In this document: one piece after another, positions 1 to 64,000 of the stretch
Layout of the letters: each line of letters starts with the position of its first letter
How positions within the stretch are numbered: position 1 is the first letter of the stretch
Source of the DNA: Pseudomonadaceae bacterium
Lineage (GTDB): Bacteria; Pseudomonadota; Gammaproteobacteria; Pseudomonadales; Azotimanducaceae
NCBI GenBank assembly: GCA_024743175.1
Contig: JANSXA010000002.1
Coordinates: forward strand, 1-64,000
Direction: 5' to 3'
Length of the DNA: 64,000 bases
The notes under the pieces: model-generated
Seen by the model: the letters and a program-made list of their open reading frames with translations, nothing else
Database searches by the model: none
What the model was told of the DNA's origin: nothing
Program-made: the position numbers and the translations under genes

Positions 1-83
1 ACTCAGCGCTCGAAAGCACGGTACGATACCTAGGTATCGAAGTGGACGACGCGCTGGAGCTATCTGAGAATACAGAGATCTAA
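1..83 (+). CDS. Tyrosine recombinase/integrase, C-terminal end only (partial)
   Basis: Reading from base 3, an open frame of 26 codons runs to TAA at 81-83. It encodes a tail with the pattern ESTVRYLGIEVDDALEL. That pattern matches the C-terminus of phage-type tyrosine recombinases, where the catalytic tyrosine lies in the ESTVRYLG-type segment. The rest of the gene lies left of the window, so the other active-site residues cannot be checked. It suggests that an integrated element ends at or near this point. The family call rests on this short tail alone. Confidence 0.6.
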   Translation, partial: SALESTVRYLGIEVDDALELSENTEI

Positions 84-89
84 GCTAAC

Positions 90-107
90 GTGGCGGCTCG
101 CCGCCAC
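90..107 (+). terminator. Palindromic hairpin just after the integrase stop
   Basis: A perfect 7-bp stem (GTGGCGG / CCGCCAC) closes a CTCG loop six bases after the integrase stop codon and is followed by TTT. The T tract is short, so this is a plausible but weak intrinsic terminator. It may equally be a structural repeat of the integrated element. Confidence 0.4.
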
Positions 108-236
108 TTTCCGCTTTCATGCACCGAAGCAGACTATAACGTTGGAATTGTGCGAATACGTACTATCGACCCTGAACGGACGTTTGGCCGTCGTTGCAGT
201 TACACTGTTATGAGACCGACACCAAACACGGAAAGC

Positions 237-932
237 ATGGAAACACCAAAGTCTGCAAAGGAATCACTGCAATCGGCGCGTCAACATCGAAAAGCTGGAA
301 GATACGCTCAAGCGTTAGAAGAGTACGAGTGGTTTTTCGACAATGCGCTCTCACAACGCCCGTCGTACTATGGTGTTCGACTATCCTATTGTCTGGATGA
401 GTGGCACGACATTGGAAAGCACTATGAACCGGCCTTACACCGCCTCGATGCCAAGCGGCTGGATTGCTTTGAACGCTTTTTGGACACTGGAGATGCTGGG
501 CTCTTCCATGACTTCGAGGCGATATCCAAAGAACTAGGTGATGTGCAAGGGGTTGTAGACCGATTTCAGTTGTTGGATGAGCAACACCCCAAACTAGCAT
601 CAGAGGCGTGGTTTTTTGCAAAGCAGTATTTCATCAACAAGGAACTCTGGCAGATATGCAGCAAGTACCTCCCAGAACCACATAAAGAGTGCGAAAGGCT
701 CATCAGCAAATTCTTCGAAGGAATGAAGTTGTACCTAGAGGAGCCTGAACTATTTGGAAACTCCGATGCTCAAATTGTCGGTTGGCTAGTCACGGATTGT
801 CACAACCTACTTCGCGTACTCCGTCACGCAGGCCGGAATCTAGAGGAAGGGCAGGCGATGGAGCACATAAGACTAAAGCTGAGAGAAGAAGGATATGAGA
901 AGCACATAAGCGCAGTCTCAGCGTATTTCTGA
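237..932 (+). CDS. Hypothetical protein, 231 aa
   Basis: The function is not recognised. The frame is open from base 90, but the first codons there lie inside the palindrome at 90-107. The ATG at 237, with GGAAA just upstream, is the more likely start; ATG 210 is another option. The protein is soluble-looking, with no signal peptide or membrane segment. Residues 1-40 (KSAKESLQSARQHRKAGRYAQALEEY) look like one TPR-like helix pair, as in many orphan cargo genes. It lies directly behind an integrase tail and has no operon partner, which fits cargo of a mobile element. By eye it is more A/T-rich than the genes further right. Confidence 0.55.
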   Translation: METPKSAKESLQSARQHRKAGRYAQALEEYEWFFDNALSQRPSYYGVRLSYCLDEWHDIGKHYEPALHRLDAKRLDCFERFLDTGDAGLFHDFEAISKELGDVQGVVDRFQLLDEQHPKLASEAWFFAKQYFINKELWQICSKYLPEPHKECERLISKFFEGMKLYLEEPELFGNSDAQIVGWLVTDCHNLLRVLRHAGRNLEEGQAMEHIRLKLREEGYEKHISAVSAYF

Positions 933-976
933 AGGACCGCTCCTGGCCGAAACTTCCGCTTTTTCGACCACATGAA

Positions 977-1254
977 TCAGTGATTATTAGGTCCGCTTTC
1001 TTTGAGTTCCTGCCGTTTAAGTACTACGTCGTTGCGCTGATTAACGCCACTCGTATCAACATGAGCGGCATCATCCTGAGTGCTAAGGAAGTATTCATCG
1101 AGTAGGTCCGAAAGGTGGTCGATCTGTGGCGTGATACTGATGCCAATCGAGTCAAGCTTACGCTTTAATCTTCAAATTTCAGCAACGTTACGGTTCACAA
1201 AAACTGGAGAAAGAGCCTATCACCGACCCGATTTGGTCTCCTTGCGGCAATCAT
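977..1254 (-). pseudogene. Decayed ORF of unknown family
   Basis: On the minus strand an ORF-like stretch begins with ATG at 1254-1252. It must change frame at a T5 run near 1200, crosses an in-frame TGA at 1174-1172, and then stays open for 65 codons to TGA at 979-977. The final part (around LDSIGISITPQIDHLSDLLDEYF) has protein-like composition and no usable start codon. I read it as the remains of a gene, not as an intact one. The family was not recognised. The rest of 933-1301 holds nothing else I can support. Confidence 0.3.
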
Positions 1255-1301
1255 TGGGTTGAATCGGATGCAGCTTTAAGGTTGAACCGGCATTATGAAG
1301 G

Positions 1302-2747
1302 CTAGCGAAGCAAGCCTTTGAGTAATCTCGGTGAACGTGCGAAGCCAATCGCGGCGGCAACTCGTAACGCCTGGCCTAATGGATACGGTAGTGTGTGTAA
1401 ACCACCATGGACACGCACCTGTCCAACGCCAGGGGCATCGGGGTTCAACCAGTCATGCACAGCAAGCAATCCATTCAGGCAGCGGGATTGGCGTGGCGTC
1501 AGTGTTTCTACGCCTAACGCAGCAGCACCGCCAAAAGCTGCAGCAAATACCGGATGATCAAGTGATCGCGTGCGGGTAATTGCAGCGGTGTTTGCTGAAA
1601 CACGCAGTGGCTTGGGATCTGTAGCGGAGAGTTGACCAAAGTCTGACCAGCTTTGTGCCATCAGAATTTTTCCGAGATATTGCGCCGCCTGATAACTGGC
1701 ACCTTGTATGTTCACGACTGTGCGAGTGGTTGCGGCCCCGTCCACCACCACACTGCCTCCGCCGGTACCCAATAGACCCAACCGTGCCAGCAGTGCCTCC
1801 CACTTGGGGCGGGATGCAACGCGAGCTTGGGTTGCAGCCAGATCCTCCTGATTCAAACCTGTTGGTGTTGTTGGAGAAACAAGCATCGTGACACTGGCCA
1901 CCAGTTCTGTTGGCAATGCATCAATCAAGGCATTCATAGAGGCGGTGAGCCGAATCTCACGCGCTTTTCCCGGCGCGTACGCATATAGCGCCAGATCAAG
2001 CGGAGACCCTGCTGCAAAGTCCTGTAGAGTTGCCAGAACGGCTTGAGGTTGAGTCAGTAAATCAACGTTTTCAGCAGGCCAGAATACCCGCCCGGACAGC
2101 GCGGGTTGCGTTTGCCAGTCTTCCGGTGGAGGTTTTGTATCCAACCACAATACGTCAGCACCGGCTTCCAGCCATAGACGCGTTGGCGCCATCTCAGCGC
2201 CCCCACCCAGAACAGCGATTCTGCGCCCGGACAGATCTACTTTACCCGCAGAAAAAGCATGTTGGGCCAACCAGGTCAGAGCCTCACCCGCCGCTGCTGA
2301 AATCACGTTTCGACTGACCAGAAGACTACCCAGGTTAGAAAACTGCTCGCTCTGCCAACGCTCACCCTGATAGACAAAATTCGGCTGCCAGCCAGGTTTT
2401 CCGTTGAAAGCCAGACTGCTCAACCTGAGGGGCATTGCAGGTTGGCTCAGAGCGCTATGCAACGGTTGGGAAATGTCTCCGTCAACCCAGAGGATATAAT
2501 CCCGCATTTTACGCACCATATGTACCGCAATTGCGCTTGCTTGCGGGCTGGCCAGGCGGTGGGCTTCGAACCCGGGCAGTATGTCGGGATAGTTTTTGCG
2601 GAAGACGTCTGTATTTGATGCAATGCCAGAAGAACTGAATACTTCCGGGAACGCGGTTACCGCATCAAGCACAATCTCGTGCAGGATGGTCAGCGCACTG
2701 CGACCGTCGGCGAGCATAACCTCACCCGATGGATTAACTTCAGACAC
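1302..2747 (-). CDS. Uncharacterised protein with glycine-rich Rossmann-like motif, 481 aa
   Basis: I do not recognise the family. The N-terminal 150 residues are helical and contain a VRKMRDYILWVDGD segment. Around residue 175 comes RRIAVLGGGAEMAPT followed by an acidic turn (DVLWLD), the pattern of a dinucleotide-binding beta-alpha-beta unit. A C-terminal region after about residue 330 contains GTGGGSVVVDG. No signal peptide or membrane segment is evident. The start overlaps the end of the RND pump gene by 8 bp, so it is the last gene of the VOC-adaptor-pump operon and is probably translationally coupled. A role linked to the pump substrate is only inference. Confidence 0.6.
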   Translation of the reverse strand: MSEVNPSGEVMLADGRSALTILHEIVLDAVTAFPEVFSSSGIASNTDVFRKNYPDILPGFEAHRLASPQASAIAVHMVRKMRDYILWVDGDISQPLHSALSQPAMPLRLSSLAFNGKPGWQPNFVYQGERWQSEQFSNLGSLLVSRNVISAAAGEALTWLAQHAFSAGKVDLSGRRIAVLGGGAEMAPTRLWLEAGADVLWLDTKPPPEDWQTQPALSGRVFWPAENVDLLTQPQAVLATLQDFAAGSPLDLALYAYAPGKAREIRLTASMNALIDALPTELVASVTMLVSPTTPTGLNQEDLAATQARVASRPKWEALLARLGLLGTGGGSVVVDGAATTRTVVNIQGASYQAAQYLGKILMAQSWSDFGQLSATDPKPLRVSANTAAITRTRSLDHPVFAAAFGGAAALGVETLTPRQSRCLNGLLAVHDWLNPDAPGVGQVRVHGGLHTLPYPLGQALRVAAAIGFARSPRLLKGLLR

Positions 2748-5700
2748 CGGCTTTCACCGCTGGTTGTGCAAGCTGTGTCTCAGCAGCCGCTTTTTTACTA
2801 CCCATTAATACATAAAACGTCGGCAAGACAAACAAAGTAAACAACGTGCCCACCAGCATACCCGCAGCAATCATCAGCCCAATAGAAAAGCGGGAGTTTG
2901 CACCTGCGCCAAACGCAAGCAGCAGTGGCACAACACCCAGGACAGTGGCAAAAGTTGTCATCAGAATTGGGCGCAGTCGCAACGCAGCTGCATCCAGCAC
3001 AGCGGAACGACGATCAAAGCCGTCGGCCAACTTGTTATTTGCAAAATCAACAATCAATATACCGTGTTTACTGATCAACCCGATGAGGGTCAGCAGACCT
3101 ACCTGGGTATAAATATTCAGGGTTGCCCAACCCAGCACCAACGGCACAATAGCGCCGAAGATAGACAGCGGTACGCTGATCAGCACAATGAATGGGTCGC
3201 GAAAAGTATTGAACTGTGCCGAAAGAACCAGATAAATAAAAACCAGAGATGTGGCAAACAACGGCAGGAAAGCCTGACTCTCTTCAATGAATCGTCTCGA
3301 TTCACCCTGATAGCCTACCCGATAGCCGGTTGGCGCCACTTCGTTAAGCGCCTGTTCAAGAAAGCTTAAACCTGCACCAAGCGTATTCGGCGGCAGCACT
3401 AATCCTTGCAGGGTGACGCTGTTCAGCTGCTGGTATTGTCGCAGCGTACTGGGTTCAACATTCTGCTGCAGAGATATCACTGTACTCAAAGGCACCAGCG
3501 AGCCTTGTTCGGTGCGCAGATAATAACGTTCCAGCCACTCTTTGCTGAGACGAAAGCCTCGACCTGCCTGGGGAATAACTTTGTAACTGCGACCTTCCAT
3601 ACTGAAACGATTGGTTTCTGCTTCACCCAGCATGATCTGCAGGGTTTCGCCTATTTCCGCCATGGAGATGCCGAGCCTGGCGGCCAGCTCACGGTCAATC
3701 GATACGCTGACCTCAGGACGTGAATAACGCAGGTCTTTGCTGACAAAGGCAAACAGCCCTGACTGTCGCGCCTTGCCTAACACTTCTTCGGCAACGCGAT
3801 CCAGCTCGCGGTAATCAACGTTGCCGGATATGACAAACTGCAAAGGCAGACCGGACGATGCTCCCGGCAACCCACCCGCCGCAAAAGTAAATATCTCAAG
3901 GCCGCTGATACCATCAAACTTCTGCTGCACCTCAGCCCGAATTTCTTCCAGTGTACGTTCACGCTCGTCCCAGGCATCCAGCTCAATACCCCCAAATACT
4001 GAATTCGGGTTGTTCACCTGCCAGGAATGGCTAACTTCCGGTATTGATCGCCAGGCTTCAACCATTTGATCGAGAAACAAAGTTGTATACTCAAGACTGC
4101 CGTAGTCAGGCGGGGTTGCAATGGCAAAAATACTGCCGCTGTCTTCATCCGGTGCCAGCTCCTTCTCGGTGAGCTGATAAAAAACCGGCAAACTGATGAA
4201 AATACCTGCAGCAAACAGCATCACTGCACCACGATTATCCAGACAGTGTCCGAGCGCCTTCGCATAGATGCCGTGCAAGCGGGCAAACTGCCGGTCAAGC
4301 CAGAGCGCCACCTTTCCCTGGTGTTGATGGTCCTTAAGCAGATTCGCGCACATCATTGGGGTCAGTATCAGGGCGATGACGCCAGATATCAGAACCGCAC
4401 CCGCCAGCGTGAGCGCAAACTCACTGAACAACACCCCGGTTAAACCGCCGAGGAATCCAATCGGCAAATAAACCGCCACCAGCGTAAGGGTCATAGCCAC
4501 GACGGGTAAGGCCACCTGTCGTGCACCCAACAGGGCAGCATCTCTTGGAGTCTTGCCCTCTTCTATGTGGCGATGCACGTTTTCAACCACCACAATGGCA
4601 TCATCCACCACCAGCCCTATGGCGATGACCATCGCCAACAGTGTCAGCAGATTGATGGAGAAACCCATCACCCAGATCAGGAACAGCACGCCCACCAGAG
4701 ACAGCGGAATAGCCACGATCGGAATCACAACCACGCGCAGCGATCCCAGAAATAACAGAATTACCAACACAACGATAATAGAAGCTTCTATCAGGGTCTG
4801 CTGTACTTCATTGAGCGCTTCGCCAATGTAGATCGACAGATCTGAATCAAGAAAAATCGTCAGATCCGCCGGTAGCTGTGAATCCAGTGTTTTGATCTGC
4901 GCCTTAACGCGTTCCGCCATCTGCAGAGGATTCGCCCCGGGTGCTTCGGTGATGGCAATGAAAACCGTTTCCTGTCCACTTGAGTACACCTGCGACTCGT
5001 AGGTTTCGCTTGCCAGTTCAATGTTAGCTACGTCACCCAGGCGCACCCGCTGGTCACCTTCCTGGCGCACGACAATTGCCGCAAAATGGTCAGGATCCTG
5101 TACATCGGTTTGCGCATCAACGCTGGCGCGCACATACTCACCGCGGGTTGTACCCGCTGCAGAGATAAAGTTATCCCGGCGTATGGCAGCGTTAACGTCT
5201 GTTGCAGTGACGCCATACGCTGCCATTTTTGTCGGGTTCAGCCAGACCCGCATGGCAAACATGCCACTGCCGAGCAGACGCGCTTCACCGACACCTTCAA
5301 CCGTGCTGAGCACAGGTTGGATAGAGCGCGCGGCATAATCTGCAATCTGTTGCACTGACATCTGTTCACTGAGCAATGCCAGATACATCATTGCGTCGCC
5401 ACCGGTGCGATTTGTAACTACCGGGTCTTCCACTTCGCGCGGCAGTTCAAACCGGGCTTCATTCACCTTTGTGATGACTTCGCCCAACACATCGGTTGAG
5501 TTTTCGCCGAGCCGCACCCAGACTTCAATTTCCGCAATACCAGGATCACTTTGTGAGGTGACGTACTCAACACCTTTGGCTGCCGCAATGCGTCGCTGCA
5601 AAGGCGTGGTAACAAACCCCTGCACGGTTTCAGCACTGGCGCCAGGAAACACCGCCCGCACATAAATCACGCTCTTTTCAACTTCAGGATATTCCCGCAG

Positions 5701-5805
5701 CGTCAGCTGCGTCGCCGCCTGAAAACCCAGCAACAGCAGAATCGCACTCAATACCAGTGCGAGGACCGGACGCTGAATAAAAATGTCGGTAAATTTAGGC
5801 ATCAC
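2740..5805 (-). CDS. RND-family efflux pump, inner-membrane permease (HAE1/AcrB-like)
   Basis: This is the proton-driven inner-membrane component of a tripartite efflux system. Its 1021 residues are the usual length of the family. It begins with a TM1 hairpin (FIQRPVLALVLSAILLL), has a large periplasmic loop, and carries the TM4 motif GLVVDDAIVVVENV with the proton-relay aspartates D401 and D402. A second periplasmic loop and TM7-12 follow. It is closer to MexK/VexB-type HAE1 pumps than to heavy-metal (HME) pumps. It overlaps the adaptor gene by 4 bp (ATGA) and the next gene by 8 bp. No outer-membrane TolC-type partner is encoded nearby, so a channel from elsewhere must be used. Confidence 0.93.
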   Translation of the reverse strand: MMPKFTDIFIQRPVLALVLSAILLLLGFQAATQLTLREYPEVEKSVIYVRAVFPGASAETVQGFVTTPLQRRIAAAKGVEYVTSQSDPGIAEIEVWVRLGENSTDVLGEVITKVNEARFELPREVEDPVVTNRTGGDAMMYLALLSEQMSVQQIADYAARSIQPVLSTVEGVGEARLLGSGMFAMRVWLNPTKMAAYGVTATDVNAAIRRDNFISAAGTTRGEYVRASVDAQTDVQDPDHFAAIVVRQEGDQRVRLGDVANIELASETYESQVYSSGQETVFIAITEAPGANPLQMAERVKAQIKTLDSQLPADLTIFLDSDLSIYIGEALNEVQQTLIEASIIVVLVILLFLGSLRVVVIPIVAIPLSLVGVLFLIWVMGFSINLLTLLAMVIAIGLVVDDAIVVVENVHRHIEEGKTPRDAALLGARQVALPVVAMTLTLVAVYLPIGFLGGLTGVLFSEFALTLAGAVLISGVIALILTPMMCANLLKDHQHQGKVALWLDRQFARLHGIYAKALGHCLDNRGAVMLFAAGIFISLPVFYQLTEKELAPDEDSGSIFAIATPPDYGSLEYTTLFLDQMVEAWRSIPEVSHSWQVNNPNSVFGGIELDAWDERERTLEEIRAEVQQKFDGISGLEIFTFAAGGLPGASSGLPLQFVISGNVDYRELDRVAEEVLGKARQSGLFAFVSKDLRYSRPEVSVSIDRELAARLGISMAEIGETLQIMLGEAETNRFSMEGRSYKVIPQAGRGFRLSKEWLERYYLRTEQGSLVPLSTVISLQQNVEPSTLRQYQQLNSVTLQGLVLPPNTLGAGLSFLEQALNEVAPTGYRVGYQGESRRFIEESQAFLPLFATSLVFIYLVLSAQFNTFRDPFIVLISVPLSIFGAIVPLVLGWATLNIYTQVGLLTLIGLISKHGILIVDFANNKLADGFDRRSAVLDAAALRLRPILMTTFATVLGVVPLLLAFGAGANSRFSIGLMIAAGMLVGTLFTLFVLPTFYVLMGSKKAAAETQLAQPAVKAGV

Positions 5806-6878
5806 AGGTTCATGTTTTCATCAACCACTACCCGCACACCCCGATAGAGTTTGTTCTGGCCAACGCTGACCACTTTGTCGCCAGGCTGCAACCCATCAAG
5901 TACAGCTACCCTGCCGTCTCGAACACGCCCGCCAAGCACTACCTGGGCGACCGCCGTCAACCCGCCATCTTCCGTGGTCTCAATCACCCAGACCGTATTA
6001 CCCCGCAGTGAATAGGTCATCGCTGTCTCTGGAATGGTGATGACCTGTTGCTGTTCTCCGAGATCAACTTCAAGCACTGCAAACATGCCAGGAATCAAGC
6101 CGTCTACTTCATCCATTCTGGCGCGCAGCAACACGTTACGCGTATTAGGGTCAACCCGAGCATCGACCGCCGTAACCGTGGCTGAAAACGTACGCTCAGG
6201 ATATGCGTCCACTACCACCGAGACGCCTAAACCCGGCTGAAGTTTTGGTGAGAACCGCGCAGGCACCGTGAAATCAATCTCCAGTTCGCTGCGGTCCTGT
6301 AGTGTCGCTATCACCGTGCCCGGCGAGAGATAATCGCCTACGTCAACCCGACGAATACCCATGGTGCCTGTAAACGGTGCCGCTATGGTTTTGTTGGCGA
6401 GCCTGGCCTGGGTCTCGAGCAATTGCGCCTTTGCCCGCTGCAGGTCTGCCCGGGAGCGGTCATATTGAGACTGCGGAATCGACTTCTGTTGAATCAGCGC
6501 GCTGTCGCGTTCGTACAACAGGGTGGCCAGCTCCACACTGGCAGTCTGATTGGCCCGGCTGGCGCGCTCAACTTCATCGTTCAATACCACAAGAGCCTGG
6601 CCTGCTTTGACTACATCTCCTGAATCAAACAGTATCTGAGTGATTTCACCGCTGGCTTCCGAGGTTAACTCGACGCCGCGAACGGACGCAATGGTGCCTA
6701 CCGCGCTTAAGGTCTGATCCCAGACCTCCTGCTCTGCCAGGGATGCGGCAATCGTCACCGGCGGTGGCGAAAAGTCCATAGCCGCAAACGCACTGAAGCG
6801 CTGATAGAGATAACCACCAATGCTGCCGAAGATCACCAGCAGCAGAATTATGGCAACCAGGTAGCCTCTCAAGATCAA
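5802..6878 (-). CDS. RND efflux periplasmic adaptor (membrane fusion protein)
   Basis: The protein has 358 residues. An N-terminal signal-anchor helix (about residues 5-27) is followed by the biotinyl/lipoyl-like half (SGEITQILFDSGDVVKAGQALVVL). Next come an alpha-helical hairpin (about 105-160) and the return lipoyl half (TIAAPFTGTMGIRRVDVGDYLSPG). Beta-barrel and membrane-proximal domains complete it. It bridges the inner-membrane pump and an outer-membrane channel. The 4-bp ATGA overlaps at both ends, with the VOC gene and the pump gene, show a coupled operon. Confidence 0.93.
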   Translation of the reverse strand: MILRGYLVAIILLLVIFGSIGGYLYQRFSAFAAMDFSPPPVTIAASLAEQEVWDQTLSAVGTIASVRGVELTSEASGEITQILFDSGDVVKAGQALVVLNDEVERASRANQTASVELATLLYERDSALIQQKSIPQSQYDRSRADLQRAKAQLLETQARLANKTIAAPFTGTMGIRRVDVGDYLSPGTVIATLQDRSELEIDFTVPARFSPKLQPGLGVSVVVDAYPERTFSATVTAVDARVDPNTRNVLLRARMDEVDGLIPGMFAVLEVDLGEQQQVITIPETAMTYSLRGNTVWVIETTEDGGLTAVAQVVLGGRVRDGRVAVLDGLQPGDKVVSVGQNKLYRGVRVVVDENMNL

Positions 6879-7255
6879 CTCATTCTATGCAGAGCACAGA
6901 GCTTGTTGCCTGCAGGGTCGCGCAGATAGGCCAGGTACAATCGTCCAGCACTACCGTCTCGAATGCCGGGTGGGTCTTCACAATCTGTACCGCCGTTGGC
7001 CAGCCCAGCCGCATGCCATTTGTCAGCCTGCTCAGGATCACTGGCGAGAAATCCGATGGTACTGCCATTGCCGTGAGAGGCTGGTTCACCGTTTATGGGT
7101 GGGGTAATCGCAAACACACCAGTCGGCGTGCGATAGAAACAACGACCATTTGGATCGATACTGCCAGATTCAATACCCAGCGCGCCAAGCGCAGCATCGT
7201 AGAATTTTTTTGACGCTTCAATACTGTCCGCGCCGACCATTATGTGACTGAACAT
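6875..7255 (-). CDS. VOC family (glyoxalase/bleomycin-resistance fold) protein
   Basis: This 126-residue single VOC domain begins with FSHIMVGADSIEASKKFYDAALGALG, the typical first beta-alpha unit with a metal-ligand histidine. It ends with YLRDPAGNKLCALH, the typical DPxGN strand. AAGGAAAAGCC precedes the ATG as ribosome binding site. It is the first gene of the efflux operon (4-bp overlap with the adaptor). It might bind or modify the pump substrate, as other VOC proteins do with drugs or dicarbonyls. The substrate cannot be told from sequence. Confidence 0.88.
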   Translation of the reverse strand: MFSHIMVGADSIEASKKFYDAALGALGIESGSIDPNGRCFYRTPTGVFAITPPINGEPASHGNGSTIGFLASDPEQADKWHAAGLANGGTDCEDPPGIRDGSAGRLYLAYLRDPAGNKLCALHRMS

Positions 7256-7327
7256 GGCTTTTCCTTTTAATTAAGGCGAACAGCCTAACGCAAAAAAGCA
7301 CGCTCGCGGTACCTTGAGAAAACCGGA

Positions 7328-8872
7328 TTAACCAGGGGTGAGTTTCACTATCGAGCTGCCTGCTTCGTTCTCCAGCAACAGATAAACGATGCCATCGTAG
7401 CCCACTTCTACATCACGAATCCGCGCCAGGTCCTTGATGAGCGTTTCCTGATGTATCAGTCTGCGTCCATCGAAGGCCATGCGAAACAACGAACTGCCTT
7501 TCAGCGAACCGATCAATACATTGTTCTGCCAGTTAGGAAACTGATCGCCCGTGTAAAAAGCAAAACTGGATATTGCTGGAGATGGCGTGATATCAACCAA
7601 AGAGTATTCAGACACCGTTTCGTCAAACTCAATCGCTTTGGGTTTATGCCGCTCTACGACATAACCTGAGTACTCCAGCCCGCCAGAGACATACGGCCAT
7701 CCATAGTTGCGTCCGGGCAGCAGCTCATTCAGCTCGTCACCGCCTCGTGGACCCATCTCTGAATCCCAGACCGTGCCACGCTCAGGATGCCACTCAAGAC
7801 CTTGAGGACTACGGTGCCCATAACTCCAGATCGCGGGCGTGACTGCACTTGCTCGGGTGCTGCCGTCCTTAGCTGTTACAAAATATGGGTTGTCTAAGGG
7901 AATCGTGCCGTCATCCCGCAGGCGCAGGATTTTGCCGTAAGGCAGGTCCAGGTCCTGGGGTGTGGTGTCACTGGTGCCATCAGCCGATTTGATGCCAACG
8001 GAGATGTAAACATGACCGGTATCATCAAATGCGATACGTCCACCGGCGCCGGTGTCAGGTGTAGGCGAGTAATACTCAAACGGCGCCTGCCAGATGGTCT
8101 GCACATCAACCCACTGCCCATCTCGAATGCGACCCCGATCCAGACGATTCATGGTGGCAGACAGCATGGAAGCACCACAATCATCACCACAGATGTGCGT
8201 GTAGTGTAGATAGATCCAGCCGTTGTCCTCGTACTGTGGGTGTGTGGCCACGTCCAGCAACCAGCCGGAGCCATACTGAATACCCATGATGTCAATCGAG
8301 CTGCCGGTCTCAGGGGTGCCTGCAATCAACTCAGATTGAACCCCGTCAGCAGACACAATAGATAAGCCGCGCTCTTTCTCTGTCAGCAGCATAGAGCCAT
8401 CCGGCAATGGTTCAATGCTGAACACCATTGGATCAAGGCCCTCAGCAAAAGTACTTATAGTGAAATTATGTTCTTCGCTGACCTGCAGCTCGCTTGGAAT
8501 GTTTATATCCCGATCAAAACGGAAATCAGTGAAACGCTGACCCATCCGCCGCTCACCAATGTAGATAGCCAGACCTTTGACTTCCACGTCTGACAACACG
8601 CCCGCAAATGCCGGATTACCCAGATCGAAATGCGCCTGACGGATACTGTCCTGCAGCTGATCAATGTTATCACCACGCGACAGTGGAACACCGAGCAGCG
8701 CTATCCCCCGATCTGTCCCCTGCATCTGTTTGCCATGGCAACTGGCACAATTGTCAACGTACAACGGCACGTAAATATCGAGTTCGACATAGTTCATGAC
8801 GTACCAGGCAACGCCAAGACCACCCAGTACAACAACCAGCAGGCTGATCAGCAGAATTTTCCACCAGGCCAT
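7328..8872 (-). CDS. Membrane-anchored cytochrome c / PQQ-type sugar dehydrogenase fusion
   Basis: The protein has 514 residues. It starts with one N-terminal membrane anchor (residues 3-27), followed by a short cytochrome c domain with heme motif C42-A-S-C45-H46. From about residue 135 comes a six-bladed propeller of the soluble glucose dehydrogenase (GSDH) family, with segments such as LLTEKERGLS, YLHYTH and WSYGHRSPQGLEWH. Family knowledge predicts PQQ-dependent oxidation of a sugar or other alcohol in the periplasm, with electrons passing to the attached heme. The true substrate is unknown. The preceding gene is a 44-residue membrane peptide, 83 bp upstream on the same strand. Confidence 0.85.
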   Translation of the reverse strand: MAWWKILLISLLVVVLGGLGVAWYVMNYVELDIYVPLYVDNCASCHGKQMQGTDRGIALLGVPLSRGDNIDQLQDSIRQAHFDLGNPAFAGVLSDVEVKGLAIYIGERRMGQRFTDFRFDRDINIPSELQVSEEHNFTISTFAEGLDPMVFSIEPLPDGSMLLTEKERGLSIVSADGVQSELIAGTPETGSSIDIMGIQYGSGWLLDVATHPQYEDNGWIYLHYTHICGDDCGASMLSATMNRLDRGRIRDGQWVDVQTIWQAPFEYYSPTPDTGAGGRIAFDDTGHVYISVGIKSADGTSDTTPQDLDLPYGKILRLRDDGTIPLDNPYFVTAKDGSTRASAVTPAIWSYGHRSPQGLEWHPERGTVWDSEMGPRGGDELNELLPGRNYGWPYVSGGLEYSGYVVERHKPKAIEFDETVSEYSLVDITPSPAISSFAFYTGDQFPNWQNNVLIGSLKGSSLFRMAFDGRRLIHQETLIKDLARIRDVEVGYDGIVYLLLENEAGSSIVKLTPG

Positions 8873-8955
8873 AATCTTTCTCCCCTGTCTCCTGCCTGAC
8901 TTTACTCCTTTCGCCCAGGAAAGTGTCCGTCAGATCACCTGGTCCGGATGCATAG

Positions 8956-9090
8956 TCAGCCGGCGTTAGTTGATAGAAACAGCAACATGAGCTGCTCAAC
9001 CAACAGCGAAAAAGAAGGAATGTAAAGCAGGCTGAGCGATAACCCCGCGCTGATCACCGCACACAGAATCAGATAGTTTTTTGTGCTCAT
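8956..9090 (-). CDS. 44-residue hydrophobic membrane peptide
   Basis: A small ORF starts with ATG at 9090-9088, which overlaps the TGA of the upstream gene as ATGA. That is the signature of translational coupling. The product begins MSTKNYLILCAVISAG and is hydrophobic over most of its length, with two possible short helices (about residues 6-24 and 27-40). No family was recognised. Its place between an anchored periplasmic protein and a membrane-bound dehydrogenase suggests a small membrane subunit; this is inference. Confidence 0.55.
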   Translation of the reverse strand: MSTKNYLILCAVISAGLSLSLLYIPSFSLLVEQLMLLFLSTNAG

Positions 9091-9653
9091 GTTTCAACTC
9101 CCCTTGGCGCCATTTGAAATATCCACGTATCACCGTCGGCCACAGACCGTTCTACTTCAGCAACAGTCTCAGGCGTAGCGCCACCTGCGTATTTCTGCGC
9201 CAGCTTTGCAGCCACACCGCTGATCTCCTGTGGATCTGTAATACGTACAAGCTGTCGCTCGTAACGCACACCATTTATTCGCGCCACCGCCAGACCGTTA
9301 CCCGCATCCGCCTGAAATGCCCAGTCTTTCCATAGTCGTCCGAGAAAACTGCGCATGTAGCCAGAGGGAACATAAACCTTGCCATCACTCTCCATGACAA
9401 AAATGACGCGTGAGGCCAGCGGGTCTTCAAGCTGCAGCTCTATGGTGGGTACTTCGTCCGTGAACGACCAGTCGGGCTCAGGGCCAGTATGTAGCTCGCC
9501 ACTGACCAGCTTGCCGCCAGGAAACAGAACTGAAGGTCCGTCTGCGTCCTGATTATCGATACGCAGAGTAACAATGGTAACCAGCGGTATAAGAATCAGA
9601 ATACCTATCACCTGCAAAACAATTCTAACCACGTTTCTACTCCTCTTCCCCAT
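9087..9653 (-). CDS. Uncharacterised membrane-anchored protein, 188 aa
   Basis: The function is not recognised. The frame is open back to 9740, but that part runs through the terminator of the upstream gene. The ATG at 9653 (MGKRSRNVVRIVLQ) therefore seems the best start; ATG 9668 or 9683 are alternatives. Positively charged residues precede one membrane helix (about residues 9-30), so the rest should be periplasmic. The domain contains PDWSFTDEVPTIELQLEDP and GKVYVPSGYMRSFLGRLWKDW. It overlaps the 44-residue peptide gene by 4 bp and probably belongs with it and the dehydrogenase. Confidence 0.6.
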   Translation of the reverse strand: MGKRSRNVVRIVLQVIGILILIPLVTIVTLRIDNQDADGPSVLFPGGKLVSGELHTGPEPDWSFTDEVPTIELQLEDPLASRVIFVMESDGKVYVPSGYMRSFLGRLWKDWAFQADAGNGLAVARINGVRYERQLVRITDPQEISGVAAKLAQKYAGGATPETVAEVERSVADGDTWIFQMAPRGVET

Positions 9654-9701
9654 TACACCGATCAACATGCTAACTGCATGCATACCAGGTGTCGATAAAC
9701 C

Positions 9702-9729
9702 AAAAAAAGGGCGCCTGGTTGGCGCCCTT
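9702..9729 (-). terminator. Rho-independent terminator after the TonB receptor gene
   Basis: Read on the minus strand, a GC-rich stem (GGGCGCC pairing with GGCGCCC, extended by two A-T pairs) with an AACCA loop is followed by seven T residues. It lies 35 bp after the stop of the TonB receptor gene. It is a classical intrinsic terminator and separates that gene from the operon at 9653-7328. Confidence 0.88.
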
Positions 9730-9763
9730 GGATCTCGCAAGCATTGGCTTGTCGAATCGTGCC

Positions 9764-12172
9764 TTAGAAGCGGAAAGTTGCTTCCAGAACCGTCGAACGC
9801 CCAATGCCGAGGTTGTTGAACTGATTACCCGCAACGTTATATGCATGCTGAATGGTCATCTCATCACCGAGGTTTCGGCCAATCAACGCCACTTCCCAAC
9901 GTTCATCATTTGCACTTACAGCCACGCGCGCATCATATTTAGTAAACGAATCCTGCGTGGCGTATTCTGCCTGGGTCGGCTGTACAAAATAATCATCCGA
10001 ATAATAGATAGAACCTGTAGCTGTCAGACGCATGGTGTCTGAGATCTGAGACGTCCAGATGGCATTCAGGTTGAATTCCATATCCGGTGAGCGCTCGAGC
10101 TTTTCTCCGGCCTGGTTTTCTGTGCCGGAGGCAAGATCACAATCAGCATTTGCAGGTAGACCATCAGATCCTTCAACACATTGCGCACCAGCAAAATCGT
10201 CGTAAGTGGCATCTATCCAGGACAAAGAACTCTGCAGCCGCAGATTGTCCGTTGCCTGCCAGCTGAACTCCACTTCAAACCCATCCACTGTTGCACTGCC
10301 TGCGTTACCGATAATGAATTGCTCACCATCATAATTGGACGTCTGCAGATTGGTGAATTCCGTGGAAAACAGGGCTACTGCCAGAGAAGCAGAATTATCG
10401 AACAGGGATGTTTTCATTCCCAGCTCCCAGCTTTCCGCTTCTTCATCTTCAAAGTCAAAAATACCATTACCCTGCTGCAAGGTTACGCCGTTAATCAGAT
10501 CAGCCGGCGTGGCGGTAGGCATACCAAGAAATCGCTGCGCATAAGTTGGATCTGCACCAATCCGCGTTAACAGCTGCGCGCCTAAGGTTGCATCGTTAGC
10601 TTTCATGCCACCGGCCTTGGAACCTTCCGCATAAGCCACGTAGACCATCATATCTTCATTGACGTCATATTGGACACGAACTGATGGATCCACACTGTCG
10701 TCTGATCGATCCTGGAAGAACAGATATTCGGTATTGTGTCCGAATGTGCTCTGCGCCACCCTTTCAGGGGCAAATGTACTGCCGGTAAAAAGAATTGGCC
10801 ACGAAGTGCCAACACCTTCCTGTTCTTCGTCGGTATAGCGGACATCAAAGATGGCACGCAGACGATCGGTAATGTTCCAGGTCAACTGGCCATAAATCGA
10901 GTACGCATCACTTTCGCGGGCAAAGTTGCGATCCATACCTGTAGGCACATCAAGAATCATATCCTGCAGGAATGGGACTGGCGGCAGTGCCGCTTGCCAG
11001 AAAAGCGGATAAAAAGGTGAGAACTGGCGGGTTTCAAGATCGGATTGCTGGTACCAGGCACCCACAATATATTCGAACGTCTGATTAGTCGGGCTGAGGA
11101 TACGCAGCTCAGCGGTGCTCTGGTCGTAGTTATCTTCCAGGTAAGTATTCAGAATCGCTTCCGGGTGGCCATCAATTTCAAGGAACCATTCGTTATCGTA
11201 TTCCCAGTAACCCAGAACACCTTTAACGGAATGGCCTCCAACTTCTGTATCCATGGTCAGCGTTGCTGACGACCAGCTGTAATCGTAGAAGTCTTCTTCT
11301 TCAACGCCGGTGCTTACGCTACGAATATCATTGGCGCGATATTCCGCATTCGGATCAGTAGTGGATTGGGACATGGTGCCAGTAGAGTTGAGCAACTGGT
11401 TGTTGCGCCCATCTGTGGTTGAGTCGCCGGTTTCAAGCTTAAGATAAAACATCGTTGTATCGGTGGCATCAAACTCAAGACCCAATCGCGCCGCACGGGT
11501 TTTCTTATCTCCATCGTCCCGATTCAGGAAGATGTTTTTTGTGTAACCATCCAGATCATCCAGACGAACAGCAAGCCGAGCACGAAGGCGGTCTGTTAGC
11601 GCACCAGAAAGATAGCCTGTGCTTGTGTAACCACCATTTTCAAGTTCGGCGCCCATTTTGATCTACGCTTCAAATTCCTGAGTGGGCCGCTGGCTGACCG
11701 CATTGATAGCGCCGGCAATTGTGCTTTTGCCGAACAATGCACCTTGAGGTCCGCGCGCTACTTCTAACCGCTGCATATCGAGAAATGCAGACTCCAGACA
11801 CTTACCGCGTCCGCAATACACATCGTCGATGTATACAGGTACCGAGGAATCAAATGCGAGGTTAGTGATACCAGACCCCAGACCACGTATCCGCACCGCC
11901 CAGCTGCCAAACGTCTGTTGTACCTGTAGACCCGGCACAAAGTTCTGCACGTCGCTCATGTCGCGAATATCAAACGTTTCAATAAAATCGCCGGTCACTA
12001 CCCCTACGGATATCGGCACATCCTGCAAACTGGCCTCCCGTTTTGTAGCGGTGACCACCACTTCCTCGAGCACCGCCTGTCTTTCCTGCGCAACAGCGAC
12101 AGTGCTGCTCAAGCAGCAGACTGCTGTGAGCACCGCCGCAAGGCTAAAGTGACTAAGGCTGAATACCTTCAT
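9764..12172 (-). pseudogene. TonB-dependent receptor interrupted by in-frame TAG
   Basis: Outer-membrane TonB-dependent receptors take up siderophores, vitamins or other large nutrients. The ATG at 12172 follows a GGGGAG ribosome site and is the likely start. A signal peptide (about 1-28) leads to a TonB-box/plug start (LEEVVVTATKREASLQDVPISV) and a full plug ending GAINAVSQRPTQEFEA. Codon 170 is TAG (11665-11663). The same frame then continues (IKMGAELENGGYTSTGYLSGA) through a complete beta-barrel to a terminal phenylalanine. The total would be 802 codons, normal for the family. Nothing else is damaged. It may be a recent nonsense mutation, a sequence error (TAC/TAT to TAG) or suppressed. 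Confidence 0.85.
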
Positions 12173-12218
12173 TCTCATCTCCCCGTTAAAATGCTTAACC
12201 ATCTCTATTCTCCAATTT

Positions 12219-12250
12219 GCGAGCCTTTGTGTTTTTACAAACAAGCTCGC
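12219..12250 (-). promoter_or_regulatory. Leader hairpin upstream of the TonB receptor gene
   Basis: On the minus strand a 6-bp stem GCGAGC/GCTCGC encloses an inner TTTGT/ACAAA stem with an AAAAAC loop. It starts about 80 bases before the receptor ATG, and no T run follows it. It could be a 5'-leader structure or an end-of-message element for the preceding NTF2-like gene; the sequence does not decide. Confidence 0.3.
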
Positions 12251-12271
12251 CAACGCCTAAAAAGCGTCCTT

Positions 12272-12643
12272 TCAACTCACTTGAGTCGACTGCCAGGCCA
12301 GCAACTGCAGCTGGTCCTGGGTTTCCTGCCAGACCGCTAAAAATCTGGCATTCAACAATTTTGTTTCACCGTCCCGCACTGCGCGGCCCGTTAGCACACC
12401 CTGGTGCACAAAGTTCCCACCCGAGCGTAAGACCCTGTCCTGGGTCATTTCTAACACTTCATAGGTCACCTCACCTTCTGCCAGCGCTTTTATCACCTCA
12501 CCCTTCGTTTCAGTTTTACCCGAAGAATGCGTCCACATAAGATCTTCAGCCAGCAAGCGCGACAAAGCGCTGGTGTCGGCGGCAATCATCGCCTGCCGAC
12601 GTTCAGCATCCGCTGCCAGAAGGCGCTGCCGATCAGTCAACAC
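12272..12643 (-). CDS. NTF2-like / DUF4440 family protein
   Basis: This is a small cone-shaped-barrel protein of the SnoaL/DUF4440 type, about 123 residues. It has the helix LAADAERRQAMIAADTSALSRLLAEDLMWTHSSG typical of the family, and the end strand FLAVWQETQDQLQLLAWQSTQ. The GTG at 12643 is the likely start: it follows CGGGAG and overlaps the end of the DUF3604 gene by 11 bp. The frame is open further upstream but only inside that gene. Members include isomerases, dehydratases and lyases as well as non-enzymes, so the reaction is open. It is the last gene of the three-gene block 15614-12272. Confidence 0.72.
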   Translation of the reverse strand: MLTDRQRLLAADAERRQAMIAADTSALSRLLAEDLMWTHSSGKTETKGEVIKALAEGEVTYEVLEMTQDRVLRSGGNFVHQGVLTGRAVRDGETKLLNARFLAVWQETQDQLQLLAWQSTQVS

Positions 12644-14378
12644 CAGCTCCCGGCAGATACCATACCGGTGACGTCCAGGCACGTTCACGGATCCAGCGAT
12701 CTGCTTGTGGGAACTCATCGCAACGTCCTTCGCGTTCACACCGATAAGCACTCCAGCGCGGTGTGGGCACCTGCAGAACTCTTGCGTACCAGAACGCTGG
12801 TTCCAGCGCGTTCAGATTTTTGTCCTGCCACTGCACGCAAACATCCGCAGCGCCGTCTTTGTTCTGCCAGATATCGACAACTTCCTCGTGCAGCTCGTCT
12901 TTATCAAGATAGCCTTTGATGATCTGTACCGTTCCGATGGGTGAATGATCAGCCTGTACCTGAATGCGGAAGAAAGCGTCTTCAACCTGATTGAGCACGC
13001 CACCCATAGGTATTGTGGTGACCTCCACATCCGCGGCGCAACTTAATGATTCAGCAGCCGCATCAAGGCGAACCCGCAACCGTGGCCCGCTGGTGGCATA
13101 AACTTCCCTGCGCTTCAGCGCGGCAAAAATACTCGGACGGGTATTCTCTTCCGCCCATACAGCAACCAGACCACCTGGGTTCCAATCCACGCGGAGCATG
13201 GTGCGATCAAAGTTCCCGAATCCAAAGACGGTGCCCGGCCAGGTTTCTTCATCGACAAATCCACCCGTACCGGAATGGTTATCCGTAGACCCTATAAAGC
13301 CAAGCTGCAACGGGTTCAGCTTTCGTTCTCCCGACTGCTGGTACCCATACAAGCCGCGCAACAGCAAACGCCGGACATAGCCGCTACGCATCTGCTCCCA
13401 TTCTGACTCAAGGTAACCGTCTGCATTGGTGGGCACTGAATGTTTTGTCAGATATAACTCGAAATTGCAGTCTTCGTCTGTCTGGTTAAACCCAGGCAGG
13501 CATTCACTGCTACCTTTCTCCTGGTGGATTTCAACGAGGCGCTCGTATCTGGCACGCAAAGCCAGTTCATCTGGAGATTCGGTTTCTATATCAAAGGTTT
13601 TTCCGTCCCCCATATTTGTATTATGAGGAATGGCAAGAACATCACAGCCATTTTCAGCAAGACACTGTTTCTCCAGCTCCTGCCAGAGCTTGTGCGGCGT
13701 GGGGTATCGCATGTAATCGATCGCATCCGGCGTGACATGCTCGTTAGCAAAGATCAGGTTGCGATGGTTGTGGCTGTAATCCGGAGTCGCTGACCATTCA
13801 AAGGCTACAAAAGAAGTGAACCTGCAGGGATCATTGGCTGCATTGGCCTGATCCTGTACGCGCTGCCACTGGGAAAGGTGTGCCGAAGCACACAGCTCCG
13901 GCTGTTCTTCACACAACAGCGTTGGCTGGGGTTGCGCTTCTGTGATGGTTGGCAGCACATAGTTACTGAACACTTCTGTACCGGTCTGCGGCGTATTTTT
14001 CTCGGTGAGGATATCGCAATACGGATGATCACTCGCCAATGGGTCCGTACAGATATACATCAGGTTGAACCACTCAGCATGATCTGTTACCGCCATGAAA
14101 TCCAGCGGCCGCGGCATGCTGACCATCGTGCCATCAGGCAGAGGAATCGGCGCCCCCCTGGCAAAGGCATAAGCCTGTGCTGGTGTCGTGGCGGTACCAT
14201 AACCCCACGCATCCAGGGAATACCCTGAATGCACATGTAAATCACCCCAATAAATGTGTTTTTTACCCATCACAGATCCCGGACAGGTTTCCGCCGCGAC
14301 ACTGGCTGGCTGTAAAACGAGACAAACCGCGGCAATCAGCTTGCGAGCAGATTGCCAATGTCCAGGGAAAACAGACAC
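12633..14378 (-). CDS. Secreted DUF3604 family protein
   Basis: The protein has 581 residues. A signal peptide (about 1-29, ending VAAE) is followed by the DUF3604 hallmark YWGDLHVHSGYSLDAWGYG near residue 43. Further histidine-rich motifs are VTDHAEW and GFIGSTDNHSGTGG. The motifs resemble PHP-type metal hydrolases (DLHVHS, TDHAE), so a metal-dependent hydrolase in the periplasm is the likely role. No member that would fix the substrate is known to me. It follows the flavin-dependent monooxygenase-like gene by 6 bp and overlaps the NTF2-like gene, so the three are co-transcribed. Confidence 0.85.
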   Translation of the reverse strand: MSVFPGHWQSARKLIAAVCLVLQPASVAAETCPGSVMGKKHIYWGDLHVHSGYSLDAWGYGTATTPAQAYAFARGAPIPLPDGTMVSMPRPLDFMAVTDHAEWFNLMYICTDPLASDHPYCDILTEKNTPQTGTEVFSNYVLPTITEAQPQPTLLCEEQPELCASAHLSQWQRVQDQANAANDPCRFTSFVAFEWSATPDYSHNHRNLIFANEHVTPDAIDYMRYPTPHKLWQELEKQCLAENGCDVLAIPHNTNMGDGKTFDIETESPDELALRARYERLVEIHQEKGSSECLPGFNQTDEDCNFELYLTKHSVPTNADGYLESEWEQMRSGYVRRLLLRGLYGYQQSGERKLNPLQLGFIGSTDNHSGTGGFVDEETWPGTVFGFGNFDRTMLRVDWNPGGLVAVWAEENTRPSIFAALKRREVYATSGPRLRVRLDAAAESLSCAADVEVTTIPMGGVLNQVEDAFFRIQVQADHSPIGTVQIIKGYLDKDELHEEVVDIWQNKDGAADVCVQWQDKNLNALEPAFWYARVLQVPTPRWSAYRCEREGRCDEFPQADRWIRERAWTSPVWYLPGAGVD

Positions 14379-14384
14379 GGCTGA

Positions 14385-15614
14385 CTAGATCGGTCCGTTA
14401 GCAGGCAGACCAACCAACAGGCGGCCATAGTTTTCGGTACTGACGTCCAGATCAAACACCGTATGGCAGGACGCCGTATTCAAGTCTCGTAAAGCTCGCT
14501 GCAACGGGTTGTCCAGAAAGTGTGCACTGGCACCACAGGCTTCCACGACATCTCTCACAACATTGCGGGATCGCCTTACCAGATGCCCGATTTCAACGCG
14601 CAGGCGCGCGCGATCCAGCTCTGGACAAGGTTCACCACGTGTACCCCAACTCTCAACCTCACCGGCGACGTGGAACAGCTGGTCAACGATGGCATCCATT
14701 TCTACCCGCGCATGCGCCAGCCGCGATTGCGCCAGCGCGCGCTCACCCTGTTTGCTTGTTGTACCGTATACCGTGCGACCCTGCATACGCTCTTCAAACA
14801 GTCGCACCGCATTCTTTGCAGCGCCTACCAGGGGCGCCGTTGCCGTCAGACCCAGAACCGGGAGCATGGGCATTTTGTAGATGGGTGAGTCATGCAGTTG
14901 TGCGCCTGGACTGTTGCCGTCACGCACCAGGGAGAGGTCTACCAGGCGATGCCCGGGAACAAAAACGTCTTTGATCTCGATATCGTTGCTACCCGTACCT
15001 ACCATGCCTTCAACGTGCCAGGTGTCTACAATTTCCGCTTCTTCAATCGGCAGTACAAACATACCCATCATCGGCGCCTCCTGACCTTCGACGGGTGTGA
15101 CCACGCCAACCATTACCCAGTTGGCATGCATGACACCTGTGCCCCATTGCCAGCGACCGCTGATTCGATAGCCGCCTTCAACAGGCGTAGCCTTGCCGTT
15201 AGGAGCAAGACTGCCTGGCGCAATGATATAGGGTTGATTACCAAACAGATCGTCCTGAGCGGCCTGATCATAAAGCGCCAGCAACCAGTTGTGTTCCATA
15301 CAGAAAGTCGTGACCCAGGCGTGGGAGGTGCAGCCTTCACCCAGAGCAATGCCTACTTCCATGAAACCACTGAGTGAATACTCATAGCCGCCATATATCT
15401 TTGGGACAAACCAGCGGTAGGCGCCGGTATCTTCGATGGCCTGCATAACCGCATCAACGGGTTTACGCTGTTGTTCCGCCAGAGCTGCATGTTCACTCAG
15501 CATTGGCGCAAGCGAAGACAGCGCATCGATCAAAGCACGCTCTCCACCTGCAGCAGACTGATCAGCCGAGCCTGTCCGGCCGGACAAATCCTGCGCAACA
15601 GTTTCTTCCGCCAT
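14385..15614 (-). CDS. Acyl-CoA-dehydrogenase-fold flavin monooxygenase-like protein (HsaA/HpaB-like group D)
   Basis: The protein has 409 residues. The ATG at 15614 has a GGGGAGAG ribosome site; an in-frame start 14 codons earlier lacks one. The fold is that of acyl-CoA dehydrogenases: an N-terminal helical domain (RWFVPKIYGGYEYSLSGFMEV), a middle beta domain (GGYRISGRWQWGTGV, WHVEGMVGTGSNDIEIKDVFVP) and a C-terminal helical bundle. The catalytic glutamate of true acyl-CoA dehydrogenases is not evident. The closest pattern is the two-component flavin monooxygenases of the HsaA type, which use FMNH2 or FADH2 from a separate reductase. No reductase lies nearby. It may hydroxylate or desulfurise an aromatic or cyclic substrate. 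Confidence 0.75.
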   Translation of the reverse strand: MAEETVAQDLSGRTGSADQSAAGGERALIDALSSLAPMLSEHAALAEQQRKPVDAVMQAIEDTGAYRWFVPKIYGGYEYSLSGFMEVGIALGEGCTSHAWVTTFCMEHNWLLALYDQAAQDDLFGNQPYIIAPGSLAPNGKATPVEGGYRISGRWQWGTGVMHANWVMVGVVTPVEGQEAPMMGMFVLPIEEAEIVDTWHVEGMVGTGSNDIEIKDVFVPGHRLVDLSLVRDGNSPGAQLHDSPIYKMPMLPVLGLTATAPLVGAAKNAVRLFEERMQGRTVYGTTSKQGERALAQSRLAHARVEMDAIVDQLFHVAGEVESWGTRGEPCPELDRARLRVEIGHLVRRSRNVVRDVVEACGASAHFLDNPLQRALRDLNTASCHTVFDLDVSTENYGRLLVGLPANGPI

Positions 15615-15726
15615 TATTCTCTCCCCAAGACATCTATCAGCGTTCAGACCCTTCATTTTACTTGCTTAACGCTCAAGATCAATATACTTTGGTTGCTAAG
15701 TACTTGCCGCGACGTGAAGAGGGATC

Positions 15727-16845
15727 ATGCCAAACTGGGAACGCGAATTTGTCTCCTGCACTTCTGCAACCAGCGCCCGCAATGGTGCCGGTTTCAACCC
15801 CTGCCAGGGCCTCTACTTCAAACCCAGCGGCAAGCCGGTAAAAACAGCACTCATCGCAACGCACTACAACGTCGATTTCAGCGAGCACTACCTCGGCCCG
15901 TATATGGCCGAGCGTGGCTTCGGTTTTCTCGGCTGGAATACCCGGTTTCGCGGCAATGAAGCCTTTTTCCTTTTAGAACATGCACTTATTGACATCGGTG
16001 CAGGCGTTGCCTGGCTGCGCGAAACCGCTGGGGTTGAGAACGTTGTGATTCTGGGCAACTCAGGTGGCGGCTCCCTGATGGGGGCTTACCAGTCACAGGC
16101 ACTGGGTGTCACCATGACTGCAACGCCGGACCTTAAACTCCCGGATGCACTGAACGATCTCATCCCTGCTGACCTGTATATTTCTTTGTGTGCGCACCTC
16201 GGGCGCCCGGAGGTGCTGACGGACTGGTTTGATCCATCCATTACCGATGAACGGGACCCGACCAGTGTTGACGAAAGCCTCAATATGTTTAACCCGGACA
16301 ATGGGCCACCCTACGCGGCAGATTTCATTGAAAAATATCGCGCAGCGCAGCGCGCGCGCAATCACCGCATAACCGACTGGTGCCATGCAGAGCTTGTACG
16401 CCTAAAAGAACTGGGCATGACGGATCGAGCGTTTAATATGTATCGTACCTGGGCAGACCTGCGGCTGATGGACGGCACAATAGATCCGTCAGATCGAGAA
16501 GTTGGCCGCTGCTACGCCGGCGACCCCAAGACGGCAAACTTTTCGCCCAGGGGAATAGGTTTAAACAACACCCTGCGAACCTGGCTCTCAATGTGGTCAC
16601 TACGCGAATCCCACTGCAGCGGTACCGAACACCTCAGTAGAATCTCTCAACCTGCACTGGTGATTCAAAGCACCGGTGACTCAGGCGTGTTCCCCAGCGA
16701 TGCAAAATCCATTTATGACAACCTGGCAAGTACTGACAAACATCTGGAAATGATCCCCGGCGACCACTATCTAGAAAACCCAGGTGATGCACGCGACAAA
16801 GTTGCAGACATGATCGTCGACTGGTTGCGCTCAAAAGGAGGCTGA
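15727..16845 (+). CDS. Alpha/beta hydrolase
   Basis: The protein has 372 residues and no signal peptide. The nucleophile elbow is G-N-S112-G-G-G, and a late GDH motif near the end (MIPGDHYLENPGD) supplies the likely catalytic histidine. An acidic residue in STGDSG is placed for the triad. It starts a six-gene operon (15727-20756) with 2-bp spacing to the MarR gene, and is divergent from the monooxygenase-like gene. It could be an esterase, a C-C hydrolase or a dienelactone-type hydrolase of a catabolic pathway. Confidence 0.8.
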   Translation: MPNWEREFVSCTSATSARNGAGFNPCQGLYFKPSGKPVKTALIATHYNVDFSEHYLGPYMAERGFGFLGWNTRFRGNEAFFLLEHALIDIGAGVAWLRETAGVENVVILGNSGGGSLMGAYQSQALGVTMTATPDLKLPDALNDLIPADLYISLCAHLGRPEVLTDWFDPSITDERDPTSVDESLNMFNPDNGPPYAADFIEKYRAAQRARNHRITDWCHAELVRLKELGMTDRAFNMYRTWADLRLMDGTIDPSDREVGRCYAGDPKTANFSPRGIGLNNTLRTWLSMWSLRESHCSGTEHLSRISQPALVIQSTGDSGVFPSDAKSIYDNLASTDKHLEMIPGDHYLENPGDARDKVADMIVDWLRSKGG

Positions 16846-16847
16846 GC

Positions 16848-17330
16848 ATGCCGCAAAGGCGCAAACCGCTCGCAAACAATCCCTACCTGCAGCCGATGCA
16901 AAGTATGGGTTATCTGTCCCGGGTTAACTTTCGCATGTTTTCCAGGGCCCTGGAAAAACTGACTCTGCCACACGGGGTCAGTTCGGGACAATGGCGCTTA
17001 CTCAGAGTGCTTTGGGAGGAGGACAACATCACCCAGCGCGAATTGAGCGAGCGCACAGGAACCAAGGAAGCGACCACCGTGCATGCCGTGCGCAGCCTGG
17101 TTGAAGCTGGTTTTGCGCAGCGGACACGATGCAGCAAAGACAAGCGTAAGTTCTACATAACCTTAACCCCTGAGGCCCATAGTCTGAGAGCAACATTGAT
17201 GCCGAAGGTAGCCACCATTAACGAGATTGCACTTGCCGGCATTGATGCCGGAGAAGTCGATATAGCCAGAAAGGTGCTGGCAAAAACCTATGCAAACCTG
17301 TGTGATCACCTGGGAGAAATGAATGTTTGA
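16848..17330 (+). CDS. MarR family transcriptional regulator
   Basis: This 160-residue winged-helix protein has the MarR layout: helices 1-2, then the recognition part (EEDNITQRELSERTGTKEATTVHAVRSLVEAGFAQR), then the wing (RCSKDKRKFYITLTPEAH). AGGAGG precedes the ATG. It lies inside the operon, between the hydrolase and the MetE-like gene, and most likely represses this operon and the divergent block in response to a small aromatic or similar ligand. The regulatory target is inference from position. Confidence 0.88.
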   Translation: MPQRRKPLANNPYLQPMQSMGYLSRVNFRMFSRALEKLTLPHGVSSGQWRLLRVLWEEDNITQRELSERTGTKEATTVHAVRSLVEAGFAQRTRCSKDKRKFYITLTPEAHSLRATLMPKVATINEIALAGIDAGEVDIARKVLAKTYANLCDHLGEMNV

Positions 17331-18357
17331 ATATCCGATACTGCCTGCCTCCCTGGTCGGCAGCTACGCCCAGCCAGACTGGTTGATCGATAAGTCACGT
17401 CTTGGCGCACGACTACCACCTCGCGTAATACTGCATGAGTTATGGAAACCCGCCGCAGAGGATCTGGAAGAAGCACAGAACGATGCAACCCTTATCGCGC
17501 TGGAAGATCAGCGACGCGCGGGTGTCGACATCGTTACCGACGGTGAAATGCGCCGGGAAAGCTATTCCAACCGCTTTGCAAACGCGTTAGACGGTGTAGA
17601 CATCGATAAACCCGGCGAAGCCATAGACCGAACCGGCAAGCAGGTGCCGGTGCCACGCGTCACTGGCGAGATAAGACGCCGGACTTCCGTTGAGGCTCCT
17701 TACATCGCCTTCCTTAAAGCGCATACCAACAAACCGATCAAAATTACCCTGCCGGGGCCTTTCACGCTGGCACAGCAAGCCGATAACCAGTTCTATAAAA
17801 GTGACGGCGATCTGGCAATGGCCTATGCGGACGCGGTTAACGAAGAGCTCAGAGAGCTTTTTTCGGCGGGTGTAGATATCGTCCAACTCGATGAACCTTA
17901 CGTGCAGGCGCGCCCTGAGGCTGCTCGTGAATATGCAGTGGCCGCTATAGATCGTGCTCTACAGGGGGCTCCAGGACCCACCGTTCTGCACGTCTGTTTT
18001 GGCTACGGTAAACACGTTGATAACAAACCAGAGGGATACGCATTCCTGGGTGAGCTGGATGCATGCCGGGCGGACGAAGTATCTATTGAATGCGCCCAAC
18101 CTAGATTAAAAATGGACCTGCTCGCCAGCCTGCCCAACAAAAAGGTACACGTAGGTGTCCTGGACCTGCGCGATACAACACCTGAGACGCCAGAGATTGT
18201 TGCTGATCGCATTCGCGCAGCGCTAAAGGTCATACCTGCCGAGCAGATCGTCGTCGCACCAGACTGTGGCATGAAGTACCTCTCGCGTGAAGTCGCCTTC
18301 GCCAAGCTGCGTAACATGGTGCTGGGCAGAGACATTGTAAGAGCAGAAATTTCATGA
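17323..18357 (+). CDS. MetE-like zinc-dependent methyl/alkyltransferase
   Basis: The protein has 344 residues and covers only the C-terminal catalytic barrel of cobalamin-independent methionine synthase. Zinc ligands are visible: H223 and C225 in VLHVCFGYG, E256 in SIECAQ, and C315 in APDCGMKYL. QLDEPYVQ is also a family hallmark. Stand-alone proteins of this kind transfer methyl groups or, in the epoxyalkane:coenzyme M transferase group, open epoxides with a thiol. Because it lies in a catabolic operon rather than near methionine genes, a thiol-alkyl transfer or demethylation role is plausible. It overlaps the MarR gene by 8 bp. Confidence 0.82.
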   Translation: MFEYPILPASLVGSYAQPDWLIDKSRLGARLPPRVILHELWKPAAEDLEEAQNDATLIALEDQRRAGVDIVTDGEMRRESYSNRFANALDGVDIDKPGEAIDRTGKQVPVPRVTGEIRRRTSVEAPYIAFLKAHTNKPIKITLPGPFTLAQQADNQFYKSDGDLAMAYADAVNEELRELFSAGVDIVQLDEPYVQARPEAAREYAVAAIDRALQGAPGPTVLHVCFGYGKHVDNKPEGYAFLGELDACRADEVSIECAQPRLKMDLLASLPNKKVHVGVLDLRDTTPETPEIVADRIRAALKVIPAEQIVVAPDCGMKYLSREVAFAKLRNMVLGRDIVRAEIS

Positions 18358-18650
18358 GCGCTGAACATCACTATGTTGTGGTCAACTTCAAGACGACTTC
18401 AGAGAATCAAAATCAGGCCATCGAAGATATTGCCGACTATGTAGCCGATTTTCTCAGCCAGCAACCGGGCTTCATAAAAAGCCAGTTACTGGCCAGCAAC
18501 GACGGGCAGAACATCGTGCACCAGGCACAATGGACCAATGAAGCTGCATTTCAGGCGGCAGGTGTTCTGGCGCGCGAACACCCGGATCTGCCAAAGCTGA
18601 TGGCTTACGAACCCAAAGGTATTGGCTACCGCCAGATGCGAACTTTCTGA
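18354..18650 (+). CDS. ABM-domain (antibiotic biosynthesis monooxygenase) protein
   Basis: This 98-residue ferredoxin-like barrel has the ABM pattern: VVVNFKTTSENQNQAIEDI for strand 1 and helix 1, PGFIKSQLLASNDGQNIVHQAQWTNEAAFQAA for strands 2-3, and a C-terminal strand. Family members are cofactor-free monooxygenases or small ligand-binding proteins. A 4-bp ATGA overlap with the MetE-like gene ties it to the operon. Confidence 0.78.
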   Translation: MSAEHHYVVVNFKTTSENQNQAIEDIADYVADFLSQQPGFIKSQLLASNDGQNIVHQAQWTNEAAFQAAGVLAREHPDLPKLMAYEPKGIGYRQMRTF

Positions 18651-18667
18651 GCGGGCACGGCGGGAAG

Positions 18668-19837
18668 ATGCGCATAAAAGCGATATACGAAAGGAGCATT
18701 GCACTGCAGGGCAACATTGCCAATGCAGTGGTGGATTTTTCGAAACACACGGTTTCGCTGGTTGCCATAGTCAGCGACCAGGTCAGAAACGGCAAAACCG
18801 TCACCGGCCTGGCGTTTAATTCAATTGGTCGATTTGCTCAGGGCGGTATTATGCGCGAACGCATGATCCCTCGTCTGATGCAGGCGGACCCAACATCACT
18901 GCTGGATGCCAGTGGCTTACATTTCGATCTGAGTCGTATTTCCGCCAACATCATGCGCGATGAAAAACCCGGCGGTCACGGCGATCGAGCGGGTGCGGCT
19001 GCGGCGTTAGAACTGGCGTTCTGGGACCTCAATGCAAAACTCGCTGATGAGCCGGCCTATCAACATATTGCAAAAACTTTAGAACAAACACCCATCACTC
19101 AAGGTGTGCCAGTTTACGCTGCGGGTGGGTATTACTATCCAGGCGAATCCAGCAGAAAACTGGCCGAGGAGCTGAAGGCTTATCAGGACCTGGGCTATCG
19201 AGTATTCAAAATAAAAATTGGTGGCGCTGAACTGGCTGAAGACTTGAGTCGCATAGAAACCGCGATAAAGGTCGCCGGTGATACTGGCGCTGTGGCCGTC
19301 GATGCCAATGGACGATTTAATCCATCTACCGCACTGGCTTACGGCAAGGAACTTGCCGCTTACAAACTCCGTTGGTACGAAGAGCCCGGCGATCCGTTGG
19401 ACTACACGCTACTGGCAGAGCTTGGGGAACACTACCAAGGCTCAATTGCCACTGGTGAGAATCTTTTCAGTGCAGCTGATTCTCACAACCTGATGCGCTA
19501 CGCCGGCCTTCGCCCTGACAAAGATATTCTGCAGATGGACCCGGGATTATCGTACGGTCTGACTGAATATCAGAAGATTCTGGCGCTCACTACCGCAGCA
19601 GGGTTTCATCGCACTCAGTGCATTCCTCACGGCGGCCATCTGATCAACCTGCACATCGTCACTGCATTGGGGTTGGGTGGTTGTGAAGCCTATCCCGGCG
19701 TATTCGAGCCGTTTGGCGGTTATTCTACACAATGCCGAGTTGACAATGGACGGGTGATGCCCAGTGATGCACCAGGCTTCGGTCTGGAGCAGAAGACAGA
19801 GCTGGCACCCCATATAGACCACCTGTTAGGAATCTGA
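18668..19837 (+). CDS. Mandelate racemase / muconate lactonizing enzyme family protein
   Basis: This 389-residue enolase-superfamily enzyme has an N-terminal capping domain followed by a TIM barrel. The barrel shows YRVFKIKIGG (the KxK base), VDANGRFN (first metal ligand), LRWYEEPGDPLDY (second ligand) and SIATGENLFS (third ligand region), then IPHGGHL near the end. The motifs point to proton abstraction alpha to a carboxylate, as in dehydratases, racemases or cycloisomerases; the substrate is unknown. It lies 17 bp after the ABM gene and 1 bp before the next gene. Confidence 0.85.
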   Translation: MRIKAIYERSIALQGNIANAVVDFSKHTVSLVAIVSDQVRNGKTVTGLAFNSIGRFAQGGIMRERMIPRLMQADPTSLLDASGLHFDLSRISANIMRDEKPGGHGDRAGAAAALELAFWDLNAKLADEPAYQHIAKTLEQTPITQGVPVYAAGGYYYPGESSRKLAEELKAYQDLGYRVFKIKIGGAELAEDLSRIETAIKVAGDTGAVAVDANGRFNPSTALAYGKELAAYKLRWYEEPGDPLDYTLLAELGEHYQGSIATGENLFSAADSHNLMRYAGLRPDKDILQMDPGLSYGLTEYQKILALTTAAGFHRTQCIPHGGHLINLHIVTALGLGGCEAYPGVFEPFGGYSTQCRVDNGRVMPSDAPGFGLEQKTELAPHIDHLLGI

Positions 19838-19838
19838 A

Positions 19839-20756
19839 ATGGATATTTCTGTTGTCGGTTGCGGCGCGATGGGATCAATCTACGCTGCCCTGCTCGCCTC
19901 TGCAGGCAACAATGTTTGTGTCGTTGACCCTGATGTTGATCACATCAACGCAATCAACACACGTGGTCTGCGCGTCAGCGGCGCAAGTGGCGACCGCACG
20001 GTAAAGCTGCAGGGTTATACAACACCACCAGCAATACCTTCAGACCTGATTGTCTGTGCTGTGAAAGCTCGTTTCGTGAAGTCTGCAGCCGCTTCTTTGC
20101 AATCACTGATCGCTCCGCACACGCGTGTGCTGACCATCCAGAACGGACTTGGCAGCGCTGAGATCGTTGCAGACCACGTTGGTGCAGAACGTTTAATAGT
20201 CGGAGTTGCACAAGGATTCGGGGCCTCGCTGCCCGAACCTGGTATTGCACGTCACAATGACATGAAAGCCATTCGCATGGGGGCATACTCCACGCTCGAT
20301 TTTGCTGAGGTAGCTGCAATTGCTCAATTGTGGGCGGAAGCCGGGTTCGACGCCGCGCCAGTGAAGAACATAGCCGCCATGCAATGGGAGAAACTCATCT
20401 GCAACGTCGCCTACAGTGCACCTTGCGCAATCACAGGCATGAGTGTCGGTGAAGTTATGGATCATCCACATATGAGTATTGTCAGTAGAGCAGCTGCCAG
20501 GGAAGCTTTCGATATAGCCATCAACTCAGGCATAGCGCTGCGGTTTGATGATCCTGACAGGGAGATCAGGGAGTTCGCGGAACGCATGCCAGACGCTAAA
20601 CCCTCAGTGCTGCTGGATCTGGAAGCAGGACGTATCAGCGAAGTTGACTTCATTAATGGCGCCATCCCTCGCCAGGCAGTAAAAATCGGGCTTGCGGCAC
20701 CGATCAACACGACACTGACTGCGCTTGTGCAGACGCTTGAGTCAAAGCCACGCTGA
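19839..20756 (+). CDS. Ketopantoate reductase-like (ApbA/PanE family) oxidoreductase
   Basis: The protein has 305 residues. The N-terminal NADP fold starts DISVVGCGAMGSIYAALLASAG (GxGxxG). AVKARF and TIQNGLGSAE follow. The C-terminal helical domain has WEKLICNVAYSAPCAITG with the catalytic-type lysine, and LLDLEAGRISEVDFINGAI. It reduces a 2-oxo acid or related carbonyl. Its place as the last gene of a catabolic operon argues for a role other than pantothenate synthesis. Confidence 0.83.
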   Translation: MDISVVGCGAMGSIYAALLASAGNNVCVVDPDVDHINAINTRGLRVSGASGDRTVKLQGYTTPPAIPSDLIVCAVKARFVKSAAASLQSLIAPHTRVLTIQNGLGSAEIVADHVGAERLIVGVAQGFGASLPEPGIARHNDMKAIRMGAYSTLDFAEVAAIAQLWAEAGFDAAPVKNIAAMQWEKLICNVAYSAPCAITGMSVGEVMDHPHMSIVSRAAAREAFDIAINSGIALRFDDPDREIREFAERMPDAKPSVLLDLEAGRISEVDFINGAIPRQAVKIGLAAPINTTLTALVQTLESKPR

Positions 20757-20895
20757 ACTTATGTGATGAAGTTAACAATTCAGATCTGTGTTGACAACGA
20801 AATACTCAGCGACCGTATCAATCGCAGAGTCTGGTGGAAGCTGCTGCGTTATCCTACCCTGGACTCCAACACGTTGACGGAACCTTGCTGGTTTG

Positions 20896-21447
20896 ATGAT
20901 CGAACTATACCTCTTGATACTGGCCGGGCTGGTTGTCTACTGTATTGTAGTATTCAATCGGCTGATTGGCGCACGTAACAGTTGTACCAATGCCCGCGCT
21001 GGTATCGACGTAAACCTGACACGACGACATCAGCTCATTCCCAACCTGGTGGCTGTGGTGCGTGGCTATGCAGCCCATGAGCAGGAGACACTGACAGCGG
21101 TTACACGAGCGCGAAGCCAGGCGATCAGTGTCCTCGGCAGCAGCCAAAGTGCCCGTGCTGAAGCAGGTCTGGCAGAAGCTTTAGCGCTTCTGAATGTTCG
21201 CCTCGAAGCTTATCCGGAGCTTAAGGCGCAGCGACCCTTTATCAATCTGATGAAGAACCTGACCGAAGCAGAAGAACAGATTTCGGCGTCACGGCGGGCT
21301 TTTAACGCCCACGTGATGCAGATGAATAACCTCGTGCAACAGTTCCCTACCCTGATCATCGCCAGCCTGTTCGGCTTCAAAGTTCAGGAACCATTCTCCG
21401 CCGGTGCAGGTGCGCAACACGCGCCGATTGTGAATCTACCAGGATAG
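20896..21447 (+). CDS. lemA: LemA family protein
   Basis: The protein has 183 residues. One N-terminal membrane helix (about 3-20) is followed by the LemA core: VFNRLIGARNSCTNARAGIDVNLTRRHQLIPNLVAVVRGYAAHEQETL, a long helix with LRxRxxLIPNLV-type signature, then AEEQISASRRAFNAHVMQMNN. ATG 20896 is preceded in frame by a TTG at 20893. The protein is membrane-anchored with the helical domain outside or in the periplasm. It is paired with a DUF3137 gene 6 bp downstream, a common association. The 139 bp before it hold nothing clear. Confidence 0.88.
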   Translation: MIELYLLILAGLVVYCIVVFNRLIGARNSCTNARAGIDVNLTRRHQLIPNLVAVVRGYAAHEQETLTAVTRARSQAISVLGSSQSARAEAGLAEALALLNVRLEAYPELKAQRPFINLMKNLTEAEEQISASRRAFNAHVMQMNNLVQQFPTLIIASLFGFKVQEPFSAGAGAQHAPIVNLPG

Positions 21448-21453
21448 ATAGAG

Positions 21454-22497
21454 GTGAACACTTCGAACAGGCACAACAGCAAGCCGGTGGCTTTGCCCGA
21501 CATGAAAGCGACATTCCAGGCGCTGGAAAAACAGCGCCATCAGGCTATCAAGGCGTTCTGGGTCACACTGGTTAAATCGCTGTTACTACTGCCGCTTTGT
21601 TTTCTGCCCGGCATGCTTTTTATCCCGATTGGGGATGCGACCCTCTGGCAGACTGTGACAGAACATAGCACATCACTCTTCGACCTGAGTACTGAGATGG
21701 AAACCAATTTTGCCATGGCTCTGTTCATGGTTGGCTCGGTCTGGTTTTTTGGCAGTCTGTATCTGTTGATACGTTTCTTCAATCGGCGCGGCAGAGAGCC
21801 CGGTCGGGTCTATCTGAGAGACTACAAAACTAAAGTCTTCAGTCAGATATGTGCCGACCATTTCGCCAATCTTACCTACAAACCTAACAGCGGTATTCCG
21901 TGGCGCGTTCTGGATGACAGCAATCTCTTCCCCTGGATCAGTGACTGGTATCAAAGTGAGGATCTATTCGAGGGTCGGGTGGAGCACACCGACATAACCT
22001 TTGCAGAGGCTCATGCCAAACGGGAACGCACACGGGTGACTGGAGAGGGTATGGAAACCTATCTGGACAGCTATTTTCGCGGCATCATTTTTATTGCCGA
22101 CTTCCACAAACATTTTCACAGCACCACACGGATCACGCCTGCCGGCGAGAAGCTGAAACGGGTCCGCAAACAGGAATCAGTTATCCTGGAGGATCCTGAA
22201 TTTCAGAGTTTCTTTGTAACCACAAGCACCGATCAGAGCGATGTTCGTTACATTTTGAGTACCAGCATGATGCGGCGGATCCTCTGCGTACATAAGAGGT
22301 TTCCAAAACTGCGGATTCTTTTCCAGGATGAAAAGATGCTCATGCTGTTACCTGCTCATAGAGATCGTTTTGAACCTTCATTGTATAAACGGGCTGATTG
22401 TGAAACCCAGATCAACAGTTTCATTGCCGATGTAGAGACGCTGCTACCTGTTGTTGACGAACTCAATCTAAACCTGCGGATATGGTCTAAGTCCTGA
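21454..22497 (+). CDS. DUF3137 domain-containing membrane protein
   Basis: The protein has 347 residues and a GTG start. A cytoplasmic N-terminal helix (about 1-30) precedes two membrane segments (about 34-60 and 82-108). A long soluble domain with the DUF3137 pattern then follows (DLFEGRVEHTDITFAEAHAKRERT, GIIFIADFHKHFHSTTRITP). The role is unknown. LemA/DUF3137 pairs occur widely, which suggests a joint membrane function. Confidence 0.82.
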   Translation: MNTSNRHNSKPVALPDMKATFQALEKQRHQAIKAFWVTLVKSLLLLPLCFLPGMLFIPIGDATLWQTVTEHSTSLFDLSTEMETNFAMALFMVGSVWFFGSLYLLIRFFNRRGREPGRVYLRDYKTKVFSQICADHFANLTYKPNSGIPWRVLDDSNLFPWISDWYQSEDLFEGRVEHTDITFAEAHAKRERTRVTGEGMETYLDSYFRGIIFIADFHKHFHSTTRITPAGEKLKRVRKQESVILEDPEFQSFFVTTSTDQSDVRYILSTSMMRRILCVHKRFPKLRILFQDEKMLMLLPAHRDRFEPSLYKRADCETQINSFIADVETLLPVVDELNLNLRIWSKS

Positions 22498-22581
22498 CTG
22501 GACCTGAACAGGAAATCGTTGTCTGTTTCGCGTATACTCCTCGCTTCGCTGGCTGTGAGTCATCTAACGATCAATGCCTTT

Positions 22582-22605
22582 TTGTGCAGCTGGTTGTGCA
22601 GCTGG
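22582..22605. repeat. Perfect tandem duplication of a 12-bp unit
   Basis: TTGTGCAGCTGG occurs twice without a gap (22582-22593 and 22594-22605). A short inverted repeat GGATTC-ATGC-GAATCC (22605-22620) abuts it. Both lie in the 165-bp gap before the gene at 22663. They could be part of the 5' leader of the small-protein pair; no further function can be seen. Confidence 0.6.
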
Positions 22606-22662
22606 GATTCATGCGAATCCGACTATAACCACCACACTTTGAACAGGGGCTGACACAATCTG

Positions 22663-22797
22663 ATGAAAAAACCGAACTACTCTCACGAAAAACGCCAACG
22701 CGAACTCGCAAAACAAAAGAAGAAAGAAGCAAAGAAACTCAACAAGGCTAAGCAAGGAACCAACAGTGAAGAAGAAACAACCCGAATCGAATCCTAA
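22663..22797 (+). CDS. Small lysine-rich conserved protein, 44 aa
   Basis: It starts ATG at 22663 and reads MKKPNYSHEKRQRELAKQKK before an acidic C-terminal tail (EEETTRIES). The lysine-rich, helix-forming composition and the KKPNYSxEKRQRELAKQ start match a small uncharacterised protein seen in many gammaproteobacteria. I recall the pattern but no function. It is strongly basic and could bind RNA or the ribosome. Its 3' end overlaps the next gene by 32 bp in another frame. Confidence 0.7.
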   Translation: MKKPNYSHEKRQRELAKQKKKEAKKLNKAKQGTNSEEETTRIES

Positions 22798-22966
22798 TTC
22801 AGCCCTGCGTCGTGAAGCGCTTGCTTCTGATGTTGAACGGTTTCTGAACTCAGGAAATAAAATCGAACAGATCCCTACTGGCGTATCCGCACAAGCGAAT
22901 TTTGCTCCGGGCAAACCACGACAGGCCCAGGACAGTACCAAAAAGACTGATACCCCCAGCTCCTGA
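22766..22966 (+). CDS. Small SutA-like protein, 66 aa
   Basis: The GTG start at 22766 follows AAGGAACC. The core ALASDVERFLNSGNKIEQIPTGVSA resembles the helical part of SutA-type RNA-polymerase-binding regulators (EEFLSRGGKVQEI...). The acidic N-terminal arm of SutA is missing and the tail is disordered. The comparison is from memory and is weak. The gene overlaps the preceding one by 32 bp, out of frame, so expression is probably coupled. Confidence 0.55.
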   Translation: MKKKQPESNPNSALRREALASDVERFLNSGNKIEQIPTGVSAQANFAPGKPRQAQDSTKKTDTPSS

Positions 22967-23015
22967 TCCCCAGCTTTAAAGAAAGGTACCTGATCCATTT
23001 GCGAGGATTTCAAAA

Positions 23016-24710
23016 ATGACTAGATGGGGCGTTTTCCTGGCAGGCTGGATCGTTATCTTCTCTGGCGCCGGGCTCGCCCACTTCATTCAAACCTCTTCTG
23101 ATGTCACCATCGAAGATATCCGCTTTCAAAGCGCAGGCGGTAAAACACTCAGTGCGCTGCTGTATCTACCCGCCGACGCTACCACTGAAAATAAAGCCCC
23201 TGCCATTCTGGCGGTACACGGCTATATCAATTCGCGCGAGGTGCAATCCGGGTTTGCAATAGAATTTGCCCGACGCGGCTACGTTGTTCTCGCTTTAGAC
23301 CAGACTGGTCACGGCTACTCGGACCCTCCTGCCTTCAGTGAAGGTTTTGGTGGACCCGATGCATTGCAATACCTGCACTCATTGGACGTAGTAGATACTA
23401 ACAATATTGGTTTAGAGGGACACTCCATGGGCGGCTGGGCTGTGCTTGCCGCAGCAGCAGCGATGCCCGATGGTTATCGCTCGGTGGTTCTACAGGGCTC
23501 CAGCACCGGTCCGCCTTTTGCTGCGGACGGCACGCCGACCTGGCCACGAAATATAGCTGTTGTATTTGCTCAATTCGACGAGTTCGCGGAACTGATGTGG
23601 GGCGTCCGGAGCGCTCAAGACGTCAACGAGAGCGCCAAACTGCAGGCGTTGTTCGGTACCGAGGCGGCTGTTATACCCAATACCCTGTATGGCAACATTA
23701 ATACGGGTTCAGCGCGCATGCTCATGCAACCGCCGGTTACACATCCCGGCAATCACCTTTCGCAAGCATCCATCGCCGCCGCAGTAGACTGGTTTGCACA
23801 AACACTGGAGGGCGGACAATCCCTGGATTCATCGAATCAAATCTGGTTCGTCAAAGAGATGGGCACGCTGATCGCGCTTATCGGTCTGGTCATTCTGATC
23901 ATCGGTAGCCTGCGCCTTTTTCTGAGTTTCGAAATATTCAGCAGTCTGGTTGTTTCAACGTATGACTCAGCGATCATGCAGAGAAACAGCAAATGGTGGT
24001 TACTGGCTGGCCTGAGCGCCTTCATACCCGTAGCTACTTTCTATCCTCTGTTCAACTGGGCGGAGGCTGTGTTTCCACCCAATACATGGTTTGCCCAGGG
24101 CATAACCAATCAGATTGTCGTCTGGGCATTGTTTAACGCAGCAGCCGCAAATTTGATAATGAAAGTGACTTCCACCAGCACATCGCTGAGTAAAGAACTG
24201 CCTGGACCCAGCCTGGCATTGGCCTGTCTTGTGGTCTCAATTGCCTACCTTGCGGTGTTCGTCGTGGATCTTGTATTTACCGTGGATTTCCGTTTCTGGT
24301 TTGTTGGCCTCAAGGCCCTGAGCCTTACGCAACTCCAGCTGGCACTGATCTACGTTGTACCGTTTCTGCTTTACTTTATTGGCGTTCTACGCCCTCTGCA
24401 TGGCGGTTTAAGCGTCGAAAGAGATGGCTGGTTGATTGTCTACACCAGCAACGCACTGGCAATGATGGGTGGGTTTCTGTTATTCCTCATAGCGCAATAT
24501 GCGTACCTGTTCAGCACCGGCACACTGCTGACGCCCAATGAACCACTGAATACCATTGTCATGATTCAGTTTGTACCTCTGTTGCTGATTGTCTCCATTA
24601 TCAGCACCTGTGCCTTTTGTCGAACCAATCGCTATCTGCCTGGAGCGCTGGTAAATACGCTGTTTGTAACCTGGTACATTGTTGCCGGGCAGGCGACCCA
24701 GGTCGCCTGA
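23016..24710 (+). CDS. Alpha/beta hydrolase fused to a polytopic membrane domain
   Basis: The protein has 564 residues. An N-terminal helix (5-23) is followed by an alpha/beta-hydrolase domain with an oxyanion region (ILAVHGYINSR), nucleophile elbow G-H-S137-M-G-G, and a histidine in HPGNHLSQ near 250. After residue 280 come about seven membrane helices that make up half the protein. The hydrolase probably faces the periplasm and acts on a lipid or exported ester. The membrane half is not recognised. AGGATTTCAAAA precedes the ATG. Confidence 0.75.
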   Translation: MTRWGVFLAGWIVIFSGAGLAHFIQTSSDVTIEDIRFQSAGGKTLSALLYLPADATTENKAPAILAVHGYINSREVQSGFAIEFARRGYVVLALDQTGHGYSDPPAFSEGFGGPDALQYLHSLDVVDTNNIGLEGHSMGGWAVLAAAAAMPDGYRSVVLQGSSTGPPFAADGTPTWPRNIAVVFAQFDEFAELMWGVRSAQDVNESAKLQALFGTEAAVIPNTLYGNINTGSARMLMQPPVTHPGNHLSQASIAAAVDWFAQTLEGGQSLDSSNQIWFVKEMGTLIALIGLVILIIGSLRLFLSFEIFSSLVVSTYDSAIMQRNSKWWLLAGLSAFIPVATFYPLFNWAEAVFPPNTWFAQGITNQIVVWALFNAAAANLIMKVTSTSTSLSKELPGPSLALACLVVSIAYLAVFVVDLVFTVDFRFWFVGLKALSLTQLQLALIYVVPFLLYFIGVLRPLHGGLSVERDGWLIVYTSNALAMMGGFLLFLIAQYAYLFSTGTLLTPNEPLNTIVMIQFVPLLLIVSIISTCAFCRTNRYLPGALVNTLFVTWYIVAGQATQVA

Positions 24711-24723
24711 GAGGGAACAGGAG

Positions 24724-25344
24724 ATGAACGCCATTTTGGATCTAAAGTGGGCCTGGATCGTCGTATTTGTCACCGTGCTGATCTGGTCAGGCATTGATCC
24801 GCATGACTATCCGACATGGGTGCTTGAAGCAGGGCCCGCAGTCATCGCTGCTGCTGTATTGTGGTTTACTCGGAAATCCTTCCCGCTTACCCCGCTTGCG
24901 TACCTACTGATCCTGATCCACTGCATTATTCTCATGGTCGGTGCTCACTACACCTATGCCGAGGTACCCCTGTTCGACTGGATTGCTGAGGTCTTCAACA
25001 GCGACAGAAACAATTACGACAAGCTGGGGCATTTTGTACAGGGCTTTGTACCTGCAATTGTTGCGCGGGAAATATTGATCCGGAAAAACGTAGTCAACGG
25101 CAATCGATGGCGGGCTTTTCTCATCGTCTGCTTCTGCCTGGGTTTCAGCGCGTTCTACGAAATGATCGAATGGTGGGTCGCCTTGTTATCAGGCGAAGCT
25201 GCGGAATCCTTCCTCGGCACTCAGGGTTACATATGGGACACACAATCTGACATGGCCTGGGCGCTGTCTGGCGCCACGATCGCACTTATTTTACTGGGCC
25301 GTGCACATGATCGACAACTACAGAACCTGGAGACAACCGCTTGA
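24724..25344 (+). CDS. DUF2238 (YjdF-like) membrane protein
   Basis: The protein has 206 residues. The ATG at 24724 follows GAGAGGGAACAGGAG. An open frame 15 codons upstream lies inside the previous gene. About six membrane helices are visible, with the family hallmarks [30 protein letters not shown] and the acidic-rich [11 protein letters not shown]. The function is unknown. It overlaps the creA start by 4 bp. Confidence 0.85.
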
Positions 25345-25850
25345 ACTTAAGCCGCTCAGTTACTCTCACTCCTAAACTGGCAGTCCTGCTGCTGCTTTTC
25401 TGGCAAAGTCTCACCCACGCAGAAGAAATTGGCAGCGTTGACACCAAATTCAAGCTTATTGGACCCGACCACAAAGTTGTGGTTGATGCTTTTGACGACA
25501 CAAAGGTCGATGGCGTTGCCTGTCATATCAGCCGTGCGGTAACCGGCGGACTTAAAGGCGCGGTAGGACTGGCCGAAGACACATCCGATGCGTCAATTTC
25601 CTGCCGTCAGGTTGGTCCCATCAACTTCACAGATTCGCTGAAAAAAGGTGAGCAGGTTTTTACAGAACGCCGCTCTGTCCTGTTCAAGCGCCTGCAGGTT
25701 GTTAGATTCTGCGATGAAACAAGAAACACGCTGGTGTACCTTGCTTACAGCGACAAGATAGTCGACGGTTCACCACAAAATGCGATATCCACCGTCCCTA
25801 TCAAGCCATGGTCGGGCAAACAAGTGCCTCCCCGCTGCAACGACGAATAA
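25341..25850 (+). CDS. creA: CreA family periplasmic protein
   Basis: The protein has 169 residues. A signal peptide (about 1-27, ending THAEE) is followed by the CreA pattern: [47 protein letters not shown]. The start is a TTG that overlaps the stop of the preceding gene. Cysteines in ACHIS, SCRQV and the C-terminal RCNDE could form disulfides. The function of CreA is unknown. It ends 11 bp before the converging molybdenum hydroxylase gene. Confidence 0.88.
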
Positions 25851-25861
25851 GCAGAGCTCGC

Positions 25862-28102
25862 CTAGACCAGTTTGAAACCAAGCTCGCTGAGCGGCATAGA
25901 CCGGATGCGCTCACCCGTTGCTGCGTGAATTGCATTGGTTACCGCGGGCGCCAACGGCGGCAAAGCCGGCTCACCCAGACCTGTTGACGGGTTATCACTT
26001 TCAATGAAATGCACGTCAACCTCTGGTGTTGCAGCAATGCGCATGACGGGATACTCATCAAAGTTATCCTGCTGAATTACGCCATTCTCCATCGTGATCT
26101 GCTGTCCAGCCATGGTGCTTAATCCATCGATGACAGACCCCTGCACCTGACTCATTGCCCCACTGCGGTTAATAATAGGTCCCACATCCACGGCAACGGT
26201 GACCTTCTCAACACGAAAGTTACGATCTGCATCGACAGATACCTGCGCTACTTCCGCAACGTGCGCTGCATGACAGAAATAGAAAGCCAGGCCCAGCCCG
26301 GTACCTGCTGGCAGGGTCTTACCCCAACCGGCTTTTTCAGCGGCCAGCTTTATGACATCAATGGCCCGACCGGTATTCAACGCATTGACGTTGCCGTCGT
26401 CGAGCCATCGTCGCTCACCCATAAGCTCGAGTAGAAACTCGAGATGATCACGCCCGGCCAGATCGGCAAGTTCATGGATAAAGCCCTGTTCAACAAAAGC
26501 ATTGGTGTTTGAACCCGGTGCCCGCCAGGCACCACAGGGCGTTGCTATATCCATCATTGATTGAGTTACGCGGGCGTTGTCCAGTGCCACCATGGAAAAC
26601 TCGTTGCCACGCAGGCCGGATCCGATGACCGGTTTGCCCTGTTTCGAAAAACCGATGTAATGCTGATCCCAGGCGGCCAGATTTCCAGCTGGATCAATGG
26701 CACCCTTCATCTGTTCAAAACCGCCTACTCTGAAAAAATCGTTATGAATGTCATCCGGTCTGGTCCAGGTTAACTTGACGGGTATACCCATCCGGTGCGA
26801 AATCGCCATGGCTTCGGCTGCAAAATCGTGCACGGCTCGACGCCCGAATCCACCACCCATGCGTTTGGCATGCACCGTGACATTTTCAGGCGTTATGCCA
26901 AACATGTTGTTGGCAATCTCTTTAACCTGACCAGGAAACTGGCTGCCCAGCCATATTTCCATGGCATCTGCAGCGCCTGCAGTACCCTTTTTGAAATGCG
27001 CGGTTGCATTCATCGGCTCCATGCAGACATGTGCAACATAGGGAAACTGATAGAAAGCCTCAAGAACCTTATTGTCAGCCTGGGCAAAAGCTGGTGCTAC
27101 GCTGCCGCTGTCGAGGCGAACCTCACCACCACCCTCGGCGGCAATCTGCTTCGCCTGATCTACCATTTGTGCCCAGCTGTCGTCGGAAGCTCCAGATTCA
27201 TCCCAGGTCACCTGCAGCTTTTCTCTGGCTGCTAAGACAGACCAGGTATCGTCACCAACGATGGCAACACCGCCACGTAAATCCGCCAGACCATCAAGAA
27301 AACCCATTGACGCTTTTCCAGCCCGCGCATCCGGTTGCAGGATAAACGCATCGATAACACCGGGCTGAGCTTTGATTTCTGTTGCATTAAATGACGTTGC
27401 ACGCCCACCAATTCGCGGGCAGCGGGCATAGGTTGCAAACTTCATCCCGGGCACGTCAACATCAATGCCAAACTGCGATTGACCAGACACGATAACAAGG
27501 TTATCCACACCACCGATGGAAGTCCCAATAATGGTGTACGAGCGCGGATCTTTAAATGACAGCATTTCCGGGTCAGGTACGGGCTGACGCACAGCCACTG
27601 CTGCAAGCTGGCCAAAGGTCATACTCTCTCCTGAAGAGTGAATGACCTTACTTTCGCGGGCATCAAGATCTTCACGCTCTACTTCCATCAGCAACGATGC
27701 GGCACCAATCAGCATCTCTCTGGCGGATGCGCCCATACGGCGCATGGTGTCGATGTTTCGTGGCACGGAGGTTGAACCGCCAGCGCCCTGCATACCATAT
27801 TTGCTGGCATCCAGTGGCGCATCCAGAACTACCACGTCTTCCCATCTGGCGCCCATCTCTTCAGCGATGATCATCGGCAGTGTTGTTTTAATACCCTGCC
27901 CCATTTCTGGGATCGATGAATAAATGGTGATCTGACCATCGGTATCAATCTGCACATAAACATTTAATTCTTTTGACTGAACCAGCGTGCCGCCGTCCTC
28001 AGCCAATGCCGCCACAGGTAAATTCAGCTGCAGCATCAGGCCACCGCTGGCCAGCGCAGAAACTTTAAACAGGTTACGTCGATTTATGCGGCTGATACTC
28101 AT
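25862..28102 (-). CDS. Molybdenum hydroxylase large subunit (IorB-like, xanthine dehydrogenase family)
   Basis: The protein has 746 residues. The real start is the ATG at 28102 inside an ATGA overlap with the small-subunit gene. It begins with a Tat signal ([16 protein letters not shown], arginines 8 and 9), so the folded enzyme is exported. Two Mo-binding halves follow, with [16 protein letters not shown] for the cofactor and [18 protein letters not shown] carrying the catalytic-type glutamate near the C-terminus. This resembles isoquinoline 1-oxidoreductase and periplasmic aldehyde dehydrogenases. The substrate is unknown. No FAD subunit is encoded, as usual for this branch. Confidence 0.88.
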
Positions 28103-28599
28103 TGACCGGCTCCTGTCACTTTCGTGGACGACGTATCTGCATCGTAATAAGCAGCAGCAGTATGAATGGCCTGGCGCACTCTGATGTAAGTGCCACAACG
28201 ACAGTAGTTCCCCGCCATGGCCTGGTCTATATCGTCGTCGTCGGGATTTCTGTTGTTTGCAAGCAGCGCCGCCGCACTCATGATCTGACCTGCCTGACAG
28301 TATCCACACTGGGCCACATCGTGTTGTATCCAGGCGCTTTGCAGCGGATGCAACTCACCCCCCTGCGCCAGGCCTTCAATGGTGGTGACGGGACCGGAGA
28401 CCGCTGAAACCGGTAAAACACAGGAACGCATCGGGGAACCGTTAACGTGCACCGTGCAGGCGCCACACTGAGCTATACCACAGCCATACTTGCTGCCGGT
28501 AAGCTTGAGTTTGTCGCGCAGGACCCACAACAACGGCATTTCAGGCTGCGCCTCAACCTCTACTTTCTCGCCGTTCACCATCAACACAAATTTGCTCAT
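28099..28599 (-). CDS. Molybdenum hydroxylase small subunit, two [2Fe-2S] clusters (IorA-like)
   Basis: The protein has 166 residues. The plant-type ferredoxin cluster uses C40, C45, C48 and C60; the second cluster in the helical domain uses C98, C101, C133 and C135 (CGYCQAGQ and NYCRCGTY). It passes electrons from the molybdenum centre of the large subunit. It has no signal of its own, so it is probably exported with the Tat-bearing partner. The gene pair is divergent from dusC, with a 174-bp gap in which I see no clear promoter. Confidence 0.9.
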
Positions 28600-28773
28600 C
28601 GACGTAACCTACTCCTACCCGGAATTAATAGTAATGTTCGGCACAACCAGCCTGCTTAACATACTGCCCGATTCAATCCGGGCCAACAACATAACTCATG
28701 GCACAGAGCGCCTGTCTTTGTACCCGGAGCGGAGATGGTGAGCGCCATAAATAGGGTTTAACATGGCGGACTT

Positions 28774-29844
28774 ATGCGACTTTTTTTAGCCCCAATGGAA
28801 GGTGTCATCGATCACCATTTCCGCACCCTCTATAGTGAGATTGGCGGCGTGGATATCTGTGTCAGCGAATTCATAAGAGTCAACGATCTTCCCACGCCGG
28901 CAAAAACACTGTTGCGCGAGTGTCCTGAGCTTGCGTTTAGCAACCCCGATATCGGGCAATACAGCGTGACCACCGGTGGCATACCTCTGCGCATCCAATT
29001 GTTGGGCAGCAATCCGGAAACATTGTCGAGCACCGCACAAACTGCAGCACGGCTGGGCGCCAGCGCAATAGATTTAAATTTTGGTTGCCCCGCTAAAACG
29101 GTGAACAACAGCAAAGGAGGTTCAGTTCTGCTCAAACAGCCGGATCTCGTCAATCACATTGTCGCAGCAGTTCGCAACGCGGTGCCTGAAGACATACCGG
29201 TGACAGCAAAAATTCGCCTCGGCTTTGAAGACCGCAGCCTTTATCTTGACAACGCGCTGGCTATCGCCGCGGCAGGCGCAGACGAATTATGTGTACATGC
29301 ACGGTCTCGAGCAGACGGCTACAACCCACCTGCCTACTGGGCATACATAGCCCACATCGTTGAGCAGGTAGACATCCCGGTGATTGCCAATGGTGAAATA
29401 TGGAGCGTACAGGACTGGGCACGTTGCAAAGAAGAGAGCCAGTGTAACGATTTCATGATGGGGCGCGGCCTGATTGCCTGCCCGGACCTGGCTTTGCAGA
29501 TAAAAGCCTGCGCCGCAGGCGAGACCTATCAGCCTCTGCAATGGTCACAGGTGCTGACGCTGCTGGAAAGATTCTACCGCGCCACCAGGGATGCTTATCC
29601 AAAACGTTTCTTAGGCAATCGTTTGAAACAGTGGCTGTTTTACCTGCAGATGCACTACCCGGAAGCTCAGGTGTTTTTTCAAACGATCAAGCGCTTTAAG
29701 CACGCCTACGAGTTTGAAGCGGCTTTTACTTCGGTCCCCAGATCTCTGCAAGCCGTTGATCTCGACCACAACCCCAACGATAGGCTGCATAGCGCAACGG
29801 ATTTTTCTTATAAAAATCCTGATGCCCGATTTCAGCGCCTTTAA
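28774..29844 (+). CDS. dusC: tRNA-dihydrouridine synthase C
   Basis: The FMN-dependent enzyme reduces uridine 16 of tRNA. The first residues RLFLAPMEGVIDHHFRTLYSEIG and the following SEFIRVND are the DusC form of the family. NFGCPAKTVNNSKGGSVLL carries the catalytic cysteine, and AKIRLGFED and ARSRADGYNPPAYW follow. At 356 residues it is about 40 longer than typical DusC. The extra C-terminal part is encoded across the 3' end of msrA on the other strand (119-bp overlap), so the tail may be an extension gained by loss of an earlier stop. Confidence 0.9.
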   Translation: MRLFLAPMEGVIDHHFRTLYSEIGGVDICVSEFIRVNDLPTPAKTLLRECPELAFSNPDIGQYSVTTGGIPLRIQLLGSNPETLSSTAQTAARLGASAIDLNFGCPAKTVNNSKGGSVLLKQPDLVNHIVAAVRNAVPEDIPVTAKIRLGFEDRSLYLDNALAIAAAGADELCVHARSRADGYNPPAYWAYIAHIVEQVDIPVIANGEIWSVQDWARCKEESQCNDFMMGRGLIACPDLALQIKACAAGETYQPLQWSQVLTLLERFYRATRDAYPKRFLGNRLKQWLFYLQMHYPEAQVFFQTIKRFKHAYEFEAAFTSVPRSLQAVDLDHNPNDRLHSATDFSYKNPDARFQRL

Positions 29845-30307
29845 TTGGATAAAACGTCGCTGCAGGGAGTATGGGGGTTACCACCGTCTGATCGGGAAAA
29901 CGCTCAACAACCGCCTGCCTGGTTTTTTCAGCAACCGCTCTTTCTGCCTCGTTAGCGACAAAAATAGCACTCAGGTAACTCGGACCTTTGTCGCAGAACT
30001 GACCTTGCGCATCAAACGGATCAATGTTGATCCAGAAGTGATTAAGGATGTCTTCATAACTTAAAACGTCTGGATCATAGGTGATTTCAACTGCTTCGTA
30101 GTGACCGGTATGGTCGCCCCGGTAAGTCGGGTTCTTCGCCGTGCCGCCAGTAAAACCGGAGATAACATCCGTTACACCTTCCAGTTCCTCAAAGTCTTTT
30201 TCCATGCACCAGAAACATCCTCCAGCCAGAACTGCGTTTTCCGCCAGGGCGAAAGGTGAAAAAGCTGCGCTGATGATAAAGACAAGGCAGGCTACGTGTT
30301 TAGACAT
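29726..30307 (-). CDS. msrA: Peptide-methionine (S)-S-oxide reductase, exported
   Basis: The protein has 193 residues. A signal peptide (about 1-22, ending ALAE) is followed by the MsrA active site GGCFWCM with catalytic C31, then GFTGGTAKNPTYR and HYEAVEITYDPD. The protein ends EIWGPK, the usual end. It repairs methionine sulfoxide and is probably periplasmic here. It converges with dusC and overlaps it by 119 bp. The interrupted GST gene lies 6 bp upstream on the same strand. The active-site residue is cysteine, not selenocysteine. Confidence 0.93.
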   Translation of the reverse strand: MSKHVACLVFIISAAFSPFALAENAVLAGGCFWCMEKDFEELEGVTDVISGFTGGTAKNPTYRGDHTGHYEAVEITYDPDVLSYEDILNHFWINIDPFDAQGQFCDKGPSYLSAIFVANEAERAVAEKTRQAVVERFPDQTVVTPILPAATFYPIKGAEIGHQDFYKKNPLRYAAYRWGCGRDQRLAEIWGPK

Positions 30308-30313
30308 GGTTAC

Positions 30314-30948
30314 CTATATTTTGATAAATGGATCGTTGTTCACCAGGCCTTTGAAAGAATCTCGGTGCATTAGTTCCGTGACATATCGGGTGATATTCGG
30401 AAACTGCTCTGCGGGCAGCGACTCGCCGGCGTACAGCATCTGTATAAACTGGCTGGTCACAGCTATATCAGCGATGCTGAAAGCATCCCCAACCAGATAA
30501 GTTTTATTGCCAATCTGCGCTTCAAGATAGGCAAATATGGGCGGTTGCACATCATCCAGTATCTTCTGAATGACAGCTTCATCCGGCTCACGCTTCATCA
30601 TCTTCACGGCAATCCGGTTGAAAAACAGTGCCGCTGTGGCTTTGGGTAATTCGTTATCGGCCCAATCTTCAAACCACAAAGCACGCCCATAATCACCGGG
30701 CTCGCTGGGATACAGCGGGTGCTCCGGATACTTCTTCTCTATATAACCGCAGATCGCGGACGAATCCGGAATCGCCAGATCTCCATCAGTCATAGCCGGT
30801 ATTTTCCCAGAGGAGAAATCTGCAGAAAATCTTCGGGTGGTGGGAACGGGCTGATTGGATTCAGGTTGTAGTCAACGCCTTTTTCAATCAGGCAAACCAG
30901 AGTTTTTCGTACAAAAGGCGAAACTGAAGAACCGTGAATAGTGATCAA
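30314..30948 (-). pseudogene. Glutathione S-transferase with a -1 frameshift
   Basis: The C-terminal 159 residues (from ATG 30793) form a GST helical domain, but the thioredoxin-like N-terminus is missing from that frame. It is found upstream in another frame: TTG at 30948 with GGAG before it, then ITIHGSSVSPFVRKTLVCLIE and EDFLQISPLGK. The two join if the run of four A (minus strand; T4 at 30802-30805) had five, giving LGKIPAMTDGDL. The restored protein is about 211 residues, normal for GST. It is either a fresh frameshift or a homopolymer error. The gene sits 6 bp upstream of msrA. Confidence 0.8.
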
Positions 30949-30991
30949 GCTGAAGCTCCAGATAAAATTTGGCCACCAGTATAGCGATCGA

Positions 30992-31489
30992 TCAGGGCAG
31001 TAACAGAGCCTCGTCTATCGGTGTGAATGTATCCGCCGCATCAATCAGCAGCTTGGAGGTCAGTGCGGGCACACCATAAACCTCAGAGGTTGTGCCAAAG
31101 CGAGAGCGAATACGCTCGAGCAGGACATCGAAGTCGCCATCCCCGGTAACCAACACCACCTGATCACACGCGCTGGCCTGTTCATAGACATCCAGGGTGA
31201 TGCCTACATCCCAGTCTGCCTTGGTTGTGCCATCCAGGCGTTTCAACACTGGCCGGAGTTTCACAGTGAAACCAATGCTGTGCAGAATGTGCTGGAACTG
31301 CATCTGTTTAGCATCACCACGATCCGTGGCATAAGCGAATGCGCAGGTGAGTTCGCTGTCCTGTGTTATCCGCGCCCAGAACGCGTTGTAGTCAAAGTTG
31401 CGTTGATAAACTTCCCGACAGGTGTAATAAACATTCTGCACGTCGACAAAAACGCCAACTTTTCTAATCGCCTTCCCAGTTTCGCTCAA
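30992..31489 (-). CDS. NYN domain (LabA/DUF88-like) protein
   Basis: This 165-residue protein has the NYN/PIN-like fold. Acidic sites lie in KVGVFVDVQNVYYT, in KADWDVGITLDVYE and in VLVTGDGDFDVLLERIR. Proteins of this type are probable metal-dependent ribonucleases. No other domain is attached. It is transcribed away from the secreted protein gene at 31623. Confidence 0.87.
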   Translation of the reverse strand: MSETGKAIRKVGVFVDVQNVYYTCREVYQRNFDYNAFWARITQDSELTCAFAYATDRGDAKQMQFQHILHSIGFTVKLRPVLKRLDGTTKADWDVGITLDVYEQASACDQVVLVTGDGDFDVLLERIRSRFGTTSEVYGVPALTSKLLIDAADTFTPIDEALLLP

Positions 31490-31622
31490 GCATCCCTCCC
31501 AAACTCAAGAGCCTAGAACATCATCTGCGGTCGTGGCGAGATTTTTTTCAACATTTCCACCCACTGGTCAGACTCCCGGCAATTCACTAAACTCGATCAA
31601 AATCGTGCATATGGGGAAGCCA

Positions 31623-32699
31623 ATGCAACTGCTGACTGGATTTAAAATAGTGCTCATGTCTGGTGCCTTGCTTGCCAGCACGCTCAGCGTCGCAGATATC
31701 AAACGCACCTCTTCCGGCAAACCTGATCTGTCAGGGACCTACGACACGGGCATTCTCACCCCCACTGAGCGCCCGGAATGGCTCGGTGAAATTGAATACC
31801 TGTATCCCTGGGTGGCTAACTCGTTGAACTGGGTGTTCAGTGTGGTATCTGACTGGGCGATCAACAACGAAAGCGACCCGGACCGCGAAGCACCACCAGA
31901 AGGCGGTGACGGAAACAATATGGCGGGTGCAGGTGGCGTTGGCGGTTACAATGCGTTCTGGGTAGACCCAGGCAGTGAGTTGGGCACCATCAATGGCAAT
32001 GTGCCCACCTCTATTATCTATGACCCGCCCAACGGCCGCTATCCGCCTGTTGTAGAAGGGTTAACCGAGCGTATGGGTGAGCGTTATCAGAGTTTCCTGC
32101 ATGAAAACACAGGTAGAGCCACCTGGCTGGATTTCGACGGCCCGGGACCTTTTGATGGTCCAGAGAGCCTGGCACCGTCTGAGCGCTGTCTGATTTCTTT
32201 TGCTTCAACCATACCGACGCTGCCAAGTCTGTATAACAACTACAAACGTATTATCCAGACCGAAACCCACGTGATGATTCTGCACGAGATGGTGCATCAT
32301 GCCCAGATAGTACGGATTGATGCAGAGCATTCGCCTGAAGAAAATCGTTCCTGGCAGGGTGACTCAATCGGCTACTGGGATGATGACGTGCTGGTGGTTG
32401 AGACAAAAAATTTCAGGGCTTTAAATGGCCTGCCCGGCGCGGACGAAACTCTGCATGTGATTGAGCGGTTCAGTCGCATGGAAGACGGTAACCTGTACTA
32501 CGACTTCACGGTGAAAGACGAGACAGCCTGGACAGCACCCTGGAGCGGTCGCTATGTCTGGCAATCCAAACCCGACAGCAAACTGTATGAATATGCCTGC
32601 CATGAAGGTAACTATGCGATGGGTAACATCCTGCGCGGGGCGCGGCTGCTGGAAAGTGAGTACGATGCCAGTCCCGATGCGGCCGCAGGCGGTGACTAG
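31623..32699 (+). CDS. Secreted protein of unknown function, 358 aa
   Basis: The ATG at 31623 follows GGGGAAG and gives a signal peptide (about 1-25); the frame is open further upstream. The mature protein contains RTSSGKPDLSGTYDTGILTP, then NGRYPPVVEG, then NNYKRIIQTETHVMILHEMVHHAQIVRID, then DSIGYWDDDVLVVETKNF. I recognise this layout from a family with many paralogues in soil and marine bacteria, but no biochemical function is known to me. HEMVHH only superficially resembles a zinc-peptidase HExxH (no E in the right place). It ends 12 bp before the converging gene. Confidence 0.7.
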   Translation: MQLLTGFKIVLMSGALLASTLSVADIKRTSSGKPDLSGTYDTGILTPTERPEWLGEIEYLYPWVANSLNWVFSVVSDWAINNESDPDREAPPEGGDGNNMAGAGGVGGYNAFWVDPGSELGTINGNVPTSIIYDPPNGRYPPVVEGLTERMGERYQSFLHENTGRATWLDFDGPGPFDGPESLAPSERCLISFASTIPTLPSLYNNYKRIIQTETHVMILHEMVHHAQIVRIDAEHSPEENRSWQGDSIGYWDDDVLVVETKNFRALNGLPGADETLHVIERFSRMEDGNLYYDFTVKDETAWTAPWSGRYVWQSKPDSKLYEYACHEGNYAMGNILRGARLLESEYDASPDAAAGGD

Positions 32700-32711
32700 C
32701 AGCCTGCCCGG

Positions 32712-33854
32712 TCAGTTGCCTGCCCACTCCTGCTTGTAAGCATTGGCTTGAGGATGCTGTGGGTTAAACCCAAGCACCTCTTCAATCAGGTTGCGCGCTT
32801 CGTACTCAAACCCTGCTGAGTGGGCTTCAACAGCAGCATCAATTAACCGGGTTGTGGCTTCGCCCATCAGATCGAAGGCCTCTTTATTCGTCGGGTCCTG
32901 CCAGAGGATATTGGACAGCTCCTGCACTGCATTGCCGTCTTCAGGCTGGGTGATGAGCCCCTGCTGAAGATAGGTTGTCGCACGTTCCAGGCCCGCAGCC
33001 ACAGCAGGATCGATAGCACCTGAATTTCTGGTTACCGGCTCAACGGGTGCTGGTTCATCGGCCGCAACTTCGACCATTTCCGGCTCTGTTTGTGCGCTTT
33101 GCGTCTCTGCAGTCTCCACCGGTAAACCCTCGATGGGCACAGGTTCAGCCCGCACAGGCAAGGTTTGCTCTGGTACCGGGGGCACATCTGCTGCGACTGC
33201 GACCGGCTCTTGCGAAGCCGGAGTAGAAAACCAGGTACCGATCAGTAAACCGACCGCTAAACAAAGACTTACGGCAAGACCGATGAGTACAATCCTGCTA
33301 TCCCTCTTGGGTGATGCCACTTCCGGGACTGCGCTCCTGTGCGCCAGCGGTTCTGCAAACACTTCCTGATCAAGCAGCTGCTCAGAGGTGATGGGATCGG
33401 GCTGAGGAGATTCCGGGACCACCGCCGTTGGCGCAGGTGACTCCGGCATAACTTCGACCAGCACCTCAACCTGCTCAACAACAGGATCACTTTCCTGCAC
33501 AACAATACGCGCGCTGACCTGACCACGCTGCATTTCATGGTTCAGATAAAGTTCGTTGTTTGGCAGAACAACTTTTGAGCCGGCTACCAGAGCAAATTCA
33601 CTGCCCACCATGGTTGCGGTGCCGGTCTGCCAATCAAGCACGTGACGTTTGCTGATGTTTTTCAGCAGCAAACGCCCGTCATCATCTCTACGCATTTTCA
33701 GCAGACCGTAACCGGGCTGCTTGGGATTGAGCACCACCAGACCATCATCATCTTCGCCGAGCACCAGGTCCGAAGATACTTTCAGACAGATGCCGTCACC
33801 AATAAACAGGTACCAGTTTCCCTTTGGCTGAATTTTCGGAGATGCTTGATTCAT
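32712..33854 (-). CDS. Single-pass membrane protein with C-terminal TPR-like region
   Basis: The protein has 380 residues. An N-terminal beta-rich domain (about 10-115, FIGDGICLKVSSDLVLGEDDDGLVVL) looks like an FHA- or PilZ-type fold but lacks convincing motifs. A Pro/Glu-rich linker and one membrane helix (about 187-210) follow. The C-terminal region (about 285-380) has helical repeats such as LERATTYLQQGLITQPEDGNAVQELSNILW. It lies 68 bp downstream of the DEAD-box gene on the same strand. The function is unknown. Confidence 0.6.
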   Translation of the reverse strand: MNQASPKIQPKGNWYLFIGDGICLKVSSDLVLGEDDDGLVVLNPKQPGYGLLKMRRDDDGRLLLKNISKRHVLDWQTGTATMVGSEFALVAGSKVVLPNNELYLNHEMQRGQVSARIVVQESDPVVEQVEVLVEVMPESPAPTAVVPESPQPDPITSEQLLDQEVFAEPLAHRSAVPEVASPKRDSRIVLIGLAVSLCLAVGLLIGTWFSTPASQEPVAVAADVPPVPEQTLPVRAEPVPIEGLPVETAETQSAQTEPEMVEVAADEPAPVEPVTRNSGAIDPAVAAGLERATTYLQQGLITQPEDGNAVQELSNILWQDPTNKEAFDLMGEATTRLIDAAVEAHSAGFEYEARNLIEEVLGFNPQHPQANAYKQEWAGN

Positions 33855-33922
33855 ATCAGCACAATGACAGCGGCTATGGCGCTATTCAAGCCTGATGGTG
33901 ACACAGGCAGCACCTGGCTGTC

Positions 33923-35764
33923 TTACTTTGCATTTTTGCCTGCCCGTCGTTTACTTTTTTTGCCCGCCTTGTCCTTTTTGCCTTTTCTTTTAGTGCTTTT
34001 CACGGTTTTCCCCTCAGCAGGATGCTTCTGCTGATGTGACCCGGAGCCAGGCTCGCGCTTGCGTTTCTGCACCGGCCTGGTGGCATCGCCCTTCGATAAG
34101 GAAGCAGGATCATCCACTCGACTGATCTTCAGCATCTGACCGCAGACCCAGACCTTCTGCAGGTCTCTATACAGCTCATCCGGCATGCCTTCAGGCAGCT
34201 CCACGGTGCTGTAGCTGTCCTGAATGATGACTCGGCCAATTGCATCTGAACCGATACCCGCTTCATTGGCTAACGCACCAACTATATTGCCGGGTTTTGC
34301 GCCATGCTCATTGCCGACTTCCACTCGGAAAGTTTCAAAATCGAAATCCAGTCGACTGCGACGTTCCCTGCGCGGTCGAGCATCCGGGCCCGGGGCACGT
34401 TCTGAATGCCGGTCAGAGGATCGCGAGGCACCTGCCTTATCGTGGCTTAAGAGCAGAGGCACATCGCCGATTGCCAGCTGGGCGAGCGCGGACGCGATTT
34501 CCAGCGCGGGAACATCATGTTCCTGCTGATACTGTTCAACCAGGTTCTGCATGAAAGACAGCTCGCCTGCGGCCAGTGTGTCTGTAATCTTCTGTTTAAA
34601 ATCAGCAATCCGCTTGTTATTCACCGTCTCCGTAGTCGGCAGCTTCAACGGCTCAATTTTCTGACGGGTGGCGCGTTCAATAGAATTCAACATGCGTCTT
34701 TCACGCGGCGCTACAAAAAGAATCGCTTCACCAGACCTGCCGGCCCTTCCGGTGCGCCCGATGCGGTGAATATAGGCTTCAGTATCGTAGGGAATGTCGT
34801 AGTTGATCACGTGGCTGATGCGGTCGACATCCAGGCCACGGGCGGCGACATCAGTCGCGATGAGGATATCCAGCGCGCCGCTTTTCAGCCGCTCAACAGT
34901 TTGCTCACGCTGCCGCTGAGGCATATCACCATTCATGGCTGCGGCCGAGTAACCCCGTGCTTCCAGGCGATCAGCCAGTTCAGAGGTCGCCGTTTTTGTA
35001 CGAACAAAAATCAGCACCCCCTCAATGGGTTCTACTTCCAGAATTCGCGTTAACGCATCCAGTTTTTTCAGCCCGCCTACCAGCCAGAACCGCTGACGAA
35101 TGGTTTCCGCGGTGGCGGTTTTTGCCTGAATGGAAACTTCATAGGGATCACGCATGTAACGTCGCGCGATAGACTGCACCGCCTTCGGCATCGTCGCTGA
35201 AAATAGAGCCATCTGCCGATTTTTCGGGGTCTGTTGCAGGATCCATTCAACTTCATCAATGAATCCCATGCGTAACATTTCGTCCGCCTCATCAAGTACA
35301 ACAGCCTGCAGCGCATCAAGTTTCAGTGTGCCTCTCTGCAGGTGATCTCTAATGCGACCCGGTGTGCCTACTACCGCATGAACGCCGCGTTTCAGGCGCT
35401 GGAGTTGTGGTCCGTAATCCTGCCCGCCGTAGATGGGCAGAACATGAAAACCCTTTATACGCGCTGCGTAAGTCTGGAACGCTTCAGCCACCTGCAGAGC
35501 AAGCTCCCGGGTCGGCGTTAAGGTCAGAATCTGCACCTGGGGCACACTGACGTTCACGCGGCTGATCAGCGGCAAAGCAAAGGCTGCAGTTTTACCGGTT
35601 CCTGTGGGTGCATTACCAAGCAGATCCTGGCCGTCAAGCAGGCGTGGTATGGCCTGTACCTGGATGGGTGACGGCCGTTCGTAGCCGACCTCCGCCAATA
35701 CCGCCAACAGTGAATGTGGCAGATTTAGGCTGTCAAAGGTGGTGGGTGAGCGCGAGTCGGTCAT
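33923..35764 (-). CDS. deaD: DEAD-box RNA helicase, CsdA/DeaD type
   Basis: The protein has 613 residues. Motifs in order are Q motif (GYERPSPIQ, 27-35), Walker A APTGTGKT (52-59), PTRELALQ, GTPGRI, DEAD (158-161), SAT, then the second RecA domain with HRIGRTGRAGR. After a helical linker comes a DbpA-type RNA-binding domain (IGRVIIQDSYSTVELPEGMPDELYRDL). A very lysine-rich tail is in keeping with CsdA. It unwinds RNA in ribosome assembly, translation and mRNA decay, usually with cold induction. Confidence 0.9.
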   Translation of the reverse strand: MTDSRSPTTFDSLNLPHSLLAVLAEVGYERPSPIQVQAIPRLLDGQDLLGNAPTGTGKTAAFALPLISRVNVSVPQVQILTLTPTRELALQVAEAFQTYAARIKGFHVLPIYGGQDYGPQLQRLKRGVHAVVGTPGRIRDHLQRGTLKLDALQAVVLDEADEMLRMGFIDEVEWILQQTPKNRQMALFSATMPKAVQSIARRYMRDPYEVSIQAKTATAETIRQRFWLVGGLKKLDALTRILEVEPIEGVLIFVRTKTATSELADRLEARGYSAAAMNGDMPQRQREQTVERLKSGALDILIATDVAARGLDVDRISHVINYDIPYDTEAYIHRIGRTGRAGRSGEAILFVAPRERRMLNSIERATRQKIEPLKLPTTETVNNKRIADFKQKITDTLAAGELSFMQNLVEQYQQEHDVPALEIASALAQLAIGDVPLLLSHDKAGASRSSDRHSERAPGPDARPRRERRSRLDFDFETFRVEVGNEHGAKPGNIVGALANEAGIGSDAIGRVIIQDSYSTVELPEGMPDELYRDLQKVWVCGQMLKISRVDDPASLSKGDATRPVQKRKREPGSGSHQQKHPAEGKTVKSTKRKGKKDKAGKKSKRRAGKNAK

Positions 35765-35906
35765 AGGTAGTACTCTGGGTCAAGCAGGACCCTGAAAAGG
35801 GCGCGCATCCTATCCTTCAGCCATGCAGAAAACCAGGCGAATTTGTATCCGCTTTGCTTAAACGAACTGTGTAATAGTTACTCTTGCAGCATCTGGAGCC
35901 AGGACC

Positions 35907-36974
35907 ATGCCATCACCGCACAACTATACTTATCAAACCGCTCGTGAGGCATTTTTAAGCCGCATCAATGGTTCACAGCAGATCACCTATCAACATCCTG
36001 AGCAGGGCCCGGACGGCGACATTGCTATGGATGTGGCTTTCTGGGAAGCACCCCAAAGCAAAGATGTTCTGGTTATATCGTCAGGCACACACGGGGTTGA
36101 AGGCTATTGTGGATCATTTATTCAATGTGCGTTGCTCGATGAAGGCCTTGCAGCCCGAACCAGTAAAAACATGTCGCTGATGATGATTCATGGCGTGAAT
36201 CCCTATGGTTTTGCCTGGCAGCGTCGTGTGAATGAAAACAATGTTGATCTGAATCGCAATTTCATTGATCACACTAAACCCCACCCGCAGAACCGCGGCT
36301 ATCAGGAACTGGCGTCGGTGGTAGAACCGATTGATTGGACCCCGGACACTTCAACCTCGATCATCTCCGAACTGCTTGAATTGAGTCGCCAGCACCCGGA
36401 CGATCCGCGCTGGCTGCAGGCCGCGCTAAGCGGTGGCCAGTACGAATTCCCAGGTGGGCAGTTTTACGGTGGTGTGGAACCACAATGGTCCAACGAACAC
36501 ATCCAGGCGCTGGTGAAGACTCACCTGATGGGACGTCGGGTCATCTGGATAGACATTCATACTGCGCTCGGCGACTACGGTACCGCTCAATGTATTGTAG
36601 AACTTGACCCTGCGTCAGAGTTGCTGACCCGCGCTGAGGCGTTATGGGGGGAGCGGGTTGTTAACATGGGCTCCGCAGATTCAGTCTCTGTTGCCGTAGC
36701 GGGTTCAATGATTTCAAGCGCTCAAGCCTGGAGCGATCGAGAAATGTTAGGCCAGGGGCTCGAGTACGGCACAGTAAATACGTTAGAAGTAGTTCAGTCG
36801 CTGATCCAGGACCAGTGGCTGCATCGCTACGGAGACGTTAACAGTCCGCTAGGCACGCAAACCAAGCAACGCATGATGGATGCTTTCTATCCCGATGATG
36901 CGGCATGGAGAACATCTGTTTTAAACATTGCCAGAGAGGTTGTCGACGCGGTTATCGAGCGCGGCTTTGATTAG
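35907..36974 (+). CDS. DUF2817 / M14-like zinc metallopeptidase
   Basis: This 355-residue protein has the carboxypeptidase-like zinc motif in SSGTHGVEGYCGS (H, E), then NNVDLNRNF and WIDIHTALGDYG with the third ligand histidine. A glutamate in LEYGTVNTLEVVQS is a likely catalytic base. There is no signal peptide. Its neighbours do not explain the role. It faces away from the helicase and converges with phoD. Confidence 0.85.
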   Translation: MPSPHNYTYQTAREAFLSRINGSQQITYQHPEQGPDGDIAMDVAFWEAPQSKDVLVISSGTHGVEGYCGSFIQCALLDEGLAARTSKNMSLMMIHGVNPYGFAWQRRVNENNVDLNRNFIDHTKPHPQNRGYQELASVVEPIDWTPDTSTSIISELLELSRQHPDDPRWLQAALSGGQYEFPGGQFYGGVEPQWSNEHIQALVKTHLMGRRVIWIDIHTALGDYGTAQCIVELDPASELLTRAEALWGERVVNMGSADSVSVAVAGSMISSAQAWSDREMLGQGLEYGTVNTLEVVQSLIQDQWLHRYGDVNSPLGTQTKQRMMDAFYPDDAAWRTSVLNIAREVVDAVIERGFD

Positions 36975-36990
36975 GCAGAGCTTTGCTCAA

Positions 36991-38544
36991 TCACACGTCT
37001 TTTATCAGATGATTGGCGCCTGCCTGAGTGACATAAGCTGCAGCGAGGCGCTCACCGCTACTGCGTTCAACAACACTGTCTACAAACCAGAATTCTCCTC
37101 GCGTGCGTTCAGCATCAATATCCAGTAACAGATAACCATGGTCACGCAGGTTCACATAATGAATATGCGGGCGTGTATCCATGACCACCTGCTCTCGTTC
37201 TGCCAGCGATTGCGCATCACCTTGGGGACCCGGTGACGTTACCGAAGTAGTTACAAATTCAACCGCAAGCGAACCTCGCCCCGTCGCCGGGTCATAAGCC
37301 TCACCTAAAGGTTCCGGGGTAATGTCCATGGCCCATGCCGTATGAATATCACCCGTCAGCACAACCAGGTTGTCAATGGACTCCGCAGACAGTTGCTCGA
37401 GAATGGCTGCACGCGATGCGGGATAGCCATCCCATTGATCTGTATTCAGCATCACACCATCATCACCGAGCAGCTGGGCAAACATGAGCTGCTGGCCGAG
37501 CAGACGCCAGGTAATACCATGGCGTTTCGAGGCGCGCAGCTGCTCCGCGAGCCAGGCCTGTTGATCAACACCTAAAATTGTACGGCTTGTATCAGCAAGC
37601 CCTGCCGTATCTTTCGGATCATCCAGCTGTTGGCTACGCCCATGCAGGCGCGTGTCCAGCATAATCAGATCAGCCAGCTCGCCAAAACGAAAACTGCGAT
37701 AGATAAAAGGTCCGTTTGCAGAGGGCTGTTCCCGTATAGGCAGCCATTCGTGGTACGCACGGATAGCCACCGCGCGCCGAGTAGCCCAGTCTCCTTCACC
37801 GAGTTCGGGATTATGATTCTGTGCACCATCACGCCAGCTGTTGTTGGTACTTTCGTGATCATCCCAGACGCAGATCCAGGGATGCGCACGATGAGCCGCC
37901 TGTAGATCAGGATCTGTCTTATATTGTGCGTGCCGGATTCGGTAATCCTCGAGCGTGACCACTTCATGAGCAGGTTCATGCACACGCCCGAACTCTTCGC
38001 CATTACCATATTCGTTTGGCGCGTACTCATAAAAGTAATCACCCAGATGCAGTACGGCATTCAGGTCAGTGCGTTCAGCAATACGGCCATACGCATTAAA
38101 ATAACCAAACGGATAGTTTGAACAGCTGACCACGGCGAGCTTCAGACGGGTCACATCCTGTTCCGGCAGCGTTCTGGTCCGGCCGGTGGCGCTTTGCTGA
38201 CCGTCTGCTTCAAACCGGTAATAGTAAGTGTGTCCCGGGCTTAAACCGAGAGCATCCACCTTCACGGTGTGATCTCTTTCCGGCAAAGCGGTGACCACAC
38301 CCTGATTCACTATGTCAGCCAACGCTGGATCGGTGGCGATGATCCAGCGCACCGCCATCACCTTGTCTGTTGCACCACTGATTCTGGTCCAGAGAATCAC
38401 CCGGTCCGCGAGTGGATCTCCGCTCGCAACACCATGTTGAAACCGGCTGGTGGCTTCCGATGCAGTCACCGCACCAGCCACTTGATTGCCTGCAACAGCG
38501 CCGGCAGCGGCACTGCTCGCCAGAAATGTTCTACGTGTCACCAT
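36991..38544 (-). CDS. phoD: Alkaline phosphatase D family protein (Tat-exported)
   Basis: The protein has 517 residues. A Tat signal (TRRTFLASSAAAGAVAG) is followed by an N-terminal FN3-like PhoD_N domain (FQHGVASGDPLADRVILWTRISG). The metal phosphoesterase domain comes after it, with LGDYFYEYAP, WDDHESTNNSWRDG and VVLTGDIHTAWAMD. It is a Ca/Fe-type phosphodiesterase/phosphatase that supplies phosphate in the periplasm. It starts 8 bp after the selenoprotein gene on the same strand and is likely co-transcribed with it. Confidence 0.9.
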   Translation of the reverse strand: MVTRRTFLASSAAAGAVAGNQVAGAVTASEATSRFQHGVASGDPLADRVILWTRISGATDKVMAVRWIIATDPALADIVNQGVVTALPERDHTVKVDALGLSPGHTYYYRFEADGQQSATGRTRTLPEQDVTRLKLAVVSCSNYPFGYFNAYGRIAERTDLNAVLHLGDYFYEYAPNEYGNGEEFGRVHEPAHEVVTLEDYRIRHAQYKTDPDLQAAHRAHPWICVWDDHESTNNSWRDGAQNHNPELGEGDWATRRAVAIRAYHEWLPIREQPSANGPFIYRSFRFGELADLIMLDTRLHGRSQQLDDPKDTAGLADTSRTILGVDQQAWLAEQLRASKRHGITWRLLGQQLMFAQLLGDDGVMLNTDQWDGYPASRAAILEQLSAESIDNLVVLTGDIHTAWAMDITPEPLGEAYDPATGRGSLAVEFVTTSVTSPGPQGDAQSLAEREQVVMDTRPHIHYVNLRDHGYLLLDIDAERTRGEFWFVDSVVERSSGERLAAAYVTQAGANHLIKDV

Positions 38545-38552
38545 CAGTTTTG

Positions 38553-39092
38553 CTAACTCCCAGCATCAATGGCGCAGAATTTAGATTCCAGATCCAGCAC
38601 CATCAGTAATCGGCCGAAGCCGATGAATTGGCCAATCATCATCCCGAGCTCGAGAATCTGTTCATCACTGAACTTCTCGCGCAGGCGATCGAAAAATGCA
38701 TCATCCATATTGTGATGGTCCAGTGCCATGCGATCGGCATACTCCAGGGCCAGACGTTCAACCTCACTGAATGAGTTTGTTGGCCCATCAAGCTGCGCTA
38801 TCTTTTCTTCTGTCAATCCGTGTTCTGCACCCTGCAGAAGCCGTGCATTCAGTCACGTAAAACAGTCGTTATGACGCGCTATTTTCAGGCGTACCAGCTC
38901 AATCAGCTCTTCAGGAATTGAAGTACCCGCCCGGGCTGGCAGGTAAAATTTGAAGTAATTGTCAAACAGCGCCTGACTGTGTGCCAGACCACGCATCGTC
39001 GATGAGTCAGCACCGCTGGCCTCGATAGCCTGTACCGCTGCCAGAGCATGGGGCTCCAGTTCATGATCCTGTTTCAGAGTGATCCGTGCCAT
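38553..39092 (-). CDS. Probable selenoprotein: carboxymuconolactone decarboxylase/AhpD-like with CxxU motif
   Basis: The 180-codon frame is broken only by TGA at 38855-38853 (codon 80); a conventional reading gives two fragments, 79 aa from ATG 39092 and a downstream piece. With read-through it is a normal 179-residue CMD-fold protein. Residues around LIELVRLKIARHNDCFT-U-LNARLL fit the AhpD-type redox helix. In cysteine homologues that site reads CxxC, so Sec falls exactly on the second cysteine (C77-F-T-U80). The rest (SEVERLALEYADRMALDHHNMDDAFF, MMIGQFIGFGRLLMVL) is intact. A SECIS-like hairpin follows. It lies 8 bp before phoD. The selABCD machinery is not in the window. Alternative: a TGT/TGC to TGA mutation. 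Confidence 0.82.
38823..38839 (-). promoter_or_regulatory. Candidate bacterial SECIS element
   Basis: In the mRNA a perfect 7-bp stem UUCUGCA/UGCAGAA closes a GGG loop. The UGA ends 20 nt before the first loop G, within the distance known for bacterial SECIS elements, which need a guanine at the start of the loop. The upper stem and loop (UGCA-GGG-UGCA) closely resemble the E. coli fdhF element (UGCA-GGUC-UGCA). It should be bound by SelB to insert selenocysteine at codon 80. Confidence 0.75.
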
Positions 39093-39146
39093 TACTGTGC
39101 CTGTAGTTTTATCTCACCTGAACGGTACCTCTCGTGGGAGTTGAGA

Positions 39147-40523
39147 TCAAATTTCTGCGGGCGGCGCCTCTTCAGGAACCTCGGTTTCAGCACCATCACC
39201 CAGCCATCTGTCCATCAGCTTGGCGGCCACTACATCACCCGCCACATTCACCGAGGTTCTGCACATATCGAGAATTCGATCAACGCCCATGATCAGTGCA
39301 ACACCTTCCGGCGGTATACCTACCGCAGAAAGCACGGTAGCCAGGATGACAATGCCCACACCGGGTGTACCCGGAGAGCCTACGGCTGCACCCACAGCCA
39401 TGGCGACAACAAGCAGCATGCCACCAAAACCGATGTCCACGGCGTAAACCTGTGCAAGGAACATGGCAGCCACACCCTGATAAAGGGCCGTGCCATTCAT
39501 GTTGATGGTTGCGCCCAGGGGAATAACAAACTGAGCAATCGAGGGGCGCACACCGAGCTGCTCCTCAGCGGTGCGAATGGATAGCGGCATGACCGATGCT
39601 GAACTGGAGGTGGAAAAAGCCAGCAGCAAAAGCTCACGCACCGACTGCAGGAAGGCCAATGGCTTTTCACCAGCAAACACAAATAGAAGCGTGAGGTAAA
39701 GTACAAACACACCCAGCAGGCCCAATAAAACGGTCACTGCGTAAAAGGACACCCCCAGCAGTGCTTCCAAGCCGATCTGACTGGTGAGGCGCGCCATCAA
39801 ACCGAATACCGCAATTGGCGCAACCAGCATGGCCCACTTCACAACGGTCATGCAGACCTGTTGCAGGGATTCCAGCAGATCGAGCAGGGGTTTGGATTGT
39901 TGTGGCGGCATGGATACCAGCGCAACACCAACAATCACACCAAAAATCACAATCTGCAGCATGTCGCCCTGGGCCATGGAATTCAAAGGATTACCGGGTA
40001 ACAGCCCGATCAACGCCGTCGGCAGCTCCGACGCGTTAGGAATAGCCATGGTTTCTACGCCTGCCTCAGCATGGGTCGCTGACGCTTGCAGGCTACCTGC
40101 CAGGCTTCGACCGGGTTGCAGCAGTGCGGCCAGCCCTAACCCGAAGAACGCAGCAACACCGGTCGTTGCCACGAAATAAGCGCTGGCGCGAAGACCGAGT
40201 TTACGCAGTTGATCCACGTTTTCACTGGCCGCCAGACCACGGATCACAGACGCAATCACCAGCGGCACCACAATCATTTGTATCACCGCCAGAAAAAGCT
40301 GACCCGGCAGCGCTAACCAGTTACCAATCAGGTTGCCGGTATCCTGATCAACCCACCCCACCGTCGGCCCGATCAGAAACCCCAGCAACAGCCCGGCAAA
40401 CATACCGATCAGCACTTTCAGCCACAGGCGCGTTTCCACCAGAGTGGCGAGATGACTGCTGAGATGCTTCAGTGAGGTTGGGTGTAATGCCGACAGATAG
40501 CGAAAGGGAAAGCCATTAGCCAT
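39147..40523 (-). CDS. Dicarboxylate/amino acid:cation symporter (DAACS family)
   Basis: This 458-residue inner-membrane transporter resembles GltP/DctA. It has eight membrane helices and two re-entrant loops. The serine-rich motif FSTSSSASVMPLSIRTAEE marks HP1. The TM7 site is IPLGATINMNGTALYQG (NMDGT-type), and VGSPGTPGVGIVILATVLSAVGIPPEGVALIMGVDRILDM marks HP2/TM8. It imports dicarboxylates or acidic amino acids with Na+ or H+. It lies 54 bp upstream of the selenoprotein gene on the same strand. Confidence 0.9.
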   Translation of the reverse strand: MANGFPFRYLSALHPTSLKHLSSHLATLVETRLWLKVLIGMFAGLLLGFLIGPTVGWVDQDTGNLIGNWLALPGQLFLAVIQMIVVPLVIASVIRGLAASENVDQLRKLGLRASAYFVATTGVAAFFGLGLAALLQPGRSLAGSLQASATHAEAGVETMAIPNASELPTALIGLLPGNPLNSMAQGDMLQIVIFGVIVGVALVSMPPQQSKPLLDLLESLQQVCMTVVKWAMLVAPIAVFGLMARLTSQIGLEALLGVSFYAVTVLLGLLGVFVLYLTLLFVFAGEKPLAFLQSVRELLLLAFSTSSSASVMPLSIRTAEEQLGVRPSIAQFVIPLGATINMNGTALYQGVAAMFLAQVYAVDIGFGGMLLVVAMAVGAAVGSPGTPGVGIVILATVLSAVGIPPEGVALIMGVDRILDMCRTSVNVAGDVVAAKLMDRWLGDGAETEVPEEAPPAEI

Positions 40524-40616
40524 TTGAACACCGCGTCAGAGTAAAGGTCGACACCCTATACATCCTGCTCGCGACGGCTATCAGGGGTTTCCGAACAGGC
40601 CTGCATGAGCAAAACC

Positions 40617-41723
40617 CTAAATCACTTCCAGATAATCTTTATCAGGCAGTTGTGGAAACGTGGTTGCCGGTTGTGCCTGATACCAGAAGGCGACTGATGC
40701 AATATCATCCTGTAGCGGAAGATAGCGACGCTCTTTATCCGTCCGCCACCCCAGAGCCTGCATGGTGACCTTCAGGCGCTGTTCAAATCGAATGGGGTCA
40801 GGAATATGCCAGCGGTACATGCCAAATCGCTGCTGTGAGGTGTAAACGCCATCGGGACAGATGACCTGCGGTAAACCCGCATAAGCGCTGTTGTAGGTTT
40901 CATAGTGCGAGGGAGTTTCCTTATCCATAATGCCTGGATCGAAGCAGTAGGCCCCGCAAAAGTAATCTTCTGTACCGGTGCCACATATCGTCGGGAACGC
41001 ATCGTCTTCATCCATATGGAATTTGATTTCACCTTCACCCCACCAACCTGCATTGTTAGATCCCCAGGCCATATAGGTACCGACGTATTGTCCGTGCCCC
41101 TCGATATTGTCCAGGATGGTATAGACCTCTTTGTACGGCAGTGGATTGGTTCGGCGGAATTGCGCGTGGAAGTACGCAGCATCCGCAGGTAACTCCGTCA
41201 GCGCATAGTTGATCTGGTAATACACCACAATCTTCTCGTCTGAGAGGTTTTCCAGCGTTACACGCGCTCGGCTACGGAAAGGCATCTCCCAATAGCAGTT
41301 GAAAGCGCGAGCGGGATTAACACACACCGCCAAGCTGTCTACCCGGGCATATTTTTCCCAGCCGTTGGCAAAAAAATCACCCACCGGGCACTCGACAGAG
41401 GGATTGGGATGGTCGTCCCAGTACATGCGCAATATCGTGTGGCGCCAGCGGCCTCGGGCAAGTGTCATCCATATCTGCTGAATCGCCCCTTCACCACTGA
41501 TATCAGCCAACTCAAATGTCGCGCCCGGTTCAATCAGAATATACGGAGAGACCTTCCAGCCCACGCCCAGATCCCGCGCCGCCCGGTGTGCGGCACCATC
41601 CGTCGAGCGCCCGCCCTGCCCCGCTGCGCCGGAAAAGTTCTCCGGACTGATGGATCGAGTTTGTGCAGGTGCTGTGCGACTCAGATTACCCAGATGTGTA
41701 CCGAGGCCGTTGAAGCTGGTCAT
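40617..41723 (-). CDS. Glycoside hydrolase family 172 (DUF2961) protein
   Basis: The ATG at 41723 follows GGGGAGGGAGATCC and gives 368 residues. The DUF2961 layout is clear: GEGAIQQIWMTLARGRWRHTILRMYWDDHPNPSVECPVGDFF, FRSRARVTLENLSDEKIVVYYQINY, and GTGTEDYFCGAYCF with acidic catalytic-type residues. Known members are alpha-D-arabinofuranosidases, difructose anhydride synthases and related enzymes. No signal peptide is seen, so it acts in the cytoplasm on an imported sugar. It is divergent from the sulfotransferase gene. Confidence 0.85.
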   Translation of the reverse strand: MTSFNGLGTHLGNLSRTAPAQTRSISPENFSGAAGQGGRSTDGAAHRAARDLGVGWKVSPYILIEPGATFELADISGEGAIQQIWMTLARGRWRHTILRMYWDDHPNPSVECPVGDFFANGWEKYARVDSLAVCVNPARAFNCYWEMPFRSRARVTLENLSDEKIVVYYQINYALTELPADAAYFHAQFRRTNPLPYKEVYTILDNIEGHGQYVGTYMAWGSNNAGWWGEGEIKFHMDEDDAFPTICGTGTEDYFCGAYCFDPGIMDKETPSHYETYNSAYAGLPQVICPDGVYTSQQRFGMYRWHIPDPIRFEQRLKVTMQALGWRTDKERRYLPLQDDIASVAFWYQAQPATTFPQLPDKDYLEVI

Positions 41724-41891
41724 GGATCTCCCTCCCCAGGATAAATTTGCAGGCTCTGACCGTAACCCAATCGCTGCAGGTTTGCAGAGCTCGATTGTGC
41801 TGAAAAACTTGAAACCTGCACTTTCAAAGCCAGCAACAGAAACTGCCAATGGCGTCTACCTGAAGAAAAACAATCATAAGGAAATCTGCCT

Positions 41892-42830
41892 GTGTCTGAT
41901 TCGCTGCCAGAAGTCACCCGGGTTTACCAGAACCACCATTTAGATTCGACAAGATGGGACGAATACATACCTCGCCCCAGCGACATTATTGTCACCACGT
42001 CATATAAGGCTGGCACCACATGGGCACAACAGATTCTTCATGAACTGTTACACGGCACCAGTGACCCTATGCCTGGCTTTCAGGAAGTCACCCCCTGGCC
42101 GGACGCGCGCTTTCTGCCGATATCAAGAGAGGAGCTGAAACCGTTTCTTGAAAATATTCCGGGGCGACGTTTCATCAAAAGTCATCTGCCGCTGGACGGC
42201 TTACCGTACTATCCGGAAGTGAAATACGTCATTGTCGGCCGCGATTGCCGTGATGTTTTCATGTCTTTTTACAACCACTACTCGAATTACACTGACATGG
42301 CGATGGAAATGTTTAACGCGCCAGATGCAGTTGGCGACGATCTACCCCGCTGTCCTGAAGACCCTCGTGAGCTTTGGCAGAACTGGATAACCCGGGGTTG
42401 GTTTGACTGGGAAACTGAGGGTTATCCTTTCTGGGCTAATCTCGGCCACACCCAGAGCTACTGGGAGTATCGCCACCTGCCCAACTTTTACTTCATGCAC
42501 TACAACGACATGCTCAGCGATCTCGAAGGGTCAGTTAAGGGACTTGCTGCTTTTCTTGGCGAAACCCCAACTGCCGAACATCTGGCACAAGTGGTTGAAA
42601 ACACAACCTTCAAAAATGTCAAAGCCAACGCCGCAAAACTGGACAAAGAGGGTGACCCGCGTGGCGTTGTCTTCAAAGGTGGCGCAGAGGGTTTCTTCTT
42701 CAAAGGCACAAACGGCCGATGGCGTGATGTGCTGACCGACGAAGACCTGGTTCTTTACGAGCAGGCCAAACAGCGTGTCCTGTCGCCAGATTGTGCACAG
42801 TGGCTGGAAGACGGTGGTCCTGTAACCTGA
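41892..42830 (+). CDS. Sulfotransferase family protein
   Basis: The protein has 312 residues. The GTG start follows AAGGAAAT. PAPS-binding motifs are present: TTSYKAGTTWAQQIL (5'-phosphosulfate loop) near residue 40 and VIVGRDCRDVFMSFYNH (3'-phosphate site). FKGTNGRWRDVLTDEDLVLYEQ is the KGxxGxWK-type end. It resembles the cytosolic eukaryote-like sulfotransferases that act on alcohols or amines. The acceptor is unknown. GH172 lies divergent, so a role in sulfated glycans is possible but unproven. Confidence 0.88.
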   Translation: MSDSLPEVTRVYQNHHLDSTRWDEYIPRPSDIIVTTSYKAGTTWAQQILHELLHGTSDPMPGFQEVTPWPDARFLPISREELKPFLENIPGRRFIKSHLPLDGLPYYPEVKYVIVGRDCRDVFMSFYNHYSNYTDMAMEMFNAPDAVGDDLPRCPEDPRELWQNWITRGWFDWETEGYPFWANLGHTQSYWEYRHLPNFYFMHYNDMLSDLEGSVKGLAAFLGETPTAEHLAQVVENTTFKNVKANAAKLDKEGDPRGVVFKGGAEGFFFKGTNGRWRDVLTDEDLVLYEQAKQRVLSPDCAQWLEDGGPVT

Positions 42831-42935
42831 CGTAGCGTTCCTCGCAGAACTCTTGAACAGATCTGCAAAATCCGGAGCCGCTGCAAACCACCAGAGTTGG
42901 ACTAGGCTTAAGGAGTAAAACTGATACTGAGCACT

Positions 42936-45377
42936 ATGGATCAGGTCCAACTCTACAGACTTGTTATTGGCATCGGCGCACTGGCTCTGGGCATCGGAGG
43001 TTATCTCATCGATGCCCAGACCGGCATCGTCATGATGGAGCGTTACGTTGCCCTTACGTTCATTTTTTCACTCTGGATAGCAAGCTTTCTCAGCGAATCG
43101 CTGCGCCGACACACCGATTGGGTGATCTGCGCAAGCGCATCTGCAGCCTTAGCAATCTTTTGTATGTTCATATACGAAAAAAACCTGGATGTAACCAGCA
43201 CAGTTTCAAGCTTCGCAATGGTATTTGTTGGTTGCCTCACAATCAGGAAACCCCTGCCCCTGGTGACGTGGTCCGTTACCTGCATCATCAGTCTTTCGAT
43301 CGCGTCACTCATCGCCAGACAGCCGGAGATGTTGCCGCTCATCTTCATTATCTGCCTCTCCGTTATCGTTATCGGCACATCCTCTCTGGTATTTTTTCTG
43401 GGGCGGAGCATGGAGGCACGGGAACGCAGTGACGTGCTCAGTGATGCAATTTTCACTCAATCAGCAGATGGTTTGCTTTGTGGACATATCTCAAATATGG
43501 CTGTAATACGGGCCAACAAAAGTGCTGAGCGATTATTCGAAACTGAAGACTGGTCCGTGCTGGTTGACTGCGTACAACAGAGCTATTTCGCAGCCTTTAA
43601 AGAGGAAGAATCGCGACCAAAGCTCAGAGATATCGTGCGCAGCGTGTGGTCAGCAGAAATAGAATTCAGAACCGCCAAGGGTAATCTGTTCTGGGGCAAT
43701 CTAGCCCTTGTTGGACTGAAGGAACACTCTGATCTGGTCCTGGTTCGCGTTACGGATATGAGCGCGACCAAGGCGCGCGAACAGGAACTGGAGCAGGCTA
43801 AACTGGCGGCAGAGTCCGCAACCCAGGCACGCACTCAGTTCCTGGCGAATATGAGTCATGAGATACGCACCCCGATGAATGGGGTTATCGGCATGACGTC
43901 GTTGTTGCAGAACACCAGGTTGGATCAGGAACAGGCAAGTTATGTGGATACGATCCGTTCCAGTGGCGAGTCGCTGCTGATCATCATTAACGAAATCCTC
44001 GACTTTGCCAAAATAGAAGCTGATGAAATTGAACTGGAGGTTGCGCCATTTGATCTGGAGCACTGCATCACTGATTCCATCGATGTGGTTGCAAGCCTCG
44101 CTGCGCAAAAAGAAATTGAACTGACACTCGACATATCCCCTGACGATCTCGGTTATCTTACCGGCGACGGTAGCCGCTTACGCCAGGTGTTAGTAAACCT
44201 GCTGTCCAACGCAATCAAATTCACAGAACAGGGTGAAGTTACCATCAAGGTGAAGCTAATTCGACAAGCTAGCGGCAGTAAAGACGTGCCCAGCCAGATT
44301 CACTTTGCAATTATCGACAGTGGAATCGGCATTCCACAGCATAAAATCGACACGTTGTTCGAACCGTTCACCCAGGCGGATGCCTCTACCACGCGACGCT
44401 TCGGCGGTACGGGTCTTGGGCTGTCTATCTGCAAAAATCTGATTAACATCATGGGTGGCGAAATCTCTGTCACCAGTAAACTCGATGCGGGTTCTACATT
44501 CAGCTTCTACATCAATGCACCTTGGACCGCAGCTGACACCTGGCACGAACTGCCCAGACTGCAGGACAAAAGGGTGTTTGGTGTTGACGACAACTCGACC
44601 AATAGAAAAGTGCTGCAGGGATTGCTCGAATGGTTTGGCATGTCTACTACACTGTTCAGCCACCCCTCAGACCTGCTTGATGCCTACAAACCCGGCATCT
44701 GCGACCTCATTATTACCGATATGTCGATGCCTGATATGGACGGCGAAGACCTGCTGGAAGCGCTCTCTAACCAATATGAACAACTTGTACCCGTTGTCTT
44801 GTTAACGTCATTAGACCGTGGCGATGTCGACTGGTCACAGTTTACTCAGGTCCTGCGCAAGCCTATTCGGCCTACCGACCTGTTCAACGCCCTGCTACGT
44901 TCTTTTGGCCAGAACTCAGCGCCAGTAAGCACGCACTCTGCGGACGAAGGTATAACAGAACTGACTGATGTTGCGGTGCTTGTGGCTGAAGACAACATCG
45001 TTAATCAAACCGTCGCCAGGCAGATACTCAAGAAACTGGGGATCCGTGCTGACATAGCCAGCGACGGTTCTGAAGCGGTGAAGATGCTGTGTGATCAGAC
45101 TTACTCCATCGTTTTCATGGATGTGCAGATGCCTAATGTTGATGGCCTGGAGGCAACACAGATCATTCGCGGTACCGAAGATCTGGTACAACCTTACATT
45201 ATCGCGATGACTGCCAACGCACTGTCCGAAGACCGCGACTCCTGTTTTGCCGCCGGCATGGACGATTTTGTATCTAAACCTGTCAGCATCGCGGATGTCA
45301 AAAGTGCCCTTTTACGAGCGCTTGAGAGCAATCGTAACCGCGCAGGCAAACAGGTTTCTGCAATTTCTGATAGCTGA
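42936..45377 (+). CDS. Hybrid sensor histidine kinase with two receiver domains
   Basis: The protein has 813 residues. Six membrane helices (about 5-158) precede a PAS-like segment (about 168-280). The kinase core follows: H-box ANMSHEIRTPMNGVIGM with phospho-histidine H308, then the N, G1 and G2 boxes. Two receivers follow, with phospho-acceptors D595 (TDMSMPD) and D729 (FMDVQMP). No Hpt domain is present. The best Shine-Dalgarno AAGGAG (42910-42915) is 20 nt from the ATG but 5 nt from an in-frame CTG at 42921, so a CTG start is possible. It lies 51 bp before alkB on the same strand and may control alkane use. Confidence 0.9.
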   Translation: MDQVQLYRLVIGIGALALGIGGYLIDAQTGIVMMERYVALTFIFSLWIASFLSESLRRHTDWVICASASAALAIFCMFIYEKNLDVTSTVSSFAMVFVGCLTIRKPLPLVTWSVTCIISLSIASLIARQPEMLPLIFIICLSVIVIGTSSLVFFLGRSMEARERSDVLSDAIFTQSADGLLCGHISNMAVIRANKSAERLFETEDWSVLVDCVQQSYFAAFKEEESRPKLRDIVRSVWSAEIEFRTAKGNLFWGNLALVGLKEHSDLVLVRVTDMSATKAREQELEQAKLAAESATQARTQFLANMSHEIRTPMNGVIGMTSLLQNTRLDQEQASYVDTIRSSGESLLIIINEILDFAKIEADEIELEVAPFDLEHCITDSIDVVASLAAQKEIELTLDISPDDLGYLTGDGSRLRQVLVNLLSNAIKFTEQGEVTIKVKLIRQASGSKDVPSQIHFAIIDSGIGIPQHKIDTLFEPFTQADASTTRRFGGTGLGLSICKNLINIMGGEISVTSKLDAGSTFSFYINAPWTAADTWHELPRLQDKRVFGVDDNSTNRKVLQGLLEWFGMSTTLFSHPSDLLDAYKPGICDLIITDMSMPDMDGEDLLEALSNQYEQLVPVVLLTSLDRGDVDWSQFTQVLRKPIRPTDLFNALLRSFGQNSAPVSTHSADEGITELTDVAVLVAEDNIVNQTVARQILKKLGIRADIASDGSEAVKMLCDQTYSIVFMDVQMPNVDGLEATQIIRGTEDLVQPYIIAMTANALSEDRDSCFAAGMDDFVSKPVSIADVKSALLRALESNRNRAGKQVSAISDS

Positions 45378-45428
45378 CCAATCGCTTTACTTTCCCTATA
45401 GTAGGCGCACGGGGAAAGAGATAAATTT

Positions 45429-46622
45429 ATGCGCAACTACAGTGTTATCGATGCAAACAACCAGCAGGTTACCTACGTGGACCAGAAACGCTGGTGGTGG
45501 GTACTTTCACTGATCAACCCAACACTGCCTCTGATTGGCGTGCTCGGCTTTCTTGCAACCCAGCAGCCTTTCTGGCTGGTGGCACCCTTGATACTCATGT
45601 TTGTTGTCGCACCCCTGTTAGACCTGCTGCTGGGAGAGGATCAGAATAATCCACCAGAGTCGCTGGTGCCTCAGTTGGAAGATGATGCGTACTACCGCGT
45701 GCTGACTTACCTGACAGTGCCCCTGCACTATATTGCCTTTATCACAGTGGCTGTATTTGTAGGCACCCAGACGCTGCCCTGGTGGGGGTTTCTGGCACTC
45801 GCGGTGGCTATCGGCTTCGCTGACGGTTTCGCAATCAACACCGGACACGAACTGGGTCATAAACGAACCCGTCTTGAGACCTGGCTGGCCAAAATTGTAC
45901 TGGCTGTACCTGCCTACGGACACTTCTGGATTGAGCACAATCGCGGCCATCATCGCGATGTAGCTACTCCAGATGACCCCGCAAGCGCGCGTATGGGTGA
46001 ATCTATATACCGGTTTGCATTACGTGAGATTCCTGGAGCGTTCCACAGAGCATGGGAAATTGAAAGGGAGCGATTGAATCGCAAAGATCTACCGGTGCTG
46101 CATCTGCAGAACGAAGTCCTGCAGAGTTACCTGATCAGTGTGGTTCTGCAGCTGTCTCTGTTGATTGCATTCGGCTGGATCATGGTCCCGTTCCTGCTGA
46201 TCCACAATTTTTTCTCCTGGTGGGTGCTGACCAGCGCCAACTACATCGAACACTATGGATTGCTGCGCATGCAACAGGACAACGGCAAATATGAACGCTG
46301 CCAGCCGCACCACAGCTGGAACGCAAATCACATCTATTCCAATCTGCTGCTGTTCCATCTGCAGCGACATTCTGACCATCATGCCAATCCCACCCGACGC
46401 TATCAGAGCCTGCGTCACTTTGAAGACTTACCCAGCCTGCCCAGTGGTTACTACGGCATGTATCTACTGGCTTACGTGCCCAGCCTGTGGTTCAAATATA
46501 TGGATGCCAAACTGTTGCAGTTACCCCACGTAAAGGGTGATCTGAACAAAATCAACATCGATCCAGAGGCACGTGAGGCCATCTTCGAAAAGTACGGAGA
46601 TGGCTTTGTCCCAGCATCTTAA
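45429..46622 (+). CDS. alkB: Alkane 1-monooxygenase
   Basis: This non-heme diiron membrane enzyme hydroxylates medium-chain n-alkanes at the end carbon, using electrons from rubredoxin. The protein has 397 residues and about six membrane helices. The three histidine boxes are H140-ELGH, H170-NRGHH and H314-SDHH, and the AlkB signature NYIEHYGLLR is at 271-280. GGGGAAAGAG precedes the ATG. Its last 23 bases overlap the start of the rubredoxin gene. XylM and desaturases share the histidine boxes, but the NYIEHYG motif and length support AlkB. Confidence 0.93.
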   Translation: MRNYSVIDANNQQVTYVDQKRWWWVLSLINPTLPLIGVLGFLATQQPFWLVAPLILMFVVAPLLDLLLGEDQNNPPESLVPQLEDDAYYRVLTYLTVPLHYIAFITVAVFVGTQTLPWWGFLALAVAIGFADGFAINTGHELGHKRTRLETWLAKIVLAVPAYGHFWIEHNRGHHRDVATPDDPASARMGESIYRFALREIPGAFHRAWEIERERLNRKDLPVLHLQNEVLQSYLISVVLQLSLLIAFGWIMVPFLLIHNFFSWWVLTSANYIEHYGLLRMQQDNGKYERCQPHHSWNANHIYSNLLLFHLQRHSDHHANPTRRYQSLRHFEDLPSLPSGYYGMYLLAYVPSLWFKYMDAKLLQLPHVKGDLNKINIDPEAREAIFEKYGDGFVPAS

Positions 46623-46791
46623 ATACGTTTGTCCCGGATGCGGTTACACCTACAACGAAGCGTTAGGTGATGACCATGAGGGATACCCACCCGGCTATCT
46701 GTTTAAGGATCTGCCGGACGACTTTGTCTGCCCTGATTGTGCGGTGCGCTACAAAGAAGACTTTGAGCCGGAAACGAACCAGCAACACTAA
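46600..46791 (+). CDS. Rubredoxin (AlkB electron donor)
   Basis: The protein has 63 residues from the ATG at 46600; a longer in-frame start inside alkB is less likely. The iron site is C11-P-G-C14-G and C44-P-D-C47-A. The aromatic core residues Y9 and Y16 and the sequence GDPxxGxxPGxxxxDLPxDxxCP are as expected. It overlaps alkB by 23 bp in another frame, so the two are translated together. The rubredoxin reductase is not nearby. It carries electrons to the diiron centre of AlkB. Confidence 0.93.
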   Translation: MALSQHLKYVCPGCGYTYNEALGDDHEGYPPGYLFKDLPDDFVCPDCAVRYKEDFEPETNQQH

Positions 46792-46800
46792 AGTCAGCCC

Positions 46801-47811
46801 CTAAGCCTGCATTTCAAAATCATAACGTTCAGTAGAGACCGTCGCCTGTGCCGGCGGTGAATAGCGTAAGCCGGAAACCGCTGATGGCGTGAAATCGGCA
46901 TTCAGCTGGCTGAGGACATCTGCCGGAATTTGAATCTCTGCAGCCCTGTAGTTGTCTTCCAGATGTTTGAGGTTTGTGGTGCCGGGTATCGGCACGCAGG
47001 TTTTATCCTGAGCCAGACACCAGGCCAGGGCCAGTTGCCCTACGGTGCAACCCAGAGCTTTCGCCTGCGCTTTGGCAATGTCCAATAGCGCCAGATTCTG
47101 CGAAAAATGCGGTTCACTGTAACGTGGGAACGTACGGCGCAGGTCAGATTCATGGTACTCGTCGGGTTTGAGAGGTTTGTCAGCAAGAAACCCACGCCCA
47201 ACCGGCGAAAAAGGTACAAACGTTATGCCCAGGTCCTGGCACGCCTGCAGCACGGCTATTTCTGGATTGCGTGTGAGCAAAGAATACTCCGACTGCACCG
47301 CTGAAACAGGGTGTACCGCATGTGCCTTTCTGATCGTCTCAGCAGACATTTCGGACAAACCGATCATGCGTATCTTGCCTTCTTTCACCAGATCAGCAAG
47401 GGCCCCAACAGAGTCTTCTATCGGCACGTTGGGATCCGGGCGGTGCATATAGTAGAGGTCAATGACATCCGTCTGCAGTCGCTCCAGGCTGGCTGTGCAC
47501 GCACGTTTGATCGCCTCAGGGCTGCCATCCAGCCACCTCTTACCGTCCTTGAAACCCATGACACATTTGCTCGCCAGCAGAAAGCTGTTTCTTCGGTCCC
47601 GCAGCGCCTCCCCGATCAGCTTTTCGTTGTTACCCATGCCATAAATGGTTGCGGTATCCAGAAAGTCGTAGCCAATGTCGATGGCACGCTGCAGGAAGGC
47701 CACCGCGTCTTTGTGATCCTGCGCTGGACCATAGGCGTGACTGAGATTCATGCACCCCAGCCCGATGGGGTGAACCTGCGTTGTACCTAAAGTTCGTTTT
47801 TGCACAGCCAT
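46801..47811 (-). CDS. Aldo/keto reductase
   Basis: The protein has 336 residues. TIM-barrel motifs of the AKR family are present: GLGCMNLSHAYG, FLDTATIYGMGNNEKLIGEAL (catalytic D and Y), ASKCVMG with the catalytic lysine, and YMHRPDP with the catalytic histidine. The C-terminal NADP-binding part (PIPGTTNLKHLEDNYRAAE) completes it. The AKR13-like pattern suggests an aldehyde or ketone reductase. It lies 15 bp after the flavin monooxygenase gene and only 9 bp from the convergent rubredoxin gene, with no terminator hairpin visible between them. Confidence 0.88.
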   Translation of the reverse strand: MAVQKRTLGTTQVHPIGLGCMNLSHAYGPAQDHKDAVAFLQRAIDIGYDFLDTATIYGMGNNEKLIGEALRDRRNSFLLASKCVMGFKDGKRWLDGSPEAIKRACTASLERLQTDVIDLYYMHRPDPNVPIEDSVGALADLVKEGKIRMIGLSEMSAETIRKAHAVHPVSAVQSEYSLLTRNPEIAVLQACQDLGITFVPFSPVGRGFLADKPLKPDEYHESDLRRTFPRYSEPHFSQNLALLDIAKAQAKALGCTVGQLALAWCLAQDKTCVPIPGTTNLKHLEDNYRAAEIQIPADVLSQLNADFTPSAVSGLRYSPPAQATVSTERYDFEMQA

Positions 47812-47826
47812 TTCTTTTGTTTCCTG

Positions 47827-49443
47827 TTAGCTCTTGTCTATCTGTTGGTAACCCTCTGCCGCGCTCTGCGCCAGAATCGTTGCGTATTTCGGCCCACCAC
47901 CAAAATAGGCCTGATATCGTACGGTGCCGATTTCGTGGCCGCTGACATTCGAATTGTAACCCGTAAACCATCCCTGGCTGCGCCTGGCCAGCATCTTTTC
48001 GTGTGCGCGCACAACCTCTTCAACCCAGGCCTGTTCAGCTTGTGGTTGCGCTTCAACGCGTGAGTACCCCTGTGACCGCACATGTTTCAGCAGCTCGGTT
48101 ACCCAGTTCACTCCACCCTCGATCGCACGGGGAAAATTTGTCGAACCGGACACACTCTGCGGCCCAGCTACCATCAACATGTTCGGGAAGCCATGCGTCA
48201 GCACGCCAAGGTAGGTGCTTGGACCATTGTGCCATTTCTCGTTCAGCGTTTTGCCATCTACACCGCGGATCTGCATGCGATCAAAGCCGCCAGTGATGGC
48301 GTCAAAGCCGGTTGCGTAGACAATCAGATCCAGATCGTAGTGCTCTGCCGATGTCTGCACACCTGTTGGCGTAATGCGTTCGATGGGGGTCTCGGAGATA
48401 TTTACCAGATGCACATTGTCTCGGTTGTAGGCTTCGTAGTACCGCGTCTCCAACGGCAAACGCTGCATGCCAAAACCGTGATCCTTGGGAATCAGCTGCT
48501 CTGCCACCTGCGGATCGCTGACCCGCTGGCGAATACGGTTCGCCACGTAGTCGGACATCTCCCGGTTGGCTGCCTCGTCAAAAAAAATCTCAGGAAAATT
48601 ACCGACGAGGATGGCAAAGCCGGGTTTATCATAAAGCTCGTCCCAGAACGCAACCCGCTCATCGTGCGAGAGCGCATAGAACCCACGTTTGTCCGGGACG
48701 TGCTCAAAACCGTTGGGAGATTCTGCACAGTTGGCAAAAATCTCATCGTATCTTGCACGTATATCAGCCATCTCCTGAACGGATATGGGTGAGTTATTCA
48801 AAGGCGTGCTCCAGTTGGGGCGCCTCTGGAAAACGGTAAGATCACCTACCTTATCAGCAATTTCGCCGATGACCTGAATCCCTGTCGCACCCGTTCCAAC
48901 AACGCCAACGCGTTGCCCTTGCAGAGCGACAGGCTCTTTCGGCCACCAATACGTATGAAAGGACTGCCCTGAAAAAGAATCCATACCGGGATACCGGGGC
49001 AATGTAGGTACCGACAGCACACCAATGCCAGTAATCACAAAGCGTGCCGTGTAAGACTCACCCTGCTCAAGTTGCAAGTGCCAGAGCCGTGTCTCTTCAT
49101 CCCAATGCATGGATTCAACTTTTGCGTTGAAGTGCATGTGACGACGCAGATCGAATTTGTCTGCCACGTAATTCAGATAACGCAGATTTTCCGGTTGCGA
49201 CGAGAATCGCTCTCGCCAGTGCCATTCATCGAGCAGCTCCCTCGAAAACGAGTAGCCGTAGGTATAACTTTCTGAATCGAAGCGCGCGCCTGGATAACGA
49301 TTACGGTACCAGGTGCCGCCCAGGTCCTCATCCGCTTCCAGCACAGTGGCATCGATACCCGCATCGAGTAGACACTTGATCTGATAGATACCGGATACAC
49401 CAGCACCAATGACAACTACCTCATGATGTTTATCGACCGGCAT
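47827..49443 (-). CDS. Flavin-binding monooxygenase, Baeyer-Villiger type
   Basis: The protein has 538 residues. The N-terminal FAD site is VVVIGAGVSGIYQ, and the second Rossmann motif is VGVVGTGATGIQVIGEIA. The Baeyer-Villiger fingerprint FSGQSFHTYWWP (FxGxxxHxxxWP) lies just before it. This matches cyclohexanone/phenylacetone-type enzymes that turn ketones into esters or lactones. It sits between a 5'-nucleotidase gene (14-bp overlap) and an aldo/keto reductase gene, and is probably part of one transcript. Confidence 0.9.
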   Translation of the reverse strand: MPVDKHHEVVVIGAGVSGIYQIKCLLDAGIDATVLEADEDLGGTWYRNRYPGARFDSESYTYGYSFSRELLDEWHWRERFSSQPENLRYLNYVADKFDLRRHMHFNAKVESMHWDEETRLWHLQLEQGESYTARFVITGIGVLSVPTLPRYPGMDSFSGQSFHTYWWPKEPVALQGQRVGVVGTGATGIQVIGEIADKVGDLTVFQRRPNWSTPLNNSPISVQEMADIRARYDEIFANCAESPNGFEHVPDKRGFYALSHDERVAFWDELYDKPGFAILVGNFPEIFFDEAANREMSDYVANRIRQRVSDPQVAEQLIPKDHGFGMQRLPLETRYYEAYNRDNVHLVNISETPIERITPTGVQTSAEHYDLDLIVYATGFDAITGGFDRMQIRGVDGKTLNEKWHNGPSTYLGVLTHGFPNMLMVAGPQSVSGSTNFPRAIEGGVNWVTELLKHVRSQGYSRVEAQPQAEQAWVEEVVRAHEKMLARRSQGWFTGYNSNVSGHEIGTVRYQAYFGGGPKYATILAQSAAEGYQQIDKS

Positions 49444-51034
49444 GAGTAGTACTCCCTGGATCGGTTAAGACGTTGTGGCTACACGGTGCGACATTCAGTC
49501 GACCCGAAGCCGGCATTTCCACTGCTGGACGATCTGAAAAGTATCTGGCCAGCTCATCAGCAAAGGTTTCAGCATGTATCTCGGTATGCAGCGCATCTGC
49601 AAACTGTACATAGGCATCCCCCCCTTGCGCGAGGATCTCAAGTGTACCTAACGTATATGTTTCGTCGGGCATTAGCGCTTCGCCATGAACGTAGATTTTT
49701 TCACTCCGCGCAAACGCTTCTGCCTCTGGCGCGTAACAAATGGTCATTCCCGAGACCTGTAAAATTCCTCGATTTAGACTCAACCCCTGTTCAACTATCT
49801 GTCTAAGCTGCGAACCTGTAACAGTGACGCTTGCCATATGGTCTTCAAAAGGAAACGCATCAAACAAATCAACCCGACGAATCACGCCCTGGGGAAGATC
49901 TTTTCGTAATGCGCCTGAAGGCATCAGACCAACGTCTGCACCCGTGGCTTCACGGACAATATCTGCAAACAGGTTCCCCAAGTCAGATTCACGATAATAA
50001 CGACGCGACAGATAGTCTTTACTGACGCCTACCTCTTCGTAGATACCCGGATGTTCTGCGCGGAAATGGTCGAGCTTTGATTCGATACGCGCATCTGCAG
50101 GCAATGAATCACTATCGACCGTTATCAGTTTACCTGTGTGCCCAAGGCGGACAGAATCACCCGACAGGCCCGATGAGCCGTCCAGTTCTATCTGCAGATA
50201 ACCCAGATGCTGACCCTGACCATAGGTTTGCATTATGAGCGTACCGTTATGCGGGTCGACAATGGGCTCGCGGGTTCCCGCGTCTGTGTGGCCAGCAAAT
50301 ATGACATCAATACCCGGCACAGCTTTGGCAAGCGCCAGATTCTCCGCATTACCACGCTGAACCGTCAGATCCGCTTCATCATCCGTCTGCATGGGCGCGG
50401 TCATACCTTGATGGGTCAGCACTACAACCAGATCAACCGAGTCGCGCAACAGCTCAACATACGCGGCCGTTGTCACAACCGGGTCACGAACCTCCAGGCC
50501 GGCGATGTTTGATGGAATCAGCGCGGTGGCAGCATCCTGGCCAAGGATGCCAATCACGCCAACACGAATACCCTGACGCTCAATGATCGCATAAGGCTGT
50601 GCATACGGATGCTCGGTATCGCGATAAAACAGATTGGCCCCAAGCACCGGGAAAGGGACTCGGTTTTTCTCCTCGGCAAACCTGGCCCAGCCATATTCAA
50701 ATTCGTGATTACCAATCGCCATGGCGTCATAACCCATTGTCAGCATCAGCTCGAAAGAGATAGCCCCGTGGGTCAACTTCGCCAGCGTACCGGTAAAGAT
50801 GTCACCGGCATCAAAAAGAAAGACAATGTCTTCTTCCGCTCGGATCTGCTGAATCAGCGAAGATAACTGCGCCACACCACCAATGCGCTCAATATCTTCA
50901 CGCCAGAACGCAGCCGTTGGGTCATACGCACTTTCAAAATCGTTAGTAAATAGAAGCGTAACCTTCTGCGGCTCTGCCTGTGCGCAAAGGACAAAGCTGA
51001 AGCAGATAAATGCAGCCAGCCTAGGTAAGAACAT
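49430..51034 (-). CDS. Secreted 5'-nucleotidase/metallophosphatase family protein
   Basis: The protein has 534 residues. A signal peptide (about 1-20, ending AQAE) is followed by a metallophosphoesterase domain: TNDFESAY, FDAGDIFTGTL, AIGNHEFEYGW and VFAGHTDAG. The C-terminal substrate domain starts near residue 330 and contains the family's GALRKDLPQG, FPFEDHMASVTVTGSQL. It releases phosphate from nucleotides in the periplasm. It follows the acylase gene by 30 bp and overlaps the monooxygenase gene by 14 bp. Confidence 0.9.
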   Translation of the reverse strand: MFLPRLAAFICFSFVLCAQAEPQKVTLLFTNDFESAYDPTAAFWREDIERIGGVAQLSSLIQQIRAEEDIVFLFDAGDIFTGTLAKLTHGAISFELMLTMGYDAMAIGNHEFEYGWARFAEEKNRVPFPVLGANLFYRDTEHPYAQPYAIIERQGIRVGVIGILGQDAATALIPSNIAGLEVRDPVVTTAAYVELLRDSVDLVVVLTHQGMTAPMQTDDEADLTVQRGNAENLALAKAVPGIDVIFAGHTDAGTREPIVDPHNGTLIMQTYGQGQHLGYLQIELDGSSGLSGDSVRLGHTGKLITVDSDSLPADARIESKLDHFRAEHPGIYEEVGVSKDYLSRRYYRESDLGNLFADIVREATGADVGLMPSGALRKDLPQGVIRRVDLFDAFPFEDHMASVTVTGSQLRQIVEQGLSLNRGILQVSGMTICYAPEAEAFARSEKIYVHGEALMPDETYTLGTLEILAQGGDAYVQFADALHTEIHAETFADELARYFSDRPAVEMPASGRLNVAPCSHNVLTDPGSTTHAGR

Positions 51035-51064
51035 CTGATCTCCAGATGAGATGAGCCGTCATAA

Positions 51065-53368
51065 CTACTCGCTCAACTGCAGACGTTTCAGATTCGGATC
51101 AGCTTCTATTTCCGCCTCTGTGAAAGGCAGGTCGATCCAGCCCCCCTGGGCATATATCTCGGTCAAATCGCTGTAATGCGGGGACTCCGGTTCGGGCGAT
51201 TGAGAATAGGTCAGCATCGCTGAGGGTTGCACTCTGCCACGCTCATCCCAACTGACAACTTGTATGTAACTGTTGCCATGAACAATGGGCGAATAGCCTT
51301 TCTCTGCATCCAGATCAGCCATTATCATGCTGAACATGCCCGCCCAACCCTGCCCGCCGGGAATGGGAATGTTCTTATCGTTACGCGGCGCATATTGGAT
51401 ATCACCCAGGCGGGCATCCAGGGCAATGTTTGCATCCTGAAGTTTGGTTTGCGCCGCGAGCAAGGCAGCACGCAAAGCATCGCTGACCTCAACATCGCTG
51501 AGGTTTATACCCGCCGGCGTGTTAACCGGATCGTTTATATCAAACTCAGTTGCATAAACGTTGTCTACTGAACGCGCAATGGACCAGAATTCCCGCCAGA
51601 CGTGCCCACCTTTTGCGTCAACATTCATGGTGCGGTCCCATTGGGAAAGAGCATCACAGGCGGGTTTGATCTGCGCATCCCCGTCGCAAAGTTGCAGCAC
51701 GTCATCCAACAGCAGTTCAGCACCATAGTTGCGGTGGTTATAGAGCATGTCTTTGATGTCTGCGGGCGCTATCTTTTCCTGCGAAGACATTATTTCGGCC
51801 ATTTGCGTAAGCCCCGCACGTGTGCGCAGGGAACGCGCACTGCGTTCGGATCCGATGATCGGAGAATATCCTTCCAGAGGCGCATCCGGATTACTTAACC
51901 AGTAACTGTCATTGGAATTGGTTACGTAGTCCTGCCGCGTTATGCGCGGCATATCCTCAGCTGGCAAGGCACCTGGCACAGCGCTGCGCGGATCAGTTTT
52001 CCACTCACAGGCGGCTCTGGAGCCGTCGAGAATTACCAATCTAGCCGGAGCATCAGCAACGTTTACTCCGCAGGCTTCAATGAGTTCTGCATCGACGTTA
52101 GGCGTTCCGCTGATATCCGCGTAGAACGCATTGCCCTGAGAATCTGCAGCAATGGTATTGGTCCAGTAAACACCGTGTTTGCTGATTGCGGCTTCAACTT
52201 CAGCGGTAGACGTTGCCGTATTGAGCGCATCATAGGTATCTGCAGTCAGGTAGTTATCTAACACGGCATCACGCAGCGTGTAAGCGTGCGTGTCTCCCCA
52301 GGATAACAGGTCACTTTCTATCATCGGCCCGTAATGGCTGAAATAAACCGTGTGCTGGCTTGTTTCCGACCTGCCTTGCGCATCTGCGTTGGCAACCTGA
52401 ATAGTCCGCGCCTGAATCGGCCTGTAAGTGTCCTGATATTTATACTCCATCGGGTTTTCAGGATTCAGCTCAAGCTGATACAGGGTAAAACGCAGCGCTG
52501 TGGATACAGTATGGGTCCACGCTATGTCTTTGTTGAAACCTATCGCCACCCGCGAAGTATTGAGTAGACTGGTCCCCATCACATCCAGCTCGCCCGGAAT
52601 GGTCGCGTGCAGCAGATGAAAGCGTGAAGATCCATGCCAGGGATAATGCGGGTTACCCAGCAGAATACCCCGACCGGATTCCGACAAAGCACTGCCAACT
52701 GCCACCGCATTACTGCCGATACCCGCCGGCCAATCCCATTGTGTATCAGCTGCAACCTGTTTCTGCTCCTCCAACACTCCGTGAGGTGAGGCGCCGGCAA
52801 TCTCTTTCTGAAAACGCCCCAGGCCGTAACGAATGCCCACTCCGATGGCCAGACGATGCATATCCTGCAGTGAAATGTCCTTCACCCACGGCTGATTTTC
52901 GCAGCTTGCAGGCAGCGCACCTTCATGGTCACGCAGATAGCGGTTGTAACCTGCAACGTAACCATCGTTAAACGCATGTGTCCGTGGTGACTGTGCTGCC
53001 TGATAGGCGTCGAGTTTTGCATCGGTGAGGATGGCCTTGTGGAACACATCACTGGCGAGATGATCATCGCTCTCACCAAAGTACAGCGAGCTGGTGCCAT
53101 TCACCATCGCAACATCCCTGGCGATGACACACACTGCATCTGTCGCTGTTGCATAGGCAAATCCATACCCCAGACTTTGCCAGTCCTGTGCTTTCACGTG
53201 AGGAATGCCGTAGCTTGTCCAGCGAATATCAACGTTATAGGTCGGCTGGGTGGCAACCTGCGTCTGCGCAGATTCCTCGGTGCTGCAGGCTGCACTGAGC
53301 AGCGCGGCGGCAACCAGCATCAGGCTGCGATGCACGGTCGGCGTCTGAAAATAATTTGGTTTTTGCAT
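51065..53368 (-). CDS. Penicillin acylase family lipoprotein (N-terminal nucleophile hydrolase)
   Basis: The protein has 767 residues. A signal with a lipobox-like LLSAAC (C28) suggests a lipoprotein. The alpha chain reaches to about residue 218. Autoprocessing before S219 in GIGSNAVAVG gives the beta-chain nucleophile, and GRGILLGNPHYPW follows as in the family. Relatives include acyl-homoserine lactone acylases (PvdQ/QuiP type) and penicillin or cephalosporin acylases. The substrate cannot be decided; quorum quenching is one option. It is the first gene of a four-gene minus-strand operon down to 46801. Confidence 0.87.
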   Translation of the reverse strand: MQKPNYFQTPTVHRSLMLVAAALLSAACSTEESAQTQVATQPTYNVDIRWTSYGIPHVKAQDWQSLGYGFAYATATDAVCVIARDVAMVNGTSSLYFGESDDHLASDVFHKAILTDAKLDAYQAAQSPRTHAFNDGYVAGYNRYLRDHEGALPASCENQPWVKDISLQDMHRLAIGVGIRYGLGRFQKEIAGASPHGVLEEQKQVAADTQWDWPAGIGSNAVAVGSALSESGRGILLGNPHYPWHGSSRFHLLHATIPGELDVMGTSLLNTSRVAIGFNKDIAWTHTVSTALRFTLYQLELNPENPMEYKYQDTYRPIQARTIQVANADAQGRSETSQHTVYFSHYGPMIESDLLSWGDTHAYTLRDAVLDNYLTADTYDALNTATSTAEVEAAISKHGVYWTNTIAADSQGNAFYADISGTPNVDAELIEACGVNVADAPARLVILDGSRAACEWKTDPRSAVPGALPAEDMPRITRQDYVTNSNDSYWLSNPDAPLEGYSPIIGSERSARSLRTRAGLTQMAEIMSSQEKIAPADIKDMLYNHRNYGAELLLDDVLQLCDGDAQIKPACDALSQWDRTMNVDAKGGHVWREFWSIARSVDNVYATEFDINDPVNTPAGINLSDVEVSDALRAALLAAQTKLQDANIALDARLGDIQYAPRNDKNIPIPGGQGWAGMFSMIMADLDAEKGYSPIVHGNSYIQVVSWDERGRVQPSAMLTYSQSPEPESPHYSDLTEIYAQGGWIDLPFTEAEIEADPNLKRLQLSE

Positions 53369-53439
53369 GGTGTCTCGCTTGCGTGAATATCAGCCGGAAG
53401 TCAAAAATCTTCAGATTCTTCCTCCGCCCTGAAAATCCG

Positions 53440-53445
53440 TATAAT
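53440..53445 (+). promoter_or_regulatory. Probable -10 element before the thioesterase gene
   Basis: A perfect TATAAT lies 39 bp before the ATG at 53484. The best -35 candidates 16-18 bp upstream are poor matches to TTGACA. Its place supports the ATG at 53484 over an in-frame TTG at 53454, which would lie at or before the expected transcription start. Confidence 0.45.
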
Positions 53446-53483
53446 GGTGGGCTTTGTCAAACATACTAAGGGTTCAACCGCTG

Positions 53484-54422
53484 ATGCAAGTTCTGCACAC
53501 CTCCACTGTCCTGGCCGAAGAGATCGATTCGCTGGGACACATGAACGTTCGTTACTATATGACGCGGATGCAAAGCGCCAACCGCCTGCTGGTGGATAAT
53601 CTGGGCATAGAGCCAGACGTTCTGGAACACAGCTTTTTGCGCTCTGTTGATACCTATACCCGCTTTCGTAATGAACAGTTTGAGGGTGCCACTCTGGAGA
53701 CAGTGGGTGGCCTGCTGTCCATTGGTGAAGGTGGCGTACAGAGCTATGTCGAGATCCGCAACCCGGATACAGGTGCTGTGGCAGCCACTTTTGTGGTCAC
53801 CACCGCTCTGATTGATCGAAAGACCCGCGACACTCAGATCCTACCGCTTCCAGAATCCAAAACTAGCAGTTCGGACTACGTCGAAATACCCGCCTACGCC
53901 AAACCCAGAAGCCTGAGTCTGGGGCCGGCAAACACTGATGTGACCCTGGAAATACTGCAGAACAGTATTCCCGATGTTGAAGGCGGCGGTATGATGAGCG
54001 GCAGACGCGCTGCGCAAATTGAGGCAGATGACGTCGACACGCAAGGGTGGCTTAAAGAAGATGTTGAGCTGATGTTCCTACCCTTTGCAAAGATGGCGTT
54101 GCAGGCTGGCGAAAAGCCAGGCCCACCGGTTATCACCACATCAGATGGTTTGCGTATCGGCTGGGCGGTTATGGAAACCCGCACCATGTTGTTTGCGCAA
54201 CCACGGCTTGGTGACAACTTAAGTTACTTCAGCACCGATCTGAAAGTAGAGGCAAAGTCGAGGCTCTCGCGGCGCTGGGCGCTGAACACAAATACCGGGG
54301 CACTGCTGGGTATGAGCGACACCGTAGGGGTTTGTATCGACCTTGACGCCCGTCGCGCCATAGAGTGGCCGGACGAGCTACGCCACGAGATAGAAAAGCA
54401 CCAGCAGCCTCAGCTGGCATAA
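53484..54422 (+). CDS. Double hot-dog acyl-CoA thioesterase family protein
   Basis: This 312-residue protein appears to have two hot-dog folds. The first has the 4HBT-type signature DSLGHMNVRYYMTRMQSANRL. The second, starting near residue 165, is more divergent (WLKEDVELMFLPFAKMALQ, GWAVMETRTMLFAQPRLGDNL). AAGGGTT precedes the ATG at 53484. It probably hydrolyses an acyl-CoA or acyl-ACP thioester, but could also be a non-catalytic binding protein. Confidence 0.75.
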   Translation: MQVLHTSTVLAEEIDSLGHMNVRYYMTRMQSANRLLVDNLGIEPDVLEHSFLRSVDTYTRFRNEQFEGATLETVGGLLSIGEGGVQSYVEIRNPDTGAVAATFVVTTALIDRKTRDTQILPLPESKTSSSDYVEIPAYAKPRSLSLGPANTDVTLEILQNSIPDVEGGGMMSGRRAAQIEADDVDTQGWLKEDVELMFLPFAKMALQAGEKPGPPVITTSDGLRIGWAVMETRTMLFAQPRLGDNLSYFSTDLKVEAKSRLSRRWALNTNTGALLGMSDTVGVCIDLDARRAIEWPDELRHEIEKHQQPQLA

Positions 54423-54521
54423 TTTAAACCAGCCATTTTGTCTGCAGACTGCGCGCTGGATCACAGATTCAGTGCGCACTCTGAGTATCATCGCGCCCAA
54501 CATAATGGGTAGAAAAGTAAC

Positions 54522-54797
54522 ATGGCATCCAAAACAGCACCTGTCGCCAGCCTTTGCCTGGCATTATTTCTGAATCTCTCTGCACAGGCTGAAGACAACA
54601 ATCAAGCCGAGCAAACCGATCAGAAATCACTGACTGTCAGTGAAGAAATCATTGTGGTCGCGCCGAAAACACAGGATGAAAACGCGTTTCACCTCGCTTT
54701 GCAGCCGGGTATCGCAGATCCTCAAGATTCGATTCTGCAGAACCTTGCAGAGCGCCTCAACGGCGCAGCGGGGGCAAAACGTCAGCTGGACATCTAG
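54522..54797 (+). CDS. Small secreted protein, 91 aa, unknown
   Basis: A signal peptide (about 1-23, ending AQAE) is followed by a short mature region. It contains SLTVSEEIIVVAPK, which resembles the TonB-box/plug start of TonB-dependent receptors, then ends QNLAERLNGAAGAKRQLDI. No barrel follows. It could be a free periplasmic protein that uses a TonB-box-like segment, or a truncated receptor start. I do not recognise the family. Confidence 0.55.
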   Translation: MASKTAPVASLCLALFLNLSAQAEDNNQAEQTDQKSLTVSEEIIVVAPKTQDENAFHLALQPGIADPQDSILQNLAERLNGAAGAKRQLDI

Positions 54798-54812
54798 CAA
54801 TCTGATGCAGCG

Positions 54813-55080
54813 CTAACGACACGAACTTAGCAACGCGACCACCTCCTCAATAACCAGATCATCTTGCGGAATAAGCGGCGCCAGCAGCGGAAATACGTGT
54901 GGCATCTTTGCCCTGATGGACACTTGTGCCGGCACGCCTGCCTGGCGCAAGCGCTTGACTGGGCCCGTCTAGTCACCCAGCAGACCTTCTTCACTGCCGC
55001 GCAACCACCATGCGCCTCTTCAACGCGCAGTTTCCACGCCACCACAATTCAGCCATTCCGGATCGATAGCCTTAGCCAAT
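54813..55080 (-). pseudogene. Remnant of an HSL-type alpha/beta hydrolase (3' end)
   Basis: In one minus-strand frame, a protein-like sequence runs from about 55080 to TAG at 54815-54813: RGSEEGLLGD, a stop, then VKRLRQAGVPAQVSIRAKMPHVFPLLAPLIPQ. This is the C-terminal part of hormone-sensitive-lipase-type esterases, with the catalytic histidine in MPHVF. Two in-frame stops (TGA near 55019 and TAG near 54970) and the missing N-terminus show it is dead. It fills most of the 390-bp gap before katG; the rest holds nothing I can support. Confidence 0.65.
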
Positions 55081-55187
55081 GGCTTCAATCGAAATAATCT
55101 ATTTTATCTACTGACGGGAGGCGCCTATAGTGAGCCCAACCATTTGTAAAAAAGGCAATCCTCCAAAAAAGGAAACCAGCAAACGAC

Positions 55188-57458
55188 ATGAATACACATT
55201 TATCTCTCAAAGCCGCCCTGGTCGCAGGACTGGCGGCATTCTCTACAATCTCCAGTCCAGCTTTTGCCGAGGCCGAGATGTCCAAACCCCAGGGCGCCAG
55301 TGGTATGGGCGCCGTAACAGCAGGTGAACCCAAATCAAACAACTTCTGGTGGCCGGAACAACTGAACCTGTCCTCGTTGCGTGATCATGACGCGCGATCA
55401 AACCCGTTTGGTGACGATTTCGACTACGCAGAAGCGTTCAGTCAGCTCGATCTGGCAGCAGTCAAAAACGATATTAATACCCTTCTGACCGAGTCTCAGG
55501 ACTGGTGGCCAGCGGACTTCGGCAACTACGGCCCATTCTTCATTCGCATGTCATGGCACGCAGCCGGCACCTATCGCACCCTGGACGGTCGCGGCGGCGG
55601 TGACGGCGGACAGATGCGTTTCGATCCTCTCAACAGCTGGCCGGACAATGGCAACCTGGACAAAGCAAGACGTCTGTTATGGCCGGTGAAGCAGAAATAC
55701 GGTCGCAGCCTTTCCTGGGGCGATCTGATGATTCTTGCGGGCAACGTCGCGCTGGAAAACATGGGCTTTGAAACCTATGGATTTGCCGGTGGGCGCGCTG
55801 ATGACTGGGAGCCGGACATGGTTTACTGGGGCCCGGAAGTGAACATGCTGGCCAGCGATCGCGAATCCCGCGATGGCGAGCTGCAACGACCGCTTGGTGC
55901 TACTCATATGGGACTGATTTACGTCAACCCGGAAGGTCCTAAAGGCAAACCCAACCCTGTTGGCTCAGCTCGAAATATCCGCGTCGCTTTCGGACGCATG
56001 GCGATGAATGACGAAGAAACAGTGGCGCTGATCGCCGGCGGCCACACCTTCGGTAAAATGCACGGCGCGCACAAAGCCAGCGATTGTGTTGGCAAAGAAC
56101 CCGCAGGTGCTTCTATCGAGGAACAAGGTCTCGGTTGGAAAAACAAATGTGGTAAGGGACATTCAGAAGACACGGTCACCAGTGGCCTGGAAGGGGCATG
56201 GACACAAGCCCCAACTCGGTGGACTACGCTGTACTTACAAAACCTGTTGAACCTTGAATGGCAGCAGACCCGCTCTCCAGGTGGCGCCATCCAATGGATT
56301 CCAACTGACGAATCCATGCACAACGCCGTGCCGGATGCCCACGTCGAAGGCAAATTTAACGCTCCGGTCATGACCACGGCTGATCTGGCGATAAAATTTG
56401 ATCCTGCCTACAAAGCTATAGCCGAGCGCTTCCTGGCTAACCCTGACGAATACCAACTGGCGTTCGCCAAAGCCTGGTACAAGCTGACCCACCGTGATCT
56501 TGGACCACGCGAGCGCTACCTTGGTGACGAGGTACCCGCAGAAGACATGATCTGGCAGGACCCGATCCCGGCGGTCGACTACCCACTGGCCAGCGATCGC
56601 GATATCGCACGCCTGAAAGAATCGATTCTGAATTCAGACTTGACACCCACTGAACTGGTCAGCGTTGCGTGGGCTTCCGCGTCAACCTTCCGTGCCAGTG
56701 ACATGCGCGGTGGCGCTAACGGTGCCCGCCTGGCTCTGGCCCCGCAGAAAGACTGGCAGGTGAATAATCCACAGAAGCTGGAGCAGACACTGAACACTCT
56801 GCGAGACATCCAAAGCCGCTTTAACCGTTCAGGGAAAGCCAAAATATCACTGGCGGATCTGATTGTGCTGGCGGGCGCCACAGGCATTGAGGCCGCAGCA
56901 GAAGCAGCGGGTACGGACATTGAAGTGCCGTTTGTCCCGGGCCGCGCAGATGCAACTCAGGCTCAGACTGACGTCAAGTCATTCAGCCTGCTCGAGCCAA
57001 AAGCTGATGCGTTCCGCAATTACTTCGACCCACAATCAAGTTACCGTTCGCCAACTGAAATGTTGGTTGACCGAGCTGATCAGTTAGAGCTTACGGTGCC
57101 CGAGATGACCGCCCTGCTTGGCGGCATGCGTGTGCTCAACGCGAACTGGGACGGCTCTGCACATGGAGTCTTAACGGACGCACCCGGCACCCTGACAAAT
57201 GACTTCTTTGTACATTTACTGGATATGTCGAACAGCTGGCGTAAAACGGACACCGAGGGCCTCTACGAAGGTCTGGACAGAGCAACAGGTGAGGTGAAAT
57301 TCACCGCAACACCTGTGGATCTGATCTTTGGGTCTAACTCGGAGTTACGCGCTATCGCTGAAGTTTATGCTTACGACAATGCTCAGGAGCAGTTTGTGCA
57401 GGACTTTGTCAAGGCGTGGACCAAGGTGATGCGTCTGGATCGGTTCGATCTACAGTAG
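55188..57458 (+). CDS. katG: Catalase-peroxidase, with signal peptide
   Basis: This bifunctional heme enzyme destroys hydrogen peroxide. The protein has 756 residues. Residues 1-28 form a signal peptide ending AFAEAE, so it acts in the periplasm. Distal heme residues are R120, W123 and H124 ([12 protein letters not shown]). The tyrosine in [13 protein letters not shown] and the methionine in [10 protein letters not shown] that complete the Met-Tyr-Trp adduct are present. The proximal [12 protein letters not shown] is present. The second domain (from about 450) is complete. No regulator gene is adjacent. Confidence 0.95.
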
Positions 57459-57494
57459 AAACAGGAAACCACTCACCTCTGGCATAGCTGATCG

Positions 57495-58364
57495 CTACTT
57501 CAGCACCACCGTCTTATTCCCATTGAGGAATACCCGGTGTTCAGCATGCCAGAGCACCGCTCTGTTCAGCACGCTGCTTTCAAGGTCGCGCCCATGATTG
57601 ACAAGATCTGACGGTGAATAAGTGTGATCAACACGCTCAACAGACTGCTCAATAATGGGACCTTCGTCCAACTCACCGGTCACATAGTGTGCTGTTGCGC
57701 CGATAATTTTCACACCGCGATCAAACGCTTGATGATACGGACGCGCACCTTTAAAACCCGGCAAAAATGAGTGGTGAATGTTGATACAGCGTCCTTCAAG
57801 CTGCGCGCACATGGACGGACTGAGCACCCGCATGTAACGCGCCAGCACTAACAGCTCTGCTTCGCTTTGTTCAAAGCAATCCAGCAGAGCCTGTTCCTGC
57901 TCAGCTTCGTACCCCTGCTCAATCGGTAGATGAGAGAAAGGGATGTTATGCCAGTCCGCGTGATTCTTCAGCACATCGCGGTTAGAAACGATACCCACAA
58001 TATCGACGGGTAAGCTGCCCACGCTCCAACGCTGCAGCAGGCTGGTGAGGCAGTGTCCCGCTGTGGTCACAGCTATCATGGTTTTCAGCGGACGTTGCTC
58101 TGGATAGAACTGCCAGTCCATTGCAAACTGCTCAGCGATAGGTTTGAAACGCGCCTGAAGTTCTGCAAGAGACCCCATACCACGACCATCGTCGTGGAAA
58201 ACAGTGCGCAGGAAAGACCGCCGGGTGGTTTCATCGTTGAAATGCGAAGCTTCAACCAGCGTTGCGTTGTTACTTGCAAGAAAGCTGGTTACAGCAGCAA
58301 CGATACCCGTGGTATCAGGACAGGACAGCACCAGAATACTGCGGGGCAAATGCAGACTTTCCAT
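57495..58364 (-). CDS. purU: Formyltetrahydrofolate deformylase
   Basis: It hydrolyses 10-formyltetrahydrofolate to formate and tetrahydrofolate. The ATG at 58364 with GGAG upstream gives 289 residues. An N-terminal ACT domain (ILVLSCPDTTGIVAAVTSFLASNNATLVEASHF) is followed by the formyl-transferase-like catalytic domain. The latter has IHHSFLPGFKGARPYHQA and HYVTGELDEGPIIEQ, which carry the catalytic histidine and aspartate. Length and layout are normal. Confidence 0.93.
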   Translation of the reverse strand: MESLHLPRSILVLSCPDTTGIVAAVTSFLASNNATLVEASHFNDETTRRSFLRTVFHDDGRGMGSLAELQARFKPIAEQFAMDWQFYPEQRPLKTMIAVTTAGHCLTSLLQRWSVGSLPVDIVGIVSNRDVLKNHADWHNIPFSHLPIEQGYEAEQEQALLDCFEQSEAELLVLARYMRVLSPSMCAQLEGRCINIHHSFLPGFKGARPYHQAFDRGVKIIGATAHYVTGELDEGPIIEQSVERVDHTYSPSDLVNHGRDLESSVLNRAVLWHAEHRVFLNGNKTVVLK

Positions 58365-58513
58365 CGATTTTCTCCGCTCCTGGAAAAAAGCGGCCATCAT
58401 AAACCAAGTTCTGCAGATATTTAGCCATGTACATCACACCACCTGCGCGTGCATCCACCTGTGCATAGTGGTTAAAGTGCAGATTCAATTTCGAAAGCAA
58501 TAAGGGGAAGATA

Positions 58514-59446
58514 ATGAATAAGCTGGCCATATGTCTGTTGCTGATCTGCGGGCCATCAATTGTCCAGGCGCAGGAAGCCTGCACGCCATCCAAATGGGGG
58601 CCGGACGACGAGATTGGCAACATCAATCTGATCAATGCCGCCACCGTGCTGCAAGCAGCACAACTTATAAAAACCGGGCAGACCTACAGCCTTGGCATCA
58701 CCATCGATTCACAAACGCCTGCGTTTGCACCCCGCAGTCTATCCCTGCAGGTTGTACAACCCGGACAACAGGAAGGCGCGCGCCCCAATATGGGCGCAAC
58801 GTACAATGACGATATTTTTCAGGGGTGGTTTGGGATTGGTTCACAGTTAGATGGACTCGGCCATCTCGGCTACGAGGGCATGTATTACAATTGTAACGAC
58901 GCCAGAGATTTTGCGGACATATCGGGCCTGAAGAAACTCGGCACCGATAAAGTGCCGCCTATGGTGGCTCGCGGCATAGTACTGGACATGGCAGGACATT
59001 TTGGTAAACCTCACCTGGCAGCCGGTCAGTATTGGACCGTGGAAGATGTCAAAGCCGTGGAGGAGAAACAGGGTACACCCGTCCGGGAAGGTGACGTGGT
59101 GCTTTTCCATACCGGTTGGACTGACCACAAAATGCAGAGCGACCCTCAGGCATGGGTATCCGGCGAACCTGGTCAGTCTGAAGAGGTAGCCCACTATCTG
59201 GCCGGTAAAAACGTCGTTGCCGTTGGGGCAGATACCTGGGGGCTGGACGTCGTGCCACCACAACACGCAGACCGCCCTTTCCAGGGTCACGTGATCCTGC
59301 TTAAAGAAAACGGCATCTACGTGCTGGAGACAATGAATACCGGCCCACTGGTCCGCGACAAAGCTTTCGAGTTTCTGTTTGTACTGGGCCAGGCGAAAGT
59401 GCGTGGATCTGTCCAGATGTTCATTAATCCCATCGCGATCAACTAG
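58514..59446 (+). CDS. Secreted cyclase/kynurenine formamidase family protein
   Basis: The protein has 310 residues. A signal peptide (about 1-20, ending VQAQ) is followed by the cyclase fold: WGPDDEIGNINLIN, then GSQLDGLGHLGYEG, where the usual HxGTHxDxxxH metal motif is changed (Q-x-D-x-x-x-H). DVVLFHTGW and GADTWGLDVV follow. Family members hydrolyse amides or cyclise. Loss of the first histidine leaves the metal site uncertain. It lies 53 bp before the CYP153 gene. Confidence 0.8.
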   Translation: MNKLAICLLLICGPSIVQAQEACTPSKWGPDDEIGNINLINAATVLQAAQLIKTGQTYSLGITIDSQTPAFAPRSLSLQVVQPGQQEGARPNMGATYNDDIFQGWFGIGSQLDGLGHLGYEGMYYNCNDARDFADISGLKKLGTDKVPPMVARGIVLDMAGHFGKPHLAAGQYWTVEDVKAVEEKQGTPVREGDVVLFHTGWTDHKMQSDPQAWVSGEPGQSEEVAHYLAGKNVVAVGADTWGLDVVPPQHADRPFQGHVILLKENGIYVLETMNTGPLVRDKAFEFLFVLGQAKVRGSVQMFINPIAIN

Positions 59447-59499
59447 CCACTCAGGTAGCATGATTTTCTTTGTTTCACTTCTCATTCAGGGACAGCTTC

Positions 59500-60834
59500 A
59501 TGAGCAATTCTCAAAATTCACCTCAATCAACAGCCACGCCTGCAGGTATGCCTGGCGCAGCCGGCGCAGACACAAAAGGTGAGCTCCCTTCTGCTTATGA
59601 CGTGCCGTTGGAGGACCTGCTGCCGGTCAACCCCAGGCTGTTCAGCGAAAACCGTTGGCAGGAATGTTTTGAGCGATTACGTGCAGAAGACCCGGTGCAT
59701 TTTAACGAAACAGACATGGCAGGCCGCTTCTGGTCGCTGACAAAATACGAAGACATCAAAAACGTAGACACGGACTGGCAGAACTTCAGCTCCGCTCAAG
59801 GTATTACGCTGGGCTTCCCGATCGACGCGGAACTTCCTGAAGGGGCATTGTCGCTCAGCACCTTTATCGCCATGGACCCGCCGGTCCACGATGTGCAACG
59901 CAAAACCGTTACCGGCGTGGTAGCACCTGCCAATCTGGTCAACCTGGAGCCGTTAATCCGCGAGCGCACCTGTGCCGTGCTCGATTCGCTGCCCGAAGGA
60001 GAAACCTTTGACTGGGTAGATACCGTGTCCATTGAGTTGACTACAATGATGCTGGCAACACTGTTCGATTTTCCATTTGAAGACCGGCGCAAGCTGACGC
60101 GCTGGTCAGATGTGACCTTCGCCGTGCCACAACCCGGCGGCATTGTGGAGTCTATTGAACAGCGTCGCGACGAACTGCTGGAATGTCTGGAATACTTCAC
60201 CCGGCTGCGACAGGAGCGCAGCAACAAGCCAGGCAGCGATCTGGTCTCGATGCTGGCCAACGGTAAAGACACTAAAGATATGCCACCCATGGAATTTCTC
60301 GGCAACCTCCTGCTGTTGATTGTTGGTGGTAACGACACCACACGCAATACCATGTCAGGCAGCATTTACGCGCTGAATAAATTCCCTGAGCAATACGACA
60401 AGCTCATCGCCAATCCACAACTGATTCCAAAGATGGTTGCCGAAGTTATTCGCTGGCAAACGCCTCTGTCTTATATGCGACGTACCGCAAACAACGATTG
60501 CAGCATAGGTGACAAACAGATCAAAAAAGGCGATCAGGTACTGATGTGGTACGTCTCCGGCAACCGCGACCCAGATGTTTTTGACAATGCGGATGAGCTG
60601 GATATCGAACGTGCCAATGCCCGCCAACACCTGTCTTTCGGGTTTGGCATCCACCGCTGTATGGGTAATCGACTTGCGGAGCTGCAGCTGCGTATTCTGT
60701 GGGAAGAAATTCTGGCGCGGTTCGAAAGAATTGAAGTCCAGGCGGAACCTGAGCGTACGTTTTCTTCATTCGTGAAGGGTTATACCTACCTGCCAGTTAA
60801 AGTCACACGCAAAACCGGCGCTAAGCATGGCTGA
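59500..60834 (+). CDS. Cytochrome P450, CYP153 type (alkane terminal hydroxylase)
   Basis: The ATG at 59500 follows AGGGACA and gives 444 residues. The CYP153 hallmarks are clear: FIAMDPPVHDVQRKTVTGVVAPANL, LFDFPFEDRRKLTRWSDV, the I-helix LLLIVGGNDTTRNTMSG, EVIRWQTPLSYMRRTA (ExxR) and FGFGIHRC with heme cysteine C387. CYP153 enzymes hydroxylate n-alkanes at the end carbon and need a ferredoxin and reductase, which are not nearby. The gene overlaps the following broken TauD-like region by 8 bp. The family call rests on close recall of CYP153A motifs. Confidence 0.9.
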   Translation: MSNSQNSPQSTATPAGMPGAAGADTKGELPSAYDVPLEDLLPVNPRLFSENRWQECFERLRAEDPVHFNETDMAGRFWSLTKYEDIKNVDTDWQNFSSAQGITLGFPIDAELPEGALSLSTFIAMDPPVHDVQRKTVTGVVAPANLVNLEPLIRERTCAVLDSLPEGETFDWVDTVSIELTTMMLATLFDFPFEDRRKLTRWSDVTFAVPQPGGIVESIEQRRDELLECLEYFTRLRQERSNKPGSDLVSMLANGKDTKDMPPMEFLGNLLLLIVGGNDTTRNTMSGSIYALNKFPEQYDKLIANPQLIPKMVAEVIRWQTPLSYMRRTANNDCSIGDKQIKKGDQVLMWYVSGNRDPDVFDNADELDIERANARQHLSFGFGIHRCMGNRLAELQLRILWEEILARFERIEVQAEPERTFSSFVKGYTYLPVKVTRKTGAKHG

Positions 60835-61470
60835 ACTTACGCAGGCACAGGCTACTTACAACCAGAAGGCAATAGCTACCGCACATAAGCTTGCTGATGC
60901 AAGCGCGACCTACGCCGCTCCCGCCAAAGCAGAAAGGCCGGATCGTAACGCTCTGTTCCCGCAACACAACTTATCCGCCCTGGGTGTGGCGCTGGAATAC
61001 GAGGCGATGGGAAATCAACCGGTCAGCGATCAGCTGGCACACTGATGTGACCTGGATGGAAAAGCCCTCTCTGGGCAGCGTTGCGCAGTGTAATGTTGCC
61101 CCCCTACGACGGCGACACTTCATTTGGCGTCAGTCATCCTTTGCTGCGCACCCACACGGAAACTGGAAAAACAGTCCCTTACATACATGGCGGTTTTCTG
61201 CGGCACGAATCATTGTTCGATACACGGACAAACAGTCCGCTTGGAGCTGATGCTTCCAGGGCAATAGTACAGGAGTTATTGAGCCAGCACGGCAATGCTG
61301 ATTATACCTGTCGGTTTAAATGGACACCCGGTTCAATCGCATTCTGGGACAATCGGGCTGTGCAGCATTATGCGGCCAGCGATTATTACCCGCATGAACG
61401 GTTACTGCGTCGTGTCACCATCAGCGGTGACAAACCGTACTATCGCCCTACCTCAGCCCCTTCAACATAA
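60827..61470 (+). pseudogene. Degraded TauD/TfdA-type dioxygenase
   Basis: Three frames are needed. An ORF from ATG 60827 (72 codons, not recognised) runs to TGA at 61045. In the next frame comes WHTDVTWMEKPSLGSVAQCNVAP, the iron-binding HxD region of TauD-like dioxygenases. A run of six C then shifts the frame into YDGDTSFG, directly followed by HPLLRTHTETGK, without the roughly 40 residues usual between them. The rest (FKWTPGSIAFWDNRAVQHYA) carries the third ligand and ends at 61470. A true internal deletion plus frameshifts mean it is dead. It directly follows CYP153. Confidence 0.82.
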
Positions 61471-62036
61471 CCCCCTGGGTTGGGCCAGGTGATACTGAAG
61501 GCACCTCGCAACGAGCCGATCTCGTAACCTCGCGCCTGATCAAAGGGGTAGTCGGCGTCTAAGGCCCGGGAAAGATCACCTTGTGCAATGTGACCGTGGC
61601 AAGTCAGACAAAGACCACCCGTGCGGATAGCCTGCATGTAACGCACGTCACCTGATTCAGTGGCAAAGAATTCGATACGTTTATCCGTCAACTGCGCTGT
61701 TGGTTGAAAGTACCGGCCAAGGACTTCACGCTCCCAGGACTCCGGAGCGTTGATCGCATTGCGTGATCTGAGACTGGTACGGCCAACTTTTGCACCGCTG
61801 AGCCGCGAGAGTTCCGAAGCAATCTGCGGTGCTTCTTCTTTACAGACGGTTATCGCATTGATCGGCCCGCCATCAGATAGAGCGGCTTTCAGCTCAGCTT
61901 GCAGCTGCATGGCAAACCGTTGTGCTAGCGCCCGACTTTCTTCAAGCAGCGATTTTTCCTGAGCGACGGTATCCGGTGCTGCGAGCGCCAGACCTAAGAA
62001 AGTGATCAGGATCATAAAATCAGACTTTTGCCACAT
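61440..62036 (-). CDS. DUF3365 c-heme protein
   Basis: The protein has 198 residues. A signal peptide (about 1-25) leads to a helical DUF3365 (Tll0287-like) domain. A single heme c motif C143-L-T-C146-H147 is near the C-terminal half. Such domains sense heme or redox state or bind ligands in the periplasm. The gene ends inside the last 31 bp of the degraded TauD region on the other strand. Confidence 0.85.
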   Translation of the reverse strand: MWQKSDFMILITFLGLALAAPDTVAQEKSLLEESRALAQRFAMQLQAELKAALSDGGPINAITVCKEEAPQIASELSRLSGAKVGRTSLRSRNAINAPESWEREVLGRYFQPTAQLTDKRIEFFATESGDVRYMQAIRTGGLCLTCHGHIAQGDLSRALDADYPFDQARGYEIGSLRGAFSITWPNPGGYVEGAEVGR

Positions 62037-62097
62037 CCATTTGTCCGCTCATTTGTTGCCTTAAACGTGAGTTTGCCACAGGTGATTCTGTATTCCC

Positions 62098-64000
62098 TCA
62101 GTCAAACGGGCGATAGGGCCGCGTGGAAAAAGGATTGCCCAGACTCACATAGATAGAGTTTTGCCCGCCTTCCGCCAACCCGGCTGCAAAATAGACTGGG
62201 CCCAGGGGCGTATTCACACCCGCATAAACTGAACCCGCTGAATGCCAGTTATCAGGCCCATCTCTGAATGCATCATCCCAGGTGCTACCGATCTCAAGAC
62301 TTGCACCCAGAAAAATGGGCAATTTGGCCAGCGTGAAATCTCTCGACCCATTCAGCCGTAAAAATCCCATGTGCTGGCCGCCAAAGCGATCAACCGGGTA
62401 ACCCGATAGTCTGCCCAGGCCACCGAGAACAAAATAGCTTTGAATCGGCGCCTCGTCACTGACCGTTGACCCCAGAATTGTAGACAACGCAATCTGGGCG
62501 CGGCCCGTGGAAAAGGCCTTCATCGCCGACAAGTGAACCTGTTGGTAATCATCGCCACCAGTTGGACCGCCAGAATCCAGAGCAGTTAAGCGCACCAGCG
62601 ATCCGCGGGAAGGTCTATTTGTACGGTTTAAAGTATCGAGGCGGTAACTCAGCGACACCTCACCTATGTCAAATTCCCGTTCGGGAATATCTATCTGACC
62701 AACCAGCGTATCCGCAAAACCCAGCAGGCGTCGCCAGGCAAGTTCAACCTCAGAAGCCTGACCAAGCTGGCGGCCAAACGAAATCATACCGCCGGATTCC
62801 TGCAGACGCAGGTCAGCAAGCGCTGCCTCATCATCGTCAGCATAAATCCGAATATTGTTACGTTGGTATCCCAGCTCAAAGCGCGAGAAAAACCGGCCGT
62901 CCCGAGTCCAGGGCTGGAACCATTCACTGCGTATACCTTGTTCAATGCCCAGACTGAGACGGGTACGCCACTGCGCGCCTAACTCATCCAGACCGGTCTT
63001 CAGATAGGACACGCCCACATTGAAATTAGCATCAGACGAAAAGTCTTCTTCCAGCTGCAGACCAAACTGAAGATAGTCTGGACCCCAGACTTTCGCCTCG
63101 GCATTAACCGACAGTCCCTGCATCCCATCTCTTTCCACCAGCGCGTAATCAATTCGTTGATAAAGCCCCGTGCCATACAAGCGCGCGATTCTCCGATCCA
63201 ATACTCTGCGGTCATAAGGCTCCGGAATTTCAATACCTAATCTGGCCAGCACAACATCGCTGCCCAGGCCGGAATTGTCTGTGACATCGACAAACTCGAT
63301 CATCGGTGGATCAACAGGTCCGATTTGCCCTGGGACCGATTTCTGCAGGGCGGGACCTGTGATAGAGGCCAGCACCTCCAGTTGCCCTGATACCAGCTGA
63401 CTTGCTGCATAACCTGGTTGTACTGCGGCCAGCGTATTCGCAAAATCAAGCGTATCAATCCCCTGGACGTCTGGCCTTATAATGACATCGTTTGCGGCCA
63501 GAGTAGCGATCTGCTCATCCGCGTTTCGTCGCGTAATCATGTTGACCACTTGCTGGGTTACGGCAAGCACAGAGTTGATATCAGTTTTCGCCAGTAGCGG
63601 TGATGTAATATCAACGGCAATGACGTGGTCAGCACCCATTTCTCGAGCGACATCTATGGGTAGATTCGCAGCAATGCCGCCGTCGACCAGATACTGATCT
63701 GCAAGCTCTACCGGCGTGAATACGCCGGGCAAGGACAGACTCGCACGCACACTTAGTGCCAGATCGCCTTGTGATAACACAACGGCGTCACCGCTGGTCA
63801 GCGAGGTTGCAACCGCACGGAACGGTATCTCCAGCCTGTCAAAATTTATCACCCCTTCACCACGCTGCAACAGGCGCCGTAACAGCTGCGTAACGTTCTG
63901 CCCTTGCGAAACGCCCAACGGCAGTTTGAGCTGCCCATCGGAAAACCCGATGCTTGCTTTAACCAGGTAGTCAAAGTCTCCGCGTTTAAGCTGGATCGGC
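62098..64000 (-). CDS. Patatin-like phospholipase with POTRA/beta-barrel domains (5' end outside the window)
   Basis: The frame is open to the right edge (RGDFDYLVKASIGFSDGQLKLPLGVSQGQ), so the N-terminus, including the GxSxG nucleophile, is missing. The patatin domain continues to VDGGIAANLPI, which holds the catalytic aspartate. A POTRA-like segment (about IEIPEPYDRRVLDRRIARLYGTGLYQRIDYALVERDG) and a BamA-like 16-strand outer-membrane barrel follow. The layout matches PlpD-type type V secretion proteins, which display or release the phospholipase on the cell surface. At least 630 residues lie in the window. Confidence 0.87.
   Translation of the reverse strand, partial: PIQLKRGDFDYLVKASIGFSDGQLKLPLGVSQGQNVTQLLRRLLQRGEGVINFDRLEIPFRAVATSLTSGDAVVLSQGDLALSVRASLSLPGVFTPVELADQYLVDGGIAANLPIDVAREMGADHVIAVDITSPLLAKTDINSVLAVTQQVVNMITRRNADEQIATLAANDVIIRPDVQGIDTLDFANTLAAVQPGYAASQLVSGQLEVLASITGPALQKSVPGQIGPVDPPMIEFVDVTDNSGLGSDVVLARLGIEIPEPYDRRVLDRRIARLYGTGLYQRIDYALVERDGMQGLSVNAEAKVWGPDYLQFGLQLEEDFSSDANFNVGVSYLKTGLDELGAQWRTRLSLGIEQGIRSEWFQPWTRDGRFFSRFELGYQRNNIRIYADDDEAALADLRLQESGGMISFGRQLGQASEVELAWRRLLGFADTLVGQIDIPEREFDIGEVSLSYRLDTLNRTNRPSRGSLVRLTALDSGGPTGGDDYQQVHLSAMKAFSTGRAQIALSTILGSTVSDEAPIQSYFVLGGLGRLSGYPVDRFGGQHMGFLRLNGSRDFTLAKLPIFLGASLEIGSTWDDAFRDGPDNWHSAGSVYAGVNTPLGPVYFAAGLAEGGQNSIYVSLGNPFSTRPYRPFD

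What the first reader, a model, noticed from the sequence alone, without database searches (positions are those of the whole stretch)
38553..39092. TGA falls exactly on the second cysteine of a CMD/AhpD-like redox motif: likely selenoprotein
Seen: two ORF pieces in the same frame, separated only by TGA at codon 80, form one complete 179-residue CMD-fold protein. The TGA sits in C77-F-T-U80 where homologues have CxxC. Established: bacterial selenoproteins often replace a redox cysteine with Sec; AhpD-like selenoproteins have, as I recall, been reported from marine metagenomes. Inference: this strain makes selenocysteine and uses this protein as a CxxU thiol redox enzyme.
Basis: partly seen in the sequence, partly recalled or inferred. 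Interest (0 to 1): 0.93.

Follow-up and report, generated by a model that had tools for sequence, protein, structure and literature searches.

The report
AhpD-like selenoprotein with CxxU motif
A gene that looks broken by a stop codon almost certainly encodes one whole redox protein, because this bacterium has the machinery to read that stop as the rare amino acid selenocysteine; proteins of this kind have been reported from the sea since 2005.

Summary
On the minus strand (39092..38553) one 179-residue frame is interrupted only by TGA at codon 80 (38855..38853), second position of a C-F-T-U motif. The genome has tRNA-Sec, SelA, SelB and SelD and a second in-frame-TGA protein of a curated selenoprotein family, NF041238. 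Relatives of 62-86% identity from 38 other genomes all have TGA here (39 of 39 genes with the window's); of 27 distant relatives (at most 44% identity) 26 have Cys. Codons after the TGA are under protein-level constraint. A hairpin with its loop 19-20 nt after the UGA is in 35 of 35 distinct sequences, though its energy is weak in the window. SelA is in 34 of 39 TGA genomes and 2 of 27 genomes of distant relatives. AhpD-like (COG2128) CxxU selenoproteins were reported in 2005 and 2008, so this is a new member of a known kind. It lies in a group in which only Sec was found, apparently below every NCBIfam cut-off (inferred), with Arg84 where AhpD has its relay His. Substrate untested.

The parts
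38553..39092 (-). AhpD-like selenoprotein gene, 179 aa with Sec80, ATG at 39092, TAG at 38555..38553
   Evidence: homologues
38853..38855 (-). TGA codon 80, read as selenocysteine (second position of CxxU)
   Evidence: TGA in 39 of 39 distinct close genes; Cys codon in 26 of 27 distant ones
38862..38864 (-). TGT codon 77, partner Cys of CxxU
   Evidence: Cys in 52 of 52 aligned rows
38823..38839 (-). SECIS-like hairpin: 7-bp stem, GGG loop at 38832..38830, 20 nt after the UGA
   Evidence: against: isolated stem only -6.6 kcal/mol, 51-nt region z -1.05
36991..38544 (-). downstream neighbour, PhoD-like phosphatase (context only)
39147..40523 (-). upstream neighbour, sodium:dicarboxylate symporter family; ends at an ordinary TGA stop (context only)

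Best explanation
The gene encodes a single-domain AhpD-like (carboxymuconolactone decarboxylase superfamily) thiol/selenol oxidoreductase. Its UGA codon 80 is decoded as selenocysteine by the cell's SelA-SelB-SelC-SelD machinery, directed by a stem-loop whose G-containing loop lies 20 nt downstream. In the folded protein Cys77 and Sec80 form a CxxU redox pair, with invariant Glu65 and Arg68 and conserved Arg84 in the same motif. Most likely Sec80 attacks a small oxidised substrate (a peroxide or similar electrophile), forms a selenenyl-sulfide with Cys77, and is reset by a cellular thiol. Shown: frame, conservation, machinery, a second in-frame-TGA protein of a selenoprotein family in the same genome. 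Inferred: Sec insertion itself, the role of the hairpin, selenenyl-sulfide chemistry, substrate.
For: Frame and TGA. tRNA-Sec 71.7 bits over the Rfam cut-off of 47, TCA anticodon by ARAGORN; SelA 518.9 and SelB 424.7 bits over NCBIfam cut-offs, next to selC; SelD 270.9 bits over cut-off in a 732-aa frame. 39 of 39 close genes TGA, 26 of 27 distant genes Cys. SelA in 34 of 39 TGA genomes and 2 of 27 genomes of distant relatives, Fisher p 3.7e-11. Hairpin at 19-20 nt in 35 of 35 distinct sequences, three of eight pairs with changes on both sides. Constraint on the protein after the TGA. Second protein with CFYU, NF041238, 447.5 bits against a cut-off of 175. Fold like peroxidase-related AhpD-core structures. 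Glu65, Arg68, Cys77 and Cys/Sec80 in 52 of 52 rows.
Against: The hairpin alone is -6.6 kcal/mol in the window, short of the -7.5 limit of the published model; 14 of 35 distinct sequences pass it. The 51-nt region folds only 1.05 sd below shuffles, and its minimum-energy structure is a different one. Two of five covariation measures do not beat shuffling, and related sequences can beat shuffles without structure. Five of 39 TGA genomes show no SelA, no SelB over cut-off and no tRNA-Sec over cut-off. One of these, G413, has a SelB-like piece below cut-off at a contig edge, and G405, G411, G413 and G423 carry relatives of the second protein with one TGA inside (TGA position not checked), so gaps in the assemblies are likely, but G410 has no such support. 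tRNA-Sec and SelB were not sought in most TGA genomes. The AhpD relay His is Arg84 here, so AhpD-type peroxidase activity is not assured. No conserved operon partner beside the window's gene.
Confidence: 0.9

Rival explanations
1. The TGA is a real stop: a pseudogene, or a sequencing or assembly error at one codon.
For: With TGA as a stop the mechanical frame list shows only an 87-aa piece (limit 80 aa). Five TGA genomes show no SelA.
Against: The same codon is TGA in 38 other genomes; codons after it are under protein-level constraint; full Sec machinery in the genome.
Confidence: 0.02
2. UGA is read through or reassigned to another amino acid (for example Trp) instead of Sec.
For: In-frame UGA with conserved flanks would look the same at the DNA level.
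Against: The site aligns with a redox Cys in 26 of 27 distant relatives, with Trp in none; selA-selB-selC and a second CxxU protein are present. The neighbouring symporter gene ends at a TGA just after its domain (39149..39147), so UGA is an ordinary stop too.
Confidence: 0.02
3. It is a selenoprotein, but not a peroxidase: for instance a reductive dehalogenase like Bmp8, or a reductant of protein disulfides.
For: The CMD-fold debrominase Bmp8 is among the sequence and fold matches (6ohi E 1.5e-7; 6ohj fold E 3.0e-4). Both relay His of AhpD are replaced in 34 of 34 Sec rows. A dienelactone hydrolase-like gene lies 2-98 nt upstream in 7 of 39 fetched loci and about 290-350 nt downstream in 3 more (Pfam DLH tested on one member), which would fit an organic substrate.
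Against: Bmp8 is not the closest match: rank 11 of 13 by sequence, rank 26 by fold. The window's own neighbours are a PhoD phosphatase and a dicarboxylate symporter. No result points to halogenated substrates.
Confidence: 0.15

Closest known systems
AhpD-like (1) selenoprotein family (COG2128, CxxU; Sargasso Sea 2005, PMC1088965; GOS 2008, PMC2398784)
   Same: AhpD-like protein with CxxU, Cys homologues widespread, stem-loop like bacterial SECIS elements downstream of the TGA (passages)
   Different: COG2128 membership could not be scored here; whether the 27 and 299 published sequences include this group was not tested, since they are not held
NCBIfam NF053654 GroundWater_YciW, YciW-related (seleno)protein
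   Same: best curated model; 52 of 52 family rows match at E<=1e-3
   Different: 63.1 bits against a cut-off of 310 for the window's protein
NCBIfam TIGR01926 peroxidase-related enzyme
   Same: nearly full-length match, E 3.3e-6; the 2026 review files the AhpD-like CxxU selenoprotein here (PMC13188914, passages)
   Different: 27 bits against a cut-off of 81.8
NCBIfam NF041238 AhpD_rel_CFYUT
   Same: AhpD-related (seleno)protein with CFYU, present in the same genome
   Different: 375-aa protein; only a 26-residue local match to the window's protein, E 0.008
AhpD of M. tuberculosis and PA0269 of P. aeruginosa (PMC3141380, passages)
   Same: Glu 12 residues before the first Cys, two redox residues spaced CxxC; PA0269 is among the best sequence and fold matches
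   Different: Sec for the second Cys; Arg84 where AhpD has His137 and PA0269 His55; Thr79 where AhpD has His132 and PA0269 Tyr50

Membership tests
Bacterial selenoprotein | in-frame TGA aligned with a conserved redox Cys of homologues | tested here: met
   39 of 39 close genes TGA, 26 of 27 distant genes Cys
Bacterial selenoprotein | selA, selB, selC, selD in the genome | tested here: met
Bacterial selenoprotein | Sec shown in the protein | not testable with these tools
   needs 75Se labelling or mass spectrometry
Bacterial SECIS model as given in PMC13188914 (legend passage) | 3-9 nt loop, 4-16 bp upper stem, G in the first two loop positions, 16-37 nt from UGA | tested here: met
   window: 7 bp, GGG loop, 20 nt; 35 of 35 distinct sequences give such a hairpin at 19-20 nt
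Bacterial SECIS model as given in PMC13188914 (legend passage) | minimum free energy at or below -7.5 kcal/mol | tested here: inconclusive
   isolated hairpin -6.6 in the window, 14 of 35 distinct sequences pass; 51-nt region -11.8 in another structure, centroid with the hairpin -11.4
AhpD-like (COG2128) selenoprotein | CxxU motif in an AhpD/CMD-fold protein | tested here: met
AhpD-like (COG2128) selenoprotein | match to COG2128 | not testable with these tools
   no COG/CDD library; proxies TIGR01926 and NF053654 match below cut-off
NF053654 GroundWater_YciW | score over the curated cut-off (310 bits) | tested here: not met
   63.1 bits
TIGR01926 peroxidase-related enzyme | score over the curated cut-off (81.8 bits) | tested here: not met
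   27 bits
Canonical AhpD | five-residue proton relay Glu, Cys, His, Cys, His (PMC3141380, passages) | tested here: not met
   Glu65 and Cys77 present and Sec80 for the second Cys; Thr79 and Arg84 in place of the two His in 34 of 34 Sec rows
Canonical AhpD | peroxidase or AhpC-reducing activity | not testable with these tools
   biochemistry needed

The most novel reading that the evidence does not exclude
A Sec-only group of the AhpD fold, without the relay His, that has left peroxide chemistry and uses the selenol for another electrophile, for example reductive dehalogenation or reduction of an aromatic ring-cleavage product beside a dienelactone hydrolase. It would parallel the way the CMD-fold debrominase Bmp8 has been compared with the selenoenzyme deiodinase (that comparison is recalled; the search for it found no such paper).
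Probability: 0.08. Interest if true: 0.65.

Novelty: new member of a known kind. Interest (0 to 1): 0.33.

Why it matters
Annotation that takes TGA as a stop would split or drop this gene, so a redox protein conserved across at least 39 genomes, whose records are mostly titled Pseudomonadales or Gammaproteobacteria, can go unseen. As far as the E-values tell, no NCBIfam model reaches its cut-off on any of the 52 family rows (inferred), so the group merits a curated model. Selenocysteine looks fixed in it: no Cys form was found between 44% and 86% identity, which makes it a fair test of what Sec adds that Cys cannot. I saw no tested substrate for AhpD-like selenoproteins in the passages read.

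Tried and rejected
Rfam and ARAGORN on the window: no hits; the sel genes lie on another contig. Pfam on the protein: nothing at E 0.001. SelW/Rdx in the own genome: none at E 0.001. Gene neighbourhood as a guide to function: with frames of 80 aa or more, TGA as stop, no gene cluster was shared by more than 10 of 40 regions (39 loci and the window), and several clusters were pieces of the gene itself or of its reverse strand; only the dienelactone hydrolase cluster (10 loci) was followed, and the window's region has no member of it. Tree of 52 rows: the 34 Sec rows lie together, but three Cys rows on very long branches (L035, L036, L039) fall among them, so one origin of Sec is likely but not shown (2 changes, 10% of 200 bootstrap trees with 1). 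Single-sequence energy test of the hairpin: not significant; comparative evidence was used instead. Cys-type control: 1 of 26 passed the energy limit (L036, -8.7) and L038 came close (-7.2), both with the loop at 19 nt, so such a hairpin can arise by chance. L018 (G299) has Tyr at the site and a TAG in the frame; it is counted among the 27 distant loci, but was not in the 26-row hairpin control nor in alignment A2. L038 has a second, weaker row with Ala at both positions, not counted. Alignment A2 holds 34 of the 39 TGA genes and 18 of the 27 distant ones. The genome-contig scan needs exact short peptides, so diverged relatives, Cys or Sec, can have been missed; in the order-wide search 146 of 390 genomes matched, only the best 30 loci were fetched, and 3 of these are TGA type.

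Paper searches: searches gave useful listings; one search gave 0 papers, 63 and 72 only unrelated ones. All six papers cited were seen as passages found by search terms; none was read in full.

Full report
What is there. Read on the minus strand, 39092..38553 gives one frame from ATG to TAG, 179 residues, with a single TGA at codon 80, 38855..38853. With TGA as a stop, the frame list at its 80-aa limit shows only an 87-aa downstream piece. The motif is R-H-N-D-C77-F-T-U80-L-N-A-R84. Frame 1 of the opposite strand is not open.

Relatives. A pattern scan of genome contigs with six peptides from both halves of the protein gave 40 relatives in 39 loci. A search of 390 genomes of the same order matched 146, of which the best 30 loci were fetched. 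In one search, 42 rows (the own locus at 99% identity, the rest at 62-86%) have TGA at codon 80. Without three repeats (L011=L055, L012=L060, L077 with L073) they are 39 genes in 39 genomes, the window's own included. Of the other 27 fetched loci, at 44% identity or less, 26 have a Cys codon at the site and one (L018) has Tyr with a TAG in the frame. No Cys form was found inside the close group. The frame after the TGA is under protein-level constraint: against five relatives, codons 81-175 show 33-41 synonymous and 13-17 amino-acid-changing differences, much like codons 1-79 (28-39 and 12-20).

Machinery. The window's genome (G000, 4.72 Mb, 98% complete) has tRNA-Sec at C7:279356-279444, 71.7 bits over a cut-off of 47, anticodon TCA by ARAGORN. 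SelA (TIGR00474, 518.9 bits, cut-off 267.9) and SelB (TIGR00475, 424.7 bits, cut-off 242.25) lie directly upstream in the order selA-selB-selC. SelD matches at C7:290569-291483 (270.9 bits, cut-off 125) in a 732-aa frame whose N-terminal part looks by eye like an NADH dehydrogenase. The same genome encodes a second protein with an in-frame TGA, C13:39876-41000 minus, 375 aa, CFYU with U at residue 249, which scores 447.5 bits against a cut-off of 175 in NF041238, alkylhydroperoxidase-related (seleno)protein. UGA is an ordinary stop as well: the symporter gene upstream ends at TGA, 39149..39147.

Co-occurrence. SelA (PF03841) was sought in 68 genomes: 34 of the 39 TGA genomes have it, 2 of the 27 genomes of distant relatives, and 2 of 2 same-genus genomes in which the protein was not found; Fisher p 3.7e-11 for the first two groups. 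The five TGA genomes without SelA are G405, G410, G411, G413 and G423. None has SelB over the cut-off or tRNA-Sec over the cut-off. G413 has a SelB-like piece (202 bits, positions 105-578) at a contig edge, and G405, G411, G413 and G423 carry relatives of the second protein with one TGA inside (where the TGA falls was not checked), so gaps in these assemblies are the likeliest reason; G410 has no such support.

SECIS. In the 42 nt after the UGA, aligned without gaps for 39 genes (35 distinct), a hairpin of 6-8 bp with a G-containing loop of 3-5 nt sits 19-20 nt after the UGA in 35 of 35. The geometry fits the consensus quoted in PMC13188914 (legend passage). Pairs 15-29 (UA 25, CG 10), 19-25 (CG 31, UA 4) and 13-31 (CG 12, UA 4, unpaired 19) change on both sides; 89.6% of cells pair, against 83.9% in shuffles and 33-61% when slid. 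Pair 15-29 joins the third position of a Leu codon to the second position of a Glu/Gly codon. Against this: two of five measures do not exceed shuffles, the isolated hairpin in the window has -6.6 kcal/mol and 14 of 35 reach -7.5, and the single-sequence fold is unremarkable (z -1.05). Of 26 Cys-type genes 1 passes the energy limit.

Fold and active site. AlphaFold2 on 52 rows (34 of the 39 Sec genes, 18 Cys genes; C written for U) gave an all-helical model, mean pLDDT 85.8. Among the PDB matches are AhpD-core and peroxidase-related proteins (2prr, 3c1l, 6k40, 2pfx) and PA0269 (2ijc, 2o4d). Glu65, Arg68, Cys77 and Cys/Sec80 are in 52 of 52 rows; Arg84 in 34 of 34 Sec and 17 of 18 Cys rows. In AhpD the relay is Glu118, Cys130, His132, Cys133, His137, and the two Cys and the last His are called invariant in the AhpD-like structures compared (PMC3141380, passages). 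Here Glu65 fits Glu118 by its distance of 12 residues, but the two His are Thr79 and Arg84. A selenol is deprotonated at neutral pH (general knowledge), so less need for a relay is plausible; but the Cys relatives lack that last His too, so Sec is not the cause. I infer a CxxU cycle: Sec80 attacks, a selenenyl-sulfide forms with Cys77, a thiol reduces it.

What is known. The Sargasso Sea study listed 27 AhpD-like sequences, COG2128, CxxU (PMC1088965, passages); the GOS study listed AhpD-like 1, COG2128, CxxU, 299 sequences in 37 samples, and AhpD-like 2 (PMC2398784, passages); a 2006 survey names AhpD-like (COG2128) (PMC1794560, passages); reviews of 2022 and 2026 carry the family (PMC9312934 and PMC13188914, passages). 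So the kind is known. For the window's protein the two NCBIfam matches are far below cut-off. For the other 51 rows only the best E-values were shown (9.3e-21 for NF053654, 1.1e-13 for TIGR01926); from the window protein's E-values and bits I infer about 75 and 52 bits, still below 310 and 81.8.

Context. The window's neighbours are a PhoD-like phosphatase and a symporter of the sodium:dicarboxylate family. Neighbourhoods differ among relatives; a dienelactone hydrolase-like gene (PF01738, tested on one member) lies 2-98 nt upstream in 7 of 39 fetched loci and about 290-350 nt downstream in 3 more.

Verdict. Observation confirmed, interpretation supported, novelty modest: a new member, in a group where only the Sec form was found, of a selenoprotein family known since 2005.

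Noticed in passing
G000:C13:39876-41000 minus (L092:1877-3001): A second in-frame-TGA protein in the same genome, NF041238 AhpD_rel_CFYUT, 375 aa with CAYC near the N-terminus and CFYU at 249. Relatives at E<=1e-20 in 27 of 45 genomes searched; 47 of 50 match rows hold one TGA, 3 hold none, one of these (G390:C41) nearly full length.
   Followed up: partly
G000:C7:279355-288720 (L079, L093): A phage-like island seems to lie between selC and a metX-like gene: tape-measure-like and integrase-like frames (named by eye) and a 22-nt copy of the tRNA-Sec 3' end at about C7:288697, as if the element had inserted at selC.
   Followed up: partly
G000:C7:290569-291483 minus (L080, L093): The SelD frame carries an N-terminal part that looks by eye like an NADH dehydrogenase, and CGGC without Sec, as PMC2398784 says of Ndh-SelD fusions.
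   Followed up: no
L046, L047, L048, L050, L052, L059, L065: A dienelactone hydrolase-like gene 2-98 nt upstream of the selenoprotein on the same strand, possibly one operon in these lineages.
   Followed up: partly
window 29726..30307 minus: A frame that looks by eye like methionine sulfoxide reductase A with GCFWC, the Cys form of an enzyme that is a selenoprotein in some organisms (the last point recalled).
   Followed up: no
G179, G200: Two genomes of the same genus have SelA and tRNA-Sec but no match to this protein at E 0.001, so its presence looks patchy within the genus, or the drafts have gaps there.
   Followed up: no
G298, G280: Two genomes with SelA, SelB and tRNA-Sec whose best relative of this protein is a CxxC form of 36-37% identity.
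   Followed up: no
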